Assembly (NCBI GenBank): GCA_001898625.1
Contig: MKUP01000023.1
Coordinates: 409,983-473,982, forward strand
DNA: 64,000 nt
Direction: 5' to 3'
Origin: Burkholderiales bacterium 67-32
GTDB taxonomy: Bacteria > Pseudomonadota > Gammaproteobacteria > Burkholderiales > Burkholderiaceae_B
The position numbers were made by a program, and so were the translations under genes. Of this stretch, positions 1 to 64,000 are shown piece after piece. Position 1 is the first letter of the stretch. The number at the start of each line of letters is the position of its first letter. The notes under the pieces were generated by a model. It was given only the letters and a program-made list of their open reading frames with translations. It ran no database searches and was not told the origin of the DNA.

Positions 1-399
1 ACCCTGATGCTGCGTCGCGGCCTGGGCCGCGCGGTGGACGAGGTGCTGGGCGAGGGTTCGCTGGCGATGGCCAGCACGGGCAACCCGTCGCTGGTGTCGA
101 ACTGGTGGACCACGCAGGCGGCCTACGCGCGCGATCCGGAACTGTTCGCCGCCACGGCCGACGCGCTGGCCGAGGCCGTGGGCGTCGTATACGCCGATCC
201 GTCGGCCGCGCTCGACGCGATGGCCCGCCATACCGGCCAGGACTCCGCACTGCTGCGCGAGATCGGCTTCAAGACCACGCTTTTCCATCCCTTCGGCATG
301 GACGATCCCGAGGTCAAGGCCATGTACCGCGGCTGGGTGACCGTGCTGCGCGGCGCCGGCCTGCTCGACCACGACATCGACGTGGAGCAGTTCTTCTGA
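1..399 (+). CDS. ABC transporter substrate-binding protein, NMT1 type (C-terminal part)
   Basis: The reading frame is open from the first base of the window, so the N-terminus and signal peptide lie upstream. About 132 C-terminal residues remain. They resemble the end of a periplasmic NMT1/SsuA/ThiY-type solute-binding protein: helical, with an FHPFGMDDPE segment and a terminal stretch like those of aromatic or pyrimidine-type ABC systems. The gene ends 52 bp before a second binding-protein gene on the same strand, so it probably belongs to the same transport operon. The family call rests on a fragment and is moderate; the substrate cannot be named. Confidence 0.5.
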   Translation, partial: TLMLRRGLGRAVDEVLGEGSLAMASTGNPSLVSNWWTTQAAYARDPELFAATADALAEAVGVVYADPSAALDAMARHTGQDSALLREIGFKTTLFHPFGMDDPEVKAMYRGWVTVLRGAGLLDHDIDVEQFF

Positions 400-451
400 T
401 TTTCGGAGCCGCCGCGCGCGGATGGGTGTTTTTCACTGTCGGGAGATCGTC

Positions 452-1471
452 ATGAAGCAGTCCAGTTCCAGGGTTCGCCGCGCGCTCTTGCTCTGCGCGG
501 CATTGGCCTGCGCGCAGCCGGGACTCGCCGGCGCCCAGCCGTCCGGCGCCGCGCCGGAGAAGGCCGTCATGTTCATCGGCTGGCGGGCCGAGGCCGAGTG
601 GGGCGGTTTCTTCCAGGCCGTGGCCAAGGGCATCTACCGCAAGCACGGGCTGGACGTCGAGATCCGCCTGGGCAATCCGCAAAGCAATCCCACGCCCATG
701 CTGCTGGCCGGGCGCGTGGACTTCACCGCGGGCAGCAGCGGTACCTCGCTCAACGCGGCGCGCGAAGGCGCGCCCCTGATGTCGGTGGCCGCGATCTTCC
801 AGAAGGACCCGCGCGTGCTGATCGCCCACCCCAACCAGGGCGTGGACAAGATCGAGCAGATCAAGGATCGCACGGTGCTGGTGGGCGCGTTGGGCATGGC
901 GACCTTCTGGCCCTACCTGCGTGGGCGCTTCGGCTTCTCCGACGACCAGGTCAAGCCCTATACCTTTTCGCTGGCGCCGTTCCTGGCCGACAAGAAGGTG
1001 GTGCAGCAGGGCCTCATCACCAACGAACCGTTGGCGCTGAAGAAGGCCGGGGTCGACAACCCGGTGTCCTTCCTGCTGGCGGACTATGGCTGGGATCCCT
1101 ACATGACCACCATCGTCACCACGCGCGACAATGTCGAGAAGCGGCCGCAGTTCGTGCAGAAGTTCGTCGATGCGTCTATCGAGGGCTGGTACAGCTACCT
1201 GTACGACGATCCGTCGGCCGGCAATGAACTGATCAAGCGCAACAACCCCGAGATGACCGACGAGCAGATCGCCTTCGCGATCCATGCCATGAAGGCGCGC
1301 GGCTTGATCGATTCGGGCGATGCGAAGCGTCTGGGCATCGGGGCGATGACCGACGCGCGCTGGGAACATTTCTACAAGTCCATGGTGGACGTGGGCGTGC
1401 TGCCTACGGGGGTGGACGTGCGCAAGGCCTACACCTTGAAGTTCGTCAACAAGAAGGTCGGCATGCGATGA
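452..1471 (+). CDS. ABC transporter periplasmic substrate-binding protein (NMT1/SsuA family)
   Basis: A 339-residue periplasmic binding protein. The start chosen is the ATG after GGGAGA; it opens a cationic, hydrophobic signal peptide ending near AGAQP. An upstream in-frame ATG at 422 would place the signal peptide internally. The mature part has the NMT1 layout: an early WRAEAEWGGFFQAVAKGIY segment, then LAGRVDFTAGSSG and NEPLALKKAG. It would capture a small solute for the ATPase and permease encoded next. Its stop overlaps the next start (ATGA). A second binding protein precedes it, so the system may have two binding specificities. Related families carry pyrimidines, aromatic acids or sulfonates; the ligand here is unknown. 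Confidence 0.85.
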   Translation: MKQSSSRVRRALLLCAALACAQPGLAGAQPSGAAPEKAVMFIGWRAEAEWGGFFQAVAKGIYRKHGLDVEIRLGNPQSNPTPMLLAGRVDFTAGSSGTSLNAAREGAPLMSVAAIFQKDPRVLIAHPNQGVDKIEQIKDRTVLVGALGMATFWPYLRGRFGFSDDQVKPYTFSLAPFLADKKVVQQGLITNEPLALKKAGVDNPVSFLLADYGWDPYMTTIVTTRDNVEKRPQFVQKFVDASIEGWYSYLYDDPSAGNELIKRNNPEMTDEQIAFAIHAMKARGLIDSGDAKRLGIGAMTDARWEHFYKSMVDVGVLPTGVDVRKAYTLKFVNKKVGMR

Positions 1472-2232
1472 CTGAAACGGCCATGGATACCGACCGGGTG
1501 CTGGAGCTGCGGAACATTTCCAAGCGCTTCGGCAACGGCACGCTGGCGGTCGAAAATCTCAGCCTGTCCCTCGCGCGGGGGAGCTTCGTCAGCCTGCTCG
1601 GACCCTCGGGGTGCGGCAAGAGCACGGTGCTGCGCATGATTGCCGGACTGTCCGAGCCGACCGCCGGCGAGGTCGTGCGGCAGGGCACCAGGGGGGCGGT
1701 CGGCTTCGTCTTCCAGGAGCCCACGCTGATGCCGTGGGAGACGGCGCTGTCCAACACCATGCTGCCGCTGGACCTGGCGGGCGTGCCGCGCGACGAGGCC
1801 CGGCGGCGGGCCGCCGAGGCGCTCGAGAAAGTCGGGTTGAAGGGATTCGAACACGCGCTGCCGCGGGAGCTGTCCGGCGGCATGAAGATGCGCGTTTCCA
1901 TCGCCCGGGCCATCGTGACCCGGCCGCAGGTCCTGCTGCTGGACGAACCATTCGCGGCGCTGGACGAGATCACGCGGTTCAAGCTCAACAACGACCTGCT
2001 GCGGCTGTGGCAGGACCAGCGCTTCACCGCCGTGTTCGTCACGCATTCGGTGTTCGAGTCGGTATACCTGTCCCAGCGGGTGATCGTCATGGCCGCGCGG
2101 CCGGGGCGGCTCCATGCCGATCTGTCCATTTCTCCCGACGCCGAACGCGGCGAGTCGTTCCGCACCTCGGCCGAATACGCGCACCTGTGCAGACAGGCCT
2201 CGGAAGCCCTCGAAAAGGCGATGCACGCATGA
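1468..2232 (+). CDS. ABC transporter ATP-binding protein (SsuB/TauB/NrtD family)
   Basis: A 254-residue cytoplasmic ATPase that powers the importer. Every motif is present: Walker A GPSGCGKST at residues 45-53, Q-loop FQEPTLMPWE near 82-91, signature LSGGM at 135-139, Walker B VLLLDEP at 155-161, and the switch histidine in VTHSVFES near 193. The PTLMPW sequence after the Q-loop is typical of the nitrate/sulfonate/taurine/pyrimidine subfamily. It overlaps the binding-protein gene upstream and the permease gene downstream by 4 bp each (ATGA), which indicates translational coupling. Confidence 0.93.
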   Translation: MTETAMDTDRVLELRNISKRFGNGTLAVENLSLSLARGSFVSLLGPSGCGKSTVLRMIAGLSEPTAGEVVRQGTRGAVGFVFQEPTLMPWETALSNTMLPLDLAGVPRDEARRRAAEALEKVGLKGFEHALPRELSGGMKMRVSIARAIVTRPQVLLLDEPFAALDEITRFKLNNDLLRLWQDQRFTAVFVTHSVFESVYLSQRVIVMAARPGRLHADLSISPDAERGESFRTSAEYAHLCRQASEALEKAMHA

Positions 2233-3020
2233 ACCCCAAGCTCCGTACCGCGCGCATCGTCCTGCCCGTCGTCATGGGCGTCCTCTGTCTGGTGGCCTGG
2301 GAGGCGATCGTGCGCGGCCTGCGCATCTCGCCGCACATCCTGCCCGGCCCGGCCGACATCGGCCGGGCGCTGGTCGAGGATTGGCCGCTGCTGTCGGCGG
2401 CGCTCTGGGTCACGCTGAAGATCACCGCGTCGGCCTTCGTCAGCGCCGTGCTGGTGGGCGGCGCCATCGCCATCCTGTTCAGCCTGTCCAAGTGGATAGA
2501 GCTGACCTTCTTCCCCTACGCGGTCATCATGCAGGTCACGCCGGTGGTCGCCATCGCGCCGCTCCTGATCATCTGGGTGGACAACGTGCAGGTGGCGCTG
2601 CTGATCTGCGCATGGCTGGTGGCCTTCTTCCCCATCCTGTCGAACACCATCGTCGGCCTGAACAGTGCCGACCACAACCTGCGCGACCTGTTCCGGCTCT
2701 ATGGCGCCACCCCGGGCCAGACGCTGCGCCGGCTGCGCATCCCGTCGGCCATGCCGTACTTCCTGGCGGGCGTGCGCATCTCGGGTGGCCTGTCGCTGAT
2801 CGGCGCGGTGGTCGCGGAATTCGTCGCCGGCGCGGGCGGGCAGGGCTCGGGCCTGGCCTATCGCATCCTCGAGGCCGGCTACCAGTTGAAGACGCCGCGC
2901 ATGTTCGCGGCCCTGCTGATGATCTCCTGCGCCGGGGTGCTGATCTTCCTGGCGACTTCATGGGTGTCGCAGCGCATCCTGCGCCGCTGGCATGAAAGCG
3001 CCATGGAGCGCGAATCTTGA
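2229..3020 (+). CDS. ABC transporter permease (SsuC/TauC-like)
   Basis: A 263-residue inner-membrane permease with about six hydrophobic segments; the first is VLPVVMGVLCLVAWEAIV. The cytoplasmic EAA-type coupling loop is visible as LFRLYGATPGQTLRRLRIPSAMPYF. It pairs with the ATPase encoded just upstream. Its start overlaps the ATPase stop, and its own stop is overlapped by the TTG start of the amidohydrolase gene (TTGA), so transport and metabolism of one substrate are probably coupled. Substrate unknown. Confidence 0.92.
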   Translation: MNPKLRTARIVLPVVMGVLCLVAWEAIVRGLRISPHILPGPADIGRALVEDWPLLSAALWVTLKITASAFVSAVLVGGAIAILFSLSKWIELTFFPYAVIMQVTPVVAIAPLLIIWVDNVQVALLICAWLVAFFPILSNTIVGLNSADHNLRDLFRLYGATPGQTLRRLRIPSAMPYFLAGVRISGGLSLIGAVVAEFVAGAGGQGSGLAYRILEAGYQLKTPRMFAALLMISCAGVLIFLATSWVSQRILRRWHESAMERES

Positions 3021-4366
3021 AATCGCTGGCCGCGGGGCTGGAACAGGCGACCGGCGCCTACGTCCTGCGCGGCGCGCGGGTGCCGGCGGCGCTGCTGCCC
3101 GCCGCGCTGGCCGGACTGGCCGACGCGCAGGGCCTGGCGGGCGTGGATCTGGCGGTCGAAGGGGGCCGCCTGCGCAGGGTCGCGCCCGCCGGAACGCTGC
3201 AAGGGAGCGCGGGGCCGGACCTGGCCGGCCGCCAGGTCTGGCCAGCCTTCCATGACCTGCATACCCACCTGGACAAGACGCATACTCTGACGCGCGCGCC
3301 CAATGCCGACGGCACGCTATGGGGGGCGGTCAAGGCCGTGATGGCCGACCATGCGCGCTGGCGTCCGGGCGAGCTCGAGGCGCGCGCCGACTTCGCGCTG
3401 CGCTGCGCCTGGGCGCACGGCACGGCCGGCCTGCGCACGCACCTGGATGCGGCCGGGCCGCAGGCCAGCATGGCCTGGGACACCATGCTGGCCTTGCGGG
3501 CGCGATGGGCGTCCCGCGTGCGGGTGCAGATGGTGGCCATGGCGCCCATGGAAACCTATCTGGGCGAGGGCGCCGAGGACTTCGTGCGCCGCGTGGCCGA
3601 TACCGGCGGCGTGCTGGGCGGCGTGACGCGCGTGCCCGGCTTGCCGCCGCCTGCCGCGCGCCAGCGCCTGGCGCAGGCCCTGGATGCGCTGTTCGATTGG
3701 GCCGTGCGCTACGGCTTGGACGTGGACCTGCACGTGGACGAATCCTGCGAGCCCGAAGCCGACTCCCTGCTGGAAGTCGCGCGGCGCACCCAGGCCCGTG
3801 GCCTGGGCGGGCGGGTCGTATGCGGCCACTGTTGCAGCCTGGCTGTCCAGACGGACGAGACCCGCGAACGGGTGCTGGACGCCTGCCGCGACGCGGGCCT
3901 GGCCATCGTCAGCCTGCCGCTGGTCAACCTGTTCCTGCAGGACCGTTCGCCCGGCCGCACGCCCAGGCTGCGCGGGCTGCCGCCGTTGCAGGAAATCTCG
4001 GCCCGTGGTGTTCCGGTGGCGTTATCGAGCGACAATTGCGCGGATGCGTTCCACGCCTACGGAGACTACGACATGCTGGAAGTATTCCGCGAAGCCGTGC
4101 GCAACGGCCACCTGGACCGTCACGCCGGCGATTGGTCCGCCAGCGTGACGGCGACCCCGGTGGCCCTGATGCGCCAGGTCGGATCGGGGCGGCTCGAACC
4201 GGGCGAGACGGCGGACTTCGTGATTTTCGACGCCCGCGACATTCCCCAGTTGCTGGCCCGGCCCCAGTCCGACCGCCTGGTCGTCCGGGACGGCCGGCTC
4301 CTGGCCGCCTTGCTGCCATCCTTCGACGAACTCGACGCGGCGCTGGCGCGCGCGGGAACGGAGTAG
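3017..4366 (+). CDS. Amidohydrolase, cytosine deaminase-like
   Basis: A 449-residue metal-dependent hydrolase that resembles the CodA/cytosine deaminase branch of the amidohydrolase superfamily. The visible metal and catalytic residues are H82 and H84 (HDLHTHLDKTH), H239 and E242 (DLHVDESCE), H271 (CGHCCSL) and D339 (LSSDNCAD), which match the usual deaminase set. The start is TTG overlapping the permease stop; no ATG gives the full N-terminal beta domain. It is encoded with an ABC importer and a MarR regulator, so it probably deaminates or hydrolyses the imported compound, plausibly a pyrimidine or other N-heterocycle. The exact substrate is inference. Confidence 0.82.
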   Translation: MKSLAAGLEQATGAYVLRGARVPAALLPAALAGLADAQGLAGVDLAVEGGRLRRVAPAGTLQGSAGPDLAGRQVWPAFHDLHTHLDKTHTLTRAPNADGTLWGAVKAVMADHARWRPGELEARADFALRCAWAHGTAGLRTHLDAAGPQASMAWDTMLALRARWASRVRVQMVAMAPMETYLGEGAEDFVRRVADTGGVLGGVTRVPGLPPPAARQRLAQALDALFDWAVRYGLDVDLHVDESCEPEADSLLEVARRTQARGLGGRVVCGHCCSLAVQTDETRERVLDACRDAGLAIVSLPLVNLFLQDRSPGRTPRLRGLPPLQEISARGVPVALSSDNCADAFHAYGDYDMLEVFREAVRNGHLDRHAGDWSASVTATPVALMRQVGSGRLEPGETADFVIFDARDIPQLLARPQSDRLVVRDGRLLAALLPSFDELDAALARAGTE

Positions 4367-4369
4367 GCC

Positions 4370-4864
4370 ATGGCGCGATCCTCATCGGCGAATCCGCCGC
4401 GTCGGCCCGGGCAGTCCCAGGCCTTTCCGGAAGGCGGCCTGCTGGCGCCCCGGGTCAGTACCCTGAGCAAGGCGCTCACCCGCAGCGCCGTCCAGTTCGC
4501 CAAGGCGGAATATGGCCTGGCCCAGGTGGAATGGCAGGTGGTCACCCTGCTGGGCGTGTTCCAGCCGGTGTCCATACGCGAACTGGCCTATCACGCCATG
4601 CTCGATGCCGCGCAGATCAGCCGCGCGGTGTCCTCGTTGGTGGCGCGGGGCGACGTCAACCGCGCGCGCAGCGCGCGCGACAGCCGCGAGGCGGAACTGT
4701 CGCTGACGCCGCAGGGGCTGGCCATGCATGCCGAGCTGACCGCCGCCGCCCAGGCCCGGAACCGGCACGTGCTGGAGGGGCATTCCGCGGCCGACGTGGC
4801 CCGGTTCTTCACCATGCTGGACGGCTTCATCGCCCGAGCCAGGCAACTGGGCGACCAGGAGTGA
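4370..4864 (+). CDS. MarR family transcriptional regulator
   Basis: A 164-residue winged-helix regulator. The DNA-binding part (SIRELAYHAMLDAAQISRAVSSLVARGDVNRARSARDSREAELSLT) has the MarR recognition helix and a wing with the D-x-R motif. The N-terminal 25 residues (SSANPPRRPGQSQ) are probably disordered. It starts 3 bp after the amidohydrolase stop, so it is the last gene of the transporter-deaminase operon and is likely its local regulator. Effector unknown. Confidence 0.88.
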   Translation: MARSSSANPPRRPGQSQAFPEGGLLAPRVSTLSKALTRSAVQFAKAEYGLAQVEWQVVTLLGVFQPVSIRELAYHAMLDAAQISRAVSSLVARGDVNRARSARDSREAELSLTPQGLAMHAELTAAAQARNRHVLEGHSAADVARFFTMLDGFIARARQLGDQE

Positions 4865-4900
4865 GGCGCGGGGCCGGTGGCCGGCCAGCCGGCCGGTCCC

Positions 4901-4906
4901 TACAAT
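4901..4906 (+). promoter_or_regulatory. Candidate -10 element for the P1 peptidase gene
   Basis: TACAAT lies 34 bp before the ATG at 4941, in the short gap after the marR-type gene. No convincing -35 element is seen in the GC-rich DNA upstream. The same kind of -10 sequence recurs in this window, for example TAGAAT at 62474. Confidence 0.4.
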
Positions 4907-4940
4907 AGCTCCCACTTCATTTCCCGGACGGAGTTCCAGC

Positions 4941-5993
4941 ATGGACGCACGCGACGCAATGGCCGGCCGCCCAGGCGGGCGCAATCTGATCACCGACGTC
5001 GCCGGCCTGCGGATCGGGCAGGCGCACGATGCGCGCGCGTGCACCGGCGTCACCGTGATCCTGCCGGACGAACGGGCCATGGCCGCGGTGGACATCCGCG
5101 GCGGCGGCCCCGGCACGCGCGAGACCGATACCCTGGGCGCGTCCAACCTCGTGCGTTCGGTCGATGCCATCGTGCTGTCCGGCGGTTCGGTCTACGGCCT
5201 GGCCAGCGGCGACGGCGTGGCCGCGTGGCTGGGGGCGCAGGGGCGTGGCTTCACGCTGCTGCACCAGCCGGGCGTGCCGCCTTCGCCCATCGTGCCGACC
5301 GCGGTCCTGTACGACCTCGCCAATGGCGGCGACAAGCAATGGGGCGAGACTCCGCCCTATCGCGACCTGGCCATGCGGGCCGCCAGGCAGGTCCAGTCCG
5401 GTTTCGATCTGGGCACGCATGGCGCGGGCTTCGGCGCGTCGGCGGGGTCGCTCAAGGGAGGCCTGGGGTCCGCGTCCTATGTCACGCACGACGGCATGAC
5501 CGTGGGCGCGATCGTGGCCTGCAACAGCTTCGGCTCGGTCGTGGCGCCGCAAGGGCGGCGCTTCTGGGCCGGAGCCTTCGAGATCGGCGAGGAGTTCGGC
5601 GGCCTTGGGCCGGCCAACACCCGGGCCGAGGGCGAGAACTGGGAGTTCGCGAAGCTGGATCCGCGCCCGCGCGCCAACACCACCATCGCCTGCATCGCCA
5701 CCGACGTCGCGCTGTCGCCCGACGAGCTGCAGCGCGTGGCGACCATGGCGCAGGACGGGTTGGCCCGCGCGATCCGCCCCATCCACGCGCCGTTCGACGG
5801 CGATACGGTGTTCGCGATCTCGACCGGTCAGCGCGAGGCGCCGGTGATGGACGGTCCGGTGGACCCGCGGCCCTTCATCGTCTGCCGCCTGGGCGCGCTG
5901 GCCGCCGACGTGCTGGCCCGCGCCATCGCGCGCGGTGTGTACAGCGCGGTTAGGCCCGAAGGGATGGCGACGCCGGCGTGGTCCAGCCTGTGA
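4941..5993 (+). CDS. P1 family peptidase (DmpA/BapA-like, S58)
   Basis: A 350-residue N-terminal-nucleophile hydrolase of the DmpA/BapA family (aminopeptidases and beta-peptidyl aminopeptidases). Conserved blocks are LITDVAGLRIGQAHD, VDIRGGGPGTRETD, IVLSGGSVYGLA and KGGLGSAS, then ANTTIACIATDVALS and DGDTVFAISTG. By analogy with BapA, self-cleavage is expected at N246-T247 (NTT motif), leaving T247 as the new nucleophile. No signal peptide is visible, so it is probably cytoplasmic. Its own -10 element suggests it is separate from the upstream operon. Family certain; natural substrate unknown. Confidence 0.88.
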   Translation: MDARDAMAGRPGGRNLITDVAGLRIGQAHDARACTGVTVILPDERAMAAVDIRGGGPGTRETDTLGASNLVRSVDAIVLSGGSVYGLASGDGVAAWLGAQGRGFTLLHQPGVPPSPIVPTAVLYDLANGGDKQWGETPPYRDLAMRAARQVQSGFDLGTHGAGFGASAGSLKGGLGSASYVTHDGMTVGAIVACNSFGSVVAPQGRRFWAGAFEIGEEFGGLGPANTRAEGENWEFAKLDPRPRANTTIACIATDVALSPDELQRVATMAQDGLARAIRPIHAPFDGDTVFAISTGQREAPVMDGPVDPRPFIVCRLGALAADVLARAIARGVYSAVRPEGMATPAWSSL

Positions 5994-6029
5994 CGTGTTC
6001 GGGGTCCGGTCCGTGCCCCGGCGCGGGGC

Positions 6030-6512
6030 TTACCGGGTCCAGTGTCCCGACTTCCCGCCTTTCTTCTCCATCAGCCGCACGTCGGTCATGACCATGCCCC
6101 GGTCCGCCGCCTTGCACATGTCGTAGATCGTCAGCAGCGCGACGTTGACGGCGGTCAGCGCCTCCATCTCGACGCCGGTGCCGCCCACGGTCTCGGCGCG
6201 CACGGTGCAGTGCACGGCGCCGGCTTCGTCGTCCAGGGCGAAGTCACAGGCCACGTGCGTCAGCGGGATCGGATGGCACAGCGGAATCAGGTCCGAGGTC
6301 TTCTTGGCGGCCATGATGGCGGCGATGCGGGCGATGCCCAGCACGTCGCCTTTCTTGGCGTTGCCGTCGCGGATCAGGGCCAGCGTGGCCGGCTGCATGC
6401 GTATCGTGCCGGCCGCGACCGCCACGCGTGCGGTGGCGGGCTTGGCGCCCACGTCCACCATGTGGGCCTGGCCGGCCGCGTCGAAATGGGTCAGGGGGGA
6501 TTGCGACATCAT
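6030..6512 (-). CDS. moaC: Cyclic pyranopterin monophosphate synthase MoaC
   Basis: A 160-residue enzyme converting 3',8-cyclo-GTP to cyclic pyranopterin monophosphate, the second half-step of molybdenum cofactor synthesis. Family motifs are [24 protein letters not shown] and [11 protein letters not shown], and the length is typical. The start overlaps the sseA stop (ATGA); a second ATG one codon on is equally possible. It is co-transcribed with a sulfurtransferase, which is sensible because cofactor assembly needs sulfur, though the pairing may be coincidental. A molybdoenzyme gene lies at 60149 in this window. Confidence 0.96.
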
Positions 6513-7369
6513 GCGTCTCCGGTGGCGATGGGCGAGCCGGGGCGGCTGCTCCATTCGCTCCACGAGCCGGGATACAGCACCGCCCCGGACAGGCCCGCCA
6601 CTTCCATGGCGAGCAGGTTGTGGCAGGCGGTGACGCCCGAGCCGCACTGGCTGATGACCCGGTCGGCGGGCGTGCCGCCCAGCACGGCCTCGAACTCGGA
6701 CCGCAGTTGCGCGGCGGGCTTGAAGCGTCCGTCGGGCTGGAGGTTGTCGCGCAGGAAGCGGTTGGCGGCGCCGGGAATGTGGCCGCCCACGGCATCCAGG
6801 GTTTCGTTCTGGCCGCGGAAGCGGTCGGGGGCGCGCGCATCCACGACCAGGCGTGGGGTCGGCGCGTCCAGGTTGGCCCGCACGTCCTCGTAGGTCGTGG
6901 TCGCGACCCGCGGCGGCCGCAGCGTGAACGCGCCCGGGGCGGGGGCGTCGGGCTGGCCGGACTCCAGCGGGTAGCCCGCCTCGCGCCAGGCCGCCAGGCC
7001 GCCGTCCAGCACCGCGACGGCTTCGTGGCCCGCCCAGCGCAGCAGCCACCAGAGGCGGGCGGCCATGGAGCCGCCGGCGTTGTCGTAGCACACCACCTGA
7101 GTGGCGTCGGAGGCGCCCAGGCGGGCCATCAGGCCGGCGAAGTCCTCGCGCCGGGGCAAGGGGTGGCGGCCGTTGCCGCCGGTCTTGGGGCCGCTCAGGT
7201 CGCGGTCCAGGTGGACGTAGCGGGCGCCGGGGATATGCGCGGCCGCGTGGGCGCGCTCGCCCGCGCCAGTGTCCGCCAGATCGAAGCTGCAATCGCAGAC
7301 GACGGCCGGCGAGGAAGATTGCAGCAGCGCGTGCAGCGCCTGCGCGGAAATCAGGGTGCTGAGGCTCAT
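6509..7369 (-). CDS. sseA: 3-mercaptopyruvate sulfurtransferase-type rhodanese
   Basis: A 286-residue tandem rhodanese. The N-terminal domain is inactive; the C-terminal domain carries the active-site loop CGSGVTA with C242. That loop sequence is the hallmark of mercaptopyruvate rather than thiosulfate sulfurtransferases. It transfers sulfur from 3-mercaptopyruvate to a thiophilic acceptor in the cytoplasm. The start at MSLSTLI follows AGGA; an open frame continues upstream but lacks family similarity and crosses the divergent M48 gene. It overlaps moaC by 4 bp. Confidence 0.93.
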
Positions 7370-7485
7370 GGCATGTCCTGTAAGCGTTGCCATGCGGCCG
7401 GTCTGGCCCCGGCCGGCATTGGTAAATTTTTCACGTTTCGCCTGGGAAGCGGGAACCCGCCGCCCAAGCTGGCTATCATACCGGT
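7370..7485. other. Divergent intergenic region between sseA and the M48 protease gene
   Basis: This 116-bp gap has an AT-rich core (TTGGTAAATTTTTCACG near 7419-7435) and a TATCAT at 7476-7481, only 4 bp before the protease ATG. If TATCAT is a true -10, the protease mRNA would start at or just past its ATG, so a more upstream promoter is more likely. No Shine-Dalgarno sequence is seen in front of the ATG. Confidence 0.35.
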
Positions 7486-8985
7486 ATGCCGAATTCCCAA
7501 CGTTTCCCGTCGCTGCGCCGCAAGGCCGTGGCGCTGCTGCTGCCGGCCCTGCTGGCGGCGGCCGCGCCGGCGCTGGCGCCCGCCCAGCCGGTCGGGCTGC
7601 CCGACCTGGGCGATTCGGCCGCGCAGGAACTCTCACCCAGGCTGGAACAGCGGTTGGGCGACGCCATCATGATGGAATCCCTGCGCGATCCGGCCTATAT
7701 CGACGATCCGGACCTGCTCCAGTACCTGACCGGTATGGCGCGCCAGTTGTCGGCCCATGCCCCCGTGGGCACGCCCAACATCAACGTGTTCGCGGTGCGC
7801 GACCCCAGCATCAACGCGTTCGCGATGCCGGGCGGTTACATAGGCGTGCATACCGGGCTGGTGGTGGCCGCGCAGTCCGAGTCCGAACTGGCCGGCGTGC
7901 TGGCGCACGAAATCGGCCACGTGGTGCAGCGGCACATCGCCCGGGGCCTGGTGCAGCAGAAGCAGGACACGCTGATCATGGTGGCGGCCCTGCTGGCGGC
8001 GCTGGTAGCGGCGCGCGGCAATTCGCAGGCGCCCGAGGCGGCGATGGCCTTCGGCCAGGCCGCGGCCATCAACTCGCAACTGGGCTTCTCGCGCGAGGCC
8101 GAGCGTGAGGCCGACCGCACCGGGTTCCAGATGCTGGAGGCGGCCGACTACAACGTGAACGGCATGGCCTCGTTCTTCGGCCGCCTGATGCAGGCATCGG
8201 GGCTGAACGAACGGACCGGCCAGGCCTTCACCCGCACCCACCCGCTGTCCATCGAGCGCATGTCCGACATGCAGAACCGGGCGCGCGGCGTGGTGATCCA
8301 CGACCGTCCGAGCTCCTCGGATTTCCATTTCGTGCGCGCCAAGATGCGCATGCTGCAGGCCAACAGCGGCCAGGATACCCTCGAGGCCATCCGCTATTTC
8401 GAGAACCGCAGCACCGAGACCCAGGGCATCGAACGTTCCGCGGCCTACTACGGCATGGCCCTGGGCTACGTGCGCCAGCGCGAGTACGGCAAGGCCAACG
8501 ACGCCTACCTGGCAGCCACGTCCGGCGCGCGGACCCATTTCATGCTCGAGCACCTGGCCATCGACCTGGCGCTGGCCCGCAACGACACGCAGCAGGCCAT
8601 GAGCCTGGCGCGCAGCGCCGTCGCGCGGTGGCCCGAGCAGCGCGGCCTGGCCATGGCGATGGCGGAGTCGCTGCAACGCGCCGGCCGCAACCAGGAGGCG
8701 GTCGATTTCCTGAAAGAGCAGATGCTGAAGTGGAGCGACGAGCCCCGCTTCTACCAGATGGCCGCGGTCAGCTATTCACGGCTGGGCAGCGCCGTGAACG
8801 AGCGCCGCAACATGGCCGACTACTACGCGATGACCGGTGCCCTGCCGGCTGCGGTCGAGCAGTTGCAGCAGGCGCGCGCGGCCTCCAAGGATTTCTACGA
8901 GCAGTCGCAGATCGACGCCAAGGTGCGCGAATACCAGCGCCGGCTGAAGGAAGAACGCGACCTGCTCAAGCGTTTCCAGAGCTGA
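7486..8985 (+). CDS. bepA: Periplasmic M48 metalloprotease with TPR domain (BepA-like)
   Basis: A 499-residue outer-membrane-quality-control protease of the BepA/YfgC type. A signal peptide (RRKAVALLLPALLAAAAPALAPA) is followed by the M48 domain with zinc motif HEIGH at 141-145 and third ligand E208 in EREADR. The C-terminal half (from about 300) is helical TPR-like repeats. BepA degrades or helps assemble BAM and LptD substrates in E. coli. It is monocistronic, with a strong intrinsic terminator 6 bp after the stop. Confidence 0.9.
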   Translation: MPNSQRFPSLRRKAVALLLPALLAAAAPALAPAQPVGLPDLGDSAAQELSPRLEQRLGDAIMMESLRDPAYIDDPDLLQYLTGMARQLSAHAPVGTPNINVFAVRDPSINAFAMPGGYIGVHTGLVVAAQSESELAGVLAHEIGHVVQRHIARGLVQQKQDTLIMVAALLAALVAARGNSQAPEAAMAFGQAAAINSQLGFSREAEREADRTGFQMLEAADYNVNGMASFFGRLMQASGLNERTGQAFTRTHPLSIERMSDMQNRARGVVIHDRPSSSDFHFVRAKMRMLQANSGQDTLEAIRYFENRSTETQGIERSAAYYGMALGYVRQREYGKANDAYLAATSGARTHFMLEHLAIDLALARNDTQQAMSLARSAVARWPEQRGLAMAMAESLQRAGRNQEAVDFLKEQMLKWSDEPRFYQMAAVSYSRLGSAVNERRNMADYYAMTGALPAAVEQLQQARAASKDFYEQSQIDAKVREYQRRLKEERDLLKRFQS

Positions 8986-8990
8986 GCGAC

Positions 8991-9014
8991 GCCGTCCGTC
9001 AGGACGGCATTTTT
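8991..9014 (+). terminator. Rho-independent terminator after the M48 protease gene
   Basis: A perfect 7-bp stem GCCGTCC / GGACGGC with loop GTCA at 8991-9008 is followed by ATTTTTA. It begins 5 bp past the stop codon. A further T-run (8 T) follows at 9028-9035. Confidence 0.9.
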
Positions 9015-9151
9015 ACGCCTGCCCGGCTTTTTTTTGCGCCATTTATATACTCGGCTTCCTATAGTGGAGGCGTCGAAACTTCCTGCGTTTCCACGCCATG
9101 GCGCCCAGATCCCCTGCCGTCCTGCCACGACCGCGAGCCGTCGAACGGCCG

Positions 9152-9170
9152 ATGCCCAATGCCCAATGCC
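9152..9170 (+). repeat. Heptanucleotide tandem repeat at a translation start
   Basis: ATGCCCA is repeated twice, at 9152-9158 and 9159-9165, followed by a partial third copy, ATGCC, at 9166-9170. Because the unit is 7 nt, the three ATGs (9152, 9159, 9166) fall in three different frames. The 9159 ATG opens the 88-codon gene. The 9152 ATG is in frame with the downstream DapA-family gene without an intervening stop. The 9166 ATG meets a stop after seven codons. Confidence 0.6.
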
Positions 9171-9425
9171 GCGGTCGATCGTGTGCTGATAGTCCTGAGA
9201 GTCGATTCCTGCCACGCCGCACTGGCCAGGCAAGTGCTGCATGCGTGCCTGGGCGACAGGATTTCTCTCTACTCCATACGCGACGATCACCGCACCGGAC
9301 GCTGCACATTCCAGGTGAGGCTTCGATGCTGCTCGGTCGATACGCTGATGAGCGCCATCATGGCTGGCCTGCCCGAGGCCGAGTTCGGGGCGATACGTGC
9401 GGGCGCGCGGGCCTTCGAGCAATGA
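9159..9425 (+). CDS. Small protein of possible ACT/ferredoxin-like fold, function unknown
   Basis: An 88-residue product that I do not recognise. The order of predicted elements (DRVLIVLRV strand, CHAALARQVLHACL helix, ISLYSIRDD strand, CTFQVRLRC strand, VDTLMSAIMAGL helix) fits a beta-alpha-beta-beta-alpha ACT-like or Lrp-ligand-domain fold. Its stop overlaps the start of the DapA-family gene (ATGA), which supports it being real and co-translated. It could be a regulatory subunit for that enzyme; this is inference. The start is the middle ATG of the heptad repeat, and no good ribosome site is seen. Confidence 0.55.
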   Translation: MPNAAVDRVLIVLRVDSCHAALARQVLHACLGDRISLYSIRDDHRTGRCTFQVRLRCCSVDTLMSAIMAGLPEAEFGAIRAGARAFEQ

Positions 9426-10435
9426 ACTCCTCGACGTTTCAAGGGCTCTGGCTGCCGCTGGTGACCCCCTTGCGGGACGGTTTCATCGACCTGCATGCCC
9501 TGCGTCTCCTGGCTGGCACGTATGCTGAAGCAGGCCTCGATGGCTTCGTCTTGTTCGGATCCACGGGCGAGGGCAGCCTGATCTCGGAGCAGGAGAAGAT
9601 ACTGGGCGTCCAGGCCGTGCGCGAGGTTGCGCCGGGGTTGCCGCTGGTGATCGGGGCGGGCGGGGTCGATACCCTGGACGTCTGCGCGGCGCTGCGGCGC
9701 ATGGCGCCGCTGCGCCCCGAGGGCTGGCTGGTGCCTCCGCCCTACTATCTGCGGCCTGCGCCGGCCGGCATCGCCTGGCACTACCGGAAGGTGGCGCAGG
9801 CCGCGGGAGGCGTGCCCGTGATCGCGTATGACGTCCCGGCGCGCACCGGCTGCAGGATGTCCGGAGAAACTGTCGGTGCATTGCTTCGGGACGGCGATTG
9901 TGCCGCGGTCAAGATGTGCGATCCTGCGGCGCTGTCGGACTGCAATGTTCAAGGGGTCGCGCCGCTGCTGTGCGGCGACGACGCCTGTGTCCTGGATCAT
10001 TTCCTGCTTGGCGGCGCGGGAGCGGTGACGGCCGCGGCGCATATCCGGCCGGATCTTTTCGCTGCCGTCATGGCGTTGGCGCGGTCGGGCAGGGAGGCCG
10101 CCGCGCGTCGATTGTTCGACCCCATGCGTGCGGTGATCGACCTGGTTTTCGCTGAGCCCAATCCGGCTCCGTTGAAGCATTTTCTTGCCGGGCAGGGATT
10201 GATTGCGCACGAGCTGCGTCTGCCGATGACGCCGGCCGGGGACGAATTGGGCCAGCGGCTGGGCGCGGCAGTGGCGCGCCTGCCCACGCCCGAGACCGTC
10301 CGGATGCATCGGGACATCCAGCTAGGGGTGGGGAGCGGGACGATCGACGAACCCGAATGCGTCGCTGGCGGGCCTTCGCAGCCGCCCCAAGGGCGCGATG
10401 GCCGGAATCAGGGGCGGATAGGCCACGAGGATTGA
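9422..10435 (+). CDS. DapA-family aldolase/lyase with extended C-terminus
   Basis: A 337-residue class I aldolase of the dihydrodipicolinate synthase/N-acetylneuraminate lyase family. Visible hallmarks are the pyruvate-binding GSTGEGS motif near residue 45, the tyrosine in IAYDVPARTG, and the Schiff-base lysine in AAVKMCD. The usual family length is about 290-300 residues. Here roughly 50 extra residues follow LGAAVARL, and the last 38 or so codons are antisense to the convergent gene ending at 10322. A lost stop codon would explain this. It is translationally coupled to the small gene upstream. Whether it makes tetrahydrodipicolinate or acts in catabolism is unclear; context favours catabolism. 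Confidence 0.8.
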   Translation: MNSSTFQGLWLPLVTPLRDGFIDLHALRLLAGTYAEAGLDGFVLFGSTGEGSLISEQEKILGVQAVREVAPGLPLVIGAGGVDTLDVCAALRRMAPLRPEGWLVPPPYYLRPAPAGIAWHYRKVAQAAGGVPVIAYDVPARTGCRMSGETVGALLRDGDCAAVKMCDPAALSDCNVQGVAPLLCGDDACVLDHFLLGGAGAVTAAAHIRPDLFAAVMALARSGREAAARRLFDPMRAVIDLVFAEPNPAPLKHFLAGQGLIAHELRLPMTPAGDELGQRLGAAVARLPTPETVRMHRDIQLGVGSGTIDEPECVAGGPSQPPQGRDGRNQGRIGHED

Positions 10436-10942
10436 GTCGGAGGCCGCCGGTTCCGACCACGGGGCGGCCAGCCAGCCGGGTGCCGCATCGAGCAGCGGCT
10501 GGCCGGACGCCAGCGTCATGCGTTCCAGCACCTCGGGCAGGTAGCGATCCTCGACCATCGCGGGGCCGTGTTCGGTCGCGGCGTAGAGCCTGCCTTCGGC
10601 GTCCAGTGCCCAGCGGTCCACGCGGGCCACTGTGTGGCCGGCATGGGTCGCCAGGGCTCCGGCGGCATCCGCCTGGCGCAGGATCAGCGGCGCCGCGTCC
10701 AGCCTGACGAACACGCGCTGCGGGCCGTTCTGGAAGAACCAGCGCCCTTGTTCGTCGTGCCCGTAGTTGCGCCCGATGAAGGCCAGGATCCCGGTGTTGG
10801 AAATGGAGACGCCCGGCCCGCCCGCCAGGGCATCGCCGGCCGGATGCAGGCGCCAGCGCCCCCGGGCATCCAGCGACAACCAGCCATAGGCGTCCGGCAC
10901 ATCGGGCCAGCGCGCCATGGCGGCAAGGACGTCGCTATCCAT
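10322..10942 (-). CDS. Conserved protein of unknown function
   Basis: A 206-residue soluble protein without a signal peptide. It begins MDSDVLAAMARWPDVPDAYGWL and contains a block around FIGRNYGHDEQGRWFFQNG and PQRVFVRLDAAPL. I believe this block belongs to an uncharacterised DUF family common in Burkholderiales, but I cannot name the DUF number safely. It overlaps the ThDP-enzyme gene upstream by 8 bp on the same strand, so they are probably co-transcribed. Its 3' end overlaps the convergent DapA-family frame by 114 bp. Confidence 0.7.
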   Translation of the reverse strand: MDSDVLAAMARWPDVPDAYGWLSLDARGRWRLHPAGDALAGGPGVSISNTGILAFIGRNYGHDEQGRWFFQNGPQRVFVRLDAAPLILRQADAAGALATHAGHTVARVDRWALDAEGRLYAATEHGPAMVEDRYLPEVLERMTLASGQPLLDAAPGWLAAPWSEPAASDSILVAYPPLIPAIAPLGRLRRPASDAFGFVDRPAPHP

Positions 10943-12620
10943 GCCCCGCCAGCCATGACTGCGGCGTGATCTGCCGGGGATCCGTGCGCAGCTCCAGCAG
11001 CGCCGGGCGGCCGGCTGCCCGGGCGCGCTCGAACGCGGCGGGGAAGGCATCGGCGCTTTCCACCCGTTCGGCGTGGGCGCCGAACGACAGGGCCAGCGCG
11101 ACGAAATCGGGATTGCGCAGGTCGGTGGCGCTGACCCGGCCGGGGAAGCGTTTTTCCTGGTGCATGCGGATGGTACCGTACATGCCGTTGTTGACGACGA
11201 TGACGATGACGGCGGAATCGAATTGCAGCGCGGTCGCCAGCTCCTGGGGATACATCAGGAAGCAGCCGTCGCCCGATACGCAGACCACGGTGCGGTCGGG
11301 GTGGCGCAGCTTGGCGGCTATCGCCGCTGGCAGGCCGTAGCCCATGGCGCCGCAGGTGGGGGCGAGTTCCGTGCGCGGCTGGCGGTAGCGGTAGAACCGG
11401 TGCAGCCATACCGCGTAGTTGCCGGCGCCGTTGGCAATGATGGCGTCGTCGGGCAGGGTGCGGTCCAGATGAGCGATGACCTGGCCCAGGTCGATGCCGC
11501 GGGCTTCGGCATGCGGCGCCGGCACGGCCTGGTAGCGTGCATGCAACTCGCCGGCCTGGCGGGTCCAGTCGTCCCAGGCGCGCGAGGCCGGAGCCTCCAG
11601 GCCGCGCAGCAGCGCGGCGGCCGGTGCGGCCGCCGACTGGATGGCCAGGTCGGGCTGGTAGACGCGGCCCAGCTCGGCCGCGTCGGCGTGCAGGTGGACC
11701 AGTTTCTGGGCGGGGCGGGGCGGCGTCAGCAGCGTGTAGCCGCCGGTGGCGATTTCGCCCAGCCGCGTGCCCACGGCCAGGATGAGGTCGGCGTCGCGCA
11801 CCAGCGCGGCCAGGTCGGGATTCATGCCCAGGCTCAGGTGGCCGGCGTACTGGGGGAGCCGGTTATCGAAGATGTCCTGGCGGCGGAAGGCGCAGGCCAC
11901 GGGCAGGTTCCAGGCCTGGACGAAGGCGGAGAAGTCCGAGGCGGCGCGTTCGCTCCAGTTCGAGCCGCCCAGGAGGACCAGCGGACGGCGGGCCTGGGCC
12001 AGCATGTCGCGCAGGCGCGGGGCCGCGTCGGGATCGGGCCCGCTGGAGGCCATGGGGGCGACCGCGGCCGGGGCGGCCGGGCAGGCCGCGCTCAGCACGT
12101 CTTCGGGCAGGGCCAGCACCACCGGTCCGGGACGGCCCGAGGTGGCGCACGCGAAGGCTCGCGCCACGAGTTCGGGAATGCGCGTGGCATCGTCGACGCT
12201 GACGACCCACTTGGCGATGCCGCCGAACATGGACGGGTAGTCGATTTCCTGGAAGGCTTCGCGGCCCAGCTCGCGCGTGGGTACCTGGCCGACGAACAGG
12301 ATGAGCGGCGTCGAGTCCTGCTGGGCGATGTGCACCCCTATGCTGGCATGGGTGGCGCCCGGGCCGCGCGTGACGAAGCAGATGCCCGGCCGCCCGGTCA
12401 GCTTGCCGTCAGCTTCGGCCATGTTGGCGGCCGCGCCTTCATGCTTGGCGACGACGACGTCGATGTCGGCATGGGCGTGCAGGGCATCGAGCACGTCCAG
12501 GTAGCTTTCGCCGGGAACGCAGAAGACGCGGTCGACGCCGTTGGCGGTCAGCGCGTCGACCAGGAGGCGGCCGCCGGTGGTGGTGTTGGAAGCGTGGGAA
12601 ACCGTGGAAGTCGAGGCCAT
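10935..12620 (-). CDS. Thiamine diphosphate-dependent enzyme, acetolactate synthase-like
   Basis: A 561-residue three-domain ThDP enzyme. The N-terminal Pyr domain holds the catalytic glutamate in VAKHEGAAANMA. The C-terminal PP domain holds the ThDP/Mg motif starting GDGCFLMYPQEL and ending VVNNGMYGT. It resembles the IlvB/benzoylformate decarboxylase/oxalyl-CoA decarboxylase superfamily. No small regulatory subunit gene follows, so a biosynthetic acetolactate synthase is less likely than a catabolic decarboxylase or ligase. It is followed by the uncharacterised gene at 10322-10942 with an 8-bp overlap. Confidence 0.82.
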   Translation of the reverse strand: MASTSTVSHASNTTTGGRLLVDALTANGVDRVFCVPGESYLDVLDALHAHADIDVVVAKHEGAAANMAEADGKLTGRPGICFVTRGPGATHASIGVHIAQQDSTPLILFVGQVPTRELGREAFQEIDYPSMFGGIAKWVVSVDDATRIPELVARAFACATSGRPGPVVLALPEDVLSAACPAAPAAVAPMASSGPDPDAAPRLRDMLAQARRPLVLLGGSNWSERAASDFSAFVQAWNLPVACAFRRQDIFDNRLPQYAGHLSLGMNPDLAALVRDADLILAVGTRLGEIATGGYTLLTPPRPAQKLVHLHADAAELGRVYQPDLAIQSAAAPAAALLRGLEAPASRAWDDWTRQAGELHARYQAVPAPHAEARGIDLGQVIAHLDRTLPDDAIIANGAGNYAVWLHRFYRYRQPRTELAPTCGAMGYGLPAAIAAKLRHPDRTVVCVSGDGCFLMYPQELATALQFDSAVIVIVVNNGMYGTIRMHQEKRFPGRVSATDLRNPDFVALALSFGAHAERVESADAFPAAFERARAAGRPALLELRTDPRQITPQSWLAGHG

Positions 12621-12635
12621 GGAAGCATCCGTGTG

Positions 12636-12659
12636 GTTTTCTCCATTGTCGAAGAAAAC
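12636..12659 (+). promoter_or_regulatory. Inverted repeat upstream of the ThDP-enzyme gene
   Basis: Arms GTTTTCT (12636-12642) and AGAAAAC (12653-12659) are perfect inverted copies separated by 10 bp. They sit 16 bp upstream of the minus-strand start at 12620, in the gap before the YheT-like gene. This is a candidate operator or 5' hairpin; no regulator is adjacent. Confidence 0.35.
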
Positions 12660-12703
12660 GCCAGAGATGTCAGCGGGGGCTTGCCCCGATGGGGGAGCAG
12701 GCC

Positions 12704-13750
12704 CTAGCGGCCGGTCCGGAAAAACTCCGCCAGCCTGCGCGGCAGCCAGTTCAGGTTGCTCGGGAAGCTTCCCGTGGGAAAGCCTGCGTGGCCGCCCTGT
12801 GCCGGCTGGTGCAGGACCACGTGGCCGGAAGCCTGCTCGGGCGTGGGCAGGTAGCGGCCGGGAAGAAAGGGGTCGTTGCGCGCATTCAGCACCAGCGTCG
12901 GAACGGCGATGTCCATCAGCAGGGGCTTGCTGGAGGCGCGCGTCCAGTAGTCGTTGACGCCGCGGAAGCCGTGCGTGGGCGCGGTGTAGGCGTCGTCGAA
13001 CTCGTACAGGTCGCGCGCGTTGGCCACGCGCAGCACGTCTATGGTGCCGGGGAAGCGCTGCGCCTTCTGGAGCGTCTTGGACTTCAGCGTGCGCAGGAAC
13101 ATGTGGGTGTAGATCCGGCGGTTGACCAGCCCGGTGCCCAAGGCGCGCCCGCCGGCCGTCAGGTCGACCGGTGCCGAGACGCCCGCGGCCGCCGCGAGCC
13201 AGCCGGCAGTGCCGCCGGCCTCGCCCAGGTGTTTCAGCAGCGCGTTGCCGCCCAGCGAGATGCCGGCGGCGTGCCAGTGCATCTGCGGCAGGCGCTGCCG
13301 CACGGCGTCCAGCATGAAGCCGACGTCGGCGGAATCGCCCGAGTGATAGGCGCGGGGCAGGCGGTTCGGTTCGCCCGAGCAGCCGCGGAAGTGCGGCACG
13401 ACGACGGTCCAGCCGCGCGCCCGGAAATACTGCGAGATGGCCTGCGCGTAATGGCTCGCGCTGCTGCCTTCCAGGCCGTGGAACAGCACGAGGCCGTTGC
13501 GTGACGCGGTAGTGGTGCCGGCCGCCGCGGCCAGCCGCGCGAACGCACCGGGGCCGACAACCGTGTCGGGGCCGAGGCCGGGGGCCGTCCAGTCGAAGTC
13601 GATGAAATCGCCGTCGGGCGTGTCCACCCGTTCGCGCTGGAACGAGGCGTGATGGTGCGACGAGAACTGCGACGCGAAGATGGTCTGGCTATGTCCTTCG
13701 GGCAACCATGCGGGAGTGGGGCAGGGGGTCGTGTCCAGGTAAGCGGGCAT
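12704..13750 (-). CDS. YheT-family alpha/beta hydrolase
   Basis: A 348-residue hydrolase of the YheT/ABHD1-3 group. The N-terminal motif WLPEGHSQTIF is characteristic of the family. The oxyanion segment is LFHGLEGSSASHY, the nucleophile elbow GISLGGNALLKHLGE carries S165, and an FRGCSGEPN block is present. Members are esterases of uncertain substrate. It is transcribed toward the ThDP-enzyme gene with an 83-bp gap. Confidence 0.9.
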   Translation of the reverse strand: MPAYLDTTPCPTPAWLPEGHSQTIFASQFSSHHHASFQRERVDTPDGDFIDFDWTAPGLGPDTVVGPGAFARLAAAAGTTTASRNGLVLFHGLEGSSASHYAQAISQYFRARGWTVVVPHFRGCSGEPNRLPRAYHSGDSADVGFMLDAVRQRLPQMHWHAAGISLGGNALLKHLGEAGGTAGWLAAAAGVSAPVDLTAGGRALGTGLVNRRIYTHMFLRTLKSKTLQKAQRFPGTIDVLRVANARDLYEFDDAYTAPTHGFRGVNDYWTRASSKPLLMDIAVPTLVLNARNDPFLPGRYLPTPEQASGHVVLHQPAQGGHAGFPTGSFPSNLNWLPRRLAEFFRTGR

Positions 13751-13768
13751 GCGGGATGGGCGGGCGAC

Positions 13769-14218
13769 TCAATGCAAGAGGTCGGGAACGTCCTGAAGCT
13801 CGGTCGGGCCGAGGTCGGCAGGGGCTTGCGACGAGTGGTGCAGGACCAGCCGCCAGCCTGTGGGACCTTTGTGGAAGACATTGGTTGCATAGCAGTTGAC
13901 GAGCTGCTTGCCCTGGGAGGTGTCGACCATGAGCTGTTCGACCACGGTGTGGACCGAACTCATCATGCTTTGCACGGTGTGGACGCGCGTGGGCCGTATC
14001 GGCACCGGGGAACTGCCCAGGATCTCGCGCCACGACTCCATCACGGCGTCGTGCCCGATCAGCCGCGGTCCGCCCGGATGGATGCAGACGATGTCCTCGT
14101 CGTCGGCCCAGACCGCCATCAACTGGGCGAGGTCGCCTTGCTCCAGGGCGTCGTAGAACGCCTGCTCGGCTTCTTCGGAGGTGGCGAACAGCGGCGCGCC
14201 GCGGGATTTGAGCACCAT
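13769..14218 (-). CDS. SnoaL/NTF2-like protein (DUF4440 type)
   Basis: A 149-residue cone-shaped alpha+beta protein. The motif EEAEQAFYDALEQGDLAQLMAVWADDEDIVCIHPGG, followed by GHDAVMESWREIL and the terminal WRLVLHHSS, is typical of the SnoaL-3/DUF4440 group. Such proteins bind small ligands or act as calcium/calmodulin-kinase association-like domains; no enzyme activity can be assigned. Its ATG is immediately adjacent to the purU stop codon, so the two are co-transcribed. Confidence 0.85.
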   Translation of the reverse strand: MVLKSRGAPLFATSEEAEQAFYDALEQGDLAQLMAVWADDEDIVCIHPGGPRLIGHDAVMESWREILGSSPVPIRPTRVHTVQSMMSSVHTVVEQLMVDTSQGKQLVNCYATNVFHKGPTGWRLVLHHSSQAPADLGPTELQDVPDLLH

Positions 14219-15073
14219 TTATGCGAATACGATCGTTTTGTGGCCGTTCAACAGGATGCGATGCTCGACGTGCCAGCGGACGGCACGCGCCAGCACCAGG
14301 CATTCGACGTCGCGGCCGACCTGCGTCATGGCCTCCGGCGACATGCTGTGGTCCACGCGGGCGATGTCCTGCTCGATGATGGGGCCTTCGTCGAGGTCGG
14401 GCGTGACATAGTGGGCGGTGGCGCCGATCAGCTTCACGCCGCGGTCGTGCGCCTGGTAGTACGGCCGCGCGCCCTTGAAACTGGGCAGGAAGCTGTGGTG
14501 GATGTTGATGGCCCGGCCGGCCAGCGCCCGGCACATCTCGGGCGACAGGATCTGCATGTAGCGGGCCAGCACGACCAGGTCGACGTTCTCGCGTTCGGCG
14601 ATCTGCAGTACCTGGCGCTCCTGCTGTTCCTTGCCGCCCTGCGCGACCGGCAGGTGGTAGAAGGGCACGCCGTACGAGGCGGACAGCAGCGCGAAGTCGG
14701 GGTGGTTGGAGACCACCGCGGGAATGTCGATGGGCAACTGCCCGCTCTTGGCGCGGAACAGCAGGTCGTTCAGGCAGTGGCCGTGCTTGCTGACCATCAG
14801 CAGCACGCGCGCGCGCTTGTGCGGGTCGCGGATCTGCCATTGCATGGAGAAGCGCTCGCCCACGGCGGCGAATTCCTTGCGCACGGTGTCGGCGTCCAGG
14901 CCGTCCGGCACCGAGAAGTGCACGCGCAGGAAGAACAACTGGGTGTCCTCGTCCCCGAACTGCTGCGAGTCCTGGATGTTGCAGCCGCGCTCGAACAGGA
15001 ATCCCGACACGTGGTACACGATGCCGGTCGTATCGGGGCAGGCGAGCGTCAGGATGTAATCGTTGTGCTGCAC
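14219..15073 (-). CDS. purU: Formyltetrahydrofolate deformylase PurU
   Basis: A 284-residue enzyme hydrolysing 10-formyl-THF to formate and THF, balancing one-carbon pools. An N-terminal ACT domain (residues 5-85, YILTLACPDTTGIVYHVSGF) is followed by the formyltransferase-like domain with INIHHSFLPSFKGARPY and TPDLDEGPIIEQD. These carry the conserved Asn, His and Asp. The start is GTG at 15073, just past an intrinsic terminator belonging to the upstream transcript, so purU needs its own promoter or read-through. It is followed directly by the SnoaL-like gene. Confidence 0.96.
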   Translation of the reverse strand: MQHNDYILTLACPDTTGIVYHVSGFLFERGCNIQDSQQFGDEDTQLFFLRVHFSVPDGLDADTVRKEFAAVGERFSMQWQIRDPHKRARVLLMVSKHGHCLNDLLFRAKSGQLPIDIPAVVSNHPDFALLSASYGVPFYHLPVAQGGKEQQERQVLQIAERENVDLVVLARYMQILSPEMCRALAGRAINIHHSFLPSFKGARPYYQAHDRGVKLIGATAHYVTPDLDEGPIIEQDIARVDHSMSPEAMTQVGRDVECLVLARAVRWHVEHRILLNGHKTIVFA

Positions 15074-15087
15074 GGGGAGGTCCTGTG

Positions 15088-15116
15088 AATAAAAAGCAAA
15101 CCCCGGCGGGCCGGGG
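15088..15116 (-). terminator. Rho-independent terminator after the ilvE-zinc finger transcript
   Basis: Read on the minus strand, a 6-bp all-GC stem (CCCCGG / CCGGGG, loop CCCG, 15101-15116) is followed by a T-rich run (TTTGCTTTTTATT, 15088-15100). It lies 60 bp past the zinc-finger gene stop and only 14 bp before the purU GTG. The hairpin is therefore also the 5' edge of any purU transcript that reads through. Confidence 0.8.
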
Positions 15117-15176
15117 CAGCGTCAGCTATGTCCTTCCTGGGACACCGCGGATCCGGCATCGCCGGTCCGCAGGGGA

Positions 15177-15374
15177 TCAATGATGATGTACCTTGGCGCC
15201 GTCCTTCAGACGGTATTCGGCGCCACAGTACGGGCACTTTGCTTCGCCGGTGGTCCCGATGTCCAGGAACACCTTGGGGTGCATGTTCCAGAGCGGAGTA
15301 TGCGGCCCCGGGCACGAAAGCGGAAGCGCGTCGGCATCGATTTCGATGATGGCGTTGGCGGCTTCGGTGGTCAT
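15177..15374 (-). CDS. CHCC-type zinc-finger domain protein
   Basis: A 65-residue protein with the pattern C21-x3-H25 (SCPGPHTPLWNMHPKVFLDI), then CPYCGAEYRL and a terminal HHH. This matches the zf-CHCC family, related to the zinc domain of the NDUFS6 subunit of complex I. In many betaproteobacteria a small gene of this family sits beside ilvE, as here (15 bp after ilvE). Function unknown; likely a zinc-binding accessory protein. Confidence 0.88.
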   Translation of the reverse strand: MTTEAANAIIEIDADALPLSCPGPHTPLWNMHPKVFLDIGTTGEAKCPYCGAEYRLKDGAKVHHH

Positions 15375-15389
15375 GGCCGTTTCTCCTGA

Positions 15390-16310
15390 TCAGACGTGTG
15401 TGAGCCAGTGGCCGTACTTGGCATTGCGGCCCGCCACCAGATCGAAGAACGCCTGCTGCAGGCGCGCCGTGACCGGGCCGCACTGGCCGGCGCCGATCTT
15501 GCGGCGGTCCAGTTCGCGGATGGGCGTGACTTCCGCCGCCGTGCCGGTGAAGAAGGCTTCGTCGGCGATGTAGATGTCGTCGCGCGTCAGGCGCTTGGTG
15601 ACGACCTTGATGCCCAGGTCGGCGGCCAGGTTGTGGATGGTCGAGCGCGTGATGCCGGTCAGGGCCGAGGCGATCTCGGGCTCGATCAGCACGCCGTCCT
15701 TGACGATGAAGACGTTCTCGCCCGAGCCTTCGGCCACGAAGCCTTCGGTGTCGAGCAGCAGCGCTTCGTCGTAGCCGTCCTCGGTGGCTTCCAGGTTCGC
15801 CAGGATGGAGTTGGCGTAGGTGGAGGCCAGCTTGGCGCGGGGCATGGTCACGTTGACGTGGTGGCGGGCAAAGGACGAGGTCTTGACCCGGATGCCCTTC
15901 TGCAGCGCTTCGGCGCCCAGGTAGGCACCCCATTCCCAGGCGGCGACGGCCACGTGGACCTTGGCGCCCTTGGGCGAGACGCCCATCTTTTCCGAACCGT
16001 AGAACGCGATGGGACGCAGGTAGCAGGATTCCAGCTTGTTGACGCGGACCACTTCCTTCTGCGCTTCCATCAGGATTTCCCGGCTGTACGGGATCTGCAT
16101 CTGGTAGATGTGGGCGGAATTGACCAGGCGGTCGGTGTGTTCCTTGAGCCGGAAGATCGAGGTTCCGATGTCGGTCTTGTACGCGCGCACACCCTCGAAT
16201 ACCGCCAACCCGTAGTGCAGAGAGTGTGTGAGCACATGGGTGTTGGCTTCACGCCAGGGCACGAGCTTGCCGTCGTACCAGATGAAGCCGTCGCGGTCTG
16301 ACATCGACAT
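15390..16310 (-). CDS. ilvE: Branched-chain amino acid aminotransferase
   Basis: A 306-residue class IV PLP enzyme interconverting Leu, Ile and Val with their 2-oxo acids. The Schiff-base lysine is K160 in TMPRAKLAST. Further hallmarks are the EGSGENVF block, GITRSTI, and the C-terminal FFTGTAAEVTPI and CGPVTARLQQAFF. The start MSMSDRDG follows GGAGATCC; the upstream open frame is non-coding. It is divergent from azlCD, a branched-chain amino acid exporter, so both halves handle the same amino acids. A TACAAT on the minus strand at 16343-16338 is a possible -10. Confidence 0.96.
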   Translation of the reverse strand: MSMSDRDGFIWYDGKLVPWREANTHVLTHSLHYGLAVFEGVRAYKTDIGTSIFRLKEHTDRLVNSAHIYQMQIPYSREILMEAQKEVVRVNKLESCYLRPIAFYGSEKMGVSPKGAKVHVAVAAWEWGAYLGAEALQKGIRVKTSSFARHHVNVTMPRAKLASTYANSILANLEATEDGYDEALLLDTEGFVAEGSGENVFIVKDGVLIEPEIASALTGITRSTIHNLAADLGIKVVTKRLTRDDIYIADEAFFTGTAAEVTPIRELDRRKIGAGQCGPVTARLQQAFFDLVAGRNAKYGHWLTHV

Positions 16311-16432
16311 GATGAGGATCTCCGAAATGAACCAGATATTGTACCAATCTGCGACGGGATCCAGCGGCGAAGCGGGCGTGCAGGGGTCCGCGCCCGATGC
16401 TGCCCGGGAATCCGGGAAGATTCGGGTAATCA

Positions 16433-16449
16433 CTTACAATAGCTGTAAG
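16433..16449 (+). promoter_or_regulatory. Dyad operator in the ilvE-azlC divergent region
   Basis: Arms CTTACA (16433-16438) and TGTAAG (16444-16449) with a 5-bp spacer form a perfect dyad. It contains the T-N11-A pattern of LysR-type sites. A TACAAT at 16435-16440 overlaps the left arm and could be the -10 of azlC. No LysR gene is adjacent; a distant BCAA regulator or Lrp-like protein is possible. Confidence 0.5.
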
Positions 16450-16506
16450 CCGTCACTTTACTCCTTCCCGGCCCGCCGGGAGCCAGCCGCCGTTCCCCCC
16501 ATCCCC

Positions 16507-17265
16507 ATGTCCGCCATGCGTCCGTCCGCCGCAGTGCCCGGCTTTTCCCCGCAGGAACGCCGGGCGGCCATCGTCGCGGGCCTGAAGGCGCTGGCGCCCA
16601 CCACGATCGCCATCGGCGTCTGGGGCATGGTCAGCGGCGTGGCCATGGTCAAGATCGGCATGAGCCAGTCGCTGGCGCTGGCGATGACTTTCCTGGTGTA
16701 CGCGGGCTCGGCCCAGTTGGCCGCGCTGCCGCTGATCGTCGCGGGCGCGCCGGTCTGGCTGGTGTTCGCCGCTGGCTGCGTGGTCAACCTGCGATTCGTG
16801 ATCTTCGCGGCGGCGCTGCATCCGTATTTCCGCCGCTACTCCCGCTGGCGCCGCCTGGGGCTGGGCTTCCTGACGAGCGACATCGGCTTCGTGCTGTTCA
16901 TGCCCCGCTACGGCGACGCGGCCGTCAAGGGCACGCCCGAGCAGACCTGGTTCTTCCTGGGCTCGGCCCTGGGCAACTGGCTGACCTGGCAGGTGTGTTC
17001 GGTGGCCGGGATCCTGCTGGGGGCGGTGGTGCCGCAGGCCTGGTCGCTGGAATTCGCAGCGGTGCTGGCGCTGATCGCCATCGTGGTGCCCATGGTCGCG
17101 AGCAGGCCGGTGCTGGCCGCGGTGGCGGCGGCAGCCGTCGTCGGATGGGCCGGTCAACTGCTGCCGCTGCGCCTGGGCCTGGTGCTGGCTGTGGTGGCCG
17201 GAGTGACCGCGGGCGTGTTCGCCGAAAAGGCGCTGGATGGCAAGACCCGGGGAGCGCGGTTATGA
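16507..17265 (+). CDS. azlC: AzlC-type branched-chain amino acid exporter subunit
   Basis: A 252-residue integral membrane protein, the large subunit of the LIV-E exporter (AzlC/YgaZ). About seven hydrophobic segments are visible. Family motifs include APTTIAIGVWGMVSGVAMV, VYAGSAQLAALPL and VVNLRFVIFAAALHPYF. The start is ATG at 16507; another ATG three codons on is possible. It overlaps azlD by 4 bp (ATGA). It sits divergently next to ilvE, consistent with branched-chain amino acid homeostasis. Confidence 0.93.
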   Translation: MSAMRPSAAVPGFSPQERRAAIVAGLKALAPTTIAIGVWGMVSGVAMVKIGMSQSLALAMTFLVYAGSAQLAALPLIVAGAPVWLVFAAGCVVNLRFVIFAAALHPYFRRYSRWRRLGLGFLTSDIGFVLFMPRYGDAAVKGTPEQTWFFLGSALGNWLTWQVCSVAGILLGAVVPQAWSLEFAAVLALIAIVVPMVASRPVLAAVAAAAVVGWAGQLLPLRLGLVLAVVAGVTAGVFAEKALDGKTRGARL

Positions 17266-17612
17266 CCCCTTCCATCATGTCGCCGGCCTCGGATGCGCTT
17301 TACGTCTGGTTGGTCATCATCGCGTTGGCAGCTTGCACCGTGATCACCCGCGCGGGTTTCCTGTTGCTGGGTGATAACGTGCCGCTGCCGGAAGGGGTGA
17401 GGCGGGCCCTGCGTTATGCGCCCGCCGCAGCCCTGGTGGCGGTAATCGTGCCGGACCTGTTGCCCTGGAGCGCCGGGGCCGGGCCCGTCTTCGACTGGCG
17501 AGCGGTGTCGGCATTGGTCGCGATCGCGGTGATGATGGTCACGCGCAACACGATTGCAATGATCGCCGCCGGGATGGCGGCGCTCTGGTTGTTGCGCTGG
17601 CTGTTGGGTTGA
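17262..17612 (+). CDS. azlD: AzlD-type branched-chain amino acid exporter subunit
   Basis: A 116-residue small membrane partner of AzlC with four hydrophobic segments. The motif ITRAGFLLLGDNVPLPEGVRRALRYAPAAALVAVIVPDLL is characteristic of AzlD/YgaH. It is translationally coupled to azlC. The next gene, the ECF sigma factor, has its own promoter, so the operon ends here. Confidence 0.93.
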   Translation: MTPSIMSPASDALYVWLVIIALAACTVITRAGFLLLGDNVPLPEGVRRALRYAPAAALVAVIVPDLLPWSAGAGPVFDWRAVSALVAIAVMMVTRNTIAMIAAGMAALWLLRWLLG

Positions 17613-17644
17613 GCGGCAGGCGTCCGAGAAGCCAGTCAGGGGCA

Positions 17645-17674
17645 TTGACAATGAGAATGATTATTTTTTATATT
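17645..17674 (+). promoter_or_regulatory. Sigma-70 promoter with embedded Fur box for the ECF sigma operon
   Basis: A consensus -35 TTGACA (17645-17650) and a -10 TATATT (17669-17674) are separated by 18 bp. Within the spacer, 17647-17665 matches the 19-bp Fur consensus at 15 of 19 positions (GACAATGAGAATGATTATT). Iron-loaded Fur bound here would block polymerase, so the sigma factor should be made only when iron is scarce. Confidence 0.85.
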
Positions 17675-17714
17675 CTTGCCGATCGCTGAGGGGGCGGGCC
17701 AGAGCGGGGGCGTG

Positions 17715-18206
17715 ATGGATGATCAGAAGGTGGTGCGGGGGATCTACCTCGGGCACCGGCCTTGGCTGTTGGAGCGCTTGCAGCGCCGCCTGCGCAATCA
17801 CGCCCAAGCTGAAGATCTCACTTCCGAAGCATTCGTGCAGGTTGTCGCTCACCCCGATCCGGGCGCCATCAAGGAGCCGCGTGCGTTTCTAACCACCATT
17901 GCCAAGCGCCTGCTGTTCCATTTCTGGCGCCGCCAGGAGCTGGAGCAGGCTTACCTGCAATCCGTGGCTGCGCTTCCCGCCGACACGCTGCCATCCGCGG
18001 AAGATGTGGCGCTGATGCTCGAGGCGCTGGCGCGGGTCGATCGCTTGCTCGATGGTATGACGGTGACGGCCAAGGCGGCTTTTCTGCATAGCCAGGTGGA
18101 TGGCATGACCTATATCGAGATCGCCCGGCGGCTGGAAATATCCCAAATGTCGGTACGCCGCTATGTCGCCGAGGGATTGCGCCGTTGCATGGCAGGTGCC
18201 GGTTAG
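17715..18206 (+). CDS. ECF sigma factor, FecI type
   Basis: A 163-residue extracytoplasmic-function sigma factor of the iron-starvation group. Region 2 (IYLGHRPWLLERLQRRLRNHAQAEDLTSEAFVQV) and region 4 (TYIEIARRLEISQMSVRRYVAEGLRRC) are both visible. The ATG at 17715 was chosen; a TTG at 17676 would add 13 unconvincing residues and lies inside the promoter. It is preceded by a Fur-regulated promoter and followed one base later by fecR. It should direct transcription of the TonB receptor gene when the receptor is loaded. Confidence 0.93.
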   Translation: MDDQKVVRGIYLGHRPWLLERLQRRLRNHAQAEDLTSEAFVQVVAHPDPGAIKEPRAFLTTIAKRLLFHFWRRQELEQAYLQSVAALPADTLPSAEDVALMLEALARVDRLLDGMTVTAKAAFLHSQVDGMTYIEIARRLEISQMSVRRYVAEGLRRCMAGAG

Positions 18207-18207
18207 C

Positions 18208-19164
18208 ATGCCCGCCGATTCCAGCGCGGCGCCGGAAGCATTCGAGTGGATGCTCAAGTTGAGATCGGGCGGCCTGACGGCCGAGCAGCAATCGACTTTC
18301 GAGCGCTGGCTGGCGGTGTCGGCCAATGCCGAGGCCTGGGCGCGTTTGAACCGCAAGTTGGACGATACGTTCGGGCCTGTTCGCCAATTCCAGGCCAGTC
18401 ATCCATCGATGGGCCTGGCGGCACGCAAGGCGGTATTGCAGCCTGGGCGCCGGCGGAACTGGATCAAGGGCGCGCTGGTGGTGTCAGGTATCGGATTCGG
18501 GGCCGGGGTGTTGTTGGATCGGTCCATTCCGCTTGCCACGCTCGGTGCCGACTACCGGACGGCAACCGGAGAACGGCGTACGGTCGTGTTGCCCGACGGT
18601 AGCGTCCTGGCCCTGAATGCGCGTTCGGCGGTGAATGTGCGCTTCGAGAGGGGGCAGCGCACGATCAGGTTATTGCGGGGGGAGATCCTGGTATCGGCCA
18701 CGACGCGGCCCGAAGCGCCATTCGTTGTGGAAACCGGCCTTGGCACTGTGCGCGCGCTCGGTACGCGGTTCTTAGTCCGCCTGCGAGATCGCATGGGCCT
18801 GGTGGCCGTGCTTGAACATAGCGTCCGGGTCGGAACCGCTTCGGGGCATCGAGTCCTGGCCGAAGGCGAGAGCGCGTGGTTCGGGCCGACGGGCATCGCG
18901 GTGGCACGGGTCGATGCGCTGGCCCAGGCCCGATGGTCGCAAGGCTATATCGAGGTTCGCGATGAGCCATTGGGGCGTGTCATCGATGGATTGAGGCCCT
19001 ATACCACCGCCGTGTTGCGGGTTTCGCAGGAAGCGGCCGAGTTGCGCGCGCTGGGTGTCTATCCGCTGGACGATCCCGACGCCGTCCTGGTCGCATTGGC
19101 CGAGACGCTGCCATTGCGGGTCCGTCGATACGGCCCTTGGCTGGTGACGATCAACGTGCGCTGA
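18208..19164 (+). CDS. FecR-type transmembrane anti-sigma regulator
   Basis: A 318-residue signal transducer. The N-terminal cytoplasmic DUF4880-like domain (AFEWMLKLRSGGLTAEQQSTFERWLA) binds the sigma factor. A single membrane segment (GALVVSGIGFGAGVLL, about residues 91-106) follows, then the periplasmic FecR domain with GERRTVVLPDGSVLALNARSAV and a C-terminal receptor-interacting part. It starts one base after the sigma gene stop and precedes the cognate receptor. Confidence 0.93.
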   Translation: MPADSSAAPEAFEWMLKLRSGGLTAEQQSTFERWLAVSANAEAWARLNRKLDDTFGPVRQFQASHPSMGLAARKAVLQPGRRRNWIKGALVVSGIGFGAGVLLDRSIPLATLGADYRTATGERRTVVLPDGSVLALNARSAVNVRFERGQRTIRLLRGEILVSATTRPEAPFVVETGLGTVRALGTRFLVRLRDRMGLVAVLEHSVRVGTASGHRVLAEGESAWFGPTGIAVARVDALAQARWSQGYIEVRDEPLGRVIDGLRPYTTAVLRVSQEAAELRALGVYPLDDPDAVLVALAETLPLRVRRYGPWLVTINVR

Positions 19165-19247
19165 TCCGCTTCGGGGCTGAACACTTTTTCCGGGCTGCTT
19201 ACACATACCGGTGACAGGACCCGTGTAAACAGTTTCGGAGATCGCCC

Positions 19248-21644
19248 ATGTACCGCCGTCTTGGTACCGCTTTTCGCATTGCCGCTCTTGCGTTTTCGCT
19301 GAGCGGAGTCGTTCCGCAGGAAGTCGAAGCCGCCTCGACTTCTTCCGCGGCCGTGCCCGGCACGCGTTTTTTCGATGTACCTGCCCAGCCTCTGGACGGG
19401 GCGTTGATGCGCATCGCCAGTGAAGGTGGCCGTACGGTGTCGGTCGACCCCGAGTTGGTCAGGGGGCTGCGGTCCACGGCGGTGCGTGGGATGTATACGA
19501 CAGAGCAGGCCCTGGAGGCAGCGGTGGCCGGCGCGCCAGTGGAGTGGGTGACGACACCTGGTGGAGCCTTGACGCTGCGCGGCGCTCCGCCCGTGACCAC
19601 GATATTGGCGCCGGTGCGCGTGCACGCGAGCGCCGAGCGCGAATCCGCCCCGATGCCCTATGCCGGGGGGCAGGTGGCCCGAGGTGGGCGGCTTGGTCTG
19701 CTGGGGGATCGGGATTTCATGGAAACGCCGTTCAGCATGACCAGTTATGCGGCTCGCATCATCGAAGACCAGCAGGCACGCAGCGTTGCCGATGTCCTCG
19801 ACAACGATGTCGCGGTGCGTAATATTTTCCCGCGCACGGGTTTTGCCGATCAGTTCATGATGCGCGGATTTCCGGTATTGAACAGCGATATTGCATTCGA
19901 TGGTCTGGTCGGCATCGTTCCCCACAACAACGTCAACCTTGCGGCGGTCGAGCGTATCGAGGTCCTGAAGGGACCCAATGCGCTGCTGGGCGGGATGTCG
20001 TTCAGCGGCGCGGTAGGAGGCGCCATCAATCTCGTGCCCAAGCAGGCCGATACCGATCCGGTCACGCAATTGACCGGTACCTATGGCTCGCGCGGGCAAC
20101 TGGGGGGCCAGGCCGACGTCGGCCGGCGCTTCGGCCCGGATGCCAGCCTGGGGGTGCGGGCCCAGGCTGGCTATCGCGCAGGCGACACCGCTGTTGCCGA
20201 TCAGCGCAACGAACATGGTTTCGGAGCCGTGGCGCTGGACTACAGCGGTTCACGGTTCAAGGCCGTCGCCCATCTGGGGCATCAGGCCGACGATTTGAAG
20301 GCGCCGACCGACGCGATCTACGTACTGCCGGGATTCCCGCTGCCAGGTCCCCCCGACGCGGGCAGGAATTTCATGCAGCCATGGACATTCAGTCATTCCC
20401 GCGATACCTATGGCTCGTTGCGGCTCAGCTATGAATTGACCGATGAAACGTCGCTGACCGCGGCCTATGGAAGACGCCACCATCGGTACGAATCGCTGGT
20501 CGCATACAACCAGTTGACCTCGCCGACGGGCAGCACCACCGGGATGGCGTATTACTACCCCTATTTTCAGGATACGGATGCGTTCAATCTTGGCCTGAGG
20601 ACACAATTCCGGACGGCGGGGGTGCGCCATGCGCTGAGCGCGTCGTTCGACGGCAACTGGCGCAAGAGTGGTTCTACGACGACTCTGTTCGGCACCGTGA
20701 ACTCGAATATCTATGAATCCGTGCTCGCTGGAGAGCCGGATTGGTCGGGTATTTCCGATAGCGCGGCGGCAACGGCGGCCGTGCGCCTGACAAGCCTGGC
20801 GCTGGCCGATACAGTCTATCTGGCGCGGGACCGTCTGCAACTGACGCTGGGCATCCGTTCCCAAAGCGTGCAGACGGATGCCATTTCTGCCGCTACCGGC
20901 GCGCGCCAACGGACCTATGACAAGCGGGCGTTGACCCCCGCGCTCGGCGTGCTGTTCAAGGCCTCGGAGCAGGTCTCCGTGTACGGCAACTATATCGAGG
21001 GGTTGAGCCAGGGGCAGACGGCGCCGGCCGGGACGGCAAATGCCGGCCAGCAGTTCTCTCCGTACAAGTCCCGCCAATACGAGGCGGGCGTCAAATGGGA
21101 CGGCAAGGCCGTGGCCGCCACGCTGGCCGCATTCCAGATCGTTCGTCCCAGTGCCTATACGGATCCGGCGACGATGCGATACGAGGTCAACGGCCGCCAG
21201 CGCAACCGTGGGATCGAATTCAACGTATTTGGCTCACCGCTTCCCAGGGTGCGGGTGTTGAGCGGTCTGGCGTATACGGATGCGGTCCAGACCCGGACTG
21301 CAGGAGGTGCCGCCGACGGCAATGCGGCCATAGGAGTGCCCGCGTGGCAGATGAACCTGGGGGGCGAGTGGGATCCGGCCGGCATCGAGGGACTGACGCT
21401 GACCGGTCGCGTGCTCTATACCGGCAAGCAGTACCTGGACGCCGCCAATAGCCAGGAGATTCCCGATTGGGTCCGGCTGGACCTGGGCGCGCGCTACAAG
21501 GTGCCGGGAACCTCCGGGGCGGCGACAGTCAGGCTGGATATCCTGAATGTCCTGGACAAGAACTATTGGGCGTCCACCGCCAATGGGCGTCTGGTGATCA
21601 GCGCTCCGCGCATGGTCAAGCTGTCGGTGTCGATGGCATTTTGA
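19248..21644 (+). CDS. TonB-dependent siderophore receptor with N-terminal signalling domain
   Basis: A 798-residue outer-membrane receptor. After the signal peptide comes a secretin/TonB N-terminal (STN) signalling domain (about residues 40-112, FFDVPAQPLDGALMRIASEGG). This marks it as a transducer that talks to FecR. The plug follows (FSMTSYAARIIEDQQARSVADVL, then RIEVLKGPNALLGG), then the 22-strand barrel ending in a terminal Phe (VSMAF), as expected for BAM recognition. It resembles ferric-siderophore receptors of the FpvA/FhuE class. The ligand is unknown. No siderophore synthesis genes are nearby, so it may use a xenosiderophore. Confidence 0.93.
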   Translation: MYRRLGTAFRIAALAFSLSGVVPQEVEAASTSSAAVPGTRFFDVPAQPLDGALMRIASEGGRTVSVDPELVRGLRSTAVRGMYTTEQALEAAVAGAPVEWVTTPGGALTLRGAPPVTTILAPVRVHASAERESAPMPYAGGQVARGGRLGLLGDRDFMETPFSMTSYAARIIEDQQARSVADVLDNDVAVRNIFPRTGFADQFMMRGFPVLNSDIAFDGLVGIVPHNNVNLAAVERIEVLKGPNALLGGMSFSGAVGGAINLVPKQADTDPVTQLTGTYGSRGQLGGQADVGRRFGPDASLGVRAQAGYRAGDTAVADQRNEHGFGAVALDYSGSRFKAVAHLGHQADDLKAPTDAIYVLPGFPLPGPPDAGRNFMQPWTFSHSRDTYGSLRLSYELTDETSLTAAYGRRHHRYESLVAYNQLTSPTGSTTGMAYYYPYFQDTDAFNLGLRTQFRTAGVRHALSASFDGNWRKSGSTTTLFGTVNSNIYESVLAGEPDWSGISDSAAATAAVRLTSLALADTVYLARDRLQLTLGIRSQSVQTDAISAATGARQRTYDKRALTPALGVLFKASEQVSVYGNYIEGLSQGQTAPAGTANAGQQFSPYKSRQYEAGVKWDGKAVAATLAAFQIVRPSAYTDPATMRYEVNGRQRNRGIEFNVFGSPLPRVRVLSGLAYTDAVQTRTAGGAADGNAAIGVPAWQMNLGGEWDPAGIEGLTLTGRVLYTGKQYLDAANSQEIPDWVRLDLGARYKVPGTSGAATVRLDILNVLDKNYWASTANGRLVISAPRMVKLSVSMAF

Positions 21645-21666
21645 CCGCGGAGCAACGAACCGAGCG

Positions 21667-22650
21667 TCATTCGGCCTGGATGTTGCGCTGGACCACGACG
21701 GCGCGCAGACGGCGGATGTCGTTCTCGACGCGCGCCTGAAACTCGTCGGGCGTGGAAGCCTTGGGCGAACCGCCCCAATCGACCAGTTGCTGGTGCACGG
21801 CGGGCGTATCCAGCACCGCGCGCAATTCGCGGTTCAGGCGCGCGACCACGTCGGCGGGCGTGCCGGCCGGCGCGGCGATGCCCAGCCACGACTCGAAGAC
21901 GACGGCGGGCAGCGTGTCGGCCACGCTCGGCACGCCGGGTAGCGCCTGCACGCCCTTGGGCGCGGTGGTCGCCAGCAGCCGCACGCGCTGGGACTTGAAC
22001 AGCGGTGCGGTGTTGGTCATCGTGTCGATCATGACGTCCACTCGTCCGGCCAGCAGCTCGGTCATCGGGCCGGCGCCGCCCTTGAACGGCACGTGCAGCG
22101 CGCTGCCGCCGCTTTCGGCCATGATCCATTCGCCCACGAGATGCATGGCGGTGCCGACGCCGACCGAGGTGTAGGTGTAGCGGTCTTTTTCGGTCTTGAT
22201 GCGGCGGACGAAGTCGTCGAAGGACTTGATCGGCGACGACGGCGCCACGGCCAGCGTCAACGGATACGTCGTGATCGTGGATACCCAGCTAAAGCCCTTG
22301 ACCGGCTCGAAGGGCAGATCCTTGCGCATGGCGGCATTGGTGCCGTGGCCACTGGTCATCAGCACCAGCGTGTAGCCGTCGGGCTCGCTCTTGGCGACCT
22401 GGGCCGAGGCGATGTTGCCGCCGTCGCCGGCGCGATTCTCGACGATGACGGGCTGGCCGACCCGCTCGGACAGCGCCTTGCCGACCAGCCGCGCCACGAC
22501 GTCGCTGCCGCCTCCGGCCGCGAAGCCGACCAGCAGTTTGATCGGCCGGTTCGGGTAGGTGTTCTGCGCGTGCGCGGGGCCGGCCAGTACCGCGGCCAGG
22601 ATGCCCGCCGCGGCGAGGGCCTGGCGGCGGCCGGTGATCTTGTCGTGCAT
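21667..22650 (-). CDS. Bug/TctC-family periplasmic binding protein
   Basis: A 327-residue solute-binding protein. The signal peptide carries GRRQALAAAGILAAVLAGPAHA, and the mature start YPNRPIKLLVGFAAGGGSD is the Bug signature. The VENRAGDGGN and KSEPDGYTL blocks are also typical. Bug proteins capture carboxylates or other small organics for TctAB-type carriers, or act as sensors. No tctAB genes are present in the window. It is the last gene of a VOC-IclR-Bug operon on the minus strand. Confidence 0.92.
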   Translation of the reverse strand: MHDKITGRRQALAAAGILAAVLAGPAHAQNTYPNRPIKLLVGFAAGGGSDVVARLVGKALSERVGQPVIVENRAGDGGNIASAQVAKSEPDGYTLVLMTSGHGTNAAMRKDLPFEPVKGFSWVSTITTYPLTLAVAPSSPIKSFDDFVRRIKTEKDRYTYTSVGVGTAMHLVGEWIMAESGGSALHVPFKGGAGPMTELLAGRVDVMIDTMTNTAPLFKSQRVRLLATTAPKGVQALPGVPSVADTLPAVVFESWLGIAAPAGTPADVVARLNRELRAVLDTPAVHQQLVDWGGSPKASTPDEFQARVENDIRRLRAVVVQRNIQAE

Positions 22651-22710
22651 GATGGGTCTCCTCTTCGTCCCCGTTTTCGTGCGGCCCCGTCGGGGCGCGC
22701 GTGAGGCCGC

Positions 22711-23454
22711 TCAGTCCGCCGTCTGGAGGCGGGCGGAAATCTCGCGGCTTTTCTGTTGCAACACGGCCCCCAGGGCCGCGCCGTTGAGGAACTCCCCCCG
22801 CTGTTTCGAGCAGACCAGCGAGATCGTTCCTATGACTTCGTCCTCGGCCATCACGGGCACGCCGTAGCCGATGACGTCGGGATCCAGCCCCGCGTGGCTG
22901 ATGGCGTATCCCGCCTTGCGTATGGCCTTCAGCCCGGTCCACGCGGCGTTCCAGGCCTCTTCGCCGGCGCCCGGGTGGGTCTGTTCGAACAGGTTGCGCA
23001 CGCGCGCCCGCGGCCAGAATGCCAGCACCGACAGCGAAGGCGCGCCGCGGAACCACGGCAGGCTCTTGCCCCGTATGTAGGTCAGTTCCAGCGGCTCCAC
23101 GCCGGCTTCGTGCGCCACGTTCAGCAGGTGCTCGCCGTAGACGTTGGAAAGCAGCACATGGCAGCCGGTTTCCTGCGCCAAGTCGCGCAGAATGGGCTGG
23201 GCGGCGCGGGTGACCGGATCGGTCTCGCGGATCAGGGCCTCGAGTTCGACCACCCGCGCACCCACCACGTAGATGCCGCGCGGCAGCCGTATCAGCAATC
23301 CCGCCGCGCACAGTTCCTTGACGTAGCGATAGGTGGACGAGGGCGTAAAGCCGAAGTGGCTGGCCAGGTCGTCCACCGTCCAGGCGTACCGGTCGTGGGT
23401 GTAGGCATCGAGCAGCGTCAGCATGCGGCCCAGGCTGGATGCGCTTTCCGTCAT
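22711..23454 (-). CDS. IclR family transcriptional regulator
   Basis: A 247-residue regulator with an N-terminal winged helix (WTVDDLASHFGFTPSSTYRYVKELCAAGLL) and a C-terminal effector-binding domain (PILRDLAQETGCHVLLSNVYGEH). The N-terminus is shorter than usual for the family. Its start overlaps the stop of the VOC gene (ATGA) and it is followed by the Bug gene, so it is probably autoregulated with the operon. A palindrome at 24068-24092 upstream of the operon is the best operator candidate. Confidence 0.92.
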   Translation of the reverse strand: MTESASSLGRMLTLLDAYTHDRYAWTVDDLASHFGFTPSSTYRYVKELCAAGLLIRLPRGIYVVGARVVELEALIRETDPVTRAAQPILRDLAQETGCHVLLSNVYGEHLLNVAHEAGVEPLELTYIRGKSLPWFRGAPSLSVLAFWPRARVRNLFEQTHPGAGEEAWNAAWTGLKAIRKAGYAISHAGLDPDVIGYGVPVMAEDEVIGTISLVCSKQRGEFLNGAALGAVLQQKSREISARLQTAD

Positions 23455-24017
23455 GCGGGCGCCTGCTCCACGCCCATGCGCCGGGCCATGTCGGCCCGCC
23501 AGTCCTGGCGGTTGCGGAAGCCGGGCAGGGCGCGCGCGTGCCGCTCGGCCCAGGCCATGAGTTCGGCCGGTGGCAGCTCGATGGGCATGGGGACGCGCAT
23601 GGGCTGCGAGACGTACCAGGGCGTGTCGATGTACAGCTCGAGCCGGTTGCCTTCCGGGTCGCGGCAGTACAGCGACAGTGCGTTGCCGTGGGTGACCGGC
23701 GCCAGTTCCGCGACGCCGGCGTCCACCAGGCGACGATGGTAGCGCTGCAGGGTTTCCAGGGAGTCGGCCATCAGCGATAACTGGTTGATGACGTTGAAGC
23801 GGACATCGGCGGGCCGCCCCGACACCAGCACGATCTGATGGTGGACGTCCGGATCGCGGCTGGTGAACACGAGTTCGATCGGGCCGTGGGGGCCGTCGAG
23901 CATGCCGCGGTCCGTGATCGTGAAGTCCAGGACCTGCGAATAGAAATCGGCCATTCGCTGGATATCGGTGACGAAGATGCCGACGTGGCTGAAGGAAAGA
24001 CCGGGTCTTTGGGGCAT
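23451..24017 (-). CDS. VOC family protein, extradiol dioxygenase/glyoxalase-like
   Basis: A 188-residue vicinal-oxygen-chelate protein. The first beta-alpha-beta module starts LSFSHVGIFVTDIQRMADFYSQVLDF. The second ends DPEGNRLELYIDTPWYVSQP. Potential metal ligands are H11 near the N-terminus, H60 (PDVHHQIVLV) and the E of RLELY. The C-terminal 45 residues (ELMAWAERHARALPGF) are an extra helical tail. It is the first gene of the VOC-IclR-Bug operon and likely acts on an aromatic catabolite. Substrate unknown. Confidence 0.85.
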   Translation of the reverse strand: MPQRPGLSFSHVGIFVTDIQRMADFYSQVLDFTITDRGMLDGPHGPIELVFTSRDPDVHHQIVLVSGRPADVRFNVINQLSLMADSLETLQRYHRRLVDAGVAELAPVTHGNALSLYCRDPEGNRLELYIDTPWYVSQPMRVPMPIELPPAELMAWAERHARALPGFRNRQDWRADMARRMGVEQAPA

Positions 24018-24067
24018 GGTGGAAAATGAAGCCTGTTGTGTGGCAAATAAAAGCCATTAAAAATCAA

Positions 24068-24092
24068 GTTTTTTGCATATTACGTAAAAAAC
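24068..24092 (-). promoter_or_regulatory. 25-bp palindromic operator candidate before the VOC-IclR-Bug operon
   Basis: Arms GTTTTTT (24068-24074) and AAAAAAC (24086-24092) flank a GCATATTACGT core. Ten of 12 position pairs about the centre at 24080 are complementary. It lies 51 bp upstream of the VOC start in a clearly AT-rich stretch (24035-24115), unlike the surrounding DNA. The adjacent IclR gene product is the natural candidate to bind it. Confidence 0.55.
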
Positions 24093-24150
24093 TCAAAAAT
24101 AAGACCTGTGTGAAACCCTAGGTGCGATGGGGAGCGGGCAGGCGGCCGCG

Positions 24151-24176
24151 TACCGCTTCCCCGGGGGGAAGCGGTA
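24151..24176 (-). terminator. Perfect 12-bp stem-loop between glnE and the VOC operon
   Basis: TACCGCTTCCCC (24151-24162) and GGGGAAGCGGTA (24165-24176) are exact inverted copies with a 2-nt centre. It lies 51 bp past the glnE stop on the minus strand. There is no T-tract after it, so it is either a non-canonical terminator or a 3'-end stabilising hairpin. Confidence 0.5.
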
Positions 24177-24226
24177 GCAGGCAAACCGGAGGAAAGGGGA
24201 GAAGGGGGCGGCAAGACCCCGGGGAT

Positions 24227-27004
24227 TCAGGAACGGGGGCCCAGCACCTGTTCCCACAGTTCGATCACGGCGGCGCGCTCCGCTGTCAGCGCATCCTGCG
24301 GCACGCGCGCCTTTTCCACGTCCTGCAGGCGCAGCGCGTGCTGTTCCCGCCGCAGCGTGCGATAGGCGTCACCCACCCGCCGCGCCAGGTCGGCGGGGAT
24401 CAGGCCCGCTTCGGCGGCCAGGCGCAGCAGCGCGATGTTGCCGAGGTTCTGCACCAGGATCTCGTGCTCGCGGGCGTGCAGCAGGACCAGGTACTGGGTG
24501 ACGAACTCGACGTCCACCATGCCGCCCGGATCGTGCTTGAGGTCGAAGTCCGGCGTGCGGTTGGGATGGCCCTCGCCGATCTTGCGGCGCATGGCGATGA
24601 CTTCGTCGGCCAGTTGGCGGGCGTCGCGCGGCATCAACAGCACTTCGCGCCGGATGCGTTCGAACTGCTTGCCCACCTCGGGGTCCCCGGCGGCGAAGCG
24701 GGCGCGCGTGATGGCCTGGTGCTCCCAGGGCCAGGCGTGTTCCTTCTGGTAGCGCTCGAAGGCCTCGGTCGAGATCACCATCAGCCCGGCCTGGCCGTCG
24801 GGGCGCAGGCGCAGGTCCACTTCGTACAGGCGCCCCGAGGCGGTCATGGAGCCGAGCCACGACAGGATGCGCTGGCCGAAGCGGGCGTAGATCTCGCCGG
24901 CGTCCTCGCGCGGGTCGTCGAACAGGAACACCAGGTCGAGGTCCGAGGCGTAGCCCAGTTCCTTGCCGCCGTGCTTGCCGTAGGCGATGACCGCGAAATG
25001 CGCGGGCGTGCGGCCTTCGTCCTTGGACACGCTGTACCAGACGCGCTTGAGCGTTTCCGCGAGCATGATGTCGGCGACCATGGACAGATAGTCGCCCAGC
25101 CGCTCGACCGTCAGTTGGCCCTCGAGGTCCTGCGCCAGCAGATGGAAGCCCCATTGGCGCTGCGTGTCGCGCATCAGGTTCATCTGTCGCTCGACGTCGG
25201 GCGCGCCGGTGCCGTCGATCACGCAGGCATCCAGTTCGTCGCTGAGCTTGCGGGCCATGGCGGGCAGGTCGGGCTCGACCATGAGCGTGCGCCAGTCCAG
25301 CAATTCGTCCAGCAGCAGCGGATGCCGGGTCAGGTAGCCGGCCGCCCAGTCGCTGGCCGCGAAGATGCGGGCCACGCGGGCCAGCGTGTCGGGATACTCG
25401 GCCAGCAGCGCCATGTAGGCGCTGCGCTGCGCGATGTGCTCGATCAGCCCGAACATGCGGACCAGCGCGGCGGCGGGCGCCTTGGTGCCGGCGCAGGCGT
25501 CCACCGCCGCCGGCAGCAGGGCCGCCAGGCGCCGCCGGCTGTTGTCGGGCAGGCTGCGTATGCGGGGGCTGTCGAGCAGCGCGGCGGCGCGCGGCAGCAG
25601 GCTGTCGGCTTCGGCGGGCAGCGTCGCGCGTATGCGCTCGACCAGTTGGTCCTCGGGGTCGCCCGTGCCGCGTCCGCCCGGAGACGGCTCGCCGTCGTTC
25701 TGGCCGAACACGCCGCGGAAGGTGGTCTCGACGAATTCGCGGTGCGCGGTCAGCGTGCGCTCGAAGCCGGCGGGGTCGTCGAAGCCCAGCGCGCGGGCCA
25801 GTTCGGCGCGCCGCTCGTCGTCCCGGGGCAGCAGGTGGGTCTGCTGGTCCTCGCGGTATTGCAGGGCATGCTCGACCCGCCGCAGGAAGCGGTAGGCACC
25901 CTCCAGGCGTTCGGCATCCTCCGGCTGGACCAGGCCGGCCTCGCGTTCGGCGTGCAGCGCGGCCAGCAGGCCGCGCTCCTGCAGCGTCGGCGCGCGGCCG
26001 CCGCGTACCAGCTGCGAGAGCTGGACCACGAACTCGATCTCGCGGATGCCGCCTTCGCCCAGCTTGACGTTGTCGGCCTGCGTGGCCTGTTCGCCCGTGC
26101 CGTTGTACGAGCGGCGGTTCCAGTCCTCGCGTATGCGCTCGCGCAGCGCGCGCAGCGCCGCCAGCGCGTCGAAGTCGAAATACTTGCGGTAGACGAAGGG
26201 CCGCCGCAGCGCCTCCAACTGCGCCGCCTGGCTGGCGGGGTCGCTGCCCTCGAAGGCCTGGGCCTCGATGCGGCGCGCCTTCAGCCAGGCATAGCGTTCC
26301 CATTCCCGGCCCTGCGAGACCAGATAGTTCTCGAAGGCGTCCAGGCTCCAGGCCAGCGGCCCGGCGTCGCCATCGGGCCGAAGCCGCAGGTCGGTGCGGA
26401 ATACGTGGCCGTCGGCGTCGATCTCGGAGATGACCGGCATCATGCGCCGCGTCAGCCTGCCGTAGAACTCGTGGTGGGAGATGGGCCGGCGCCCGTCGGT
26501 CTCGCCCTCGTCGCCGTACAGCATGACCAGGTCGATGTCGGAGGAGACGTTCAGTTCCTCGCCGCCCAGCTTGCCCATGCCCACAATCAGCATTTCCTGG
26601 GGCAGGCCCGAGGCGGCCTCGCGCGGGATCCCGTGCACCTCGGCCAGTTCGGCCGCGACGCTGCGATAGGCCTGTTCGATGGTCAGGTCGGCGAGCCGGG
26701 TCATCGCGCCCACGACTTCCTCCAGCGGCGCGAGGCCCGCCAGGTCGCGCGCCATGACGGCGCAGAACACGCGCTCGCGCAGCCTGCGCAGCACCGCGCG
26801 GCAATCGGCCACCGCCAGCGGGCCGGCCGCCGCCGCGCCCCGGGCCGCACGCAACTCGTCGAACCAGGCGGCCAGGGCCTGGGCGTCGACCGGCCGCGTC
26901 GCCGCGTCGGCCAGCCACCGGCCGTAGTCGGGCTGGGCGTCTATGCGTCGGCGCAGGTGGCCCGACCAGGAAAGCGCAGGGGTGAGCAGCGAGGTGTCTG
27001 TCAT
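24227..27004 (-). CDS. glnE: Bifunctional glutamine synthetase adenylyltransferase/deadenylase
   Basis: A 925-residue nitrogen-control enzyme that adds AMP to, or removes it from, glutamine synthetase in response to PII and glutamine. Both nucleotidyltransferase domains are visible: the deadenylylase site [18 protein letters not shown] near residues 141-158, and the adenylylase site [17 protein letters not shown] near 670-690. Length is normal for the family. The gene is divergent from yhdP with a 163-bp gap. A very long open frame on the opposite strand is a GC-skew shadow. Confidence 0.97.
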
Positions 27005-27167
27005 GGCGAAAGTTGTGGCAGTGCGTTACAGAATTGTGCGCCGCGAAGAAGTTTTGCGCATAAGCCAGCATAAGACATGCGGGGCGGTATAAGCTTCCAT
27101 TTTCCCATTCCTCCACCCAGGCCACAGCGGCCGCTTCGACGGAACGACTGCGTTTCGCCGTTTCTTC

Positions 27168-30100
27168 GTGCATATCGACCTAGCTTATCTCTATCGCCTC
27201 GTCGTGCGGCCCCTGGTCTGGGTGATCCTGGCCGCCTATTTCCTGTTCGCGGTCGCCCTGGTGGTCGTGCGCTATGCCGTGCTTCCCGCCATCGACGACT
27301 ACCGGCCGGGCATCGAGCGCATGGTCGGCCGGGCGATCGGGGCCTCGGTCACCATTGGCAGGATCGATGCCGAATGGCTAGGCCTGCATCCCAGCTTCGA
27401 ACTGTCCTCCGTCCAGGTATCCGATTCCTCGGGCCAGCCGGGGCTGAACCTGCCCCGTGTCTCGGCCATCCTGTCATGGCGCAGCCTGCTGGTGCTGGAG
27501 CCGCGCCTGCTGCGGCTGCAGCTCGACGCCCCCGAACTCGATGCGCGCCGGGACGCCCAGGGGCACTACTGGATCGCCGGCTGGGAAGTCGACCCCCAGG
27601 CCCGGGGCGGATCCCGCGAAGGCCTGGACTGGCTGCTGGCCCAGCGCGAAGTGGTCGTGCGCGGCGCCCGCCTGCGGTGGAACGATGCCCTGCGGGAGGC
27701 GCCGCCGCTGGAAATCGGCAACGTGGCCTTCGTGATGCGCAACACCGGGCGCCACCATCGCGCCGCGCTCAGGGCCGAACCGCCCGCCGGGCTGGGGTCC
27801 ATGCTGGACGTGCGCGTGGACTTCACGCATGGCTGGTTCACGCTGGATGCCGCCGATCCGCAGCAATGGCGGGGATCGCTGTACGTGGCGCTGGACCGCA
27901 TCGACCTGGCGGGATGGCGGCCGTGGCTGGATCTGCCGGGCGAGCTCTCGAAGGGGGCGGGTACGCTGCGGACCTGGGTGGACTACGACCGCGGACACGT
28001 TCGCGCCGGCACCGCGCAACTGGCCTTGCGCGACCTGGGCATGCGGCTCGGGCCGGAATTGCCGTCGCTGGACGTCGCCAGCCTGGCCGGCCGGGCCGAA
28101 CTCGCGCCGGTGGCCGGCGGCGGCTACAAGCTGGACCTGTCCGGGCTGGATGCGGTGACCGGCGATGGCCTGAGGCTGCATCCCCAGCGACTGGCCGCCA
28201 CCTGGACCCCGGGGCGTCAGGGCACGCCGCCGGCCACGCAGGTCGAAGCGGACGGGTTCGATCTCGCCACGGGCCTGCACCTGGCGGACCGCCTGCCCCT
28301 GCCCGGGAAGGCACGCGAGAAGCTGGCCGAGCTGCGGCCGGACGGCCGGATCGAGGAATTGCGGCTGGGGTGGCAGGGGGCGCCCACGCAGCCCGAGTCG
28401 GTCTCGGGCCGCGCGACGTTCTCGGGCCTGTCGATCGCGGCCGCGCCCGAACCGGCGGTAAACGATGGCAATCATCCGCAGCGGCCGGGGTTTTCCAACC
28501 TGCGGGGCAGCATCGAGGTGGACGCGCAGGGCGGACGCATCGACATCCAGGCGCGCGACGCCGTACTGCGCTTTCCGGGCGTGTTCGCCGAGCCCGACCT
28601 GCCCATGGACGCCTTCAACGCCCGGGCGGCGGCGCGCAAGGGAGCCGACGGTGCCTGGATGGTCGACGTCGAGCACCTGGATTTCAGCCGCCGCGGCGTG
28701 GAGGGCAGTTTCAGCGGCAACTGGAGCAGCCATGGCCGCAGTCCCGCCGGGACTCTGGACCTGCGGGGCACGCTGACGCGCGCCGACGTGCGCGAGGTCT
28801 ACCGCTATATCCCCATCGTGGTCGGCACGGACGTCCGGACCTGGCTCCAGCATGCGCTGGTCTCGGGACAGGCCGAGAACGTGGCCGTGCGCGTGCGCGG
28901 AGACCTGGACACCTTTCCCTACGGTACGGACAAGTCCGGGGAGTTCCGGGTGGCGGGCAAGGTCAGGGGCGTGACCCTGGACTACCTGCCCGAACCCCTG
29001 GCCGAGGGCGACTTCTGGCCCCGCCTGGAAGACCTGGCGGGGGATCTCGTGTTCGACCGGGTGTCCATGGGCGTGGACGTCCGTTCCGGCCGGGTGCGGA
29101 TCGACCGCGCGACCACCGTGGCCATGGGGCGCACGCGCGCCGCCATCGCCAACCTCGAGCATGGACCGCTGCTGGAGATCGATGGCGAGACGCGCGGAGC
29201 GGCGCCGGCGTTCCTGGCCTTCGTCAAGCGCTCGCCCGTGGGCCACATGATAGGCGGCGCGCTGGACGAGGCCTCGGCGAGCGGCAATTTCGTGGTGCCC
29301 CTGTCGCTGCGCATTCCGCTCGACCATCATGACGCCGACCCCGCCCATGCCGAGATCCAGGTCAAGGGCGAGGTCCGGCTGTCGGACAACGATTTCTCGC
29401 TGGCGCCCGCCGTGCCGCCGTTCTCGCGGCTGACTGGGACGGTGGCGTTCGACCAGCATGGCATCGCCTTGCGCAACGTGGCCGGCACGGCCCTGGACGG
29501 TCCGCTGAAACTGTCCGGCGGCCCCCAGCCGGACGGTACCGACCTGTTGCGGGCCGAGGGCACCGCATCGGCCGCGGCACTGGGTTTCTGGTGGAAAGCC
29601 CCCGGCATGGCGCGGCTGTCCGGCCGCACGGCCTACAAGGCCTCGGTCCGGATCCCGCCCGGCAAGATGCCGACGGTGCTGGTGGAGTCCGACCTGGTGG
29701 GGCTGGCGGCCGACCTGCCGGCGCCGCTGGGCAAGACGGCGCAGGAGGCGCGCCCGTCGCGGCTGGAATGGAGTGGTACCGCCGCCACGGCCGAGAGGCC
29801 CAGGATGGACTGGTTCGCCGGCAGCGTGGGGCCCGCCGTCAACCTGCATGTCGAGCGCGACTACGCCGCCGACGGCGCCGTGGTCGCCATGCGCGGCGCC
29901 ATCGGCGTCAACCGCGCCGCCACGATCAGCGGTCCGGGGTTGAGCGTGAGCGCCTCGCTGCCCGAGGTGGACGTGGACGGCCTGCGCAAGCTCGCGGCGG
30001 AGTTCGGGCCGCCCCGGGACCCCGCGGCGGGAACCGGCCAGGAGAGCGGAATGGACGTCCCGCTCAACCGCATCAGCCTGTCGACCCCGGTGCTGCGCGT

Positions 30101-31235
30101 GCATGGCCGCCAGCTCGACAAGGTCACGCTGTTCGCCGTGCGGCAGGAGACCGGTGGCAACGCCAACTGGCGCGCCGACGTCGAATCGGCCCAGTTGGCC
30201 GGCCGCCTGTCGTGGGCCGAAACCCGCGGCGGGGATGGGCCCAACCGCCTGAGCGCGCGGCTGTCGCGGCTGGTGGTCGACAGCGAGACCGAGGACGCGG
30301 ATCGCGGCGGCGCGCTGGACGAGTCGGCCGCGTCCGACCAGGACGTGCCGGAAATCGATCTGGTGGCCGAGCACTTCGAGTTGTTCGGCAAGGCCCTGGG
30401 GCGGCTGGAGGTGCTGGCCCAGAGCTCGGACCGGGGTCGCGAGTGGCGGCTGCGCCGGCTGAACGTGAAGAACCCGGACGCCGAGCTGGACGGATCGGGC
30501 GTCTGGAAACTGGAGGCCGGCGCCCGCCCCGGAGGACGGCGCGCGATGTCGCTCGACGTGGTGCTCAAGCTGGCCGACACCGGCAAGTTCCTGGAGCGCA
30601 TGGGCGTGCACGGCACCATGGCGCGCGGGTCGGGCAGCATGTCGGCCCAGGTGTCCTGGCGGGGCCTGCCCTACACGCTGGACCTGGCCAGTCTGTCCGG
30701 CAAGGTCGAGCTGGCGCTGGACAAAGGGCAGTTCCTCAAGGCCGAGCCGGGCATCGCCAAGCTGCTGGGCGTGCTGTCGCTGCAATCGCTGCCGCGCCGG
30801 GTGACGCTGGATTTCCGCGACATCTTCAGCGAAGGCTTTGCCTACGACACGATACGGGCGCACGCGGCCATCACCAACGGCGTGGCCCATACCGACGATT
30901 TCAAGATGAACGGCGTGAACGCCACCGTGGTCATCGCCGGCGATGCCGACCTGGCGCACGAGACCCAGCGCCTGCAGGTGGTGGTGGTGCCCAAGCTCGA
31001 TGCCGGCGCCGCTTCGCTGCTGTACGGGCTGGCGGTCAACCCCGCCGTGGGGCTGGGCGTTTTTCTGACGCAATTGCTGCTGAAGGACCCGTTGTCCAAG
31101 GTCCTGGCCTACCAGTACGAGGTCACGGGCACCTGGGCCGATCCGCAGGTGGCCAAGGTCGGCAGTACCAAGGCCGACGCGGCGGGCAAGGAAGCGGTGC
31201 CGCCGGTGGCCGAGCCGGCGGCACCGCCGCCGTGA
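27168..31235 (+). CDS. yhdP: YhdP family AsmA-like protein
   Basis: A 1355-residue envelope-spanning protein of the YhdP/AsmA-like group, which is thought to form a periplasmic bridge moving phospholipids to the outer membrane. The single N-terminal membrane anchor (VRPLVWVILAAYFLFAVALVVV, about residues 12-33) is followed by a long beta-rich region. The C-terminus holds the conserved block LSLQSLPRRVTLDFRDIFSEGFAYDTI. The start is GTG at 27168; no ATG precedes the anchor in frame. It is followed after 55 bp by the nitrilase-like gene. Confidence 0.92.
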   Translation: MHIDLAYLYRLVVRPLVWVILAAYFLFAVALVVVRYAVLPAIDDYRPGIERMVGRAIGASVTIGRIDAEWLGLHPSFELSSVQVSDSSGQPGLNLPRVSAILSWRSLLVLEPRLLRLQLDAPELDARRDAQGHYWIAGWEVDPQARGGSREGLDWLLAQREVVVRGARLRWNDALREAPPLEIGNVAFVMRNTGRHHRAALRAEPPAGLGSMLDVRVDFTHGWFTLDAADPQQWRGSLYVALDRIDLAGWRPWLDLPGELSKGAGTLRTWVDYDRGHVRAGTAQLALRDLGMRLGPELPSLDVASLAGRAELAPVAGGGYKLDLSGLDAVTGDGLRLHPQRLAATWTPGRQGTPPATQVEADGFDLATGLHLADRLPLPGKAREKLAELRPDGRIEELRLGWQGAPTQPESVSGRATFSGLSIAAAPEPAVNDGNHPQRPGFSNLRGSIEVDAQGGRIDIQARDAVLRFPGVFAEPDLPMDAFNARAAARKGADGAWMVDVEHLDFSRRGVEGSFSGNWSSHGRSPAGTLDLRGTLTRADVREVYRYIPIVVGTDVRTWLQHALVSGQAENVAVRVRGDLDTFPYGTDKSGEFRVAGKVRGVTLDYLPEPLAEGDFWPRLEDLAGDLVFDRVSMGVDVRSGRVRIDRATTVAMGRTRAAIANLEHGPLLEIDGETRGAAPAFLAFVKRSPVGHMIGGALDEASASGNFVVPLSLRIPLDHHDADPAHAEIQVKGEVRLSDNDFSLAPAVPPFSRLTGTVAFDQHGIALRNVAGTALDGPLKLSGGPQPDGTDLLRAEGTASAAALGFWWKAPGMARLSGRTAYKASVRIPPGKMPTVLVESDLVGLAADLPAPLGKTAQEARPSRLEWSGTAATAERPRMDWFAGSVGPAVNLHVERDYAADGAVVAMRGAIGVNRAATISGPGLSVSASLPEVDVDGLRKLAAEFGPPRDPAAGTGQESGMDVPLNRISLSTPVLRVHGRQLDKVTLFAVRQETGGNANWRADVESAQLAGRLSWAETRGGDGPNRLSARLSRLVVDSETEDADRGGALDESAASDQDVPEIDLVAEHFELFGKALGRLEVLAQSSDRGREWRLRRLNVKNPDAELDGSGVWKLEAGARPGGRRAMSLDVVLKLADTGKFLERMGVHGTMARGSGSMSAQVSWRGLPYTLDLASLSGKVELALDKGQFLKAEPGIAKLLGVLSLQSLPRRVTLDFRDIFSEGFAYDTIRAHAAITNGVAHTDDFKMNGVNATVVIAGDADLAHETQRLQVVVVPKLDAGAASLLYGLAVNPAVGLGVFLTQLLLKDPLSKVLAYQYEVTGTWADPQVAKVGSTKADAAGKEAVPPVAEPAAPPP

Positions 31236-31290
31236 TTCTGCGCGACAATAGCCGCATGCACGTGCCCTACACAGCCAGGAATTCCCGCCG

Positions 31291-32109
31291 ATGACAGTTT
31301 CCGACGCCGCCGCCGTGCGCGTGGCGGCCATCCAGATGGTTTCGACCCCGGACGTGGACCGCAACCTTGCCGATGCCGCCGCCCTGATTGCCGAAGCCGC
31401 CGGCCGGGGCGCCAACCTGGTGGCCTTGCCCGAATATTTCTGTTTCATGGGGCGCAACGACCGCGAGAAAGTGGCCATCCGCGAACGCGAGGGACATGGG
31501 CCGGTCCAGGAATTCCTGGCCGCCCAGGCGCGCCGGCACGGCATCTACCTGGCCGGCGGGACCCTGCCGCTGGAGTGTCCGGATCCCGACCGGGTCTACA
31601 ACACCGCCTTCGTCTACGGTCCCGATGGCGCGGCGCTTGCGCGCTACGACAAGATCCACCTGTTCAATTTCCGCCGCGGCGCCGAGTCCTACGACGAAGC
31701 GCAGAGCATCCGGCCGGGCGCCTCGCCGGTGGGGTTCGACGCGGCCTGGGGGCGGATCGGCCTGTCCACCTGCTACGACCTGCGGTTTCCCGAGCTGTAC
31801 CGGGCGCTGGGGCAGGTGGACTTGATTTTGGTGCCGGCCGCCTTCACCTACACCACAGGCCAGGCGCATTGGGAAATCCTGCTGCGCGCCCGCGCGATAG
31901 AAAACCAGTGCTACGTGCTGGCGCCGGCGCAGGGCGGCACGCATCCCAATGGGCGCCGGACCTGGGGCCACGCGATGCTGGTCGACCCCTGGGGGACGGT
32001 GCAGTCCGTGCTGCCCGAGGGCCCGGGCGTGGTCGACGGCCTGCTGGACCCTGCACGCATCGCCGAGGTGCGCGCCGCGCTGCCCGCGCTGCGCCATCGT
32101 GTACTGTAG
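31291..32109 (+). CDS. Carbon-nitrogen hydrolase, Nit/omega-amidase type
   Basis: A 272-residue nitrilase-superfamily hydrolase. The catalytic triad is E48 (ALPEYF), K121 (RYDKIHLF) and C161 ([13 protein letters not shown]). The sequence around the cysteine and [14 protein letters not shown] place it with Nit1/Nit2 proteins. These act as deaminated-glutathione amidase (metabolite repair) or omega-amidase. It sits between yhdP and tldD in a same-strand cluster. Confidence 0.92.
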
Positions 32110-32158
32110 ATCCCGTGGCGCCCGCCGCGTTTCGCAACGATTTCCTGATTACCCATCC

Positions 32159-33619
32159 ATGCAACTCGTAGAACCGAACATCCAGTCCCTGGCCATCGCC
32201 AAATCCCTGCTTCTGGACCCCTGGGGTCTGGACGAGGCGGATCTGTCCCGCGCGCTGGGCGAAATCTTCGCCCACAAGGTCGATTATGCCGACCTGTACT
32301 TCCAGTACACCCGCAGCGAAGGCTGGAGCCTGGAGGAAGGCATCGTCAAGACCGGCAGCTTCTCCATCGAGCAGGGCGTGGGCGTGCGCGCGCTCAGCGG
32401 CGAGAAAACCGCCTTCGCCTATTCGGACTCGCTGTCCCAGGATGCCCTGCTGTCGTCTGCCCGAGCGGTGCGCACCATCGCGCGGCAGGGCGCCGGCCGG
32501 GTCAAGGTCGCCAGCGGCTATCGGCCCACCGAGGGGCGCTCGCTCTACCTGCCGCAGGACCCGCTGGTCTCGCTGCCGGCCCCGGACAAGGTCGCGCTGC
32601 TCGAGCGCGTGGAACGGATGGCGCGGGCCAAGGATAGGCGGGTGGTGCAGGTCATGGCCGGCCTGGGCGCCGAATACGACGTCGTCCTGGTGGCCGGCAG
32701 CGACGGCCGGATGGCCGCCGACGTGCGGCCGCTGGTGCGGCTGTCCCTGACCGTGATCGCCGAGCAGGACGGGCGGCGCGAAGTGGGCCACGGCGGAGGC
32801 GGCGGGCGTACCGGCTTCGACTATTTCAGCGACGAGCTGCTGCAGCAGTACGTCGACCATGCCGTGCACGAGGCGCTGGTCAACCTCGAGGCGCGTCCGG
32901 CGCCGGCGGGCGAGATGACCGTGGTGCTGGGCTCGGGCTGGCCGGGCATCCTGCTGCACGAAGCCGTGGGCCACGGGCTGGAAGGCGACTTCAACCGCAA
33001 GGGCTCCAGCGTGTTCTCTGGCCGCGTCGGCGAACGCGTGGCCTCCAAGGGTGTGACGGTGGTCGACGACGGCACCATCCCCGGCCGCCGGGGGTCGCTC
33101 AACATCGACGACGAAGGCAACGTCTCGCAGCGCAACGTGCTGATCGAGGACGGCATCCTGCGCGGCTACATGCAGGACTCGCTGAACGCGCGGCTGATGA
33201 AGACAGCGGTGACCGGCAACGGCCGGCGCGAATCGTTCGCCCACCTGCCCATGCCGCGCATGACCAACACCTACATGCTGGCCGGCGACAAGGACCCCGA
33301 GGAAATCGTGCGGTCGGTCAAGCGCGGCATCTATGCGGTCAATTTCGGCGGCGGCCAGGTGGACATCACCAATGGCAAGTTCGTGTTCTCGACCTCCGAG
33401 GCCTACATGATCGAGGATGGCAAGGTGACCCATCCGGTCAAGGGCGCGACCCTGATCGGCAACGGTCCCGACGCCATGACCCGGGTCAGCATGATAGGCA
33501 ACGACATGCGCCTGGATTCGGGCGTAGGGACCTGTGGCAAGGACGGCCAGAGTGTGCCGGTGGGCGTGGGCCAGCCCACGCTACGGATGGAAGGGCTGAC
33601 GGTGGGCGGCACGGCCTGA
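32159..33619 (+). CDS. tldD: Metalloprotease TldD
   Basis: A 486-residue cytoplasmic metalloprotease subunit. TldD with TldE (PmbA) forms a heterodimer that degrades unfolded peptides and matures microcins. The zinc site [11 protein letters not shown] is at residues 267-277. The C-terminus ends in the [23 protein letters not shown] block typical of TldD. The start ATG at 32159 was chosen because the upstream open frame overlaps the nitrilase gene in another frame. No pmbA is present in the window. Confidence 0.96.
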
Positions 33620-33705
33620 CGCGTTGAGGCGAGTGCAAGCGCTGGATGGGGATGAGGGCTTCTCTGGCGAAGGAGATGTTTGCGGCAGGTCCTATCTGGA
33701 CAATG

Positions 33706-33744
33706 TGCGTCATTTGCACTAACATTGCGTCAGTTGATCTAACA
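33706..33744 (+). promoter_or_regulatory. Tandem 19-bp repeats upstream of the antitoxin gene
   Basis: TGCGTCATTTGCACTAACA (33706-33724) is repeated as TGCGTCAGTTGATCTAACA (33726-33744), 16 of 19 identical, at a 20-bp period (two helical turns). The first copy also contains the inverted pair GTGC / GCAC. The arrangement suits cooperative binding of ribbon-helix-helix dimers and autoregulation of the toxin-antitoxin operon. Confidence 0.65.
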
Positions 33745-33758
33745 AATAGGTGCCCGCC

Positions 33759-34052
33759 ATGGTTGCCATAACCTCTTCTCCTGCCGCCCGATCCGCTCGC
33801 CTGGGGCTGCGTGCCACATCAGAGCAGGAGGCCGTGTTGCGCCGTGCTGCAGAGGTGGCGCACAAATCACTGACCGACTTTATTCTTGACAGTGCCTGCC
33901 TCGCTGCTGAGCAGACTCTGCTCGACCAACGACTATTCATGGTCTCTGGTAGCCAGTACCAAGCCCTGATGGATTTGCTGGAGCGCCCGGATCAACCCAA
34001 TGAAGGCTTGCGTGATTTGTTCAACCGCAAGGCTCCCTGGGATGAAAAGTGA
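33759..34052 (+). CDS. TacA-like antitoxin (DUF1778)
   Basis: A 97-residue antitoxin. The N-terminal ribbon-helix-helix (ARLGLRATSEQEAVLRRAAEVAHKSLTDFILDSACLAAEQTLLDQ) is the DUF1778 signature. The C-terminal part (YQALMDLLERPDQPNEGLRDLFNRKAPW) matches the toxin-neutralising segment of TacA proteins. ATG 33759 is preferred; a GTG at 33750 is in frame. It overlaps the GNAT toxin by 4 bp (GTGA). The lower GC content and relaxed codon use than in neighbours suggest acquisition by transfer. Confidence 0.93.
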   Translation: MVAITSSPAARSARLGLRATSEQEAVLRRAAEVAHKSLTDFILDSACLAAEQTLLDQRLFMVSGSQYQALMDLLERPDQPNEGLRDLFNRKAPWDEK

Positions 34053-34546
34053 GCCTGGCTCGACCAGAGCCCCTCGAGGCTCGCCACCTGCTCGAAGGTT
34101 TTGACTGCGGCAAGGCAGCCTTGAACGATTGGTTATTGCGGCATGCTCGACAATCTCAGGGCAGTGGATCGGCGAAGACGTTCGTGGTGGCGGACGGGGG
34201 ACGGGTCGCGGGCTACTTCAGCCTGACTGTTGGTCAGATCGATACGTTGGAAGCACCAGAGCGCATCCGCAAGGGCATGGGACAATACCCGGTGCCTGTG
34301 GTGATTCTGGCAAGGCTGGCTGTGTCGCGGCACGATCAAGGGCGCGGAATCGGTTTTGGGCTACTGCAGGACGCCATCCGCCGAACGATGCTCGTTGCCG
34401 AGCAGGCCGGCATCCGGGCGATGCTGACCCACCCTATCGACCAGGACGCGTCGAAGTTCTATACCCGTTTCGGTTTCATTGCCTCGCCGTTGCGTGAGCA
34501 ACAACTATTGCTATTGTTGAAGGATGCTCGTCGCTGGATGCGGTGA
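34049..34546 (+). CDS. GNAT-family toxin, TacT-like
   Basis: A 165-residue acetyltransferase toxin. TacT-type toxins acetylate the amino group of charged tRNA and stop translation. The acetyl-CoA loop is visible as LARLAVSRHDQGRGIGFGLLQDA, and the presumed catalytic tyrosine sits in SKFYTRFGFIA. The start is GTG overlapping the antitoxin stop. Codon use (many CTATTG- and TTGTTG-type codons) differs from the host background, as for the antitoxin. Confidence 0.93.
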   Translation: MSLARPEPLEARHLLEGFDCGKAALNDWLLRHARQSQGSGSAKTFVVADGGRVAGYFSLTVGQIDTLEAPERIRKGMGQYPVPVVILARLAVSRHDQGRGIGFGLLQDAIRRTMLVAEQAGIRAMLTHPIDQDASKFYTRFGFIASPLREQQLLLLLKDARRWMR

Positions 34547-34576
34547 GCAGTATGTGGCGAGTTCCTGCCTTCCTTT

Positions 34577-34618
34577 GGGGGCTTTCAGCATCAGCCCGTG
34601 ATCGCCCAGCCATTCGCC
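34577..34618 (-). pseudogene. 42-nt relic of a sulfatase gene
   Basis: On the minus strand this segment reads GEWLGDHGLMLK, followed by AP. Its first twelve residues are identical to the SDHGEWLGDHGLMLKGP block of the sulfatase at 38571-40097. At DNA level 36 of 42 bases match 39036-39077. No similarity continues on either side. It lies just beyond the toxin stop, suggesting that an older sulfatase gene here was mostly deleted. Confidence 0.6.
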
Positions 34619-34660
34619 AGGGCCGAGCTTTCCACTGGGAGAAAAGTCGGGAAATGTCGA

Positions 34661-34690
34661 TGGACAGCCTGTTGCGCGGATTCGTATATT
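34661..34690 (+). promoter_or_regulatory. Sigma-70 promoter for the flavin reductase operon
   Basis: TGGACA (34661-34666) and TATATT (34685-34690) are each 5 of 6 matches to consensus, with an 18-bp spacer. They lie about 70 bp before the flavin reductase ATG in the only noncoding gap of this region. Confidence 0.6.
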
Positions 34691-34757
34691 TTTCGCGAAC
34701 CGCACGCAGCCGGATGCCGCCGCTGCGCCCATCACCCGCTTCTCCCGTCCCGCCGCC

Positions 34758-35384
34758 ATGTTTCTCGATCCCGAAACCGCTCCCGGTTTCAAGCGCAGTC
34801 TGTTCAATGCCATCGTCGCGCCTCGGCCGATAGGCTGGATCAGCTCCCTCAGCGCCACGGGCGTGGCCAATCTCGCCCCGTTCTCGCATTTCAATCTCGT
34901 CTCCACCGCGCCGCCGGTACTGATCTTCTCGTGCAATGCCGCGGGCGACCGCCCCGAAAAGGACACGCTGGCCAACGTCCGCGCCACCGGCGAGTTCGTC
35001 GCCAACCTGGTCACCTGGGACCTGCGCGAGGCGATGAACCAGACTTCGCTGAACGTGCCGCACGGCACCGACGAGTTCGCGTTGGCGGGGCTGGAGAAGC
35101 TCCCCAGCGTCAAGGTGAGTCCGCCGCGCGTGGGCGCCTCGCCCGCCCATCTCGAATGCACGCTGCTGCGCATCGTCGAGATCGAGCCCGAGCGGCCTGG
35201 CGATACCCGCAGCTCGGTGGTGTTCGGCCGCATCGTCGGTGTGCACCTGGACGAGGCGTTCATGACGCCGCAAGGCCATTTCGACGTGGCCCGCACGCGT
35301 CCGCTGACCCGTCTGGGGGGCTCGCAGTATTCCTCCGTCGGCGAGCTCGTCGAGCTGTCCCGCCCCAACCCTCCGCTCAACTGA
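34758..35384 (+). CDS. Flavin reductase family protein (FMN-binding)
   Basis: A 208-residue split-barrel flavoprotein of the flavin reductase-like family. The N-terminal PRPIGWISSLSATGVANLAPFSHFNLVS is the FMN-contact region, and ANVRATGEFVANLV is also conserved. Such proteins supply reduced flavin to monooxygenases or act as NAD(P)H:FMN reductases. It is the first gene of a catabolic operon with a bicupin, a Bug, a CHM isomerase-like gene and an IclR regulator. Partner enzyme unknown. Confidence 0.87.
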   Translation: MFLDPETAPGFKRSLFNAIVAPRPIGWISSLSATGVANLAPFSHFNLVSTAPPVLIFSCNAAGDRPEKDTLANVRATGEFVANLVTWDLREAMNQTSLNVPHGTDEFALAGLEKLPSVKVSPPRVGASPAHLECTLLRIVEIEPERPGDTRSSVVFGRIVGVHLDEAFMTPQGHFDVARTRPLTRLGGSQYSSVGELVELSRPNPPLN

Positions 35385-35406
35385 ACGAGACGCTACGAAA
35401 CCAGCC

Positions 35407-36240
35407 ATGGCAAGCGACAACGACTCCACGGTGCTGCGCGACGCAGACCTGATCAACCTGGACACCACGCAGCCGGCCGCCGGCCGGCGCATCGGCCGCG
35501 CCCAGAATTTCTCGGTCGAATGGATAGACAGCACCCAGCCCCATGCGGCCAGCAGCGAGCACGAACTGTTGCTGCTGCTGCCGGGCGCGGGCGCGCACAT
35601 CGAGTACGAAGGGGGGCGGGCCGATGCGCCCGGGCGTTCGCTGTGCATCGTGCCGGCCGGTCGCTGCACGATCACGCTGGATGCGCCGGGTCCCGGCATC
35701 CTGATCGCCAGTTCGCGTCCGGACCTGGAGGAGCGGGACTACCTGAACGCCGTGGAGCACGACCCGCGCATCGTCGCCTCGACCCCGGCCTTCCGCCGCG
35801 TACGCAAGGCGGGCGAGCTGGTCGTCATCCCCGTCGACGACATCGTTCCGCCGGCCGACAAGAAGCGCCTGAAGATGCTGCAGACCGATACCCTCAGCAT
35901 CAACTGGGTCGAGTACGACGGCCCGCGCGACCGCACCCAGCTCAGCCCCCACAGCCACTCGCGCTTCGAGCAGGGCTCGCTGGCCATCGAGGGCAAGTTC
36001 GTGCACCACCTGCGCACACCGTGGGGCAACGACGCGACGCGCTGGCGCGACGACACGCACATGCAGGCCGATCCGCGCACCCTGCTGGTGGTTCCGGTCA
36101 ATCTGGTCCACACCACGGAAGGCGTTGGGCCGGGCTACCACCTGCTGATCGATGTGTTTTCGCCACCCAGGCGCGATTTCATCGCGCATCACTGGATCTG
36201 CAACGCGGCCGACTACGAAGATCCGGCTGCCGGCGCCTGA
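35407..36240 (+). CDS. Two-domain cupin (bicupin)
   Basis: A 277-residue protein with two cupin-like barrels. The second carries the metal motif HSHSRFEQGSLAIEG and a later histidine in VPVNLVHTTEG. The first (SSEHELLLLLPGAGAHIEYEGG) lacks a full HxH set and may be structural. The protein is probably a metal-dependent dioxygenase or isomerase, or a ligand-binding protein, in the same catabolic operon. Exact role unknown. Confidence 0.75.
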   Translation: MASDNDSTVLRDADLINLDTTQPAAGRRIGRAQNFSVEWIDSTQPHAASSEHELLLLLPGAGAHIEYEGGRADAPGRSLCIVPAGRCTITLDAPGPGILIASSRPDLEERDYLNAVEHDPRIVASTPAFRRVRKAGELVVIPVDDIVPPADKKRLKMLQTDTLSINWVEYDGPRDRTQLSPHSHSRFEQGSLAIEGKFVHHLRTPWGNDATRWRDDTHMQADPRTLLVVPVNLVHTTEGVGPGYHLLIDVFSPPRRDFIAHHWICNAADYEDPAAGA

Positions 36241-36280
36241 GGCGCGCCGCTCCCAAAACGATTCATTCCTGGAGACATCC

Positions 36281-37297
36281 ATGTTCCGTTCCGAGCTTTC
36301 GGCGGCGCGCGCGTACCCGCGCGCCATCCGTACCGCCGCACGCCTGCTGGGCGCCGCTTTCGCGTTGCTGGCCGCCGTGCCGTCGCAGGCCCAGGGTACG
36401 TATCCCAGCCAGCCCGTGACCATGCTGATCGGCTATCCGCCCGGCGCCATCGTCGATACCGTCGCGCGCCAGTTGTCGAACGTGTTGGGCCCCATGCTGG
36501 GCCAGACCATCGTGCCCGAAAACAAGGGCGGCGCAGCGGGCCTGGTCGGCGCCAATCTGGCCTCCAGGGCCAGGCCCGACGGCCACACCATCCTGTTCAC
36601 CGCCTATACCTCGCTGCAGATCGCCGCGGCCACCAACCAGGGGCTCAGCTTCGATCCGGTCAATGGCCTGCTGCCGGTGGCCTCGGTGGGGCGGCCGACC
36701 ACGCTGTTGCTGGTCGGCGCCGATTTTCCGGCCAAGACCTTCGAGGAGTTCGTGGCGCTCGTCAAGAGCCGGCCGGGCATCTACAACTTCGGCACCAGCG
36801 GCATAGGCTCGCCCAACCATTTCGCGCTGGAGCACCTGAATGCGGCCTTCGGACTGAAGATGACCGCGGTGCCGTACAAGGGCGCGGCCCAGATGCTGAC
36901 CGACATGCTGGGCGGCCGGGTGCAGGCCATCTTCGGTTCGTCGTCGCTGGCCGCTGGCCATCTGCAGAGCGGCACCGTGCGGGCGCTGGCCATCGGTTCG
37001 CCCGATTCCAGCCCGGCCTTTCCCAAGCTGCCGGTCATCGCCCGCAGCGGCGCGCCGGGCTTCAATGCCAGCGGCGCACTGGGCGTGTTCGCGCCGCCCT
37101 CCACGCCGCCCGAGGTCGTCGAGCGGCTCAATACGGCCATCAATGCCGCGCTTGGGGATCCCGTGGTCCAGAACAAGCTGGGGGAAGAGGGGATCATCCT
37201 GGACGTGCAGAGTGCCGCGGCCTTCGGCAAGAAGTATCGTGGCGAGGCGCAGGACATCGCCGGGTTCATCCAGCGCCATCAGTTGCGCATCCAGTAA
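36281..37297 (+). CDS. Bug/TctC-family periplasmic binding protein
   Basis: A 338-residue binding protein with a long signal peptide (AARLLGAAFALLAAVPSQAQ) and mature start TYPSQPVTMLIGYPPGAIVDTVARQ. It carries the PENKGGAAG and RARPDGHTI blocks typical of Bug proteins. The start after GGAGACATCC is convincing. It lies between a bicupin and a CHM isomerase-like gene, so it probably binds an aromatic breakdown product or organic acid. Confidence 0.92.
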   Translation: MFRSELSAARAYPRAIRTAARLLGAAFALLAAVPSQAQGTYPSQPVTMLIGYPPGAIVDTVARQLSNVLGPMLGQTIVPENKGGAAGLVGANLASRARPDGHTILFTAYTSLQIAAATNQGLSFDPVNGLLPVASVGRPTTLLLVGADFPAKTFEEFVALVKSRPGIYNFGTSGIGSPNHFALEHLNAAFGLKMTAVPYKGAAQMLTDMLGGRVQAIFGSSSLAAGHLQSGTVRALAIGSPDSSPAFPKLPVIARSGAPGFNASGALGVFAPPSTPPEVVERLNTAINAALGDPVVQNKLGEEGIILDVQSAAAFGKKYRGEAQDIAGFIQRHQLRIQ

Positions 37298-37313
37298 AGC
37301 CAGGAGGACCGAC

Positions 37314-37733
37314 ATGCCGCATCTGTGGATGGAGTATTCCGACAATCTGGAGTCGCACGTCGATGTCGATGCGCTGCTCGACGACGTGCACCGCGAGGTG
37401 GTGGCCGATGGCGTTTTTCCGCTGGCGGGGTTGCGTACCCGCGCGGTTCCGGTCCGGCGCTACCGCATCGCCGACGTCCACCCCGACAACGTCTTCGTGC
37501 ATTTCGTCCTGCGCACGCTGCCCGGCCGGGATCCGGAGGTCAAGAAGGCGTCGACCGACCGCTTGTTCGCGGCCATCCTCGCACGGTTCAAGCCGTTGTC
37601 CGACCGTTTGCCGATCGCGATCTCCATGCATGTGGAAGAGGCCTCCCCCGACCTGGGCTACCGTGTCAGCACCTATCGCCAGCACATGGCGGCGCGCGCC
37701 GCGGCCGGTGCCGCCGGAGCGCAGCCGGCATGA
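37314..37733 (+). CDS. 5-carboxymethyl-2-hydroxymuconate isomerase-like protein
   Basis: A 139-residue member of the CHMI branch of the tautomerase superfamily. MPHLWMEYSDNL places the catalytic proline at position 2 after Met removal. The length fits (about 126 in E. coli HpaF), with an Ala-rich tail here. The E. coli enzyme isomerises CHM in homoprotocatechuate degradation; no other hpa genes are present, so the substrate may differ. It overlaps the IclR gene by 4 bp. Confidence 0.85.
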   Translation: MPHLWMEYSDNLESHVDVDALLDDVHREVVADGVFPLAGLRTRAVPVRRYRIADVHPDNVFVHFVLRTLPGRDPEVKKASTDRLFAAILARFKPLSDRLPIAISMHVEEASPDLGYRVSTYRQHMAARAAAGAAGAQPA

Positions 37734-38551
37734 CCCGGCTGCTTTCGGACGAGCCGGACGAACGTGCCCGCGGCGGCATCCGCAGCGTGGAGCGCGCGAT
37801 CGAGCTATTGCAGGCCCTGAACCGGCAGTCGGTATCGAGCATCGACGACCTGCACCGGCGCACGGGCATCCCCAAGTCCACGATCGCGCGGCTGCTGCGT
37901 ACTTTCGAAGCCAAGGGGCTGGTGGCGCAGTCGGTGCGGTTCGGCGCGTATTACCTCGCTTCGGGTGTGGCGTCGCTGTGCTGCGGCTACAACCACCAGC
38001 CGCAGGTGATCGAGGTGGCCACGCCGGTGTGCGATGCGCTGACGCGCGAATTCAAGTGGCCGGTCACGCTGGCGCTGCTGGACGTCGACGCGATGGTGGT
38101 GCGCTACAGCACCATCCCGCAGTCGCCGCTGTCGCTGTTGCATTCGTCGATCAACTTGCGGCGCAGCCTGGTGGGGCGGGCGCTGGGCCTGGCCTATCTC
38201 GCATTCTGCGATCCGCAGGAGCGCGCGTTCATCCTGGACCTGGTACGCCGCACGGGCCGTGAGGAAGATGCGCTTGCGCACGATCCGGAGGGGCTGGAGC
38301 ATCTGCTGGAAGAAACCCGCCGGCAGGGCTATGCCCTGCGCGTGCCCGAGCTCAGCCAGCAGTCCTGCACGCTGGCGATTCCGGTCTTTCACCGCGGCGT
38401 TGTCGTCGCCACGCTGGGCCTGACCTGGTTCTCGTCGGTGATGACGTCGGCCGAGGCGGTCGACCGCTACCTGGCCAGGCTTGTCGAGTCGGCCAGCCAG
38501 GTCGCCGACGGGTTGGGCCGGCTCAAGCCGGAACCGGCCCAAGGGATCTGA
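37730..38551 (+). CDS. IclR family transcriptional regulator
   Basis: A 273-residue regulator. The winged helix is SIDDLHRRTGIPKSTIARLLRTFEAKGLVAQ, and the effector domain runs from about residue 100 (CDALTREFKWPVTLALLDVDAMVVRYS). It ends the flavin reductase-bicupin-Bug-isomerase operon and is translationally coupled to the isomerase gene, so it likely regulates this operon. It is convergent with the sulfatase gene. Confidence 0.92.
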   Translation: MTRLLSDEPDERARGGIRSVERAIELLQALNRQSVSSIDDLHRRTGIPKSTIARLLRTFEAKGLVAQSVRFGAYYLASGVASLCCGYNHQPQVIEVATPVCDALTREFKWPVTLALLDVDAMVVRYSTIPQSPLSLLHSSINLRRSLVGRALGLAYLAFCDPQERAFILDLVRRTGREEDALAHDPEGLEHLLEETRRQGYALRVPELSQQSCTLAIPVFHRGVVVATLGLTWFSSVMTSAEAVDRYLARLVESASQVADGLGRLKPEPAQGI

Positions 38552-38564
38552 AGGGCCGGTTCCG
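38529..38564. terminator. 12-bp stem-loop between convergent genes
   Basis: CGGAACCGGCCC (38529-38540) and GGGCCGGTTCCG (38553-38564) are exact inverted copies with a 12-nt loop containing the IclR-gene stop codon. It separates the convergent IclR and sulfatase genes and could end both transcripts. There is no T-tract on either side, so it is not a canonical intrinsic terminator. Confidence 0.45.
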
Positions 38565-38570
38565 CCGGTC

Positions 38571-40097
38571 TCAGGCCACGCCCGATGCCGGTAGCCGCTC
38601 AGGCAATCGGTCGTCGGGCCGCTCGCTCAGCATGTCCAGCAGTTCCCGCCGCCGGGCCGCGTAGCCCGGATCGTCGAACAGGTTGTCCATCTCGTCCGGA
38701 TCGTCGGCCAGGTTGTACATCTCGCCCGCGCCGCTGCCCTGTTCGTGCGTCAGCTTCCAGTCGCGGGTGCGCACCGTGCGCAGCTTCAGCTCCACGCCGC
38801 AGCGCGAGGCCGCCACGTCCCATTCGCTCAGCGCGTAGTCCCGGCCGGTGTCCGCGCCTTCGAGCAGCGGCCTCAGGCTCCGGCCATGCAGCGGCCCCAG
38901 CGCGGGGGCGTTCGCGTAGTCGACCATCGTGGCCGCGAGGTCCAGGGTCGAGACCGCATCGCGTACCTGCGCGCCGGCCCGCACGCCCGGCCCGCGCGCC
39001 ACCATCGCCACGCGCAGCAGGCCTTCGTAGGCCATGGGCCCCTTGAGCATCAGCCCATGGTCGCCCAGCCATTCGCCGTGGTCCGAGGTGAAGACGACCA
39101 GTGTGTCCTCGTCCAGTCCGTATTCGTGCAAGGCCTTCAGGATGCGGCCCACCTGGTGGTCCACCAGCGAGATCATGCCGTAGTAGTTGGCGATGATGTT
39201 GCGCAGTTGGGCATCGGGCTGGGTCGGAATGCGCGAGAAATTCTGCCGCAGCGCCTGGACCTCGGCGCTGCCCACCGGCCGGCTTTCCATGCTGGCGCGG
39301 TGCCACCAGGGGCGGCGGTCGTAGTCGGTGGTGCGGTGGCGGGGCAGGTCCACGTCGTCCGGGTGGTGCAGCCGGGACCAGGGTTCCGGGCAGTCGAACG
39401 GGTGGTGCGGATCGGGGAATGAGGCCCACAGGCAGAAGGGCTCGTCGCGGTGCGCGCGCAGGTAGTCGATGGTCCGGTCGCCGATCCAGGTCGAGTTGTG
39501 CCAGGCCACGGGCAGGGCCGAGTTGAAGGTCTGCGGCGCGCCGCTGGGCGGTCCCAGGTCGGTCTGGTAGAGGCGGTTGCGCATTTCTCCCAGGCCGTCG
39601 CCGTAGTGCCAGCGCGAATGGTGCAGGCCGCCGGGCAGCGGCGTGGGCAGCCAGTAGTTGTGGCCTTCGACGACGAGTTCCACGTGGCGAAAGCCCATGT
39701 AGGGACCCGACCAGTCGGGCCCCAGTTCGGCCTCGGTGTGCTGGCACTCGGGCCGGCCGGTGCGGGCGAAGGTGTGATGCGTGGAGAAGTGCGCCTTGCC
39801 GATGAAGCCCGTGGCGTAGCCCGCCGCCGACAGGCTGCCGGCAAAACCTGCTTCGCCGGTCCGCTCGTCCAGGTCGATGCCGTTGTCGCGGACGCCATGG
39901 GTCAGCGGCAGCAGACCGGTCAGGATGGACGCCCGCGACGGTTGGCACACCAGGTTGGGCGTGATGCACGACGAGAAGTGCGTGCCGGTGCGCGCCAGCT
40001 CGTCGATGTGGGGCGTCTTCACGCGCCGTCCGGCAAAGCCCAGGCAGTCGCCGCGGTGCTGGTCGGTGGTGATGAGCAGGATGTTCGGGCGTTTCAT
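38571..40097 (-). CDS. Type I sulfatase
   Basis: A 508-residue formylglycine-dependent sulfatase. The N-terminus MKRPNILLITTDQHRGDCLG carries metal-binding aspartates. The active-site motif CQPSRAS has C51, which must be oxidised to formylglycine. The second metal block is FTSDHGEWLGDHGLMLKG. No signal peptide is visible, so it acts in the cytoplasm, as choline sulfatase-type enzymes do. Its start overlaps the stop of the upstream Bug gene, pointing to import and desulfation of one substrate. A short relic of a related gene is at 34577. Confidence 0.92.
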   Translation of the reverse strand: MKRPNILLITTDQHRGDCLGFAGRRVKTPHIDELARTGTHFSSCITPNLVCQPSRASILTGLLPLTHGVRDNGIDLDERTGEAGFAGSLSAAGYATGFIGKAHFSTHHTFARTGRPECQHTEAELGPDWSGPYMGFRHVELVVEGHNYWLPTPLPGGLHHSRWHYGDGLGEMRNRLYQTDLGPPSGAPQTFNSALPVAWHNSTWIGDRTIDYLRAHRDEPFCLWASFPDPHHPFDCPEPWSRLHHPDDVDLPRHRTTDYDRRPWWHRASMESRPVGSAEVQALRQNFSRIPTQPDAQLRNIIANYYGMISLVDHQVGRILKALHEYGLDEDTLVVFTSDHGEWLGDHGLMLKGPMAYEGLLRVAMVARGPGVRAGAQVRDAVSTLDLAATMVDYANAPALGPLHGRSLRPLLEGADTGRDYALSEWDVAASRCGVELKLRTVRTRDWKLTHEQGSGAGEMYNLADDPDEMDNLFDDPGYAARRRELLDMLSERPDDRLPERLPASGVA

Positions 40098-41056
40098 GGC
40101 TTGCTTTGCTGGCTCTTGATCTTGGCGATGACGGGGGCGAGGCGGCGGGTGTCCGCGCCGATGCGCTCGCGTAGCTCCCGCGGGCCGCCTTCGCCCGCGG
40201 CCAGGCCCTGGGCCTGCAGCTTGTCGCGCACCTGCGGGTCGTGCAGCACCGACTGGACCGACGCGGTCAGCTTGTCGATCACCGCCGGCGGCGTACCGGC
40301 GGGCGCGAACAGGCCGAACCAACTGTCGAAGGTGAAGCCCTTGACCTTGTCCTTGAGCATGGGCAGGTCAGGCAGGTCGGGAATGGGCGTGGCGGCTGTG
40401 TTGGCCAGCCCCTGCACCTTGCCGCCCCGGACCGGCTGGATGGCCGTGCTGGCCGCCAGGAACATCATGTCGATGTGCCCGCCCATCACGTCCACGAAGC
40501 CCTGCGGCGCCGCCTTGTACGGCACGTGCTTGAACGACACGCCGGCCTCCTGTTCGAACAGCGCCATGCCCAGGTGGTGGGTGGAGCCTTCGCCGCCGCT
40601 GGCGTAGGTGATCGTGTCGGGGCGGGCACGCGCCTGCTCCAGCAGTTGCTCGACCGATTTGAACGGGGCGGTGGGCGAGGCGACCAGCACGTAGCGCAGG
40701 GTGGACAGCGTGGCGACCGGTTCCAGGTCCTTGCGCGGTTGGTACGGCATCTTCTCCATCAGGAAAGGCACCGCGGCGAACGAGGCATCGATGCCCAGCA
40801 GCAGGGTATAGCCGTCGGGCGCGGCCTTGATCACCGCCTGGGTGCCGATGATGGTGGCGCCGCCGGGCTTGTTCTCGACGATGATGGGCACGTTCCACTG
40901 CTTGCCGAGCTGTTCGGCCACCAGCCGGCCCACCATGTCGGCGGCACCGCCGGGCACCGAGGGCACGACCAGCGTGACGGGGCGGTCGGGATAGGCGGCC
41001 TGGGCACCGGCCGCGAAGGCGAGGGCGGCCACGAGGCCGGTCGCGGATTTCAGCAT
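40094..41056 (-). CDS. Bug/TctC-family periplasmic binding protein
   Basis: A 320-residue binding protein. The start MLKSATG follows AAGGAGAC; the signal peptide ends near GAQA and the mature part starts AYPDRPVTLVVPSVPGGAADMVGR. The VENKPGGATIIG and KAAPDGYTL blocks confirm the family. It is coupled by a 4-bp overlap to the sulfatase gene, so a sulfated organic compound is a reasonable ligand. It is divergent from a LysR gene. Confidence 0.92.
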   Translation of the reverse strand: MLKSATGLVAALAFAAGAQAAYPDRPVTLVVPSVPGGAADMVGRLVAEQLGKQWNVPIIVENKPGGATIIGTQAVIKAAPDGYTLLLGIDASFAAVPFLMEKMPYQPRKDLEPVATLSTLRYVLVASPTAPFKSVEQLLEQARARPDTITYASGGEGSTHHLGMALFEQEAGVSFKHVPYKAAPQGFVDVMGGHIDMMFLAASTAIQPVRGGKVQGLANTAATPIPDLPDLPMLKDKVKGFTFDSWFGLFAPAGTPPAVIDKLTASVQSVLHDPQVRDKLQAQGLAAGEGGPRELRERIGADTRRLAPVIAKIKSQQSKP

Positions 41057-41136
41057 GGTTGTCTCCTTGGGTACGCCCGTTCCTGGCGGCGGACGCTTCA
41101 TCTGCGCAGATCATGGCCGATCTGGATCATTGCGGT

Positions 41137-41166
41137 CCAATGATATATTTGGCAATTGTCATATCA
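41137..41166. promoter_or_regulatory. Divergent LysR control region
   Basis: Between the Bug-sulfatase operon and the LysR gene there are two overlapping dyads. One is CCAA-N8-TTGG at 41137-41152; the other is TGATAT (41141-41146) with ATATCA (41161-41166). The AT-rich centre and position upstream of both genes suit a LysR autoregulatory and activation site. Confidence 0.5.
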
Positions 41167-41179
41167 GAGTTGGTATGTG

Positions 41180-42142
41180 ATGCCTGACGCTTCCGAGGCC
41201 GCGCTGCGCGCGGACTGGTACCTGCGCGGCCGGCTCCGGCTGCGCCACCTGCGCCTGCTGATGGTGATGGACGACGTGCGCAACGTGGGCGAGGCCGCGC
41301 GCCGCATGGCCACGACCCAGCCCGCGGTCTCGCGGATGCTGGCCGAGCTCGAGGAGATGGTCGGGGCCAGGCTGTTCGAGCGCACCTCGAAAGGGACGTT
41401 TCCGACGGTGCACGGCGCCTCGATGATCCGGCACGCGAGCTGGGTGCTGGGCGACCTCGAACGTATGGGGCGGGAATGGTCCGAGCCCGGCGGCCTGGGC
41501 GTCGAGACCCTGAGCGTGGGCATCAACTCGTCGTCCGCGGCCTTCCTGGTCCCGCGCACGCTGCTGCGGCTGGAGCGGCGGGCGGCGGGGGTCAACGTAC
41601 TGGTGCGCGAAGGCTCGATCGAGGCGCTGCTGCCCGATCTGCAGACCCGCAAGCTGGACCTGGTGGTGGCGCGGCTGGGGGCGGGGACGGCCGGCGCAGG
41701 CCTCGCCACGCGCATCCTGTGCGAAGAACCGATGTGCGTGTGCGGATCGGCCAGCCATCCGCTGGCGTCCAGGAAGCGGCCGTCCTGGCAGGACCTGGCG
41801 GCCTACCCGTGGATCCTGCCGCCGCGCGGCAGTCCGGTGCGGGCCGGGCTGGACATGCTGTTCCAGCGCGAAGACGTTCGCCCGGCTTCGCGGGTGGAGT
41901 CGGCCTCGGTGCTGAACAACATGGTCCTGATGGACAATAGCCAGGCCTTGTCCGTGATGCCGCGCGCGGTGGCCGCCTATCATGCGCGCCGGCACGCGCT
42001 GGCGATCCTGGCGGTGGAGTTGCCGCCGGTGTTCGGCCCCATTGGCGTGATACGCCACGACAGCCTGGAACCCTCGCCCGCCATGCGGGCGCTGGTCGAA
42101 TGCCTGGAGGAAGAGGCCCGGGCCCTGTCCCAGGCGCCGTGA
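41180..42142 (+). CDS. LysR family transcriptional regulator
   Basis: A 320-residue regulator. The N-terminal helix-turn-helix is RHLRLLMVMDDVRNVGEAARRMATTQPAVSRMLAELEEMVGARLFERTSKGTFPT. A periplasmic-binding-protein-like effector domain follows. The start ATG at 41180 was chosen because earlier TTG/GTG codons lie within the dyad region. It is divergent from the Bug-sulfatase operon and is its probable regulator. Effector unknown. Confidence 0.92.
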   Translation: MPDASEAALRADWYLRGRLRLRHLRLLMVMDDVRNVGEAARRMATTQPAVSRMLAELEEMVGARLFERTSKGTFPTVHGASMIRHASWVLGDLERMGREWSEPGGLGVETLSVGINSSSAAFLVPRTLLRLERRAAGVNVLVREGSIEALLPDLQTRKLDLVVARLGAGTAGAGLATRILCEEPMCVCGSASHPLASRKRPSWQDLAAYPWILPPRGSPVRAGLDMLFQREDVRPASRVESASVLNNMVLMDNSQALSVMPRAVAAYHARRHALAILAVELPPVFGPIGVIRHDSLEPSPAMRALVECLEEEARALSQAP

Positions 42143-42217
42143 GGCGGTGCGCGCCCGCGGCAATCTGCGATATCATGGCTCCGGCATATACATACACTGT
42201 TGTCTGTAAGTGCCTTC

Positions 42218-42877
42218 ATGTCCAACTATTCCGATCCTCGCGCCGACACGTCGCTGAAGCTGTGCGAACACTGCGATGCCGTGTTTCGCCGGATCCGGCT
42301 CGACCCGGGCGAGCGGGCCTATTGCCCGCGCTGCGGGACCGAGCTCTACCGGAACAACGACCGGCGCTACGGGGCCCTGCTGCCGGTGGTGCTGGCCAGC
42401 CTGATCGTCTTCATCTGCTGCAACGCCTTTCCCATCGTCACGATGGAGATCCAGGGCGTGAGTACGCGCACCACCGTCTGGGGCGCGGTCCGGGTACTGG
42501 CGCTGGAGGACATGCTGTCGGTCTCGACCCTGGTCTTCGTGACGACCATCCTGATGCCGCTGGTCGAACTGGGGCTCCTGGCCTACCTGCTGGTGCCGCT
42601 GTGGCTGGGCCGGATCCCGGCCGGCTTCGGTCCGGTGGTGCGCCTCATCCGGCTGGGCCGGCCCTGGGGCATGATCGAGGTCTTCATGCTGGGCATCGTG
42701 GCCTCGCTGGTGAAGCTGTCCGCGATGGCGACCGTGATCCCCGGCGTGGCGCTGTGGGCGTTCGGGGCGCTGACCGTGCTGCTGGCGGTCGTGGTCAGCT
42801 TCGATCCCGCCGACCTGTGGGAACACGTCGAAGCCATCGAGGCCGGCTACCCGCCTGCCGCGGAGGATCGGCCATGA
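42218..42877 (+). CDS. pqiA: PqiA-type membrane protein (first half-protein)
   Basis: A 219-residue inner-membrane protein. A zinc-ribbon (CEHCDAVFRR, then CPRCGTELYR) precedes about four membrane segments, with the conserved LIRLGRPWGMIEVFMLGIVASLVKL block. E. coli PqiA is one protein with two such halves; here they are two genes in series. It works with PqiB and PqiC in intermembrane lipid transport. It overlaps the second half by 4 bp. Confidence 0.92.
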   Translation: MSNYSDPRADTSLKLCEHCDAVFRRIRLDPGERAYCPRCGTELYRNNDRRYGALLPVVLASLIVFICCNAFPIVTMEIQGVSTRTTVWGAVRVLALEDMLSVSTLVFVTTILMPLVELGLLAYLLVPLWLGRIPAGFGPVVRLIRLGRPWGMIEVFMLGIVASLVKLSAMATVIPGVALWAFGALTVLLAVVVSFDPADLWEHVEAIEAGYPPAAEDRP

Positions 42878-43503
42878 GCCCGGTGCGCACGGCGGCGCAG
42901 GCGGGCGTGATGGAGTGTCCGCAGTGCTCGGCCATCCATCCTCGCCGGCGCGGCGGCACCGCGTGCGACCGCTGCGGCGCGGCTCTGCACCTGCGCAAGC
43001 CAGACAGCCTACGCCGCACCTGGGCTTTCCTGCTGGCCGCCATGGCCCTGTACCTGCCGGCCAACATCCTGCCCATCATGACCACCGGCACGCTGCTGGG
43101 TTCGCAGACCAACACCATCCTGAGCGGCGTCGTCTACCTGTGGGAGGACGGCTCCTATTTCGTCGCCGCCGTGGTCTTCTGCGCCAGCATCGTCATTCCC
43201 ATCTTCAAGCTCGCCGTGCTGCTGATGCTCGTCGTCACGGCCCAGGTCCGCTCGACCTGGCGGCCGGTCGAACGTACCCGCCTGTACGGCATGGTTGAAG
43301 CCGTGGGGCGCTGGTCCATGGTGGACGTGTTCGTGGTCGCGTTGCTGGCCTCGCTGGTGCGCCTGGACGCGCTGGCCACCGTCCGGCCCGAGCCGGGCGC
43401 GATCGCGTTCGGCGCCGTGGTGGTGCTGACCATGCTTGCCTCGATGAGCTTCGATCCTCGCCTTATCTGGGACCCCATAGACGCCCATGACAAACAAGCC
43501 TGA
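42874..43503 (+). CDS. pqiA: PqiA-type membrane protein (second half-protein)
   Basis: A 209-residue partner of the preceding gene. It has its own zinc-ribbon (CPQCSAIHPRR, then CDRCGAALHL) and four hydrophobic segments with RTRLYGMVEAVGRWSMVDVFVVALLASLVRL. Its 3' end overlaps pqiB by 17 bp in a different frame, which implies tight co-translation. Confidence 0.92.
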   Translation: MSPVRTAAQAGVMECPQCSAIHPRRRGGTACDRCGAALHLRKPDSLRRTWAFLLAAMALYLPANILPIMTTGTLLGSQTNTILSGVVYLWEDGSYFVAAVVFCASIVIPIFKLAVLLMLVVTAQVRSTWRPVERTRLYGMVEAVGRWSMVDVFVVALLASLVRLDALATVRPEPGAIAFGAVVVLTMLASMSFDPRLIWDPIDAHDKQA

Positions 43504-45127
43504 TATCCCTCCCGACGCGACGCCGGGCGAACCGGCGCGCCGCCGTCCCAGCCGGTGGCTGCCGTCGCTGGTATGGTTGATTCCCATCGTCGCGGCCATC
43601 GCCGGCCTCTCGTTCGCCATCAACAGCTGGTATGCCCGCGGGCCGACCATCGACATCACCTTTCGCTCGGCCGAAGGCATTGAGGCGGGCAAGACCAAGG
43701 TCCGCTACAAGGACGTCGACATCGGCCTGGTGAAATCCATCGAGCTCGCGAAAGACCGGTCGCACGTCGTCGTCGCGGTCGAGCTGACCTCCAACGCCTC
43801 CAGCTTCGCCGTCGAGGACAGCCGCTTCTGGGTGGTCAAGCCGCGCATCGCCGCCAGCGGCGTCAGCGGCCTGGGCACGCTGCTGTCGGGCGCCTACATA
43901 GGCGTGGATGCGGGGCGCTCCCAGGAACGCGAGGACTCGTTCACGGGCCTGGAGGTGCCGCCCATCGTGACCGCCGACACGCCGGGCAAGCAGTTCGTGC
44001 TGCACGCCGGCGACCTCGGTTCGCTCGATATCGGTTCGCCGGTGTATTTCCGCCGCGTCAACGTGGGCCAGGTCGTGGCCTATGACCTGGACCAGAACGG
44101 CAAGGGCGTGACCGTACGCGTGTTCGTCCGGTCGCCCTACGACAGCTTCGTCACGACCAGCACCCGGTTCTGGCATTCCAGCGGCGTCAATCTCAAGGTC
44201 GACGCCGATGGCCTGAAGCTGCAGACCGAATCGATCTCCACCGTGCTGCTGGGCGGTGTCTCGTTCATCGATTCGCCCCATCTGCCGGTGGGGCAGCCGG
44301 CGCAGGACGATGCCGTGTTCCAGCTTGCCGGCAACCAGGACGACGCGCTCAAGGTGGACGACGGTCCGCCGACCAGCGCGGTGATGTACTTCGAGCAGTC
44401 GGTCCGGGGCCTGTCGCCCGGCGCGCCGGTCGATTTCCGCGGGGTGGTCATCGGCGCCGTCCGCTCGATAGGCATCGAGTTTCGCCGCGACACCAATTCC
44501 TTCCGCCTGCCGGTGGTGGTGGACTTCTATCCCTCGCGCCTGGGCCTGCGCCGTTCCGGCGAGCCGGGCGCGCTGAATGCCGACGCGGAGCGTCGCCTGA
44601 TGGATGTGCTGATCCGCCGCGGCATGCGCGCCCAACTGCGCAACGGCAACCTGCTGACCGGGCAGATGTACATCGCCATCGATTTCTTCAAGGGAGTACC
44701 GCTGCCGGCCAGCATGGGCCGCAGCCAGGGGCTGGACGAGTTCCCGACGATCCCGGGCGCCTTCGACGAATTGCAGGGCAAGCTGGCCGATATCGTGGAC
44801 AAGATCGGCAAGGTGCCGTTCGACACCATCGGCCGCGACCTGACCGCGGCGCTGGCCGGCATGCGCGAGACCATGGCGTCCGCCGACAAGCTCGTGAAGC
44901 GGCTCGACGGCCAGGTCGCCCCGGAGATCGTGGCGACGATGGAAGACGCGCGCAAGACGCTCAAGGCCGCCGAAGGCACGTTCTCGGCCGATGCCCCCAT
45001 GCAGCAGGATCTGCGGCGCGCCTTGGTCGAACTGATGCGCACCGCCAATTCGCTGCGCCAGTTGACCGACTATCTGGAAGAGAACCCGCAGTCGCTGCTG
45101 CGCGGAAAGCCCAAGGAAGAACGATGA
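43487..45127 (+). CDS. pqiB: MCE-domain lipid transport protein PqiB
   Basis: A 546-residue protein with an N-terminal membrane anchor (LPSLVWLIPIVAAIAGLSFAI, about residues 25-45) and three MCE domains. These begin near GPTIDITFRSAEGIEAGKTKVRYKDV, GKQFVLHAGDLGSLDIGSPVYFR and VMYFEQSVRGLSPGAPVDFRGVVIG. A helical C-terminus follows that may form the needle-like tunnel seen in PqiB. It bridges the periplasm to carry lipids between membranes. Confidence 0.94.
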   Translation: MTNKPDIPPDATPGEPARRRPSRWLPSLVWLIPIVAAIAGLSFAINSWYARGPTIDITFRSAEGIEAGKTKVRYKDVDIGLVKSIELAKDRSHVVVAVELTSNASSFAVEDSRFWVVKPRIAASGVSGLGTLLSGAYIGVDAGRSQEREDSFTGLEVPPIVTADTPGKQFVLHAGDLGSLDIGSPVYFRRVNVGQVVAYDLDQNGKGVTVRVFVRSPYDSFVTTSTRFWHSSGVNLKVDADGLKLQTESISTVLLGGVSFIDSPHLPVGQPAQDDAVFQLAGNQDDALKVDDGPPTSAVMYFEQSVRGLSPGAPVDFRGVVIGAVRSIGIEFRRDTNSFRLPVVVDFYPSRLGLRRSGEPGALNADAERRLMDVLIRRGMRAQLRNGNLLTGQMYIAIDFFKGVPLPASMGRSQGLDEFPTIPGAFDELQGKLADIVDKIGKVPFDTIGRDLTAALAGMRETMASADKLVKRLDGQVAPEIVATMEDARKTLKAAEGTFSADAPMQQDLRRALVELMRTANSLRQLTDYLEENPQSLLRGKPKEER

Positions 45128-45735
45128 AGACATTCGTGCTGGCCATGGCGGCGCTGGCCGCGGGACTGTCGGGATGCGCCGCGCCGGTCGCGCCCGACGT
45201 CTACACGCTGCAGGCCCCGTCCCGGGAAGCGGCCGCCGTGCCCTCGGCCGGACCGGCCATGGTGATCGACCTCGCCCCCGTGGCGCTGCCCGAACGCTTG
45301 CGCCGCCGCCAGATCGTGCTGCGCGAGGATGGCGCGAAGGTGCAGATGCTGGAAGGGCAGCGGTGGTCCGCCACGCTGGGGGACGAGTTGCAGGACGCCC
45401 TGTCCTCGGCGCTCCAGGGCCGGCTGCATGCGGTGGACGTGGCCAAGGGCGGCGTGGCGGGCAAGCCCGCCTACCGCATCAACGTCGAGTTCTCGCGGTT
45501 GGACGCGCGCCTGGGCGGACCGGTCGAGGCCACGGTGGCGTGGTCGGTCAAGCCATCGGCCGGCGGCGCGAAGCAGGTCTGCCTGGGCCGCTTCGAGCAG
45601 GCCGCGGCCGGCGGATCGGTCGCCGACGTGGTGGCGGCGCACCAGGGCCTGGTCGCCCTGGTGGCCGATGCCATCGCCGCCAGCGTGCGCGCGGTGCCGG
45701 GCGGCGGCCAGGCGCCGCACTGCGCGGCGAGCTAG
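45124..45735 (+). CDS. pqiC: PqiC family outer-membrane lipoprotein
   Basis: A 203-residue lipoprotein. The signal peptide ends in the lipobox LSGC with C18 as the lipidated residue. The mature part has the PqiC/YmbA fold (YTLQAPS, then ALPERLRRRQIVLREDGAKVQMLEGQRWSATLGDELQDALSSAL). It is the outer-membrane anchor point for PqiB and the last gene of the operon, overlapping pqiB by 4 bp. Confidence 0.93.
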   Translation: MKTFVLAMAALAAGLSGCAAPVAPDVYTLQAPSREAAAVPSAGPAMVIDLAPVALPERLRRRQIVLREDGAKVQMLEGQRWSATLGDELQDALSSALQGRLHAVDVAKGGVAGKPAYRINVEFSRLDARLGGPVEATVAWSVKPSAGGAKQVCLGRFEQAAAGGSVADVVAAHQGLVALVADAIAASVRAVPGGGQAPHCAAS

Positions 45736-45754
45736 ACGAACAGGCCTCGGGGCC

Positions 45755-46963
45755 TCAAGCGATCGTCCTGGCCTTGCGCACGCTGTCGATCAGCGAGCTG
45801 CGTAGCAGGAACTGGCGGTGCCGCTGCGGATCGTCGGCGATCCTGCGGATATCGTCCAGCGCCTGCGCGCGCACGGCGGGATCCTTCTCCTCCAGGCGCT
45901 TCTTGTTGTTGACCGTCTGCTGCTGCACGAACTCGATGTTCATCTGCCGGCGCCGGCGCTCGTAGCGATCGAAGACCGACGCGTCTTCTTCGCCCCGCTC
46001 GACGGCGGACAGCATGTCCACCAGCTCCATGGCATCGTGGATGCCGCAGTTCAGCCCCAGGCCGCCGATGGGGTTGTTGACGTGCGCGGCGTCGCCCGCC
46101 AGGAACACCCGGCCCTGCCGGAAGCGTGCCGCCACCCGCTGGTGGACGCGGTAGATGTTACGGTGCAGCACCTCGTAGGGCTCGGTCCTCGGGAACACAT
46201 GGGCAAGGCGGCGGGCCACCGCGGCGTCGCTCAGGGCTTCTTCGTCGGTCTCGTCCACGCCCGATGGAAACACCGCGCGCCAGCGCCCCTGCATGTCGTC
46301 CCCCGAGATCTTGAACAGGTTGGTCCAGGCATCGGGGTGGGCAAGGTAATTGCGGTAGCAGCAGCCCATCAGGCGTTCGAAGTCGTCCTTGACCGTGATG
46401 ACGATGAAGCGCTCGGGCCAGGTCATGCCTTCGAACGGGATGTCCAGGGCCTTGCGCAGCGCGCTGCGGCCGCCGTCGGCCGCGATCACGTAGTCGGCCT
46501 CGATGCGTACCTGTCCGTCCGGAGCCTGGGCGGTCAGGGTCACGCCGTCGTCGGTCTGCGCGACCACCGTGATGCGGTGCTCGAAGTGGACCGCCGCGTC
46601 CGCATAGGTTCGCAGCTTCTCGATCCCCATGTTGCCGAGCTTGTGCTGCTCGGTCTGCACGACGAAGGGGTAGGGCGTCTCGTCCTTCAGGACTTCGTGG
46701 TCGAACTGGGCCACCATGGCCTGCGCGGTCTGGTCCCAGAACTGGAAGTAGCGCGCCGTCAGGCCTTCCCTGACGAAGCGGTCGATCAGCCCCACGCGGG
46801 CGATCATCTCCAGGGTCGAGCTATGGGTGGTGGCGGCGCGCGGGCTGTCGTCCACGCACGACTCGGCCTCGTACAGCGAGACCCGGAAGCCCTGCTGCAC
46901 GGCGGCCAGCGCCGCGACGACGCCGACCGGACCGGCGCCCACTATGGCGATGTGCTTGCTCAT
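45755..46963 (-). CDS. FAD-dependent aromatic monooxygenase
   Basis: A 402-residue class A flavoprotein monooxygenase. The dinucleotide fold is IVGAGPVG (residues 7-14); the DG motif is YVIAADGGRSALRKAL, and the GD motif is GRVFLAGDAAHVNNPIGGLGLNCGIHDAMEL. Such enzymes hydroxylate aromatic or N-heteroaromatic acids with NAD(P)H and O2. It follows the enamidase-like gene with no gap (stop/start adjacent), so the pair probably acts in one pathway, perhaps degradation of a pyridine-type compound. Substrate unknown. Confidence 0.85.
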   Translation of the reverse strand: MSKHIAIVGAGPVGVVAALAAVQQGFRVSLYEAESCVDDSPRAATTHSSTLEMIARVGLIDRFVREGLTARYFQFWDQTAQAMVAQFDHEVLKDETPYPFVVQTEQHKLGNMGIEKLRTYADAAVHFEHRITVVAQTDDGVTLTAQAPDGQVRIEADYVIAADGGRSALRKALDIPFEGMTWPERFIVITVKDDFERLMGCCYRNYLAHPDAWTNLFKISGDDMQGRWRAVFPSGVDETDEEALSDAAVARRLAHVFPRTEPYEVLHRNIYRVHQRVAARFRQGRVFLAGDAAHVNNPIGGLGLNCGIHDAMELVDMLSAVERGEEDASVFDRYERRRRQMNIEFVQQQTVNNKKRLEEKDPAVRAQALDDIRRIADDPQRHRQFLLRSSLIDSVRKARTIA

Positions 46964-48160
46964 TCAATGGCCTCCGGTGGAGTAGTCCTGGGGAATGTCG
47001 CAGCGGGCGACGCGGACCGGGCGATTGCCGGCCGGCGTGTTGCGGCTCTTGCCGACGAAGCGCGGGACGCCGTCGGTCACGACGGCCGCCACCGCGGCGA
47101 TGTCGCCGTTGCGCAGGGCATCCAGCGGATCGTCCTTGGACCCGCCCACGCAGGCGTCCAGCAGGACCACGTCGGCATCCTTGCCCGGCTTGAGGAAGCC
47201 GCTGTTGATGCCGTAGACCCGGGCGTTGTTGCCGGTGGCCGCCGCGATGGCCCATTCCACCGGCATGTCGGTCAGGCTGGCCAGGTGGGTGATCGTGTAC
47301 ATCATGCCGAGCGGCATGATGCCGCTGCCGGTGGGCGTGTCGGTGGCGATCAGGAAACGGTCGAACTGGTCGGCCTTGCGCACCATGTCGCCCAGCATGA
47401 GCGTGGTGCGCAGGTTGCCCGCGGTGCAGACCTGCAGCGCGATTTCCGACTCGTACACCATCTTGGGAAAGCCTTCGTCGGGCATGGCCACGGGGCCGCC
47501 GTTGACGTGGAACGAGACATGCGGGTTCATGGCGATCAGGTGCTCGGCCCAGATGCCCGACGACCCGGGTATGGACGAGCCGCCGGTATGTACGGTGGTG
47601 ATCATGCCGTGCTTGCGCGCCCAGCCTATGGCCTGCACGTAGTCGTACGGGGTCTTGACCGCGCCGAAACCGGCCTTGGCCAGCCACACGCCCTGCGCGG
47701 CGATGTCGGCGAAGTCCTGTTCCACCAGGCCGGGTTCGATGATGATGGAGCCGGCGTACACGCGCATGCCACCCGGGCGGTAGTCCTGGAAGCAGCGCTG
47801 GGCGGCCACCGCCAGCGCCTTGACGCCGGCCGGGTCCTTGGGACGGCCGGGCGTGTGCACTTCCGAGGCGGTGATGCCGGTGGTGACCCCGCCGTGCACA
47901 TAGCTTTCCAGGAAGCCCACGGTCTTCTGCCGCGGCGTGTAGTCGCCGAAGGTGTTGTGCACCTGCGAGTCGATCAGGCCGGGAATGGCGGTGGTGCCGG
48001 CGGCGTCGATGACCACGTCGGCGCTCTCGACTTCCGCCGGACTCAGCGTGCCGACCTTGGCGATCAGTCCGTCCTGCATCAGGATGGCGTCGCCCGAGGC
48101 GTAGGGCTCGCGCCATTCACCGGTCAGTATCCGGCCCAGGTTGACGATGGCGAGTTTCAT
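46964..48160 (-). CDS. Enamidase-like amidohydrolase with unusual metal site
   Basis: A 398-residue amidohydrolase. By recalled sequence it is close to the enamidase of nicotinate fermentation in Eubacterium barkeri. Shared blocks include DYTPRQKT, PGRPKDPAG, HTGGSSIPGSS, HVNGGP and VGKSRNTPAGNRP. Enamidase hydrolyses a cyclic enamide and releases ammonia. The usual N-terminal HxH is QxH here (Q66, H68), and K162 stands where enamidase has a bridging glutamate. H191, H218 and D274 are kept. A carboxylated lysine could still hold two metals. It lies in an operon with an FAD monooxygenase and an amino-acid-synthesis-family gene. Confidence 0.8.
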   Translation of the reverse strand: MKLAIVNLGRILTGEWREPYASGDAILMQDGLIAKVGTLSPAEVESADVVIDAAGTTAIPGLIDSQVHNTFGDYTPRQKTVGFLESYVHGGVTTGITASEVHTPGRPKDPAGVKALAVAAQRCFQDYRPGGMRVYAGSIIIEPGLVEQDFADIAAQGVWLAKAGFGAVKTPYDYVQAIGWARKHGMITTVHTGGSSIPGSSGIWAEHLIAMNPHVSFHVNGGPVAMPDEGFPKMVYESEIALQVCTAGNLRTTLMLGDMVRKADQFDRFLIATDTPTGSGIMPLGMMYTITHLASLTDMPVEWAIAAATGNNARVYGINSGFLKPGKDADVVLLDACVGGSKDDPLDALRNGDIAAVAAVVTDGVPRFVGKSRNTPAGNRPVRVARCDIPQDYSTGGH

Positions 48161-48170
48161 CGTGCGCTCC

Positions 48171-48749
48171 TCAAACGAGTCCGTCCTTGCCCTGCGCGTC
48201 CCGCAGCCGCAGGCCGCCCACGCGGGCGTTGAGCCGCTCGCGGTTGGAGACCGCGAACACCAGCGCGATCTCGTCGGGCAGGGGGCCGTCGGCGAAATAC
48301 AGCGTCATGGCGTTATAGAGCGAGCGCACGTACAGCGCATCCTTGGAGGCGAGCGGCACGTCCAGTACCGTGCCCGGGCCGCCGATCTTGGTCACCGACG
48401 AGATCCAGGCCTTGCCGCCGCCGATCTCCTTGCGCAGGGGTTCGGCCGACGCCGTCGTCAGCAGTGCGTTGGCATGTTCCTGTTCGCCGCCCAGCCCGAC
48501 GACGCCGGCCTTGCCGTACGACAGGACGGGGTGGTCGCCATAGGCCGCGCGCAGCCGGGCGGCCATGCGGGCGCCCAGTTCGGGGCTGGCCTCGATCATG
48601 GGCGACAGGTCTTCGACGTATCGGCCGGCGTAGGGGTTTTCCACGAAGGCCACGATGGCCGCTTTGCGCAGCGATTCGTCGGCCGGCCGGCCGGCTTCCT
48701 CGAGCTTCTCTTCCACGATCGCCTGCCACCTGCGTACTTTCAATTGCAT
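48171..48749 (-). CDS. Amino acid synthesis family protein (PF06684 type)
   Basis: A 192-residue protein. I recognise the family from blocks such as SYGKAGVVGLGGEQEHANALLT and GGKAWISSVTKIGGPGTVLDVPLASKDALYVRSLYNAMTLYF. The Pfam name is 'amino acid synthesis', but the biochemical role is not established. It is the first gene of the minus-strand operon with the enamidase-like and FAD monooxygenase genes, 10 bp upstream of the former. It may act on a ring-opened N-containing intermediate; this is inference. Confidence 0.75.
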   Translation of the reverse strand: MQLKVRRWQAIVEEKLEEAGRPADESLRKAAIVAFVENPYAGRYVEDLSPMIEASPELGARMAARLRAAYGDHPVLSYGKAGVVGLGGEQEHANALLTTASAEPLRKEIGGGKAWISSVTKIGGPGTVLDVPLASKDALYVRSLYNAMTLYFADGPLPDEIALVFAVSNRERLNARVGGLRLRDAQGKDGLV

Positions 48750-48797
48750 GTGTCGCTCCTGACGTCAGCCACCCTCGGGTGAGGGTTCCAAATTCTT

Positions 48798-48835
48798 GTT
48801 GAACCGAATGTTCGACGATGTTATTGTCATACAAT
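48798..48835. promoter_or_regulatory. Operator region between divergent catabolic operons
   Basis: A 13-bp dyad ATTGTCATACAAT (48823-48835, perfect arms ATTGT/ACAAT) lies 31 bp before the plus-strand ATG. A second imperfect dyad, GTTGAAC (48798-48804) with GTTCGAC (48810-48816), is just upstream. The first dyad resembles sites of FadR-subfamily GntR regulators, and such a gene follows at 49537. Confidence 0.55.
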
Positions 48836-48865
48836 CATAAAGTCAATGAAGTCCAGGAGGGCTCC

Positions 48866-49522
48866 ATGCGCGGATGCGCCATTCTGTTCTCGGAGATGAA
48901 GCCGGCCCCCGAGTGGGAAGAGAAGTTCAACCGCTGGTACGACACCGAACACATTCCTATCCGCATGGGCTTGCGCGGTTTCGTCAGTGCCCAGCGCTAC
49001 GCGGCATCCGAGCGCAACTACCTGGCCGTCTATGAAATGGACGATCTGGCCGCGCTGCGCACCGTCGCCTACCAGGCCATCAAGCAGCATCCTTCCGAGG
49101 AAACGGCCTGGATGCTGCGCAACGTCTCCGGCTTCACGCGCTACCTGTGCGAGGAAATCGGCCGCGCCGGCGATGACTCGCCCGAAGCGCTCGATGCCCC
49201 GGTGCTGTATGCCGTCTGGTTCAACGTGCCCGGCGAGCACCTGGCCGATTTCGATGCCTGGTACGAACAGGACCACGTGCCGCTGCTGCTGGAGTGCCCG
49301 CAGTGGCGCGCGGTGCGGCGCTTCCACGTCAAGGACGGCGAGCCGGGACGCTACAACCGGCTGGCGCTGCACTACCTGGACGACGCCGGGGCGCTGGAGT
49401 CGCCGGCCCGCGCCAAGGCGCGCGCCACGCCCTGGCGCGCGCGCCTGGCCGATCAGCCCTGGTTCAAGGGGGCCTATGACCTGTTCGACCGCCACCAGGC
49501 CCGGCAACGGCCGCCGCTGTGA
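48866..49522 (+). CDS. Duplicated dimeric alpha-beta barrel protein (EthD-like)
   Basis: A 218-residue protein built from two similar ferredoxin-like halves. Each carries the same core: FNRWYDTEHIPIRM near residue 18 and FDAWYEQDHVPLLL near 130. It resembles EthD or other stress-type alpha-beta barrel proteins fused in tandem. The start ATG follows a perfect AGGAGG. It heads the plus-strand operon with a GntR regulator and a Bug protein, and is divergent from the enamidase operon. An enzymatic or product-binding role is possible; unknown. Confidence 0.7.
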   Translation: MRGCAILFSEMKPAPEWEEKFNRWYDTEHIPIRMGLRGFVSAQRYAASERNYLAVYEMDDLAALRTVAYQAIKQHPSEETAWMLRNVSGFTRYLCEEIGRAGDDSPEALDAPVLYAVWFNVPGEHLADFDAWYEQDHVPLLLECPQWRAVRRFHVKDGEPGRYNRLALHYLDDAGALESPARAKARATPWRARLADQPWFKGAYDLFDRHQARQRPPL

Positions 49523-49536
49523 TCGGAGACGACACC

Positions 49537-50205
49537 ATGGACCTGAAGATATCCCCGCGCTCGGTGCAACAGGAAACGGTGCGCCTGGTGCGCGAAGCCA
49601 TCACCAGCGGCTACTTCAAGCCGGGCGAACGGCTGGTCGAGGCCAAGCTGTGCAGCCTGCTGGGCGTCAGCCGCACTTCCGTGCGCGAGGCGCTGCGGGT
49701 GCTGGCGACGGAAAAGCTCATCACCATCGTGCCCAACAAGGGGCCGTCGGTGGCCGAACTGAGCTGGGAAGAAGCCGAGAACATCTATCACCTGCGCGCG
49801 CTGCTCGAAGGCGAGGCCGCCGCGCTGGCGGCCGGGCGCGTCAAGCCGGACGACCTGCGCCGCATGCGCGAGGCGCTCGACATCTTTGCCGCCGCCGTCG
49901 ACCAGCAGGACTGGAAGACGCGCATCTCGGCCACGGCGGATTTCTACGAAGTGATCATCCAATGCTGCGGGAACGCGATCATGGGCGAGGTGCTGCACGG
50001 CCTGCTGACACGCATCAACTTCCTGCGGGCCCGGACCATGGCCAGCCCCGGCCGCGCCAAGCACAGCGTGCGCGAGCTCGAGAGCATCTATGACGCGCTG
50101 GAAAAAGGCGATGCCCGCGTGGCACGCGCCGTGGCCGTGGCGCACGTGAAGGCGGCCGAGGCCGAAGCACGCGACGTCTACCGGGAAATGAATCACGCAG
50201 CCTGA
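49537..50205 (+). CDS. GntR family regulator (FadR/FCD subfamily)
   Basis: A 222-residue regulator. The winged helix is VREAITSGYFKPGERLVEAKLCSLLGVSRTSVREALRVLATEKLITIVPNKG. The all-helical FCD effector domain follows, with metal-ligand-like residues in HLRALLEGEAAALAA and ESIYDALEKGDARVARAVAVAHV. ATG 49537 after GGAG was chosen over a GTG overlapping the previous stop. It likely controls both divergent operons through the dyad at 48823. Confidence 0.92.
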   Translation: MDLKISPRSVQQETVRLVREAITSGYFKPGERLVEAKLCSLLGVSRTSVREALRVLATEKLITIVPNKGPSVAELSWEEAENIYHLRALLEGEAAALAAGRVKPDDLRRMREALDIFAAAVDQQDWKTRISATADFYEVIIQCCGNAIMGEVLHGLLTRINFLRARTMASPGRAKHSVRELESIYDALEKGDARVARAVAVAHVKAAEAEARDVYREMNHAA

Positions 50206-50234
50206 TTTTTCAACCACGCATGGCGGGGGATGGC

Positions 50235-51197
50235 ATGGAAATGAAGTGGCGATTTGCAGGGGTTCTTCTTTCACTGGCCACGGCGGGCGCCGCGCATGCG
50301 GCATGGCCCGAGCGCGCGATCACGCTGGTCGTGCCGTTCGCCGCCGGTGGCAATACCGACAGCATCGCGCGGATCACCGCCGAATGGCTGACCACCCGGC
50401 TCAAGCAGACGGTGGTGGTCGACAACCGGCCCGGCGCCAATGGCGCGATCGCCGCCGACTACGTGGCGCGGGCCAAGCCGGACGGCTACACCTTGTTCAT
50501 GGCGACGGCGCCGCAGATGGCCATCGTGCCGTACCTGCAGAAGGTACGCTACGACCCGATCAAGGATTTCGCGCCGGTGTCGATCGTGGCGACCAACGAG
50601 TTCGCGCTGGCGGTGCATCCGAGCTTCGCGGCCAAGACGCTGCCTGAGCTGGTGTCCTACGTGAAGGCGCATCCTGGCCAGGTGGCGTATGCCTCGGCGG
50701 GCAGCGGGTCGGTCAGCCATTTGACGATGGCGATGTTCGTCAAGCGCGCGGAGCTGTCGATGATCCACGCGCCGTATCGCGGCGGCGCGCCGGCGATCGC
50801 CGACGTGGTGGGCGGGCAGGTGCCGATGTATTTCGCGAACGTGGCCGAGGTGCTGCCTTATTCGACGACGAACCGGCTGCGCATCGTCGCTACCTCCGGC
50901 ACCAAGCCTTCCGCCGACCTGCCGGGTGTCAAGACCGTTGCCGAGCAGGGCTATCCGGGCTTCACGACCGAGACCTGGAACGGCGTGGCGGCCCCGGCCG
51001 GCACGCCTGCCGAGATCGTCAACAAGATTGCCGACTCCTTGGCCGAAGCGGGCCGGAACGCCGAGTTCGGCGCCAAGCTTGCCGCCATCGGCGTCAGCGT
51101 GCTGTGCAATACGCCCGAGGAGTTCGCCAGGAAGCTGGTCGCGGACAACAAGTTGTGGTCCGCGGCGGTGAAGGAGTCGGGCGCGTCGCTGGACTGA
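50235..51197 (+). CDS. Bug/TctC-family periplasmic binding protein
   Basis: A 320-residue binding protein. The signal peptide (FAGVLLSLATAGAAHA) is followed by AWPERAITLVVPFAAGGNTDSIARI, with VDNRPGANGAIAADY and KPDGYTL blocks. The start at 50235 has a G-rich ribosome site; ATGs at 50220 and 50241 are also in frame. It is the third gene of the EthD-like/GntR/Bug operon, so it probably binds the substrate degraded by the divergent enamidase operon. Confidence 0.92.
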   Translation: MEMKWRFAGVLLSLATAGAAHAAWPERAITLVVPFAAGGNTDSIARITAEWLTTRLKQTVVVDNRPGANGAIAADYVARAKPDGYTLFMATAPQMAIVPYLQKVRYDPIKDFAPVSIVATNEFALAVHPSFAAKTLPELVSYVKAHPGQVAYASAGSGSVSHLTMAMFVKRAELSMIHAPYRGGAPAIADVVGGQVPMYFANVAEVLPYSTTNRLRIVATSGTKPSADLPGVKTVAEQGYPGFTTETWNGVAAPAGTPAEIVNKIADSLAEAGRNAEFGAKLAAIGVSVLCNTPEEFARKLVADNKLWSAAVKESGASLD

Positions 51198-51206
51198 GCC
51201 GGCACG

Positions 51207-52175
51207 CTACTCGGGCTTGATCCCCGCGGCGCGGATGACCCGGGTCCAGCGGCCGATTTCCTCGCCGATGTAGGTGCGGAAGTCCTCGGGCGTCGAGGGC
51301 ACGGGCTCGGCGCCGAAGCGGGCCAGTTGCTCGCGGGTCTCGGGCGTGCCGAATCCCTTCTGCAGGATGGCGTTCAACTGCTTGACGACGTCGGGCGGCA
51401 TGCCGGCCGGTCCGACCACGCCGAACCAGGCCGGGCTGTCGATCTGCGGGAATCCGCCTTCCCCCATCGAGGGGACGTCGGGCAGCAGGGGCGAGCGCTG
51501 CTTGCGCGTGACGGCGATGGCCTTGACGCGGCCCGTGGGCAGGTACTGCATGGCGGTGCTGAACGAGGTCTCGATGAACAGCATGACGTCGCCGGCCAGC
51601 AGGCCCTGCGCGGCGGGCGTGGTGCCCCGGTAGGGCACGTGCGTCAGCGCGATGCCGGCGGCGTGGTTCAGGGACTCGCCCACCATGTGGCCGACCGAGC
51701 CGATGCCGGCGGACGCGTAGGTGACCTTGCCGGGGTTCTGCCTGGCATAGGCGATCAGGCCGGGCAGGTCCCCGAAGGGGGCGTCCCGGGTCGCCAGGAT
51801 GATGCCGCTGGTGGCCGACGCGTTGCCGATGGGCGTGAAATCCTTTTGCGCGTCGAACGGCAGTTTGGCCATCAGGCCCGGATTGATGCCGAAGCTGCTG
51901 ATGGTGCCCATGCCTATCGTGTAGCCGTCCGGCGCCGCTTTGGCGATGACATCCGTGCCCGCCACGCCGCCCGCGCCGCTGCGGTTGTCGACGACGACGG
52001 GCTGCCCCAGCTGGTCGCTGATCATCCTGGCCAGCAGGCGGGCGGTCAGGTCGGCGGGGCCGCCGGCCGCCATGGGAACGATGAAGCGGATGGGCCGGTT
52101 GGGATAGGTGGCCAGGGCGCTGCCGGCGGCCAGCGCCAGCGCGATGCCCGCAAGAATGCGTCGGGTAAGGGTCAT
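51207..52175 (-). CDS. Bug/TctC-family periplasmic binding protein
   Basis: A 322-residue binding protein. MTLTRRILAGIALALAAGSALA is the signal peptide, with mature start TYPNRPIRFIVPMAAGGPADLTARL and a VDNRSGAGGVAG block. The start follows CAGGAGAC. It lies 35 bp downstream of an aldehyde dehydrogenase gene on the same strand, so the two are likely co-transcribed. It is convergent with the Bug gene ending at 51197, only 9 bp away. Confidence 0.92.
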   Translation of the reverse strand: MTLTRRILAGIALALAAGSALATYPNRPIRFIVPMAAGGPADLTARLLARMISDQLGQPVVVDNRSGAGGVAGTDVIAKAAPDGYTIGMGTISSFGINPGLMAKLPFDAQKDFTPIGNASATSGIILATRDAPFGDLPGLIAYARQNPGKVTYASAGIGSVGHMVGESLNHAAGIALTHVPYRGTTPAAQGLLAGDVMLFIETSFSTAMQYLPTGRVKAIAVTRKQRSPLLPDVPSMGEGGFPQIDSPAWFGVVGPAGMPPDVVKQLNAILQKGFGTPETREQLARFGAEPVPSTPEDFRTYIGEEIGRWTRVIRAAGIKPE

Positions 52176-52210
52176 GATGCTTGTCTCCTGGATGGTTGTG
52201 ACGGCGCGGG

Positions 52211-53671
52211 TCACGCCTGTTCGTATTCGCTGACGAACTTGATGTTCAGGTATCCCTCGATGCCTTCGCTGCCGCATTCGGCGCCGAAGCCGCTGGCCTT
52301 GATCCCGCCGAACGGGACCTCGGGCGTGCTGCTGGCATTGGCGGCGCCGAAGGCAAAGGAGTTGATCGCGACCATGCCGGCTTCCAACCGCCGCGACAGC
52401 CGATTGGCCCACAGCGTCGAGTTGGTGAAGGCGTAGGCCGCCAGTCCCACCGGCAGGCGGTTGGCTTCGGCCAGGACTTCCTCGACGTCATCGAAGGCAT
52501 TGATGGGAACGACGGGGCCGAAGGGCTCCTCGTTCATGACCAGCGCGCTGGCTGGAACATCCGTCAGGACCGTGGGCTCCCAGAAATAGCCAGGCCGGTC
52601 CAGCCGCCTGCCGCCGCATCGCAGCGTGGCGCCGTGCGCCAGCGCATCGTCGACGCAGTGCTGCATCGCGCCGAGCCTGCGCTCGTGCGCGAGCGGTCCC
52701 ATGTTGACGTCGGGAGAGAAGCCGTCGCCGATGACCAGGGCCCGGGTCTCGGCGACGAAGGCCTCGACGAAGGGTTCGTAGAGCTTGCGATGGATGAAGA
52801 AGCGGCTTGGGTTCACGCAACCCTGCGCCGAGTTGCGGAACTTGCGCAGGACCGACGTGCGGACCAGGCCGGCCAGGTCGCGTACGTCATCCATGACGAT
52901 GACGGGGGCGTGACCGCCCAGCTCCATGACCGTGCGCTTGAGGTGCCGACCCGACATCTCCGCCAGCCTGCGGCCGACGGCGGTCGAGCCGGTGAACGAG
53001 ATGCCCCGGATGGCCGGCGAGGCGATCAACTGGCTGGAGATGCGGTCGGGCGCGCCATAGACGAGGTTGAGCACGCCGTCGGGCAGCCCCGCGTCGGCGA
53101 AGGCCCTGACCAGCTCCATGGTCGAGGCCGGCGTTTCTTCCGCGCCCTTCAGCACGCAGGTGCACCCGGCCGCCAGGATGGCGCAGACCTTTTTCATCGG
53201 AATCACGGCCGGGTAGTTCCAGGTCGTGAACGCGGCGATGGGGCCCATGGGCTCGCGCGCCGAGACTTGGCGATGTCCGAGGTCGCGGGCAGGAATGGTC
53301 CGGCCATAGACGCGGCGGCCTTCCTCGGCATGCCAGATCAGCATGTCGGGCAGGTGGATGACTTCCTGGCGGGCCTGGTTCAGGGGCTTGCCCTGTTCCA
53401 GGGTCATCAGCCGCGCGATGTGCTCGACGCGGTCGCGCAGCACTTCCCCGGTCCGGAACAGGATCTTCGCGCGGTCGTAGGCGGACATGTCCCGCCATGC
53501 CGGAAAGCTGCGCGCCGCGGCGCCGGCGGCGCGCTCGACGTCGGCCTCGGACGCCACGGGCAACTGGCCGAGCACGGTCTCGGTGGCGGGGTTGATGACC
53601 GGTAGTGTCTCGCGCCCCTGGCCATCCAGCCATTGACCATCGATCAGCAGTCTGAGCTGGGTGTATTCCAT
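52211..53671 (-). CDS. NAD(P)-dependent aldehyde dehydrogenase, succinate-semialdehyde type
   Basis: A 486-residue ALDH. The catalytic cysteine is C285 (NSAQGCVNPSRFF) and the general base is E250 (TVMELGGHAP). The cofactor-binding FTGSTAVGRRL and TTWNYPA blocks are present. The usual KPS/AE segment reads KGAEETP (K175), typical of the succinate-semialdehyde/GabD-like branch. The start after GAAGGAGAC is clear. It is divergent from a GntR gene with a palindromic operator between them and is followed by a Bug gene. The aldehyde substrate is unknown. Confidence 0.9.
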   Translation of the reverse strand: MEYTQLRLLIDGQWLDGQGRETLPVINPATETVLGQLPVASEADVERAAGAAARSFPAWRDMSAYDRAKILFRTGEVLRDRVEHIARLMTLEQGKPLNQARQEVIHLPDMLIWHAEEGRRVYGRTIPARDLGHRQVSAREPMGPIAAFTTWNYPAVIPMKKVCAILAAGCTCVLKGAEETPASTMELVRAFADAGLPDGVLNLVYGAPDRISSQLIASPAIRGISFTGSTAVGRRLAEMSGRHLKRTVMELGGHAPVIVMDDVRDLAGLVRTSVLRKFRNSAQGCVNPSRFFIHRKLYEPFVEAFVAETRALVIGDGFSPDVNMGPLAHERRLGAMQHCVDDALAHGATLRCGGRRLDRPGYFWEPTVLTDVPASALVMNEEPFGPVVPINAFDDVEEVLAEANRLPVGLAAYAFTNSTLWANRLSRRLEAGMVAINSFAFGAANASSTPEVPFGGIKASGFGAECGSEGIEGYLNIKFVSEYEQA

Positions 53672-53719
53672 CGTGTCTCCTTCATTGGGCAAGCCGTCCC
53701 TGACGGCCTTTTCATTGAT

Positions 53720-53745
53720 TATCGATTATTTTTAAATCATCGATA
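53720..53745. promoter_or_regulatory. 26-bp palindromic operator between ALDH and GntR genes
   Basis: Arms TATCGATTAT (53720-53729) and ATCATCGATA (53736-53745) are complementary at 9 of 10 positions around a 6-bp AT spacer. It sits in a distinctly AT-rich 60-bp stretch between the divergent aldehyde dehydrogenase and GntR genes. The GntR product is the obvious ligand. Confidence 0.65.
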
Positions 53746-53816
53746 TTTTGCTCATTATCGTTTTTCAGGTCAACAACTGGCTAAAATTCCGGGATCCCAT
53801 TTCGCCTCGCCGCCTC

Positions 53817-54524
53817 ATGACAAGACAGATTCCGATTGGCTCCGAGCCCGCCCCTGAACGGGGCCGGGCGACGCTGGCGACATCGCTGGTGGAACGCTTG
53901 CGGCAGGAGGTGCTGTCAGGGGAACTGCTGCCCGGCCAGCGGATCCGGCTGGAGGAGTTGCGCGACCGCTACGGCGTCAGCCTGAGTCCGCTGCGCGAGG
54001 CGGTGTCCCGCCTGGGGTCCGAAGGCTTGCTGCTGATCGAGGACCAGCGCGGCGTGCGTGTGGCGCCGGTGTCCGCGGAGAACCTGGCCGAGGTGGTCGA
54101 GCTGAGGGCCGACCTGGAACCCAAGGCCTTGCGCGACTCCATCCTGCACGCCGACGAGGAATGGGAGGTCCGGATCACCGGCACGCTGATGCAGTTGTCG
54201 CGCCAGGAGAAGACCGACAACGGGCAGCAGCGGGTGGAACGGTGGGAGCGCCTGCACCGGCAGCTCCACATGAGCCTGATTTCGGCTTGCCGCATGCCGC
54301 TGCTGCTGCAGTTCTGTTCGATGCTGAATGACCGGGGCGACCGCTACCGGCGCCTATTCCTTGCCAACCGAACGGTGGACCAGCGCGTCGCGCTGGAACA
54401 TCACCAACTGGTCGAGGCCTGCCTGGAGCGCGATGCCGACAAGGCCTGCGGCCTGCTGCGGGCGCATATCGAAGGCGCCGCCGTCTACGTCTACGAGGCG
54501 TTGGCCCGGCAGGACCAAGACTAG
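53817..54524 (+). CDS. GntR family regulator (FCD subfamily)
   Basis: A 235-residue regulator. The winged helix is LRQEVLSGELLPGQRIRLEELRDRYGVSLSPLREAVSRLGSEGLLLIEDQRGVRV, followed by a helical FCD domain (VVELRADLEPKALRDSI, then HHQLVEACLERDADKACGLLRAHI). The ATG at 53817 was preferred; the frame extends upstream through the operator region. It likely represses the divergent ALDH-Bug operon. Confidence 0.92.
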   Translation: MTRQIPIGSEPAPERGRATLATSLVERLRQEVLSGELLPGQRIRLEELRDRYGVSLSPLREAVSRLGSEGLLLIEDQRGVRVAPVSAENLAEVVELRADLEPKALRDSILHADEEWEVRITGTLMQLSRQEKTDNGQQRVERWERLHRQLHMSLISACRMPLLLQFCSMLNDRGDRYRRLFLANRTVDQRVALEHHQLVEACLERDADKACGLLRAHIEGAAVYVYEALARQDQD

Positions 54525-54561
54525 GGCCGGGGGCCGGGGGCCGTGGCTGGCCCGCCGCAGG

Positions 54562-55308
54562 TCAGAACCGTTCGTCTTCCCGCAGGTACCGCCACTGTCC
54601 CGGCGGCAGGTCGCCCAGTGCGACGCCGCCTATGCGGACGCGTTTGAGGCCCACCACGCGCAGGCCGACGGCTTCGCACATGCGGCGGATCTGGCGTTTC
54701 TTGCCTTCGCGCAGGGTGAAGGACAACTGGTCGTCGTTCTGCCAGCGCACCACGGCCGGACGCAGCGGCTTGCCGTCCAGCGAGAGGCCGTGGTTGAGCA
54801 GCTTGAGGCCGCTCTCGGGCAGGCGCCCCGGACGGGTGTACTGGACCCGCACCAGGTATTCCTTGTCGACGGTGGAGTCCTCGCCGATCAGGTGCTTGGC
54901 GATGCGGCCGTCCTGGGTCAGGACCAGCAGGCCGACCGAATCGATATCCAGCCGGCCGGCCGGCACCAGGCTGCGCAACTGGCTGGGCTGGAAGCGGGTG
55001 GGCGCGCGGTCTCCGGTCCAGCGGGTGCTGGCCTTGACCAGGGTCACGGCGGGCTGGTAGCCGTCCTCGGCCTGGCCGCTGACGTAGCCGACCGGCTTGT
55101 TCAGCAGGATCGTGACCCGCTGCGCCTGTTCGGCGCTGGCCTGGCGTTCGATGGTGACCTTCTGGCTGGGCAGCACCTTGCTGCCCAGCACCGAGACCAC
55201 CGCGCCGTCCACGCGCACCCAGCCGCGGCTGATCCATTCATCCGCCTCCCGGCGAGAGCAGAGTCCCAGTTCGGACATGCGTTTGGACAGGCGGATGGGT
55301 TCGGACAT
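54562..55308 (-). CDS. 23S rRNA pseudouridine synthase, RluF-like
   Basis: A 248-residue RsuA/RluB/E/F-family pseudouridine synthase. An S4 RNA-binding domain (IRLSKRMSELGLCSRREADEWISRGWVRVDG) is followed by the catalytic block VPAGRLDIDSVGLLVLTQDG with the active-site aspartate. The C-terminal GKKRQIRRMCEAVGLRVVGLKRVRIGGV and the GQWRYLREDE ending are closest to RluF, which modifies helix 80 of 23S rRNA. It lacks the long basic tail of E. coli RluF. Confidence 0.88.
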   Translation of the reverse strand: MSEPIRLSKRMSELGLCSRREADEWISRGWVRVDGAVVSVLGSKVLPSQKVTIERQASAEQAQRVTILLNKPVGYVSGQAEDGYQPAVTLVKASTRWTGDRAPTRFQPSQLRSLVPAGRLDIDSVGLLVLTQDGRIAKHLIGEDSTVDKEYLVRVQYTRPGRLPESGLKLLNHGLSLDGKPLRPAVVRWQNDDQLSFTLREGKKRQIRRMCEAVGLRVVGLKRVRIGGVALGDLPPGQWRYLREDERF

Positions 55309-55423
55309 GCTGGCCACGGTAAGGAATCGATGCGGAGGCGCTAGTGTAGTGGATGGGCCGGGACCGCCGCGGCGGCGGGTTAAGCTTGCGCCTTTGCCCG
55401 CCAGCTTTCCGCGACTTTCCGCC

Positions 55424-56287
55424 ATGAGCGACATCGATTCCCTGCTTTTCCCGAACGACGACCGTACCCAGGCCGAGGCGGCCATCGCCGCCGTGGAGGC
55501 CGCCACCGTCCGCCACGAGGCCGAGCATGCCGGCACGCGCGTCGTCTGGCGTTCGGCCGGGCAGGGAAGTCCGCTGGTGCTGCTGCACGGCGGGCACGGA
55601 AGCTGGCGGCACTGGATACGCAACCTGGAGGCGCTCGCGCAACACCACACCGTGTGGGTGCCGGACATGCCGTCGTTCGGCGAATCCGGAACGCTGACGC
55701 CGCCCGCCGACCTGAACCACCTGGTGGCGGCCACGGCGGCGACACTGGACCAGCTCGTGGGGGCCGATACGCCGATCGACCTGGCCGGTTTCTCGTTCGG
55801 CGGACTGTGCGCGGTCCACCTGGCCGCCCGGCGCGGGCACGTGGCGCGCCTGGCCCTGCTCGGCGCCGCCGGCCACGGCACGCCGCGCCGGCAGAGGGCC
55901 GCGATGGTCAACTGGCGGCTGGCAAGCGGCGAGGCGGCCCTGGTCGAGGACCTGCGCCACAACCTGCGGGCCCTGATGCTGCACGATGAACACAGCATCG
56001 ACGCGTTGGCGGTCGCGGTGCACCGGCAGGCCTGCGAGGCCACGCGCTTTCGCAGCAAGGCCCTGTCGCAGAGCAGTCCCACCAAAGGCATCCTGGATGG
56101 TTTTGCCATGCCCATCCTGTTCGCCTGGGGCGAGCACGACGTGACCGCGCATCCGGACCGGGTGGGGCCGTGGTGGGTCGACGGCCGGCCCGAGCGCCAG
56201 TGGCGCGTCGTTCCCGATGCCGGGCACTGGGTGCAGTTCGAGCAGGCGGAGGCGACGAACCGGATGCTGCGGGCGTTCTTCGATTGA
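55424..56287 (+). CDS. Alpha/beta hydrolase
   Basis: A 287-residue hydrolase with oxyanion block LLHGGHGSWRHW, nucleophile elbow GFSFGG (S124), acid WGEHDVTAHPD and base DAGHWVQFE. The fold matches meta-cleavage-product hydrolases and lipolytic esterases. The divergent pseudouridine synthase and the downstream attenuator unit give no functional clue. Substrate unknown. Confidence 0.87.
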   Translation: MSDIDSLLFPNDDRTQAEAAIAAVEAATVRHEAEHAGTRVVWRSAGQGSPLVLLHGGHGSWRHWIRNLEALAQHHTVWVPDMPSFGESGTLTPPADLNHLVAATAATLDQLVGADTPIDLAGFSFGGLCAVHLAARRGHVARLALLGAAGHGTPRRQRAAMVNWRLASGEAALVEDLRHNLRALMLHDEHSIDALAVAVHRQACEATRFRSKALSQSSPTKGILDGFAMPILFAWGEHDVTAHPDRVGPWWVDGRPERQWRVVPDAGHWVQFEQAEATNRMLRAFFD

Positions 56288-56360
56288 GGTGGTGCGCGGC
56301 GTGCCCCATAGCCCAGCCACCGCGCTGCGGCCGCCGGCACTCAAGAACCGTGCCCGCTAC

Positions 56361-56389
56361 TTGCCGAAGCGGCCGGCCCCTGCTACGAT
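56361..56389 (+). promoter_or_regulatory. Promoter of the DAHP synthase leader transcript
   Basis: TTGCCG (56361-56366) and TACGAT (56384-56389) are spaced exactly 17 bp. A start site about 7 bp past the -10 would fall at or next to the ATG of the leader peptide (56397), so the leader may be translated from a leaderless mRNA. This fits the absence of a Shine-Dalgarno sequence there. An overlapping TATATT at 56389-56394 is an alternative -10. Confidence 0.55.
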
Positions 56390-56396
56390 ATATTTT

Positions 56397-56480
56397 ATGA
56401 ACTACGCTTCCACGTATTTTTACTTTTACTTTTTTGGATTTCCAAAGCCGCTGGCGGAGGAAAGGAAGCGTCGTATCTAA
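56397..56480 (+). CDS. Tyr/Phe-rich attenuator leader peptide
   Basis: A 27-residue leader (MNYASTYFYFYFFGFPKPL, then EERKRRI after one Ala). Codons 7-15 contain three Tyr and five Phe in nine positions. This composition, followed by a terminator and the DAHP synthase gene, is the classic form of a phenylalanine/tyrosine attenuator (compare pheL). When charged tRNA-Tyr or tRNA-Phe is scarce the ribosome would stall within 56415-56441 and prevent termination. Confidence 0.88.
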   Translation: MNYASTYFYFYFFGFPKPLAEERKRRI

Positions 56481-56527
56481 CGGATTCCTGCCCCAAAAAA
56501 GCCGCCAGCGTCCTGGCGGCTTTTTTT
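56404..56527 (+). promoter_or_regulatory. Transcription attenuator with three alternative hairpins
   Basis: Three pairings can be read directly. The pause hairpin pairs ACGCTTCC (56404-56411) with GGAAGCGT (56464-56471). The antiterminator pairs GCTGGCGG (56450-56457) with CCGCCAGC (56502-56509). The terminator pairs GCCGCCAG (56501-56508) with CTGGCGGC (56513-56520). Each is a perfect 8-bp stem. The antiterminator uses the 5' arm of the terminator, so they exclude each other. A ribosome stalled on the Tyr/Phe codons covers the first segment and favours the antiterminator. Confidence 0.85.
56495..56527 (+). terminator. Intrinsic terminator of the attenuator
   Basis: AAAAAA (56495-56500), an 8-bp stem GCCGCCAG / CTGGCGGC with loop CGTC (56501-56520), then seven T (56521-56527). 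The A-run before the stem can extend pairing with the T-run. It lies 14 bp after the leader stop codon and 74 bp before the DAHP synthase start. Confidence 0.92.
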
Positions 56528-56601
56528 GTGCCTGGACGAAACGGTGGGGCAAACCCCCCAAGACATGTACACCAGACATCATTGAAATCCAGGAGAGGAT
56601 C

Positions 56602-57675
56602 GTGTCCCACAACACCGACGACTTGCGCATTCGAGAAATCAAGGAGCTGGCTCCGCCTTCGCACCTGATGCGCGAGTTTCCCTGCACCACCAACGTCTCG
56701 GAGACGGTCTACTCCACCCGGCAGGCGCTACACCGCATCCTGCACGGCATGGACGACCGCCTCGTGGTGGTGATCGGGCCGTGTTCCATCCACGACACCA
56801 AGGCCGCCCTGGAATACGCCTCCCGGCTGAAGGCCGAGCGCGACCGCTTCGCCGGCGAACTCGAGATCGTGATGCGGGTGTACTTCGAGAAGCCCCGCAC
56901 CACGGTGGGCTGGAAGGGCCTGATCAACGATCCCGACCTGGACGGCAGCTTCAACATCAACAAGGGCCTGCGCACCGCCCGCCAGCTGTTGCTGGAGATC
57001 AACGCCCTCGGCTTGCCTGCGGGGTGTGAATATCTGGACATGATCACGCCCCAGTACATCGCCGACCTCGTCTCCTGGGGCGCCATCGGCGCGCGCACCA
57101 CGGAAAGCCAGGTCCACCGCGAACTCGCGTCCGGCCTGTCGTGTCCCGTGGGCTTCAAGAACGGTACCGACGGCAACATCCGCATCGCGGTCGACGCGAT
57201 CAAGGCGGCGTCCCAACCCCATCATTTCCTGTCGGTGACCAAGGGCGGCGTGTCGGCCATCGTGTCCACCAACGGCAACGAGGACTGCCACGTCATCCTG
57301 CGCGGCGGCAAGGCGCCCAACTATGACGCGGCCAGCGTGGAAGCCGCCGCCCAGGACATGGCCAAGGCGGGCCTGGCCCAGCGCGTGATGATCGACGCCA
57401 GCCACGCCAACAGTAGCAAGAAGCCCGAGAACCAACCCCAGGTGCTGGACGACGTGGCGCGCCAGATGGAAGCGGGCGACAACCGCATCGTCGGCGTGAT
57501 GGTGGAAAGCCACCTCGTGGCCGGCCGCCAGGACCTGGTCCCCGGCAAGCCGCTGGTCTACGGCCAGAGCATCACCGACGGCTGCATCGACTGGGATGCC
57601 TCGGTGCAGGTGCTCGAGCGTCTGGCGCAGGCGGTGCAGGCGCGCCGGCTGGTGGCGACCAGCAGCGGCAAGTAG
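56602..57675 (+). CDS. aroG: 3-deoxy-7-phosphoheptulonate (DAHP) synthase, class I
   Basis: A 357-residue AroF/G/H-type enzyme that condenses PEP and erythrose 4-phosphate, the first step of aromatic amino acid synthesis. Motifs include VVIGPCSIHD, the metal and substrate blocks FEKPRTTVGWKGL and GARTTESQVHRELASGL, and MIDASHANSSKK. The start is GTG at 56602 after AGGAGA; the upstream frame crosses the terminator. The Tyr/Phe attenuator suggests expression control by both amino acids. Which of the three classical isozymes it equals in feedback specificity cannot be told. Confidence 0.95.
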   Translation: MSHNTDDLRIREIKELAPPSHLMREFPCTTNVSETVYSTRQALHRILHGMDDRLVVVIGPCSIHDTKAALEYASRLKAERDRFAGELEIVMRVYFEKPRTTVGWKGLINDPDLDGSFNINKGLRTARQLLLEINALGLPAGCEYLDMITPQYIADLVSWGAIGARTTESQVHRELASGLSCPVGFKNGTDGNIRIAVDAIKAASQPHHFLSVTKGGVSAIVSTNGNEDCHVILRGGKAPNYDAASVEAAAQDMAKAGLAQRVMIDASHANSSKKPENQPQVLDDVARQMEAGDNRIVGVMVESHLVAGRQDLVPGKPLVYGQSITDGCIDWDASVQVLERLAQAVQARRLVATSSGK

Positions 57676-57691
57676 GTCCAGGTACCCGGGG

Positions 57692-58249
57692 CTAGCCGCC
57701 CCGGGTGCGGCCCGAGCGCCACAGGACTTCCGGCGTGCCGGCGTCCTGGTTGATGGCGCGGGCCAGCACGAACAGCAGGTCCGACAGGCGGTTCAGGTAT
57801 TGCCGCACCGGCGCGTGGACGGTCTCGACGCGCGCCAGCGCCACCACGCCGCGCTCGGCCCGGCGGCACACGGTGCGGGCCATGTGGGCCAGGGCCGCCG
57901 GCCGGCTTCCGCCGGGCAGCACGAATTCGCGCAGCGGCGGCAGCCGGGCGTTGTAGTCGGCCAGCAGGCCGTCCAGGTGCGCCACGCGCGCCTCCGCCAG
58001 CAGGGCCTGCCCGGGCATGCTGAGTTCTCCCCCCAGGTCGAACAGGTCGTGCTGGATGTCCAGCAGGTCGTGCGCGATGTCCTGCGGCAAGGCTTCCGTC
58101 GCCAGCAGGCCCATCGCGCTGTTCAGTTCGTCCACATCGCCGATGGCCGCGATGCGCGGTGAGTCCTTGGCCACCCGCGGCCCCGTCGCCAGGCCGGTGG
58201 TGCCGTCGTCGCCGGTGCGCGTGGCGATCACGCTCAATCGATGTCCCAT
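57692..58249 (-). CDS. Cob(I)alamin adenosyltransferase, PduO type
   Basis: A 185-residue ATP:corrinoid adenosyltransferase making adenosylcobalamin. The ATP site is [11 protein letters not shown] near residues 10-20. The helical core has [23 protein letters not shown] and the C-terminal [11 protein letters not shown] and [14 protein letters not shown] blocks. It is convergent with aroG (16-bp gap) and ends an operon with the AraC gene upstream. Confidence 0.94.
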
Positions 58250-58262
58250 GAATGCTCCATGA

Positions 58263-59039
58263 TCAGGGTGCTTCCGTCTTCTTTCTTTTCAACTGGCCGG
58301 GCGAGTAGCCGTAGAACTGCCTGAACGCGTGGGAATAGGCGCCTTCGCTGGAATAGCCCAGTTCGACGGCGATGTCGAGCATGCGGCGCCCCAGGCTGTG
58401 CAGCTCGATCGCGCGCGTCATGCGGGCATGGTTGCGCCATTGCTGGAACGACAGGCCGGTCAGCTTGACGAACATGCGCTGCATCGTCTTTTCGCTGGCC
58501 CCGGCCTGCGACGCCCATTCCGCCAGCGTTCGGCCATCCGACGGGTCCGCTTCCAGCGCCCGGCAGATCAGGGCGATGCGCGCGTCCTCGGGAATGGGCA
58601 GGCCGGCGGCCACGCGCGGGGCTCGGCGGATCTCGTCCAGGATCACCTGGGTCTTCCAATGGCGCGATGGCGCTTCGGCGTGTGAGGTGTCCCAGCGTCC
58701 CGCGTCGAAGATCAGTTCCCGCAGCAAGGGGCTGATGCCGGTCACGGAAAAGACCGGTTCGGCGTAAAGCGCCGCGTCCAGGTACACGCTGTGATACCGG
58801 TAGGGGCGCTCCATCAGCACCGCGTGGGGAAGGTCGGGCGGGATCCAGGCGGCACGGCTGGGACCGAGCCGGACCAGGTGGTGCTCGGTCTGGAGCAGCG
58901 TGGCGCCGCGTTCGGGATACAGCAGTTGTCCGCAGGCGTGCGTGTGGAGCGAGGTCTCGCCCGCCTGGCCTTCGCGCACGACGACGCACAGCGGCTCGCC
59001 CGCCATGTCCACGGGCAGGGGCACGGGCAGCGGATTCAT
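58263..59039 (-). CDS. AraC family transcriptional regulator
   Basis: A 258-residue regulator. An N-terminal cupin-like sensor domain (LHTHACGQLLYPERGATLLQT) is followed by two helix-turn-helix units at the C-terminus (LAEWASQAGASEKTMQRMFVKLTGLSFQQWRNHARM, then MLDIAVELGYSSEGAYSHAFRQFYGYSPGQ). It is divergent from the Bug-molybdoenzyme operon and probably activates it. It is followed 13 bp later by the adenosyltransferase gene. Confidence 0.92.
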   Translation of the reverse strand: MNPLPVPLPVDMAGEPLCVVVREGQAGETSLHTHACGQLLYPERGATLLQTEHHLVRLGPSRAAWIPPDLPHAVLMERPYRYHSVYLDAALYAEPVFSVTGISPLLRELIFDAGRWDTSHAEAPSRHWKTQVILDEIRRAPRVAAGLPIPEDARIALICRALEADPSDGRTLAEWASQAGASEKTMQRMFVKLTGLSFQQWRNHARMTRAIELHSLGRRMLDIAVELGYSSEGAYSHAFRQFYGYSPGQLKRKKTEAP

Positions 59040-59129
59040 ATGTCGGATCTTCGCCGAAAACTGACGGTTTCTCGCCAGTGGGGGGGGCGGGCGATTCCTA
59101 TAGTGCGGGGGATTCCACGGAGGAACGTC

Positions 59130-60113
59130 ATGTTGAAAATCACTCGCCGGCGGTTGGGCGCGGCCTTGGCCGCCGCGGGGGTCGTCTGGAGCGCGGCCGG
59201 CCACGCGCAACGCTATCCGGAAAAGCCTATCACTATCGTGGTCGCCTATCCACCGGGCAGCGACACCGACGTCATGGCGCGTCTCTATGCCGAGAAGCTC
59301 GCGCCCCGGGCCGGGCAGCCCGTGCTGGTGGTCAACCGCGCCGGCGCCTCGGGCATGCTGGGCAGCAGCCACGTGGCGCATGCGGCGCCGGATGGCCATA
59401 CCCTGCTGTTCGCGCCCTCGACCTTCGCCACGGCGCCGCTGGTGCTCAAGCAGGCCGGCGCCGCCGGCTACGATCCCGTGGCGGACTTCAAGCCCGTCAT
59501 CCAGATGACGACGTCGTCGCTGCTGCTGGTCGCCCATCCCGGTTCGGGCTTCAGGAAGCTGGGCGACATCGTCGACGCGTCCCGCCGCGGCCAGCGGATC
59601 TCCTACGGCACCTCGGGATCCGGATCGCCCATGCACATCGTGGGCGAATGGCTGAACCGGTCGGCGGGGACGGCATTGCAGCACATTCCGTACAAGGGCG
59701 TCGCGCCGTCGGTGACGGACGTCGTGGCGGGCCACATTCCGATCGCGCTTGTGACGATCGGACCGGTCAGGCAGTATCTGAAGGCCGGCAAGCTGACGGC
59801 CATCGCGGTGGCGGATCCGGACCGCACGCCGTTCCTGCCGGAAGTGCCTTCCATCGCCGAGTCCGGCTATCCCGACGTGCGCCTGCGCGCGTGGAACGCG
59901 TTCTTCGCGCCGGCGGGTACGCCGGCGCCGGTGGTGGCGTGGCTGAACGACAAGCTGGGGCAGGTGCTGGCGCTGCCCGACGTGGTGGAGGCGCTGGCGG
60001 CATTGTCGGCGGTGCCGGCGGGGGGCTCGCCCGGCAAGCTCGGGGCCCAGGTGGCCGCCGACTACCGGCAGTTGGGGCGGCTGATCGACGAGTTGAAGAT
60101 CCAGGCCGATTGA
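59130..60113 (+). CDS. Bug/TctC-family periplasmic binding protein
   Basis: A 327-residue binding protein. The signal peptide begins MLKITRRRLGAALAAAG and has a twin-arginine-like RRRLG stretch, though Sec export is more usual for this family. The mature start is RYPEKPITIVVAYPPGSDTDVMARL, with VNRAGASGMLG and APDGHTL blocks. The start follows GGAGGAACGTC. It is 35 bp upstream of a BisC-like molybdoenzyme gene. Confidence 0.92.
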   Translation: MLKITRRRLGAALAAAGVVWSAAGHAQRYPEKPITIVVAYPPGSDTDVMARLYAEKLAPRAGQPVLVVNRAGASGMLGSSHVAHAAPDGHTLLFAPSTFATAPLVLKQAGAAGYDPVADFKPVIQMTTSSLLLVAHPGSGFRKLGDIVDASRRGQRISYGTSGSGSPMHIVGEWLNRSAGTALQHIPYKGVAPSVTDVVAGHIPIALVTIGPVRQYLKAGKLTAIAVADPDRTPFLPEVPSIAESGYPDVRLRAWNAFFAPAGTPAPVVAWLNDKLGQVLALPDVVEALAALSAVPAGGSPGKLGAQVAADYRQLGRLIDELKIQAD

Positions 60114-60148
60114 CGGCCGGCGATCGTTCCATCTTTCCAGGAGGCCTT

Positions 60149-62455
60149 GTGGCGACCCGAACCACCCAGACCGCTTCGCATTGGGGCGTCTACGACGTCG
60201 TGACCGACGAGCAAGGCGCCATCGTCGATACCTTGCCGTACCACGCGGACCCGCATCCGGCCAGCTTCGTGCGGGGCCTGCCCGAGATCGTGCGCGGGCC
60301 GCTGCGGATCGACCAGCCGTACGTGCGGGCCGGCTACTTGCGCCACCGTAGCGGCCAGGGGCGCGGCGGCGACGCGTTCGTGCCGGTCGGCTGGGATCAG
60401 GCTCTGGGCCTGGTCGCCGACGAACTGGCCCGGGTCAAGGCCGAGCACGGCAACGAGGCGATCTACGGCGGATCGTACGGCTGGGCCAGCGCCGGCCGGC
60501 TGCACCACGGGCCCAGCGTGCTCAAGCGTTTCCTGGGGCTGCACGGCGGCTACGTGGACAAGCGCGGCAACCACAGCTTCGGGGCCGCGCTGGGCATCAT
60601 GCCCTATGTCCTGGGGCGTTCGGACATCACCAATCTCGTGGCATCGTGGCCCGAAGTCATGGCCTCGACCGAACTGATGGTGATGTTCGGCGGCGCCGCC
60701 CTGAAGAACACCCAGCTCGACCCCGGCGGCGCGGTGGTGCACGATAATCCCGACTGGTACCGGAGTACCGGGAGCGGCGGGCCGCTGTTCGTGACCATCA
60801 GCCCCTCGCGCGCGGACCGGCCACCGGCGTCCCGTTCGGAGTGGGTGCCCATCCGGCCGCATACCGATACCGCGATGATGCTGGGCATTGCCCATACTCT
60901 GGCCTCGGAAGGTCTGCACGACCGGAAATTCCTGGCGCGCCACTGCGAAGGCTACGAGCGTTTCGAAGCTTATCTGCTGGGCCGCGAGGGCGGGCCGCCC
61001 CGCGGCGCCGACTGGGCGGCGGCCATCACCGGCGTGCCGGCCGGCGAGATCCGCGCGCTGGCCCGCAGGATGGCCGCCAGCCGGACGATGGTGAACCTGA
61101 GCTGGTCGGTGCAGCGCGCCGATCACGGCGAGCAGCCGGTGTGGATGCTGGTCACCCTGGCCGCGATGCTGGGGCAGATCGGGCTGCCCGGCGGCGGCTT
61201 CAGCATCGGCTTCGGCGCGGTCAACGGCATGATGGCGCCGCGGGTCGAGGGCATGCCGCGCCCGACGCTGCCGCTCGGACCCAACGCGATCAAGACCTAT
61301 GTGCCGGTGGGCCGCATCGCCGACATGCTGCTGCACCCCGGCAAGCAGATCGAATGCTTCGGCCGGGCCATCACCTTCCCGGACATCCGCCTGGTCTATT
61401 CCATAGGCGGCAATCCCTTCCACCACAACACCAACCTGAACCGCTTCCTGCGCGCCTGGCAGGCGCCGGAAACGGTCATCGTCCACGAGCCGTGGTGGAA
61501 TCCCGCCGCACGGCATGCCGACATCGTGCTGCCGGCAACCACCACCATGGAGCGCAACGACATCCTGGCGCACGAGAACTCGCCGTACTGGCTGGCCATG
61601 CGGCAGGTGATCCCGCCAGTGGGGCAGGCGCGCAACGACTTCGACATCCTGGCCGAGGTCGCCGGACGCCTGGGTTTCGAGGCGGCTTATACCGAAGGGC
61701 GCGACGAGATGGGCTGGCTGCGCCACATGTACGAGGTCGCGGCCGCCAAGGCCCGGGAGTCGGGCTACGCGCCGCCGGCGTTCGACGCGTTCTGGCAGGT
61801 GGGGCAATTCGCTTTTCCCCAGCCCGAGGCCGGTTGCATCCTGCTGGATGATTTCCGGCGCGATCCCGAGGGCCATCCGCTCGCCACGCCCTCGGGCAGG
61901 ATAGAGATCCATTCGCGCACGATCGAAGGCTATGGCTACGCGGACTGCCCGGCCCATCCCGCGTGGCTGGAGCCGGCCGAATGGCTGGGCGGCGCACAGG
62001 CCGCGCGCTATCCGCTGCATCTCTTGTCCAATCAGCCCGCCACCCGGCTGCACAGCCAGCTCGATCCGGCGCAGGCCAGCCGCGCGAGCAAGGTCGCCGG
62101 GCGCGAGCCCATCGCCCTGCATCCCGGCGACGCCGCGGCGCGGGGCATCCGGGAAGGCGACGTGGTCCGCGTGTTCAACGACCGCGGAGCCTTCCTGGCG
62201 GGAGCCGTGCTGGCCCCGCATCTGGTGCCGGGCGTCGCGCAGATCGCCACCGGCGCCTGGTACGACCCGCTGCAAGGCGGCGAGTCCGGTTCGCTGGACA
62301 AGCACGGCAATCCGAACATGGTGACGCTCGACAAGGGTACGTCGAGCCTGACGCAGGGCTCGATGGCGCAGACCGCGCTGGTCGAGATCGAGCGTTTTGA
62401 CGGCGATGCGCCGCCGGTCACGGCCTTCGTGCCGCCGGTGGCGCGGCCGGCCTGA
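60149..62455 (+). CDS. Molybdopterin oxidoreductase, BisC/TorA-like
   Basis: A 768-residue molybdoenzyme of the DMSO reductase family, close to biotin/TMAO sulfoxide reductases. The block IYGGSYGWASAGRLHH holds S114, the expected Mo-coordinating serine of this branch. No N-terminal iron-sulfur motif and no signal peptide are seen, so it is cytoplasmic like BisC. Conserved cofactor blocks include SIGGNPFHHNTNLN and LLSNQPATRLHSQLD. The start is GTG after AGGAGG. It may reduce an S- or N-oxide taken up by the Bug protein encoded upstream; this is inference. Confidence 0.9.
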   Translation: MATRTTQTASHWGVYDVVTDEQGAIVDTLPYHADPHPASFVRGLPEIVRGPLRIDQPYVRAGYLRHRSGQGRGGDAFVPVGWDQALGLVADELARVKAEHGNEAIYGGSYGWASAGRLHHGPSVLKRFLGLHGGYVDKRGNHSFGAALGIMPYVLGRSDITNLVASWPEVMASTELMVMFGGAALKNTQLDPGGAVVHDNPDWYRSTGSGGPLFVTISPSRADRPPASRSEWVPIRPHTDTAMMLGIAHTLASEGLHDRKFLARHCEGYERFEAYLLGREGGPPRGADWAAAITGVPAGEIRALARRMAASRTMVNLSWSVQRADHGEQPVWMLVTLAAMLGQIGLPGGGFSIGFGAVNGMMAPRVEGMPRPTLPLGPNAIKTYVPVGRIADMLLHPGKQIECFGRAITFPDIRLVYSIGGNPFHHNTNLNRFLRAWQAPETVIVHEPWWNPAARHADIVLPATTTMERNDILAHENSPYWLAMRQVIPPVGQARNDFDILAEVAGRLGFEAAYTEGRDEMGWLRHMYEVAAAKARESGYAPPAFDAFWQVGQFAFPQPEAGCILLDDFRRDPEGHPLATPSGRIEIHSRTIEGYGYADCPAHPAWLEPAEWLGGAQAARYPLHLLSNQPATRLHSQLDPAQASRASKVAGREPIALHPGDAAARGIREGDVVRVFNDRGAFLAGAVLAPHLVPGVAQIATGAWYDPLQGGESGSLDKHGNPNMVTLDKGTSSLTQGSMAQTALVEIERFDGDAPPVTAFVPPVARPA

Positions 62456-62473
62456 TCGGGGCGGGGCAGGGCG

Positions 62474-62494
62474 TAGAATCGGGGGGATCCCCCC
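62474..62494 (+). promoter_or_regulatory. Candidate -10 and palindrome before the FAD oxidase gene
   Basis: TAGAAT (62474-62479) is a fair -10 element and is followed at once by the palindrome GGGGGGATCCCCCC (62481-62494). The ATG is 15 bp further on. The palindrome would sit at the transcript start and might affect initiation or RNA stability. Confidence 0.4.
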
Positions 62495-62509
62495 TCAGGC
62501 TGTCGATTC

Positions 62510-63928
62510 ATGAATGCCCCCGCTTTGACCCCCTCCCTGCGCCGTCCGGTGCCCCAGACCTGTCTCGATGCGCTGGCCGCCCATTTCGGCGAGCGCCTGT
62601 CGCTGAATCCGTCCGTGCGGGAACACCATGGCCGCGACGAATCCCCCTATCCGGCGGTGCCACCTGACGCCGTGGTGTTCGCCGAGAGCACCGAGGACGT
62701 CGTGGCGGCCGTCCAGGCCTGCGCCGCGCACGGCGTGCCGCTGATCGCCTACGGGTCGGGATCGTCGCTGGAAGGGCATGTGCTGGCGATCGAAGGCGGC
62801 ATCACGCTGGACGTGTCCCGCATGAACCGCGTCCTGTCGGTCAACCCCGACGACCTGACCGTTACCGTGCAGGCCGGCGTCACGCGCAAGCAGCTCAACA
62901 ACGAGATCCGCGATACCGGACTGTTCTTTCCCATCGACCCGGGCGCGGACGCTTCGCTGGGCGGCATGGCCGCCACGCGGGCGTCGGGGACCAACGCGGT
63001 GCGCTACGGCACCATGCGCGACAACATCGTGTCGCTGACGGTGGTCACGGCCCAGGGCAAGGTCATCCGCACGGCGCGGCGCGCCAAAAAGTCCTCGGCG
63101 GGCTACGACCTGACCCGCCTTTTCATCGGCAGCGAAGGCACGCTGGGCATCATCACCGAGGTTACGGTGCGCCTGTATCCCCAGCCCGAGGCGGTCTCAG
63201 CGGCGGTCTGCAACTTCTCCAGCGTGGACGCGGCGGTGGCCGCGGTCATCCAGACCATACAGATGGGCATCCCCGTCGCCCGGGTCGAACTGCTGGACAC
63301 CGCCACCGTCCGCGCGCTGAATCTCTACAGCAAGCTGACCCTGCGCGAGACGCCGCTGCTGCTGTTCGAGTTCCACGGCAGCCCGGCGGGGGTCGAGGAA
63401 CAGGCTACGACCGTGCAGGAAATCACGCGCGAGCACGGCGGCATGGATTTCGAATGGGCCGTGCATCCCGAGGACCGCAACCGCCTCTGGGCCGCGCGCC
63501 ACAACGCGTACTTCGCGACCCTGCAACTGCGTCCCGGCGCGCGCGCCTCCAGCACCGATGTCTGCGTGCCGATCTCCCGGCTGGCCGACTGCATCCGGGA
63601 AACCAATGCCGACCTGGCCCAGGCCAGTTTCCCGACCTGCGTGGTCGGGCACGTGGGCGACGGCAACTTCCACGTGCAGATGCTGCTGGACCCGGACAGC
63701 GAGGCCGAATGGGCCGAAGCCGAGAGCATCAACCGCCGCATGGTCCGGCGCGCCCTGGACATGGATGGCACCTGCACCGGCGAACACGGCGTGGGCCTGC
63801 ACAAGATGCAATTCCTGGCCGAGGAGCACGGCGAAGACGCGCTGGCGCTGATGCGGCAGGTGAAGCAGGCCTTCGATCCGTTGAATATCCTCAATCCCGG
63901 AAAAATCTTGCCCCCCCCTACGCGCTGA
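62510..63928 (+). CDS. FAD-linked oxidase, D-lactate dehydrogenase (cytochrome)-like
   Basis: A 472-residue flavoprotein of the D-lactate dehydrogenase/glycolate oxidase GlcD group. The FAD-binding PCMH domain is shown by IAYGSGSSLEGHVLAIEGGITLD and FPIDPGADASLGGMAATRASGTNAVRYGTMRDN. The C-terminal cap contains VGHVGDGNFHVQMLLDP, GTCTGEHGVGLHK and the closing FDPLNILNPGKILP. It oxidises a 2-hydroxy acid, probably D-lactate, passing electrons to the respiratory chain. Confidence 0.92.
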   Translation: MNAPALTPSLRRPVPQTCLDALAAHFGERLSLNPSVREHHGRDESPYPAVPPDAVVFAESTEDVVAAVQACAAHGVPLIAYGSGSSLEGHVLAIEGGITLDVSRMNRVLSVNPDDLTVTVQAGVTRKQLNNEIRDTGLFFPIDPGADASLGGMAATRASGTNAVRYGTMRDNIVSLTVVTAQGKVIRTARRAKKSSAGYDLTRLFIGSEGTLGIITEVTVRLYPQPEAVSAAVCNFSSVDAAVAAVIQTIQMGIPVARVELLDTATVRALNLYSKLTLRETPLLLFEFHGSPAGVEEQATTVQEITREHGGMDFEWAVHPEDRNRLWAARHNAYFATLQLRPGARASSTDVCVPISRLADCIRETNADLAQASFPTCVVGHVGDGNFHVQMLLDPDSEAEWAEAESINRRMVRRALDMDGTCTGEHGVGLHKMQFLAEEHGEDALALMRQVKQAFDPLNILNPGKILPPPTR

Positions 63929-63929
63929 C

Positions 63930-64000
63930 GCGCGCCCCCCAGGGGGCGATGCGAGCGGACTGGCAAAGCCAGATCCGCCGCATCCTGGGTCGGGGTGGGG
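63930..64000. repeat. GC-rich inverted-repeat intergenic element (at window end)
   Basis: Two perfect short dyads follow the stop codon: CGCCCCC / GGGGGCG (63933-63948, 2-nt centre) and CTGGC-AAA-GCCAG (63960-63972). I recall similar CCCCCAGGGGG-containing elements in intergenic regions of Bordetella and relatives. It may be a member of a dispersed repeat family or a non-canonical terminator. No second copy was found in this window. Confidence 0.4.

Follow-up and report, generated by a model that had tools for sequence, protein, structure and literature searches.

Upstream of aroG, the 64-kb window of DNA from Burkholderiales bacterium 67-32 that was analysed here (by "the window" is meant that whole stretch) contains what is very probably, to judge from its sequence, a ribosome-mediated transcription attenuator: a short leader open reading frame rich in codons for products of the pathway, followed by an intrinsic terminator, both of them lying ahead of the first structural gene. 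The device as a whole is of a Phe/Tyr(/Trp) type, of which the Tyr/Phe leader in the window represents the form found in one lineage, and the element spans Burkholderiales, Xanthomonadales and several alphaproteobacterial families.

The features of the locus are collected in Table 1. Several had been claimed in a preliminary description of the same DNA, and those concerning the leader (27 codons, with eight Tyr or Phe in nine positions) and the alternative 8-bp antiterminator, which uses the terminator's 5' arm, are confirmed as they stood. So is the DAHP synthase downstream, the protein encoded 3' of the leader being AroG by NCBIfam NF006723 (585.7 bits, cut-off 568). For the terminator, the 8-bp stem and T-run described are indeed present, but the stem is really 11 bp long, having three extra A-U pairs; its arms, AAAGCCGCCAG and CTGGCGGCTTT, enclose a 4-nt loop, CGTC. 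Antiterminator and terminator are predicted from their pairing to be mutually exclusive in the window, as they share the strand 56502-56509.

Table 1 Features of the aroG leader region (window positions).
Feature	Position	Strand	Remarks
Candidate -35, TTGCCG	56361-56366	+	17 nt upstream of -10; consensus match only, 4/6
Extended -10-like, TGC-TACGAT	56381-56389	+	7 nt upstream of leader ATG
Leader open reading frame	56397-56480	+	ATG 56397, stop 56478-56480, 27 codons; peptide MNYASTYFYFYFFGFPKPLAEERKRRI; read from sequence
P1, 5' arm	56404-56411	+	ACGCTTCC; predicted to pair with 56464-56471, 8 bp
Control codons 7-15, Y F Y F Y F F G F	56415-56441	+	read directly; relatives compared
Region 2, antiterminator 5' strand	56450-56457	+	GCTGGCGG; predicted to pair with region 3, 8 bp
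P1, 3' arm	56464-56471	+	GGAAGCGT; predicted to pair with 56404-56411, 8 bp
Intrinsic terminator hairpin and seven Ts	56498-56527	+	hairpin 56498-56523, T-run 56521-56527
Region 3	56502-56509	+	CCGCCAGC; common to antiterminator and terminator
aroG, DAHP synthase	56602-57675	+	357 aa; GTG start, AGGAGAGG upstream of start

When both strands of the window were searched for ATG-initiated open reading frames no longer than 60 aa in which seven or more of nine codons are Tyr or Phe, the aroG leader was the single one found, and it has its terminator, while 30 dinucleotide shuffles of the window gave no open reading frame of comparable Tyr/Phe density; the presence of a Tyr/Phe leader before aroG is therefore not chance. 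Behind aroG lies a convergent gene (57692-58249, minus strand) for a cob(I)yrinic acid a,c-diamide adenosyltransferase of the PduO type (TIGR00636).

The mechanism proposed is that transcription would begin at or adjoining the leader ATG and that, if Tyr- or Phe-tRNA were short, the ribosome would stall within codons 7-15, opening P1 and freeing region 2. The freed region 2 would pair with newly made region 3, so that the terminator would be blocked and aroG transcribed. With charged tRNA in ample supply the ribosome would instead pass over region 2 and the terminator would form, as it would also if there were no translation, when P1 would hold region 2 in its loop. In relatives whose leaders include Trp codons, the same device would respond to all three aromatic amino acids.

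Pairing in the leader RNA

Evidence that the P1 arms belong together comes from pairing them with arms taken from other loci. Across 96 distinct loci, own arms gave -13.08 kcal/mol as against -10.81 +/- 0.25 kcal/mol for permuted arms, with none of 10,000 permutations reaching so low a value; own pairing beat the median cross pairing in 81 of the 96, and was better than 90% of cross arms in 18 of them only. When the comparison was confined to 13 divergent representatives, 2 of 20,000 permutations were as low, and own arms were the better in 10 of the 13. In the family alignment (31 rows), between 12 and 30 of the 30 or 31 rows form a given P1 pair, and one pair is T-A in 10 rows and G-C in 10. 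The upstream stem is thus kept by compensatory change. It had been described beforehand as an 8-bp pause hairpin, and although a stem of that length does exist, to regard it as a pause hairpin only is the poorer reading: P1 encloses the antiterminator strand, and is probably an anti-antiterminator.

For the pairing of regions 2 and 3 (2:3), the same swapping gave -17.97 for own and -17.22 for cross pairing, with own pairing above the median in 53 of 96 loci, a comparison of low power since the arms are nearly invariant. More can be learned from the position of region 2 relative to the leader. The distance from the ATG to GGCGG varies, yet it keeps the reading frame in 101 of 109 loci, the motif in the other eight being in another frame (examples of an out-of-frame region 2 are L070, L077 and L084, and also L086). 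Because the motif persists where the frame, and hence the peptide, is different, we take region 2 to be selected as RNA and not as peptide.

This point also counts against the idea that the leader encodes a nascent arrest peptide which, in the manner of TnaC, binds free aromatic amino acids, and is not a sensor of tRNA charging at all. Many leaders do have a PLAEE-like stretch after the aromatic codons, which is what such a peptide might require, but in the eight of 109 loci just mentioned, plus L086, that stretch is out of frame, while in other clades it is replaced by sequences of the SSPKAVE and SSLAAGG types, and in both situations the RNA is kept. Runs of many product codons are, besides, the mark of tRNA-charging sensors, and on balance an arrest peptide seems very improbable.

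Folding of the leader RNAs was modelled statically for 108 loci, with the ribosome represented as a mask on the RNA and 2:3 scored as formed at 5 or more expected pairs. With the ribosome at the first aromatic codon 2:3 formed in 97 of the 108, with it at a middle one in 102, and at the last in 49; the on-state of the proposed attenuator is accordingly one that the folding model supports. In the free full-length RNA the terminator formed in 104 of 108 loci, P1 in 70 and 2:3 in 3. The masks for a ribosome near the stop codon or on region 2 block 2:3 largely by construction. A ribosome placed at the stop codon left 2:3 formed in 66 of 108 loci, and the nascent RNA without a ribosome likewise gave 66 of 108, with P1 in 21; the off-state must therefore rest on timing. 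RNAalifold, applied to a mixed alignment, returned the terminator and a hairpin of 2 pairs, and this small hairpin was left out of the covariance model, R1, that was used for searching.

Distribution of the element and codons of its leaders

The training set of R1 consisted of 65 rows, of which genomes of the window's family supplied 30 and named loci 35, so that R1 matches to those rows are by construction; the window's own genome is included in each of the genome counts for family, order, phylum and class. Within the family, 107 of 121 genomes were matched at E<=0.01 (103 at E<=1e-7), representing 40 of 43 genera; of the 14 family genomes that had no R1 match, five are smaller than 1 Mb, but others are of 1.6-3.3 Mb. 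Further afield there were matches in 42 of 180 genomes of the order (E<=1e-5), in 27 of 219 in the phylum sample, and, in a sample of the class counted without regard to aroG carriage, in 5 of 203. At two weak matches (L233, L236) the leaders ahead of aroG are eroded. In the window, R1 also matches the terminator hairpin (56498-56523) on the reverse strand, and termination there may be bidirectional.

Closer to home, the element was matched before aroG in all 11 genomes of the window's genus, region 2 and the terminator being found in every one; leader length changes by entire codons, with 27, 26 and 25 among the near relatives. The comparison with relatives that the preliminary description had suggested thus came out in its favour, with leader codons, region 2 and terminator all kept in 11 of 11. 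Its attenuation reading is likewise supported; what proved too narrow was the notion of a betaproteobacterial Tyr/Phe device, given that Xanthomonadales and alphaproteobacteria carry the wider one.

Individual loci were also inspected. An order-level check covered 32 loci (27 new order matches and 5 earlier ones, with 8 of the 42 order matches left out), and a script found leader, terminator and DAHP synthase at 28 of them; at L207 and L222 there is a leader but no terminator was accepted, L210 has neither, and L198 is without DAHP synthase. Among the 28 loci from the class and phylum samples, 21 had all three by script, to which L174 was added by eye, and the DAHP synthase motif was absent at six. 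These six stand, as identified by eye, before pheS (L194, L196), pheA (L199) and other genes; that R1 weakly matches leaders ahead of pheS and pheA suggests a look shared by Phe attenuators.

A set of named AroG loci, the best 80 of at least 590 matches, has leader and terminator together at 59. The carriers on the Burkholderiales side are Bordetella, Burkholderia, Paraburkholderia, Caballeronia, Trinickia, Cupriavidus and Oxalobacteraceae, and others are Xanthomonas, Stenotrophomonas, Dyella, Rhodanobacter, Bradyrhizobium, Mesorhizobium and Devosia; there are MAGs among the carriers too. The pair is missing at the remaining 21 of these best 80, which include Rhodocyclaceae, Zoogloeaceae and enterobacteria (among the genera are Thauera, Azoarcus, Rhodocyclus, Dechloromonas, Pantoea, Erwinia and Enterovibrio). 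A contig end truncates one of the 21 loci, and at L082 and L121 a leader-like reading frame stands without a scored terminator. A search of plasmids with the leader gave no match.

Some loci have features of their own. One genome with a normal copy (L228) also has a second, orphan leader and terminator (L229, G014:C1:1193000-1195200, leader at about 522), followed, as judged by eye, by aroG-like first codons that run into an mnmA-like reading frame. Two AroG matches occur in many family genomes; in one of the genomes with two (G083) R1 matches one leader in the forward direction, its remaining match being the same hairpin read on the reverse strand, and the second aroG copy seems to be without a leader. 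Near aroG of [Pseudomonas] boreopolis (L107:3448-3641, minus strand) are two adjacent glycine riboswitch aptamers, one above the gathering score and one just under it.

The codons of the leaders differ between lineages chiefly in respect of Trp. Phe, Tyr and Trp occur together in the nine-codon core of 4 of 57 distinct leaders in the family (a set that includes L052 and L067), 14 of 30 in other Burkholderiales, 9 of 9 in Xanthomonadales and 15 of 16 in alphaproteobacteria; counted anywhere in the peptide, with the same denominators, the figures are 5, 17, 9 and 16. Control runs containing all three could possibly act as a sensor of all three end products, and since some lineages have Trp codons and others do not, the weight that a multi-input attenuator gives to each input can be tested directly. 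The aromatic share of the core over 104 leaders is 73%, a figure inflated by the choice of the densest nine codons. In those cores TTT outnumbers TTC by 360 to 55, as against 8 to 41 in six genes at or near the leader, an excess that could reflect slower decoding or low structure.

One might then ask whether a T-rich stretch does no more than keep the RNA unstructured, in company with a constitutive terminator that stops a transcript arriving from upstream or reduces the expression of aroG. The hairpin is certainly strong, and with its R1 match on the reverse strand too could terminate both ways; nor is the absence of stop codons from the control run an argument to the contrary, because the leaders were found as open reading frames. 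Such an arrangement would, however, leave the persistence of P1 and region 2 without a reason, and a control run that includes TGG, a codon that is not T-rich, is seen in all nine Xanthomonadales leaders and in 15 of the 16 from alphaproteobacteria. We regard it as less probable even than an arrest peptide.

Transcription start and history of the element

A -10-like hexamer, defined as one starting with TA and matching TATAAT at 4 or more of its 6 positions, lies 5-9 nt upstream of the leader ATG in 59 of 60 loci in the family, 8 of 9 in Xanthomonadales and 10 of 16 in alphaproteobacteria, as against 3 of 32 in other Burkholderiales, where a distance of 25-39 nt is usual (counts 8, 3, 16). Under the stricter pattern TAnnnT a cluster of hexamers was seen in the family alone, with no recurrent one in alphaproteobacteria or Xanthomonadales. 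Shine-Dalgarno pairing of -6 kcal/mol or lower was found before the leader ATG at 1 of 59 loci and before aroG at 45 of the same 59 (named set, best 80 of at least 590), and before the leader ATG in the family set at 0 of 57. The window itself has TACGAT 7 nt before the ATG and no Shine-Dalgarno. Because the hexamer stands so near to the ATG and a Shine-Dalgarno is lacking, the leader mRNA is probably leaderless in the family, in Xanthomonadales and in many alphaproteobacteria, which raises the question of how ribosomes are loaded on such leaders.

It could be instead that attenuation is real but that transcription starts further upstream, the hexamer near the ATG being incidental. The hexamers at 25-39 nt in other Burkholderiales imply that the device can accommodate a 5' UTR, and the outcome with TAnnnT in alphaproteobacteria and Xanthomonadales is in keeping with this; but the preponderance of the 5-9 nt spacing in three groups and the rarity of Shine-Dalgarno pairing before the leader, compared with its frequency before aroG, make an upstream start unlikely.

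As to how the element came to be so widely spread, a tree of 81 AroG sequences, in which the window's nearest row is a Bordetella (85% identity, which makes a place in Alcaligenaceae likely), places the Xanthomonadales and alphaproteobacterial rows (one MAG, L127, excepted) in one group of 24 rows with support of 100/98. This group joins the window, Bordetella and one MAG in a group of 27 rows at 92/94, just under the tool's star. The leader label requires 7 changes on the tree, whereas shuffled labels need 19 on average, and a short distance from -10 to ATG is common to most of the 27 rows. The coincidence of AroG grouping, leader label and short spacing suggests that promoter, leader and aroG travelled together. 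That all this goes back to a single mobile promoter-leader-aroG cassette, leaderless and metering Phe-, Tyr- and Trp-tRNAs, which passed from an Alcaligenaceae-like source to Xanthomonadales, Rhizobiales, Devosia and other alphaproteobacteria, the Trp input being absent or dropped in the window's lineage, is a proposal for which we would put the chances at about even.

Comparison with known systems

The 6.66-Mb source genome, in contig 23 of which the window is situated, has one aroG-type DAHP synthase (TIGR00034) and no match to the type II enzyme (TIGR01358), these two models being what the search covered, and would on the reading preferred here control entry to the whole aromatic pathway by one RNA switch that reads several charged tRNAs. 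In E. coli, according to PMC5343134, DAHP synthase is, in the textbook account, controlled by TyrR/TrpR and by way of three feedback-inhibited isoenzymes.

No Rfam 15 family was found at gathering score in the window, and the element would supply annotators with an RNA family that Rfam 15 leaves unflagged there. Phe_leader (RF01859) resembles it in having a Phe-rich leader reading frame and a terminator, and 2 of the 12 loci scanned (L152 and L091) align with the Rfam model over its full length. Their scores, 32.5 and 30.5 bits, lie below the gathering score of 55, and the window's own locus (L172) was unlisted up to E 1; moreover the target gene differs, and aroG leaders have Tyr/Trp codons.

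Closer in target are two predicted attenuators outside Proteobacteria. That of aroF in Corynebacterium glutamicum, as described in PMC4046766, has a Phe-Tyr-Phe leader peptide before a DAHP synthase gene, though it belongs to another phylum and is likened here by description alone. The uORFC-13-1 motif of Acholeplasma aroF is a predicted Phe uORF with a terminator before a DAHP synthase gene, but it has an RBS, is represented by 24 sequences, drawn from a single genus and from environmental DNA, and goes without mention of Tyr/Trp codons in the available text of PMC8632094. The same text cites an earlier hypothesis of attenuation at E. coli aroF, which would likewise place such control on DAHP synthase in a proteobacterium. 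Within the best 80 of at least 590 matches, four AroG genes are from enterobacteria or vibrios, and no leader with terminator was found upstream of them. For the leaderless start there is a parallel in trpL of Sinorhizobium meliloti, an attenuator leader RNA that starts at the ATG of its leader reading frame, the difference being that it is a Trp leader, of trpE(G) (PMC7298713). Merino's attenuator database was, in PMC1173090, screened for tyrA only. The open-licence literature, in the parts accessible, yielded no report of this leaderless, multi-aromatic element before aroG across Proteobacteria, and an earlier prediction is possible.

Attenuators before DAHP synthase genes are, then, a known kind. 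The sensing of several end products at once is also familiar from the ilvGMEDA and thr leaders, which differ from the aroG leaders in that their codons are branched-chain or Thr/Ile ones.
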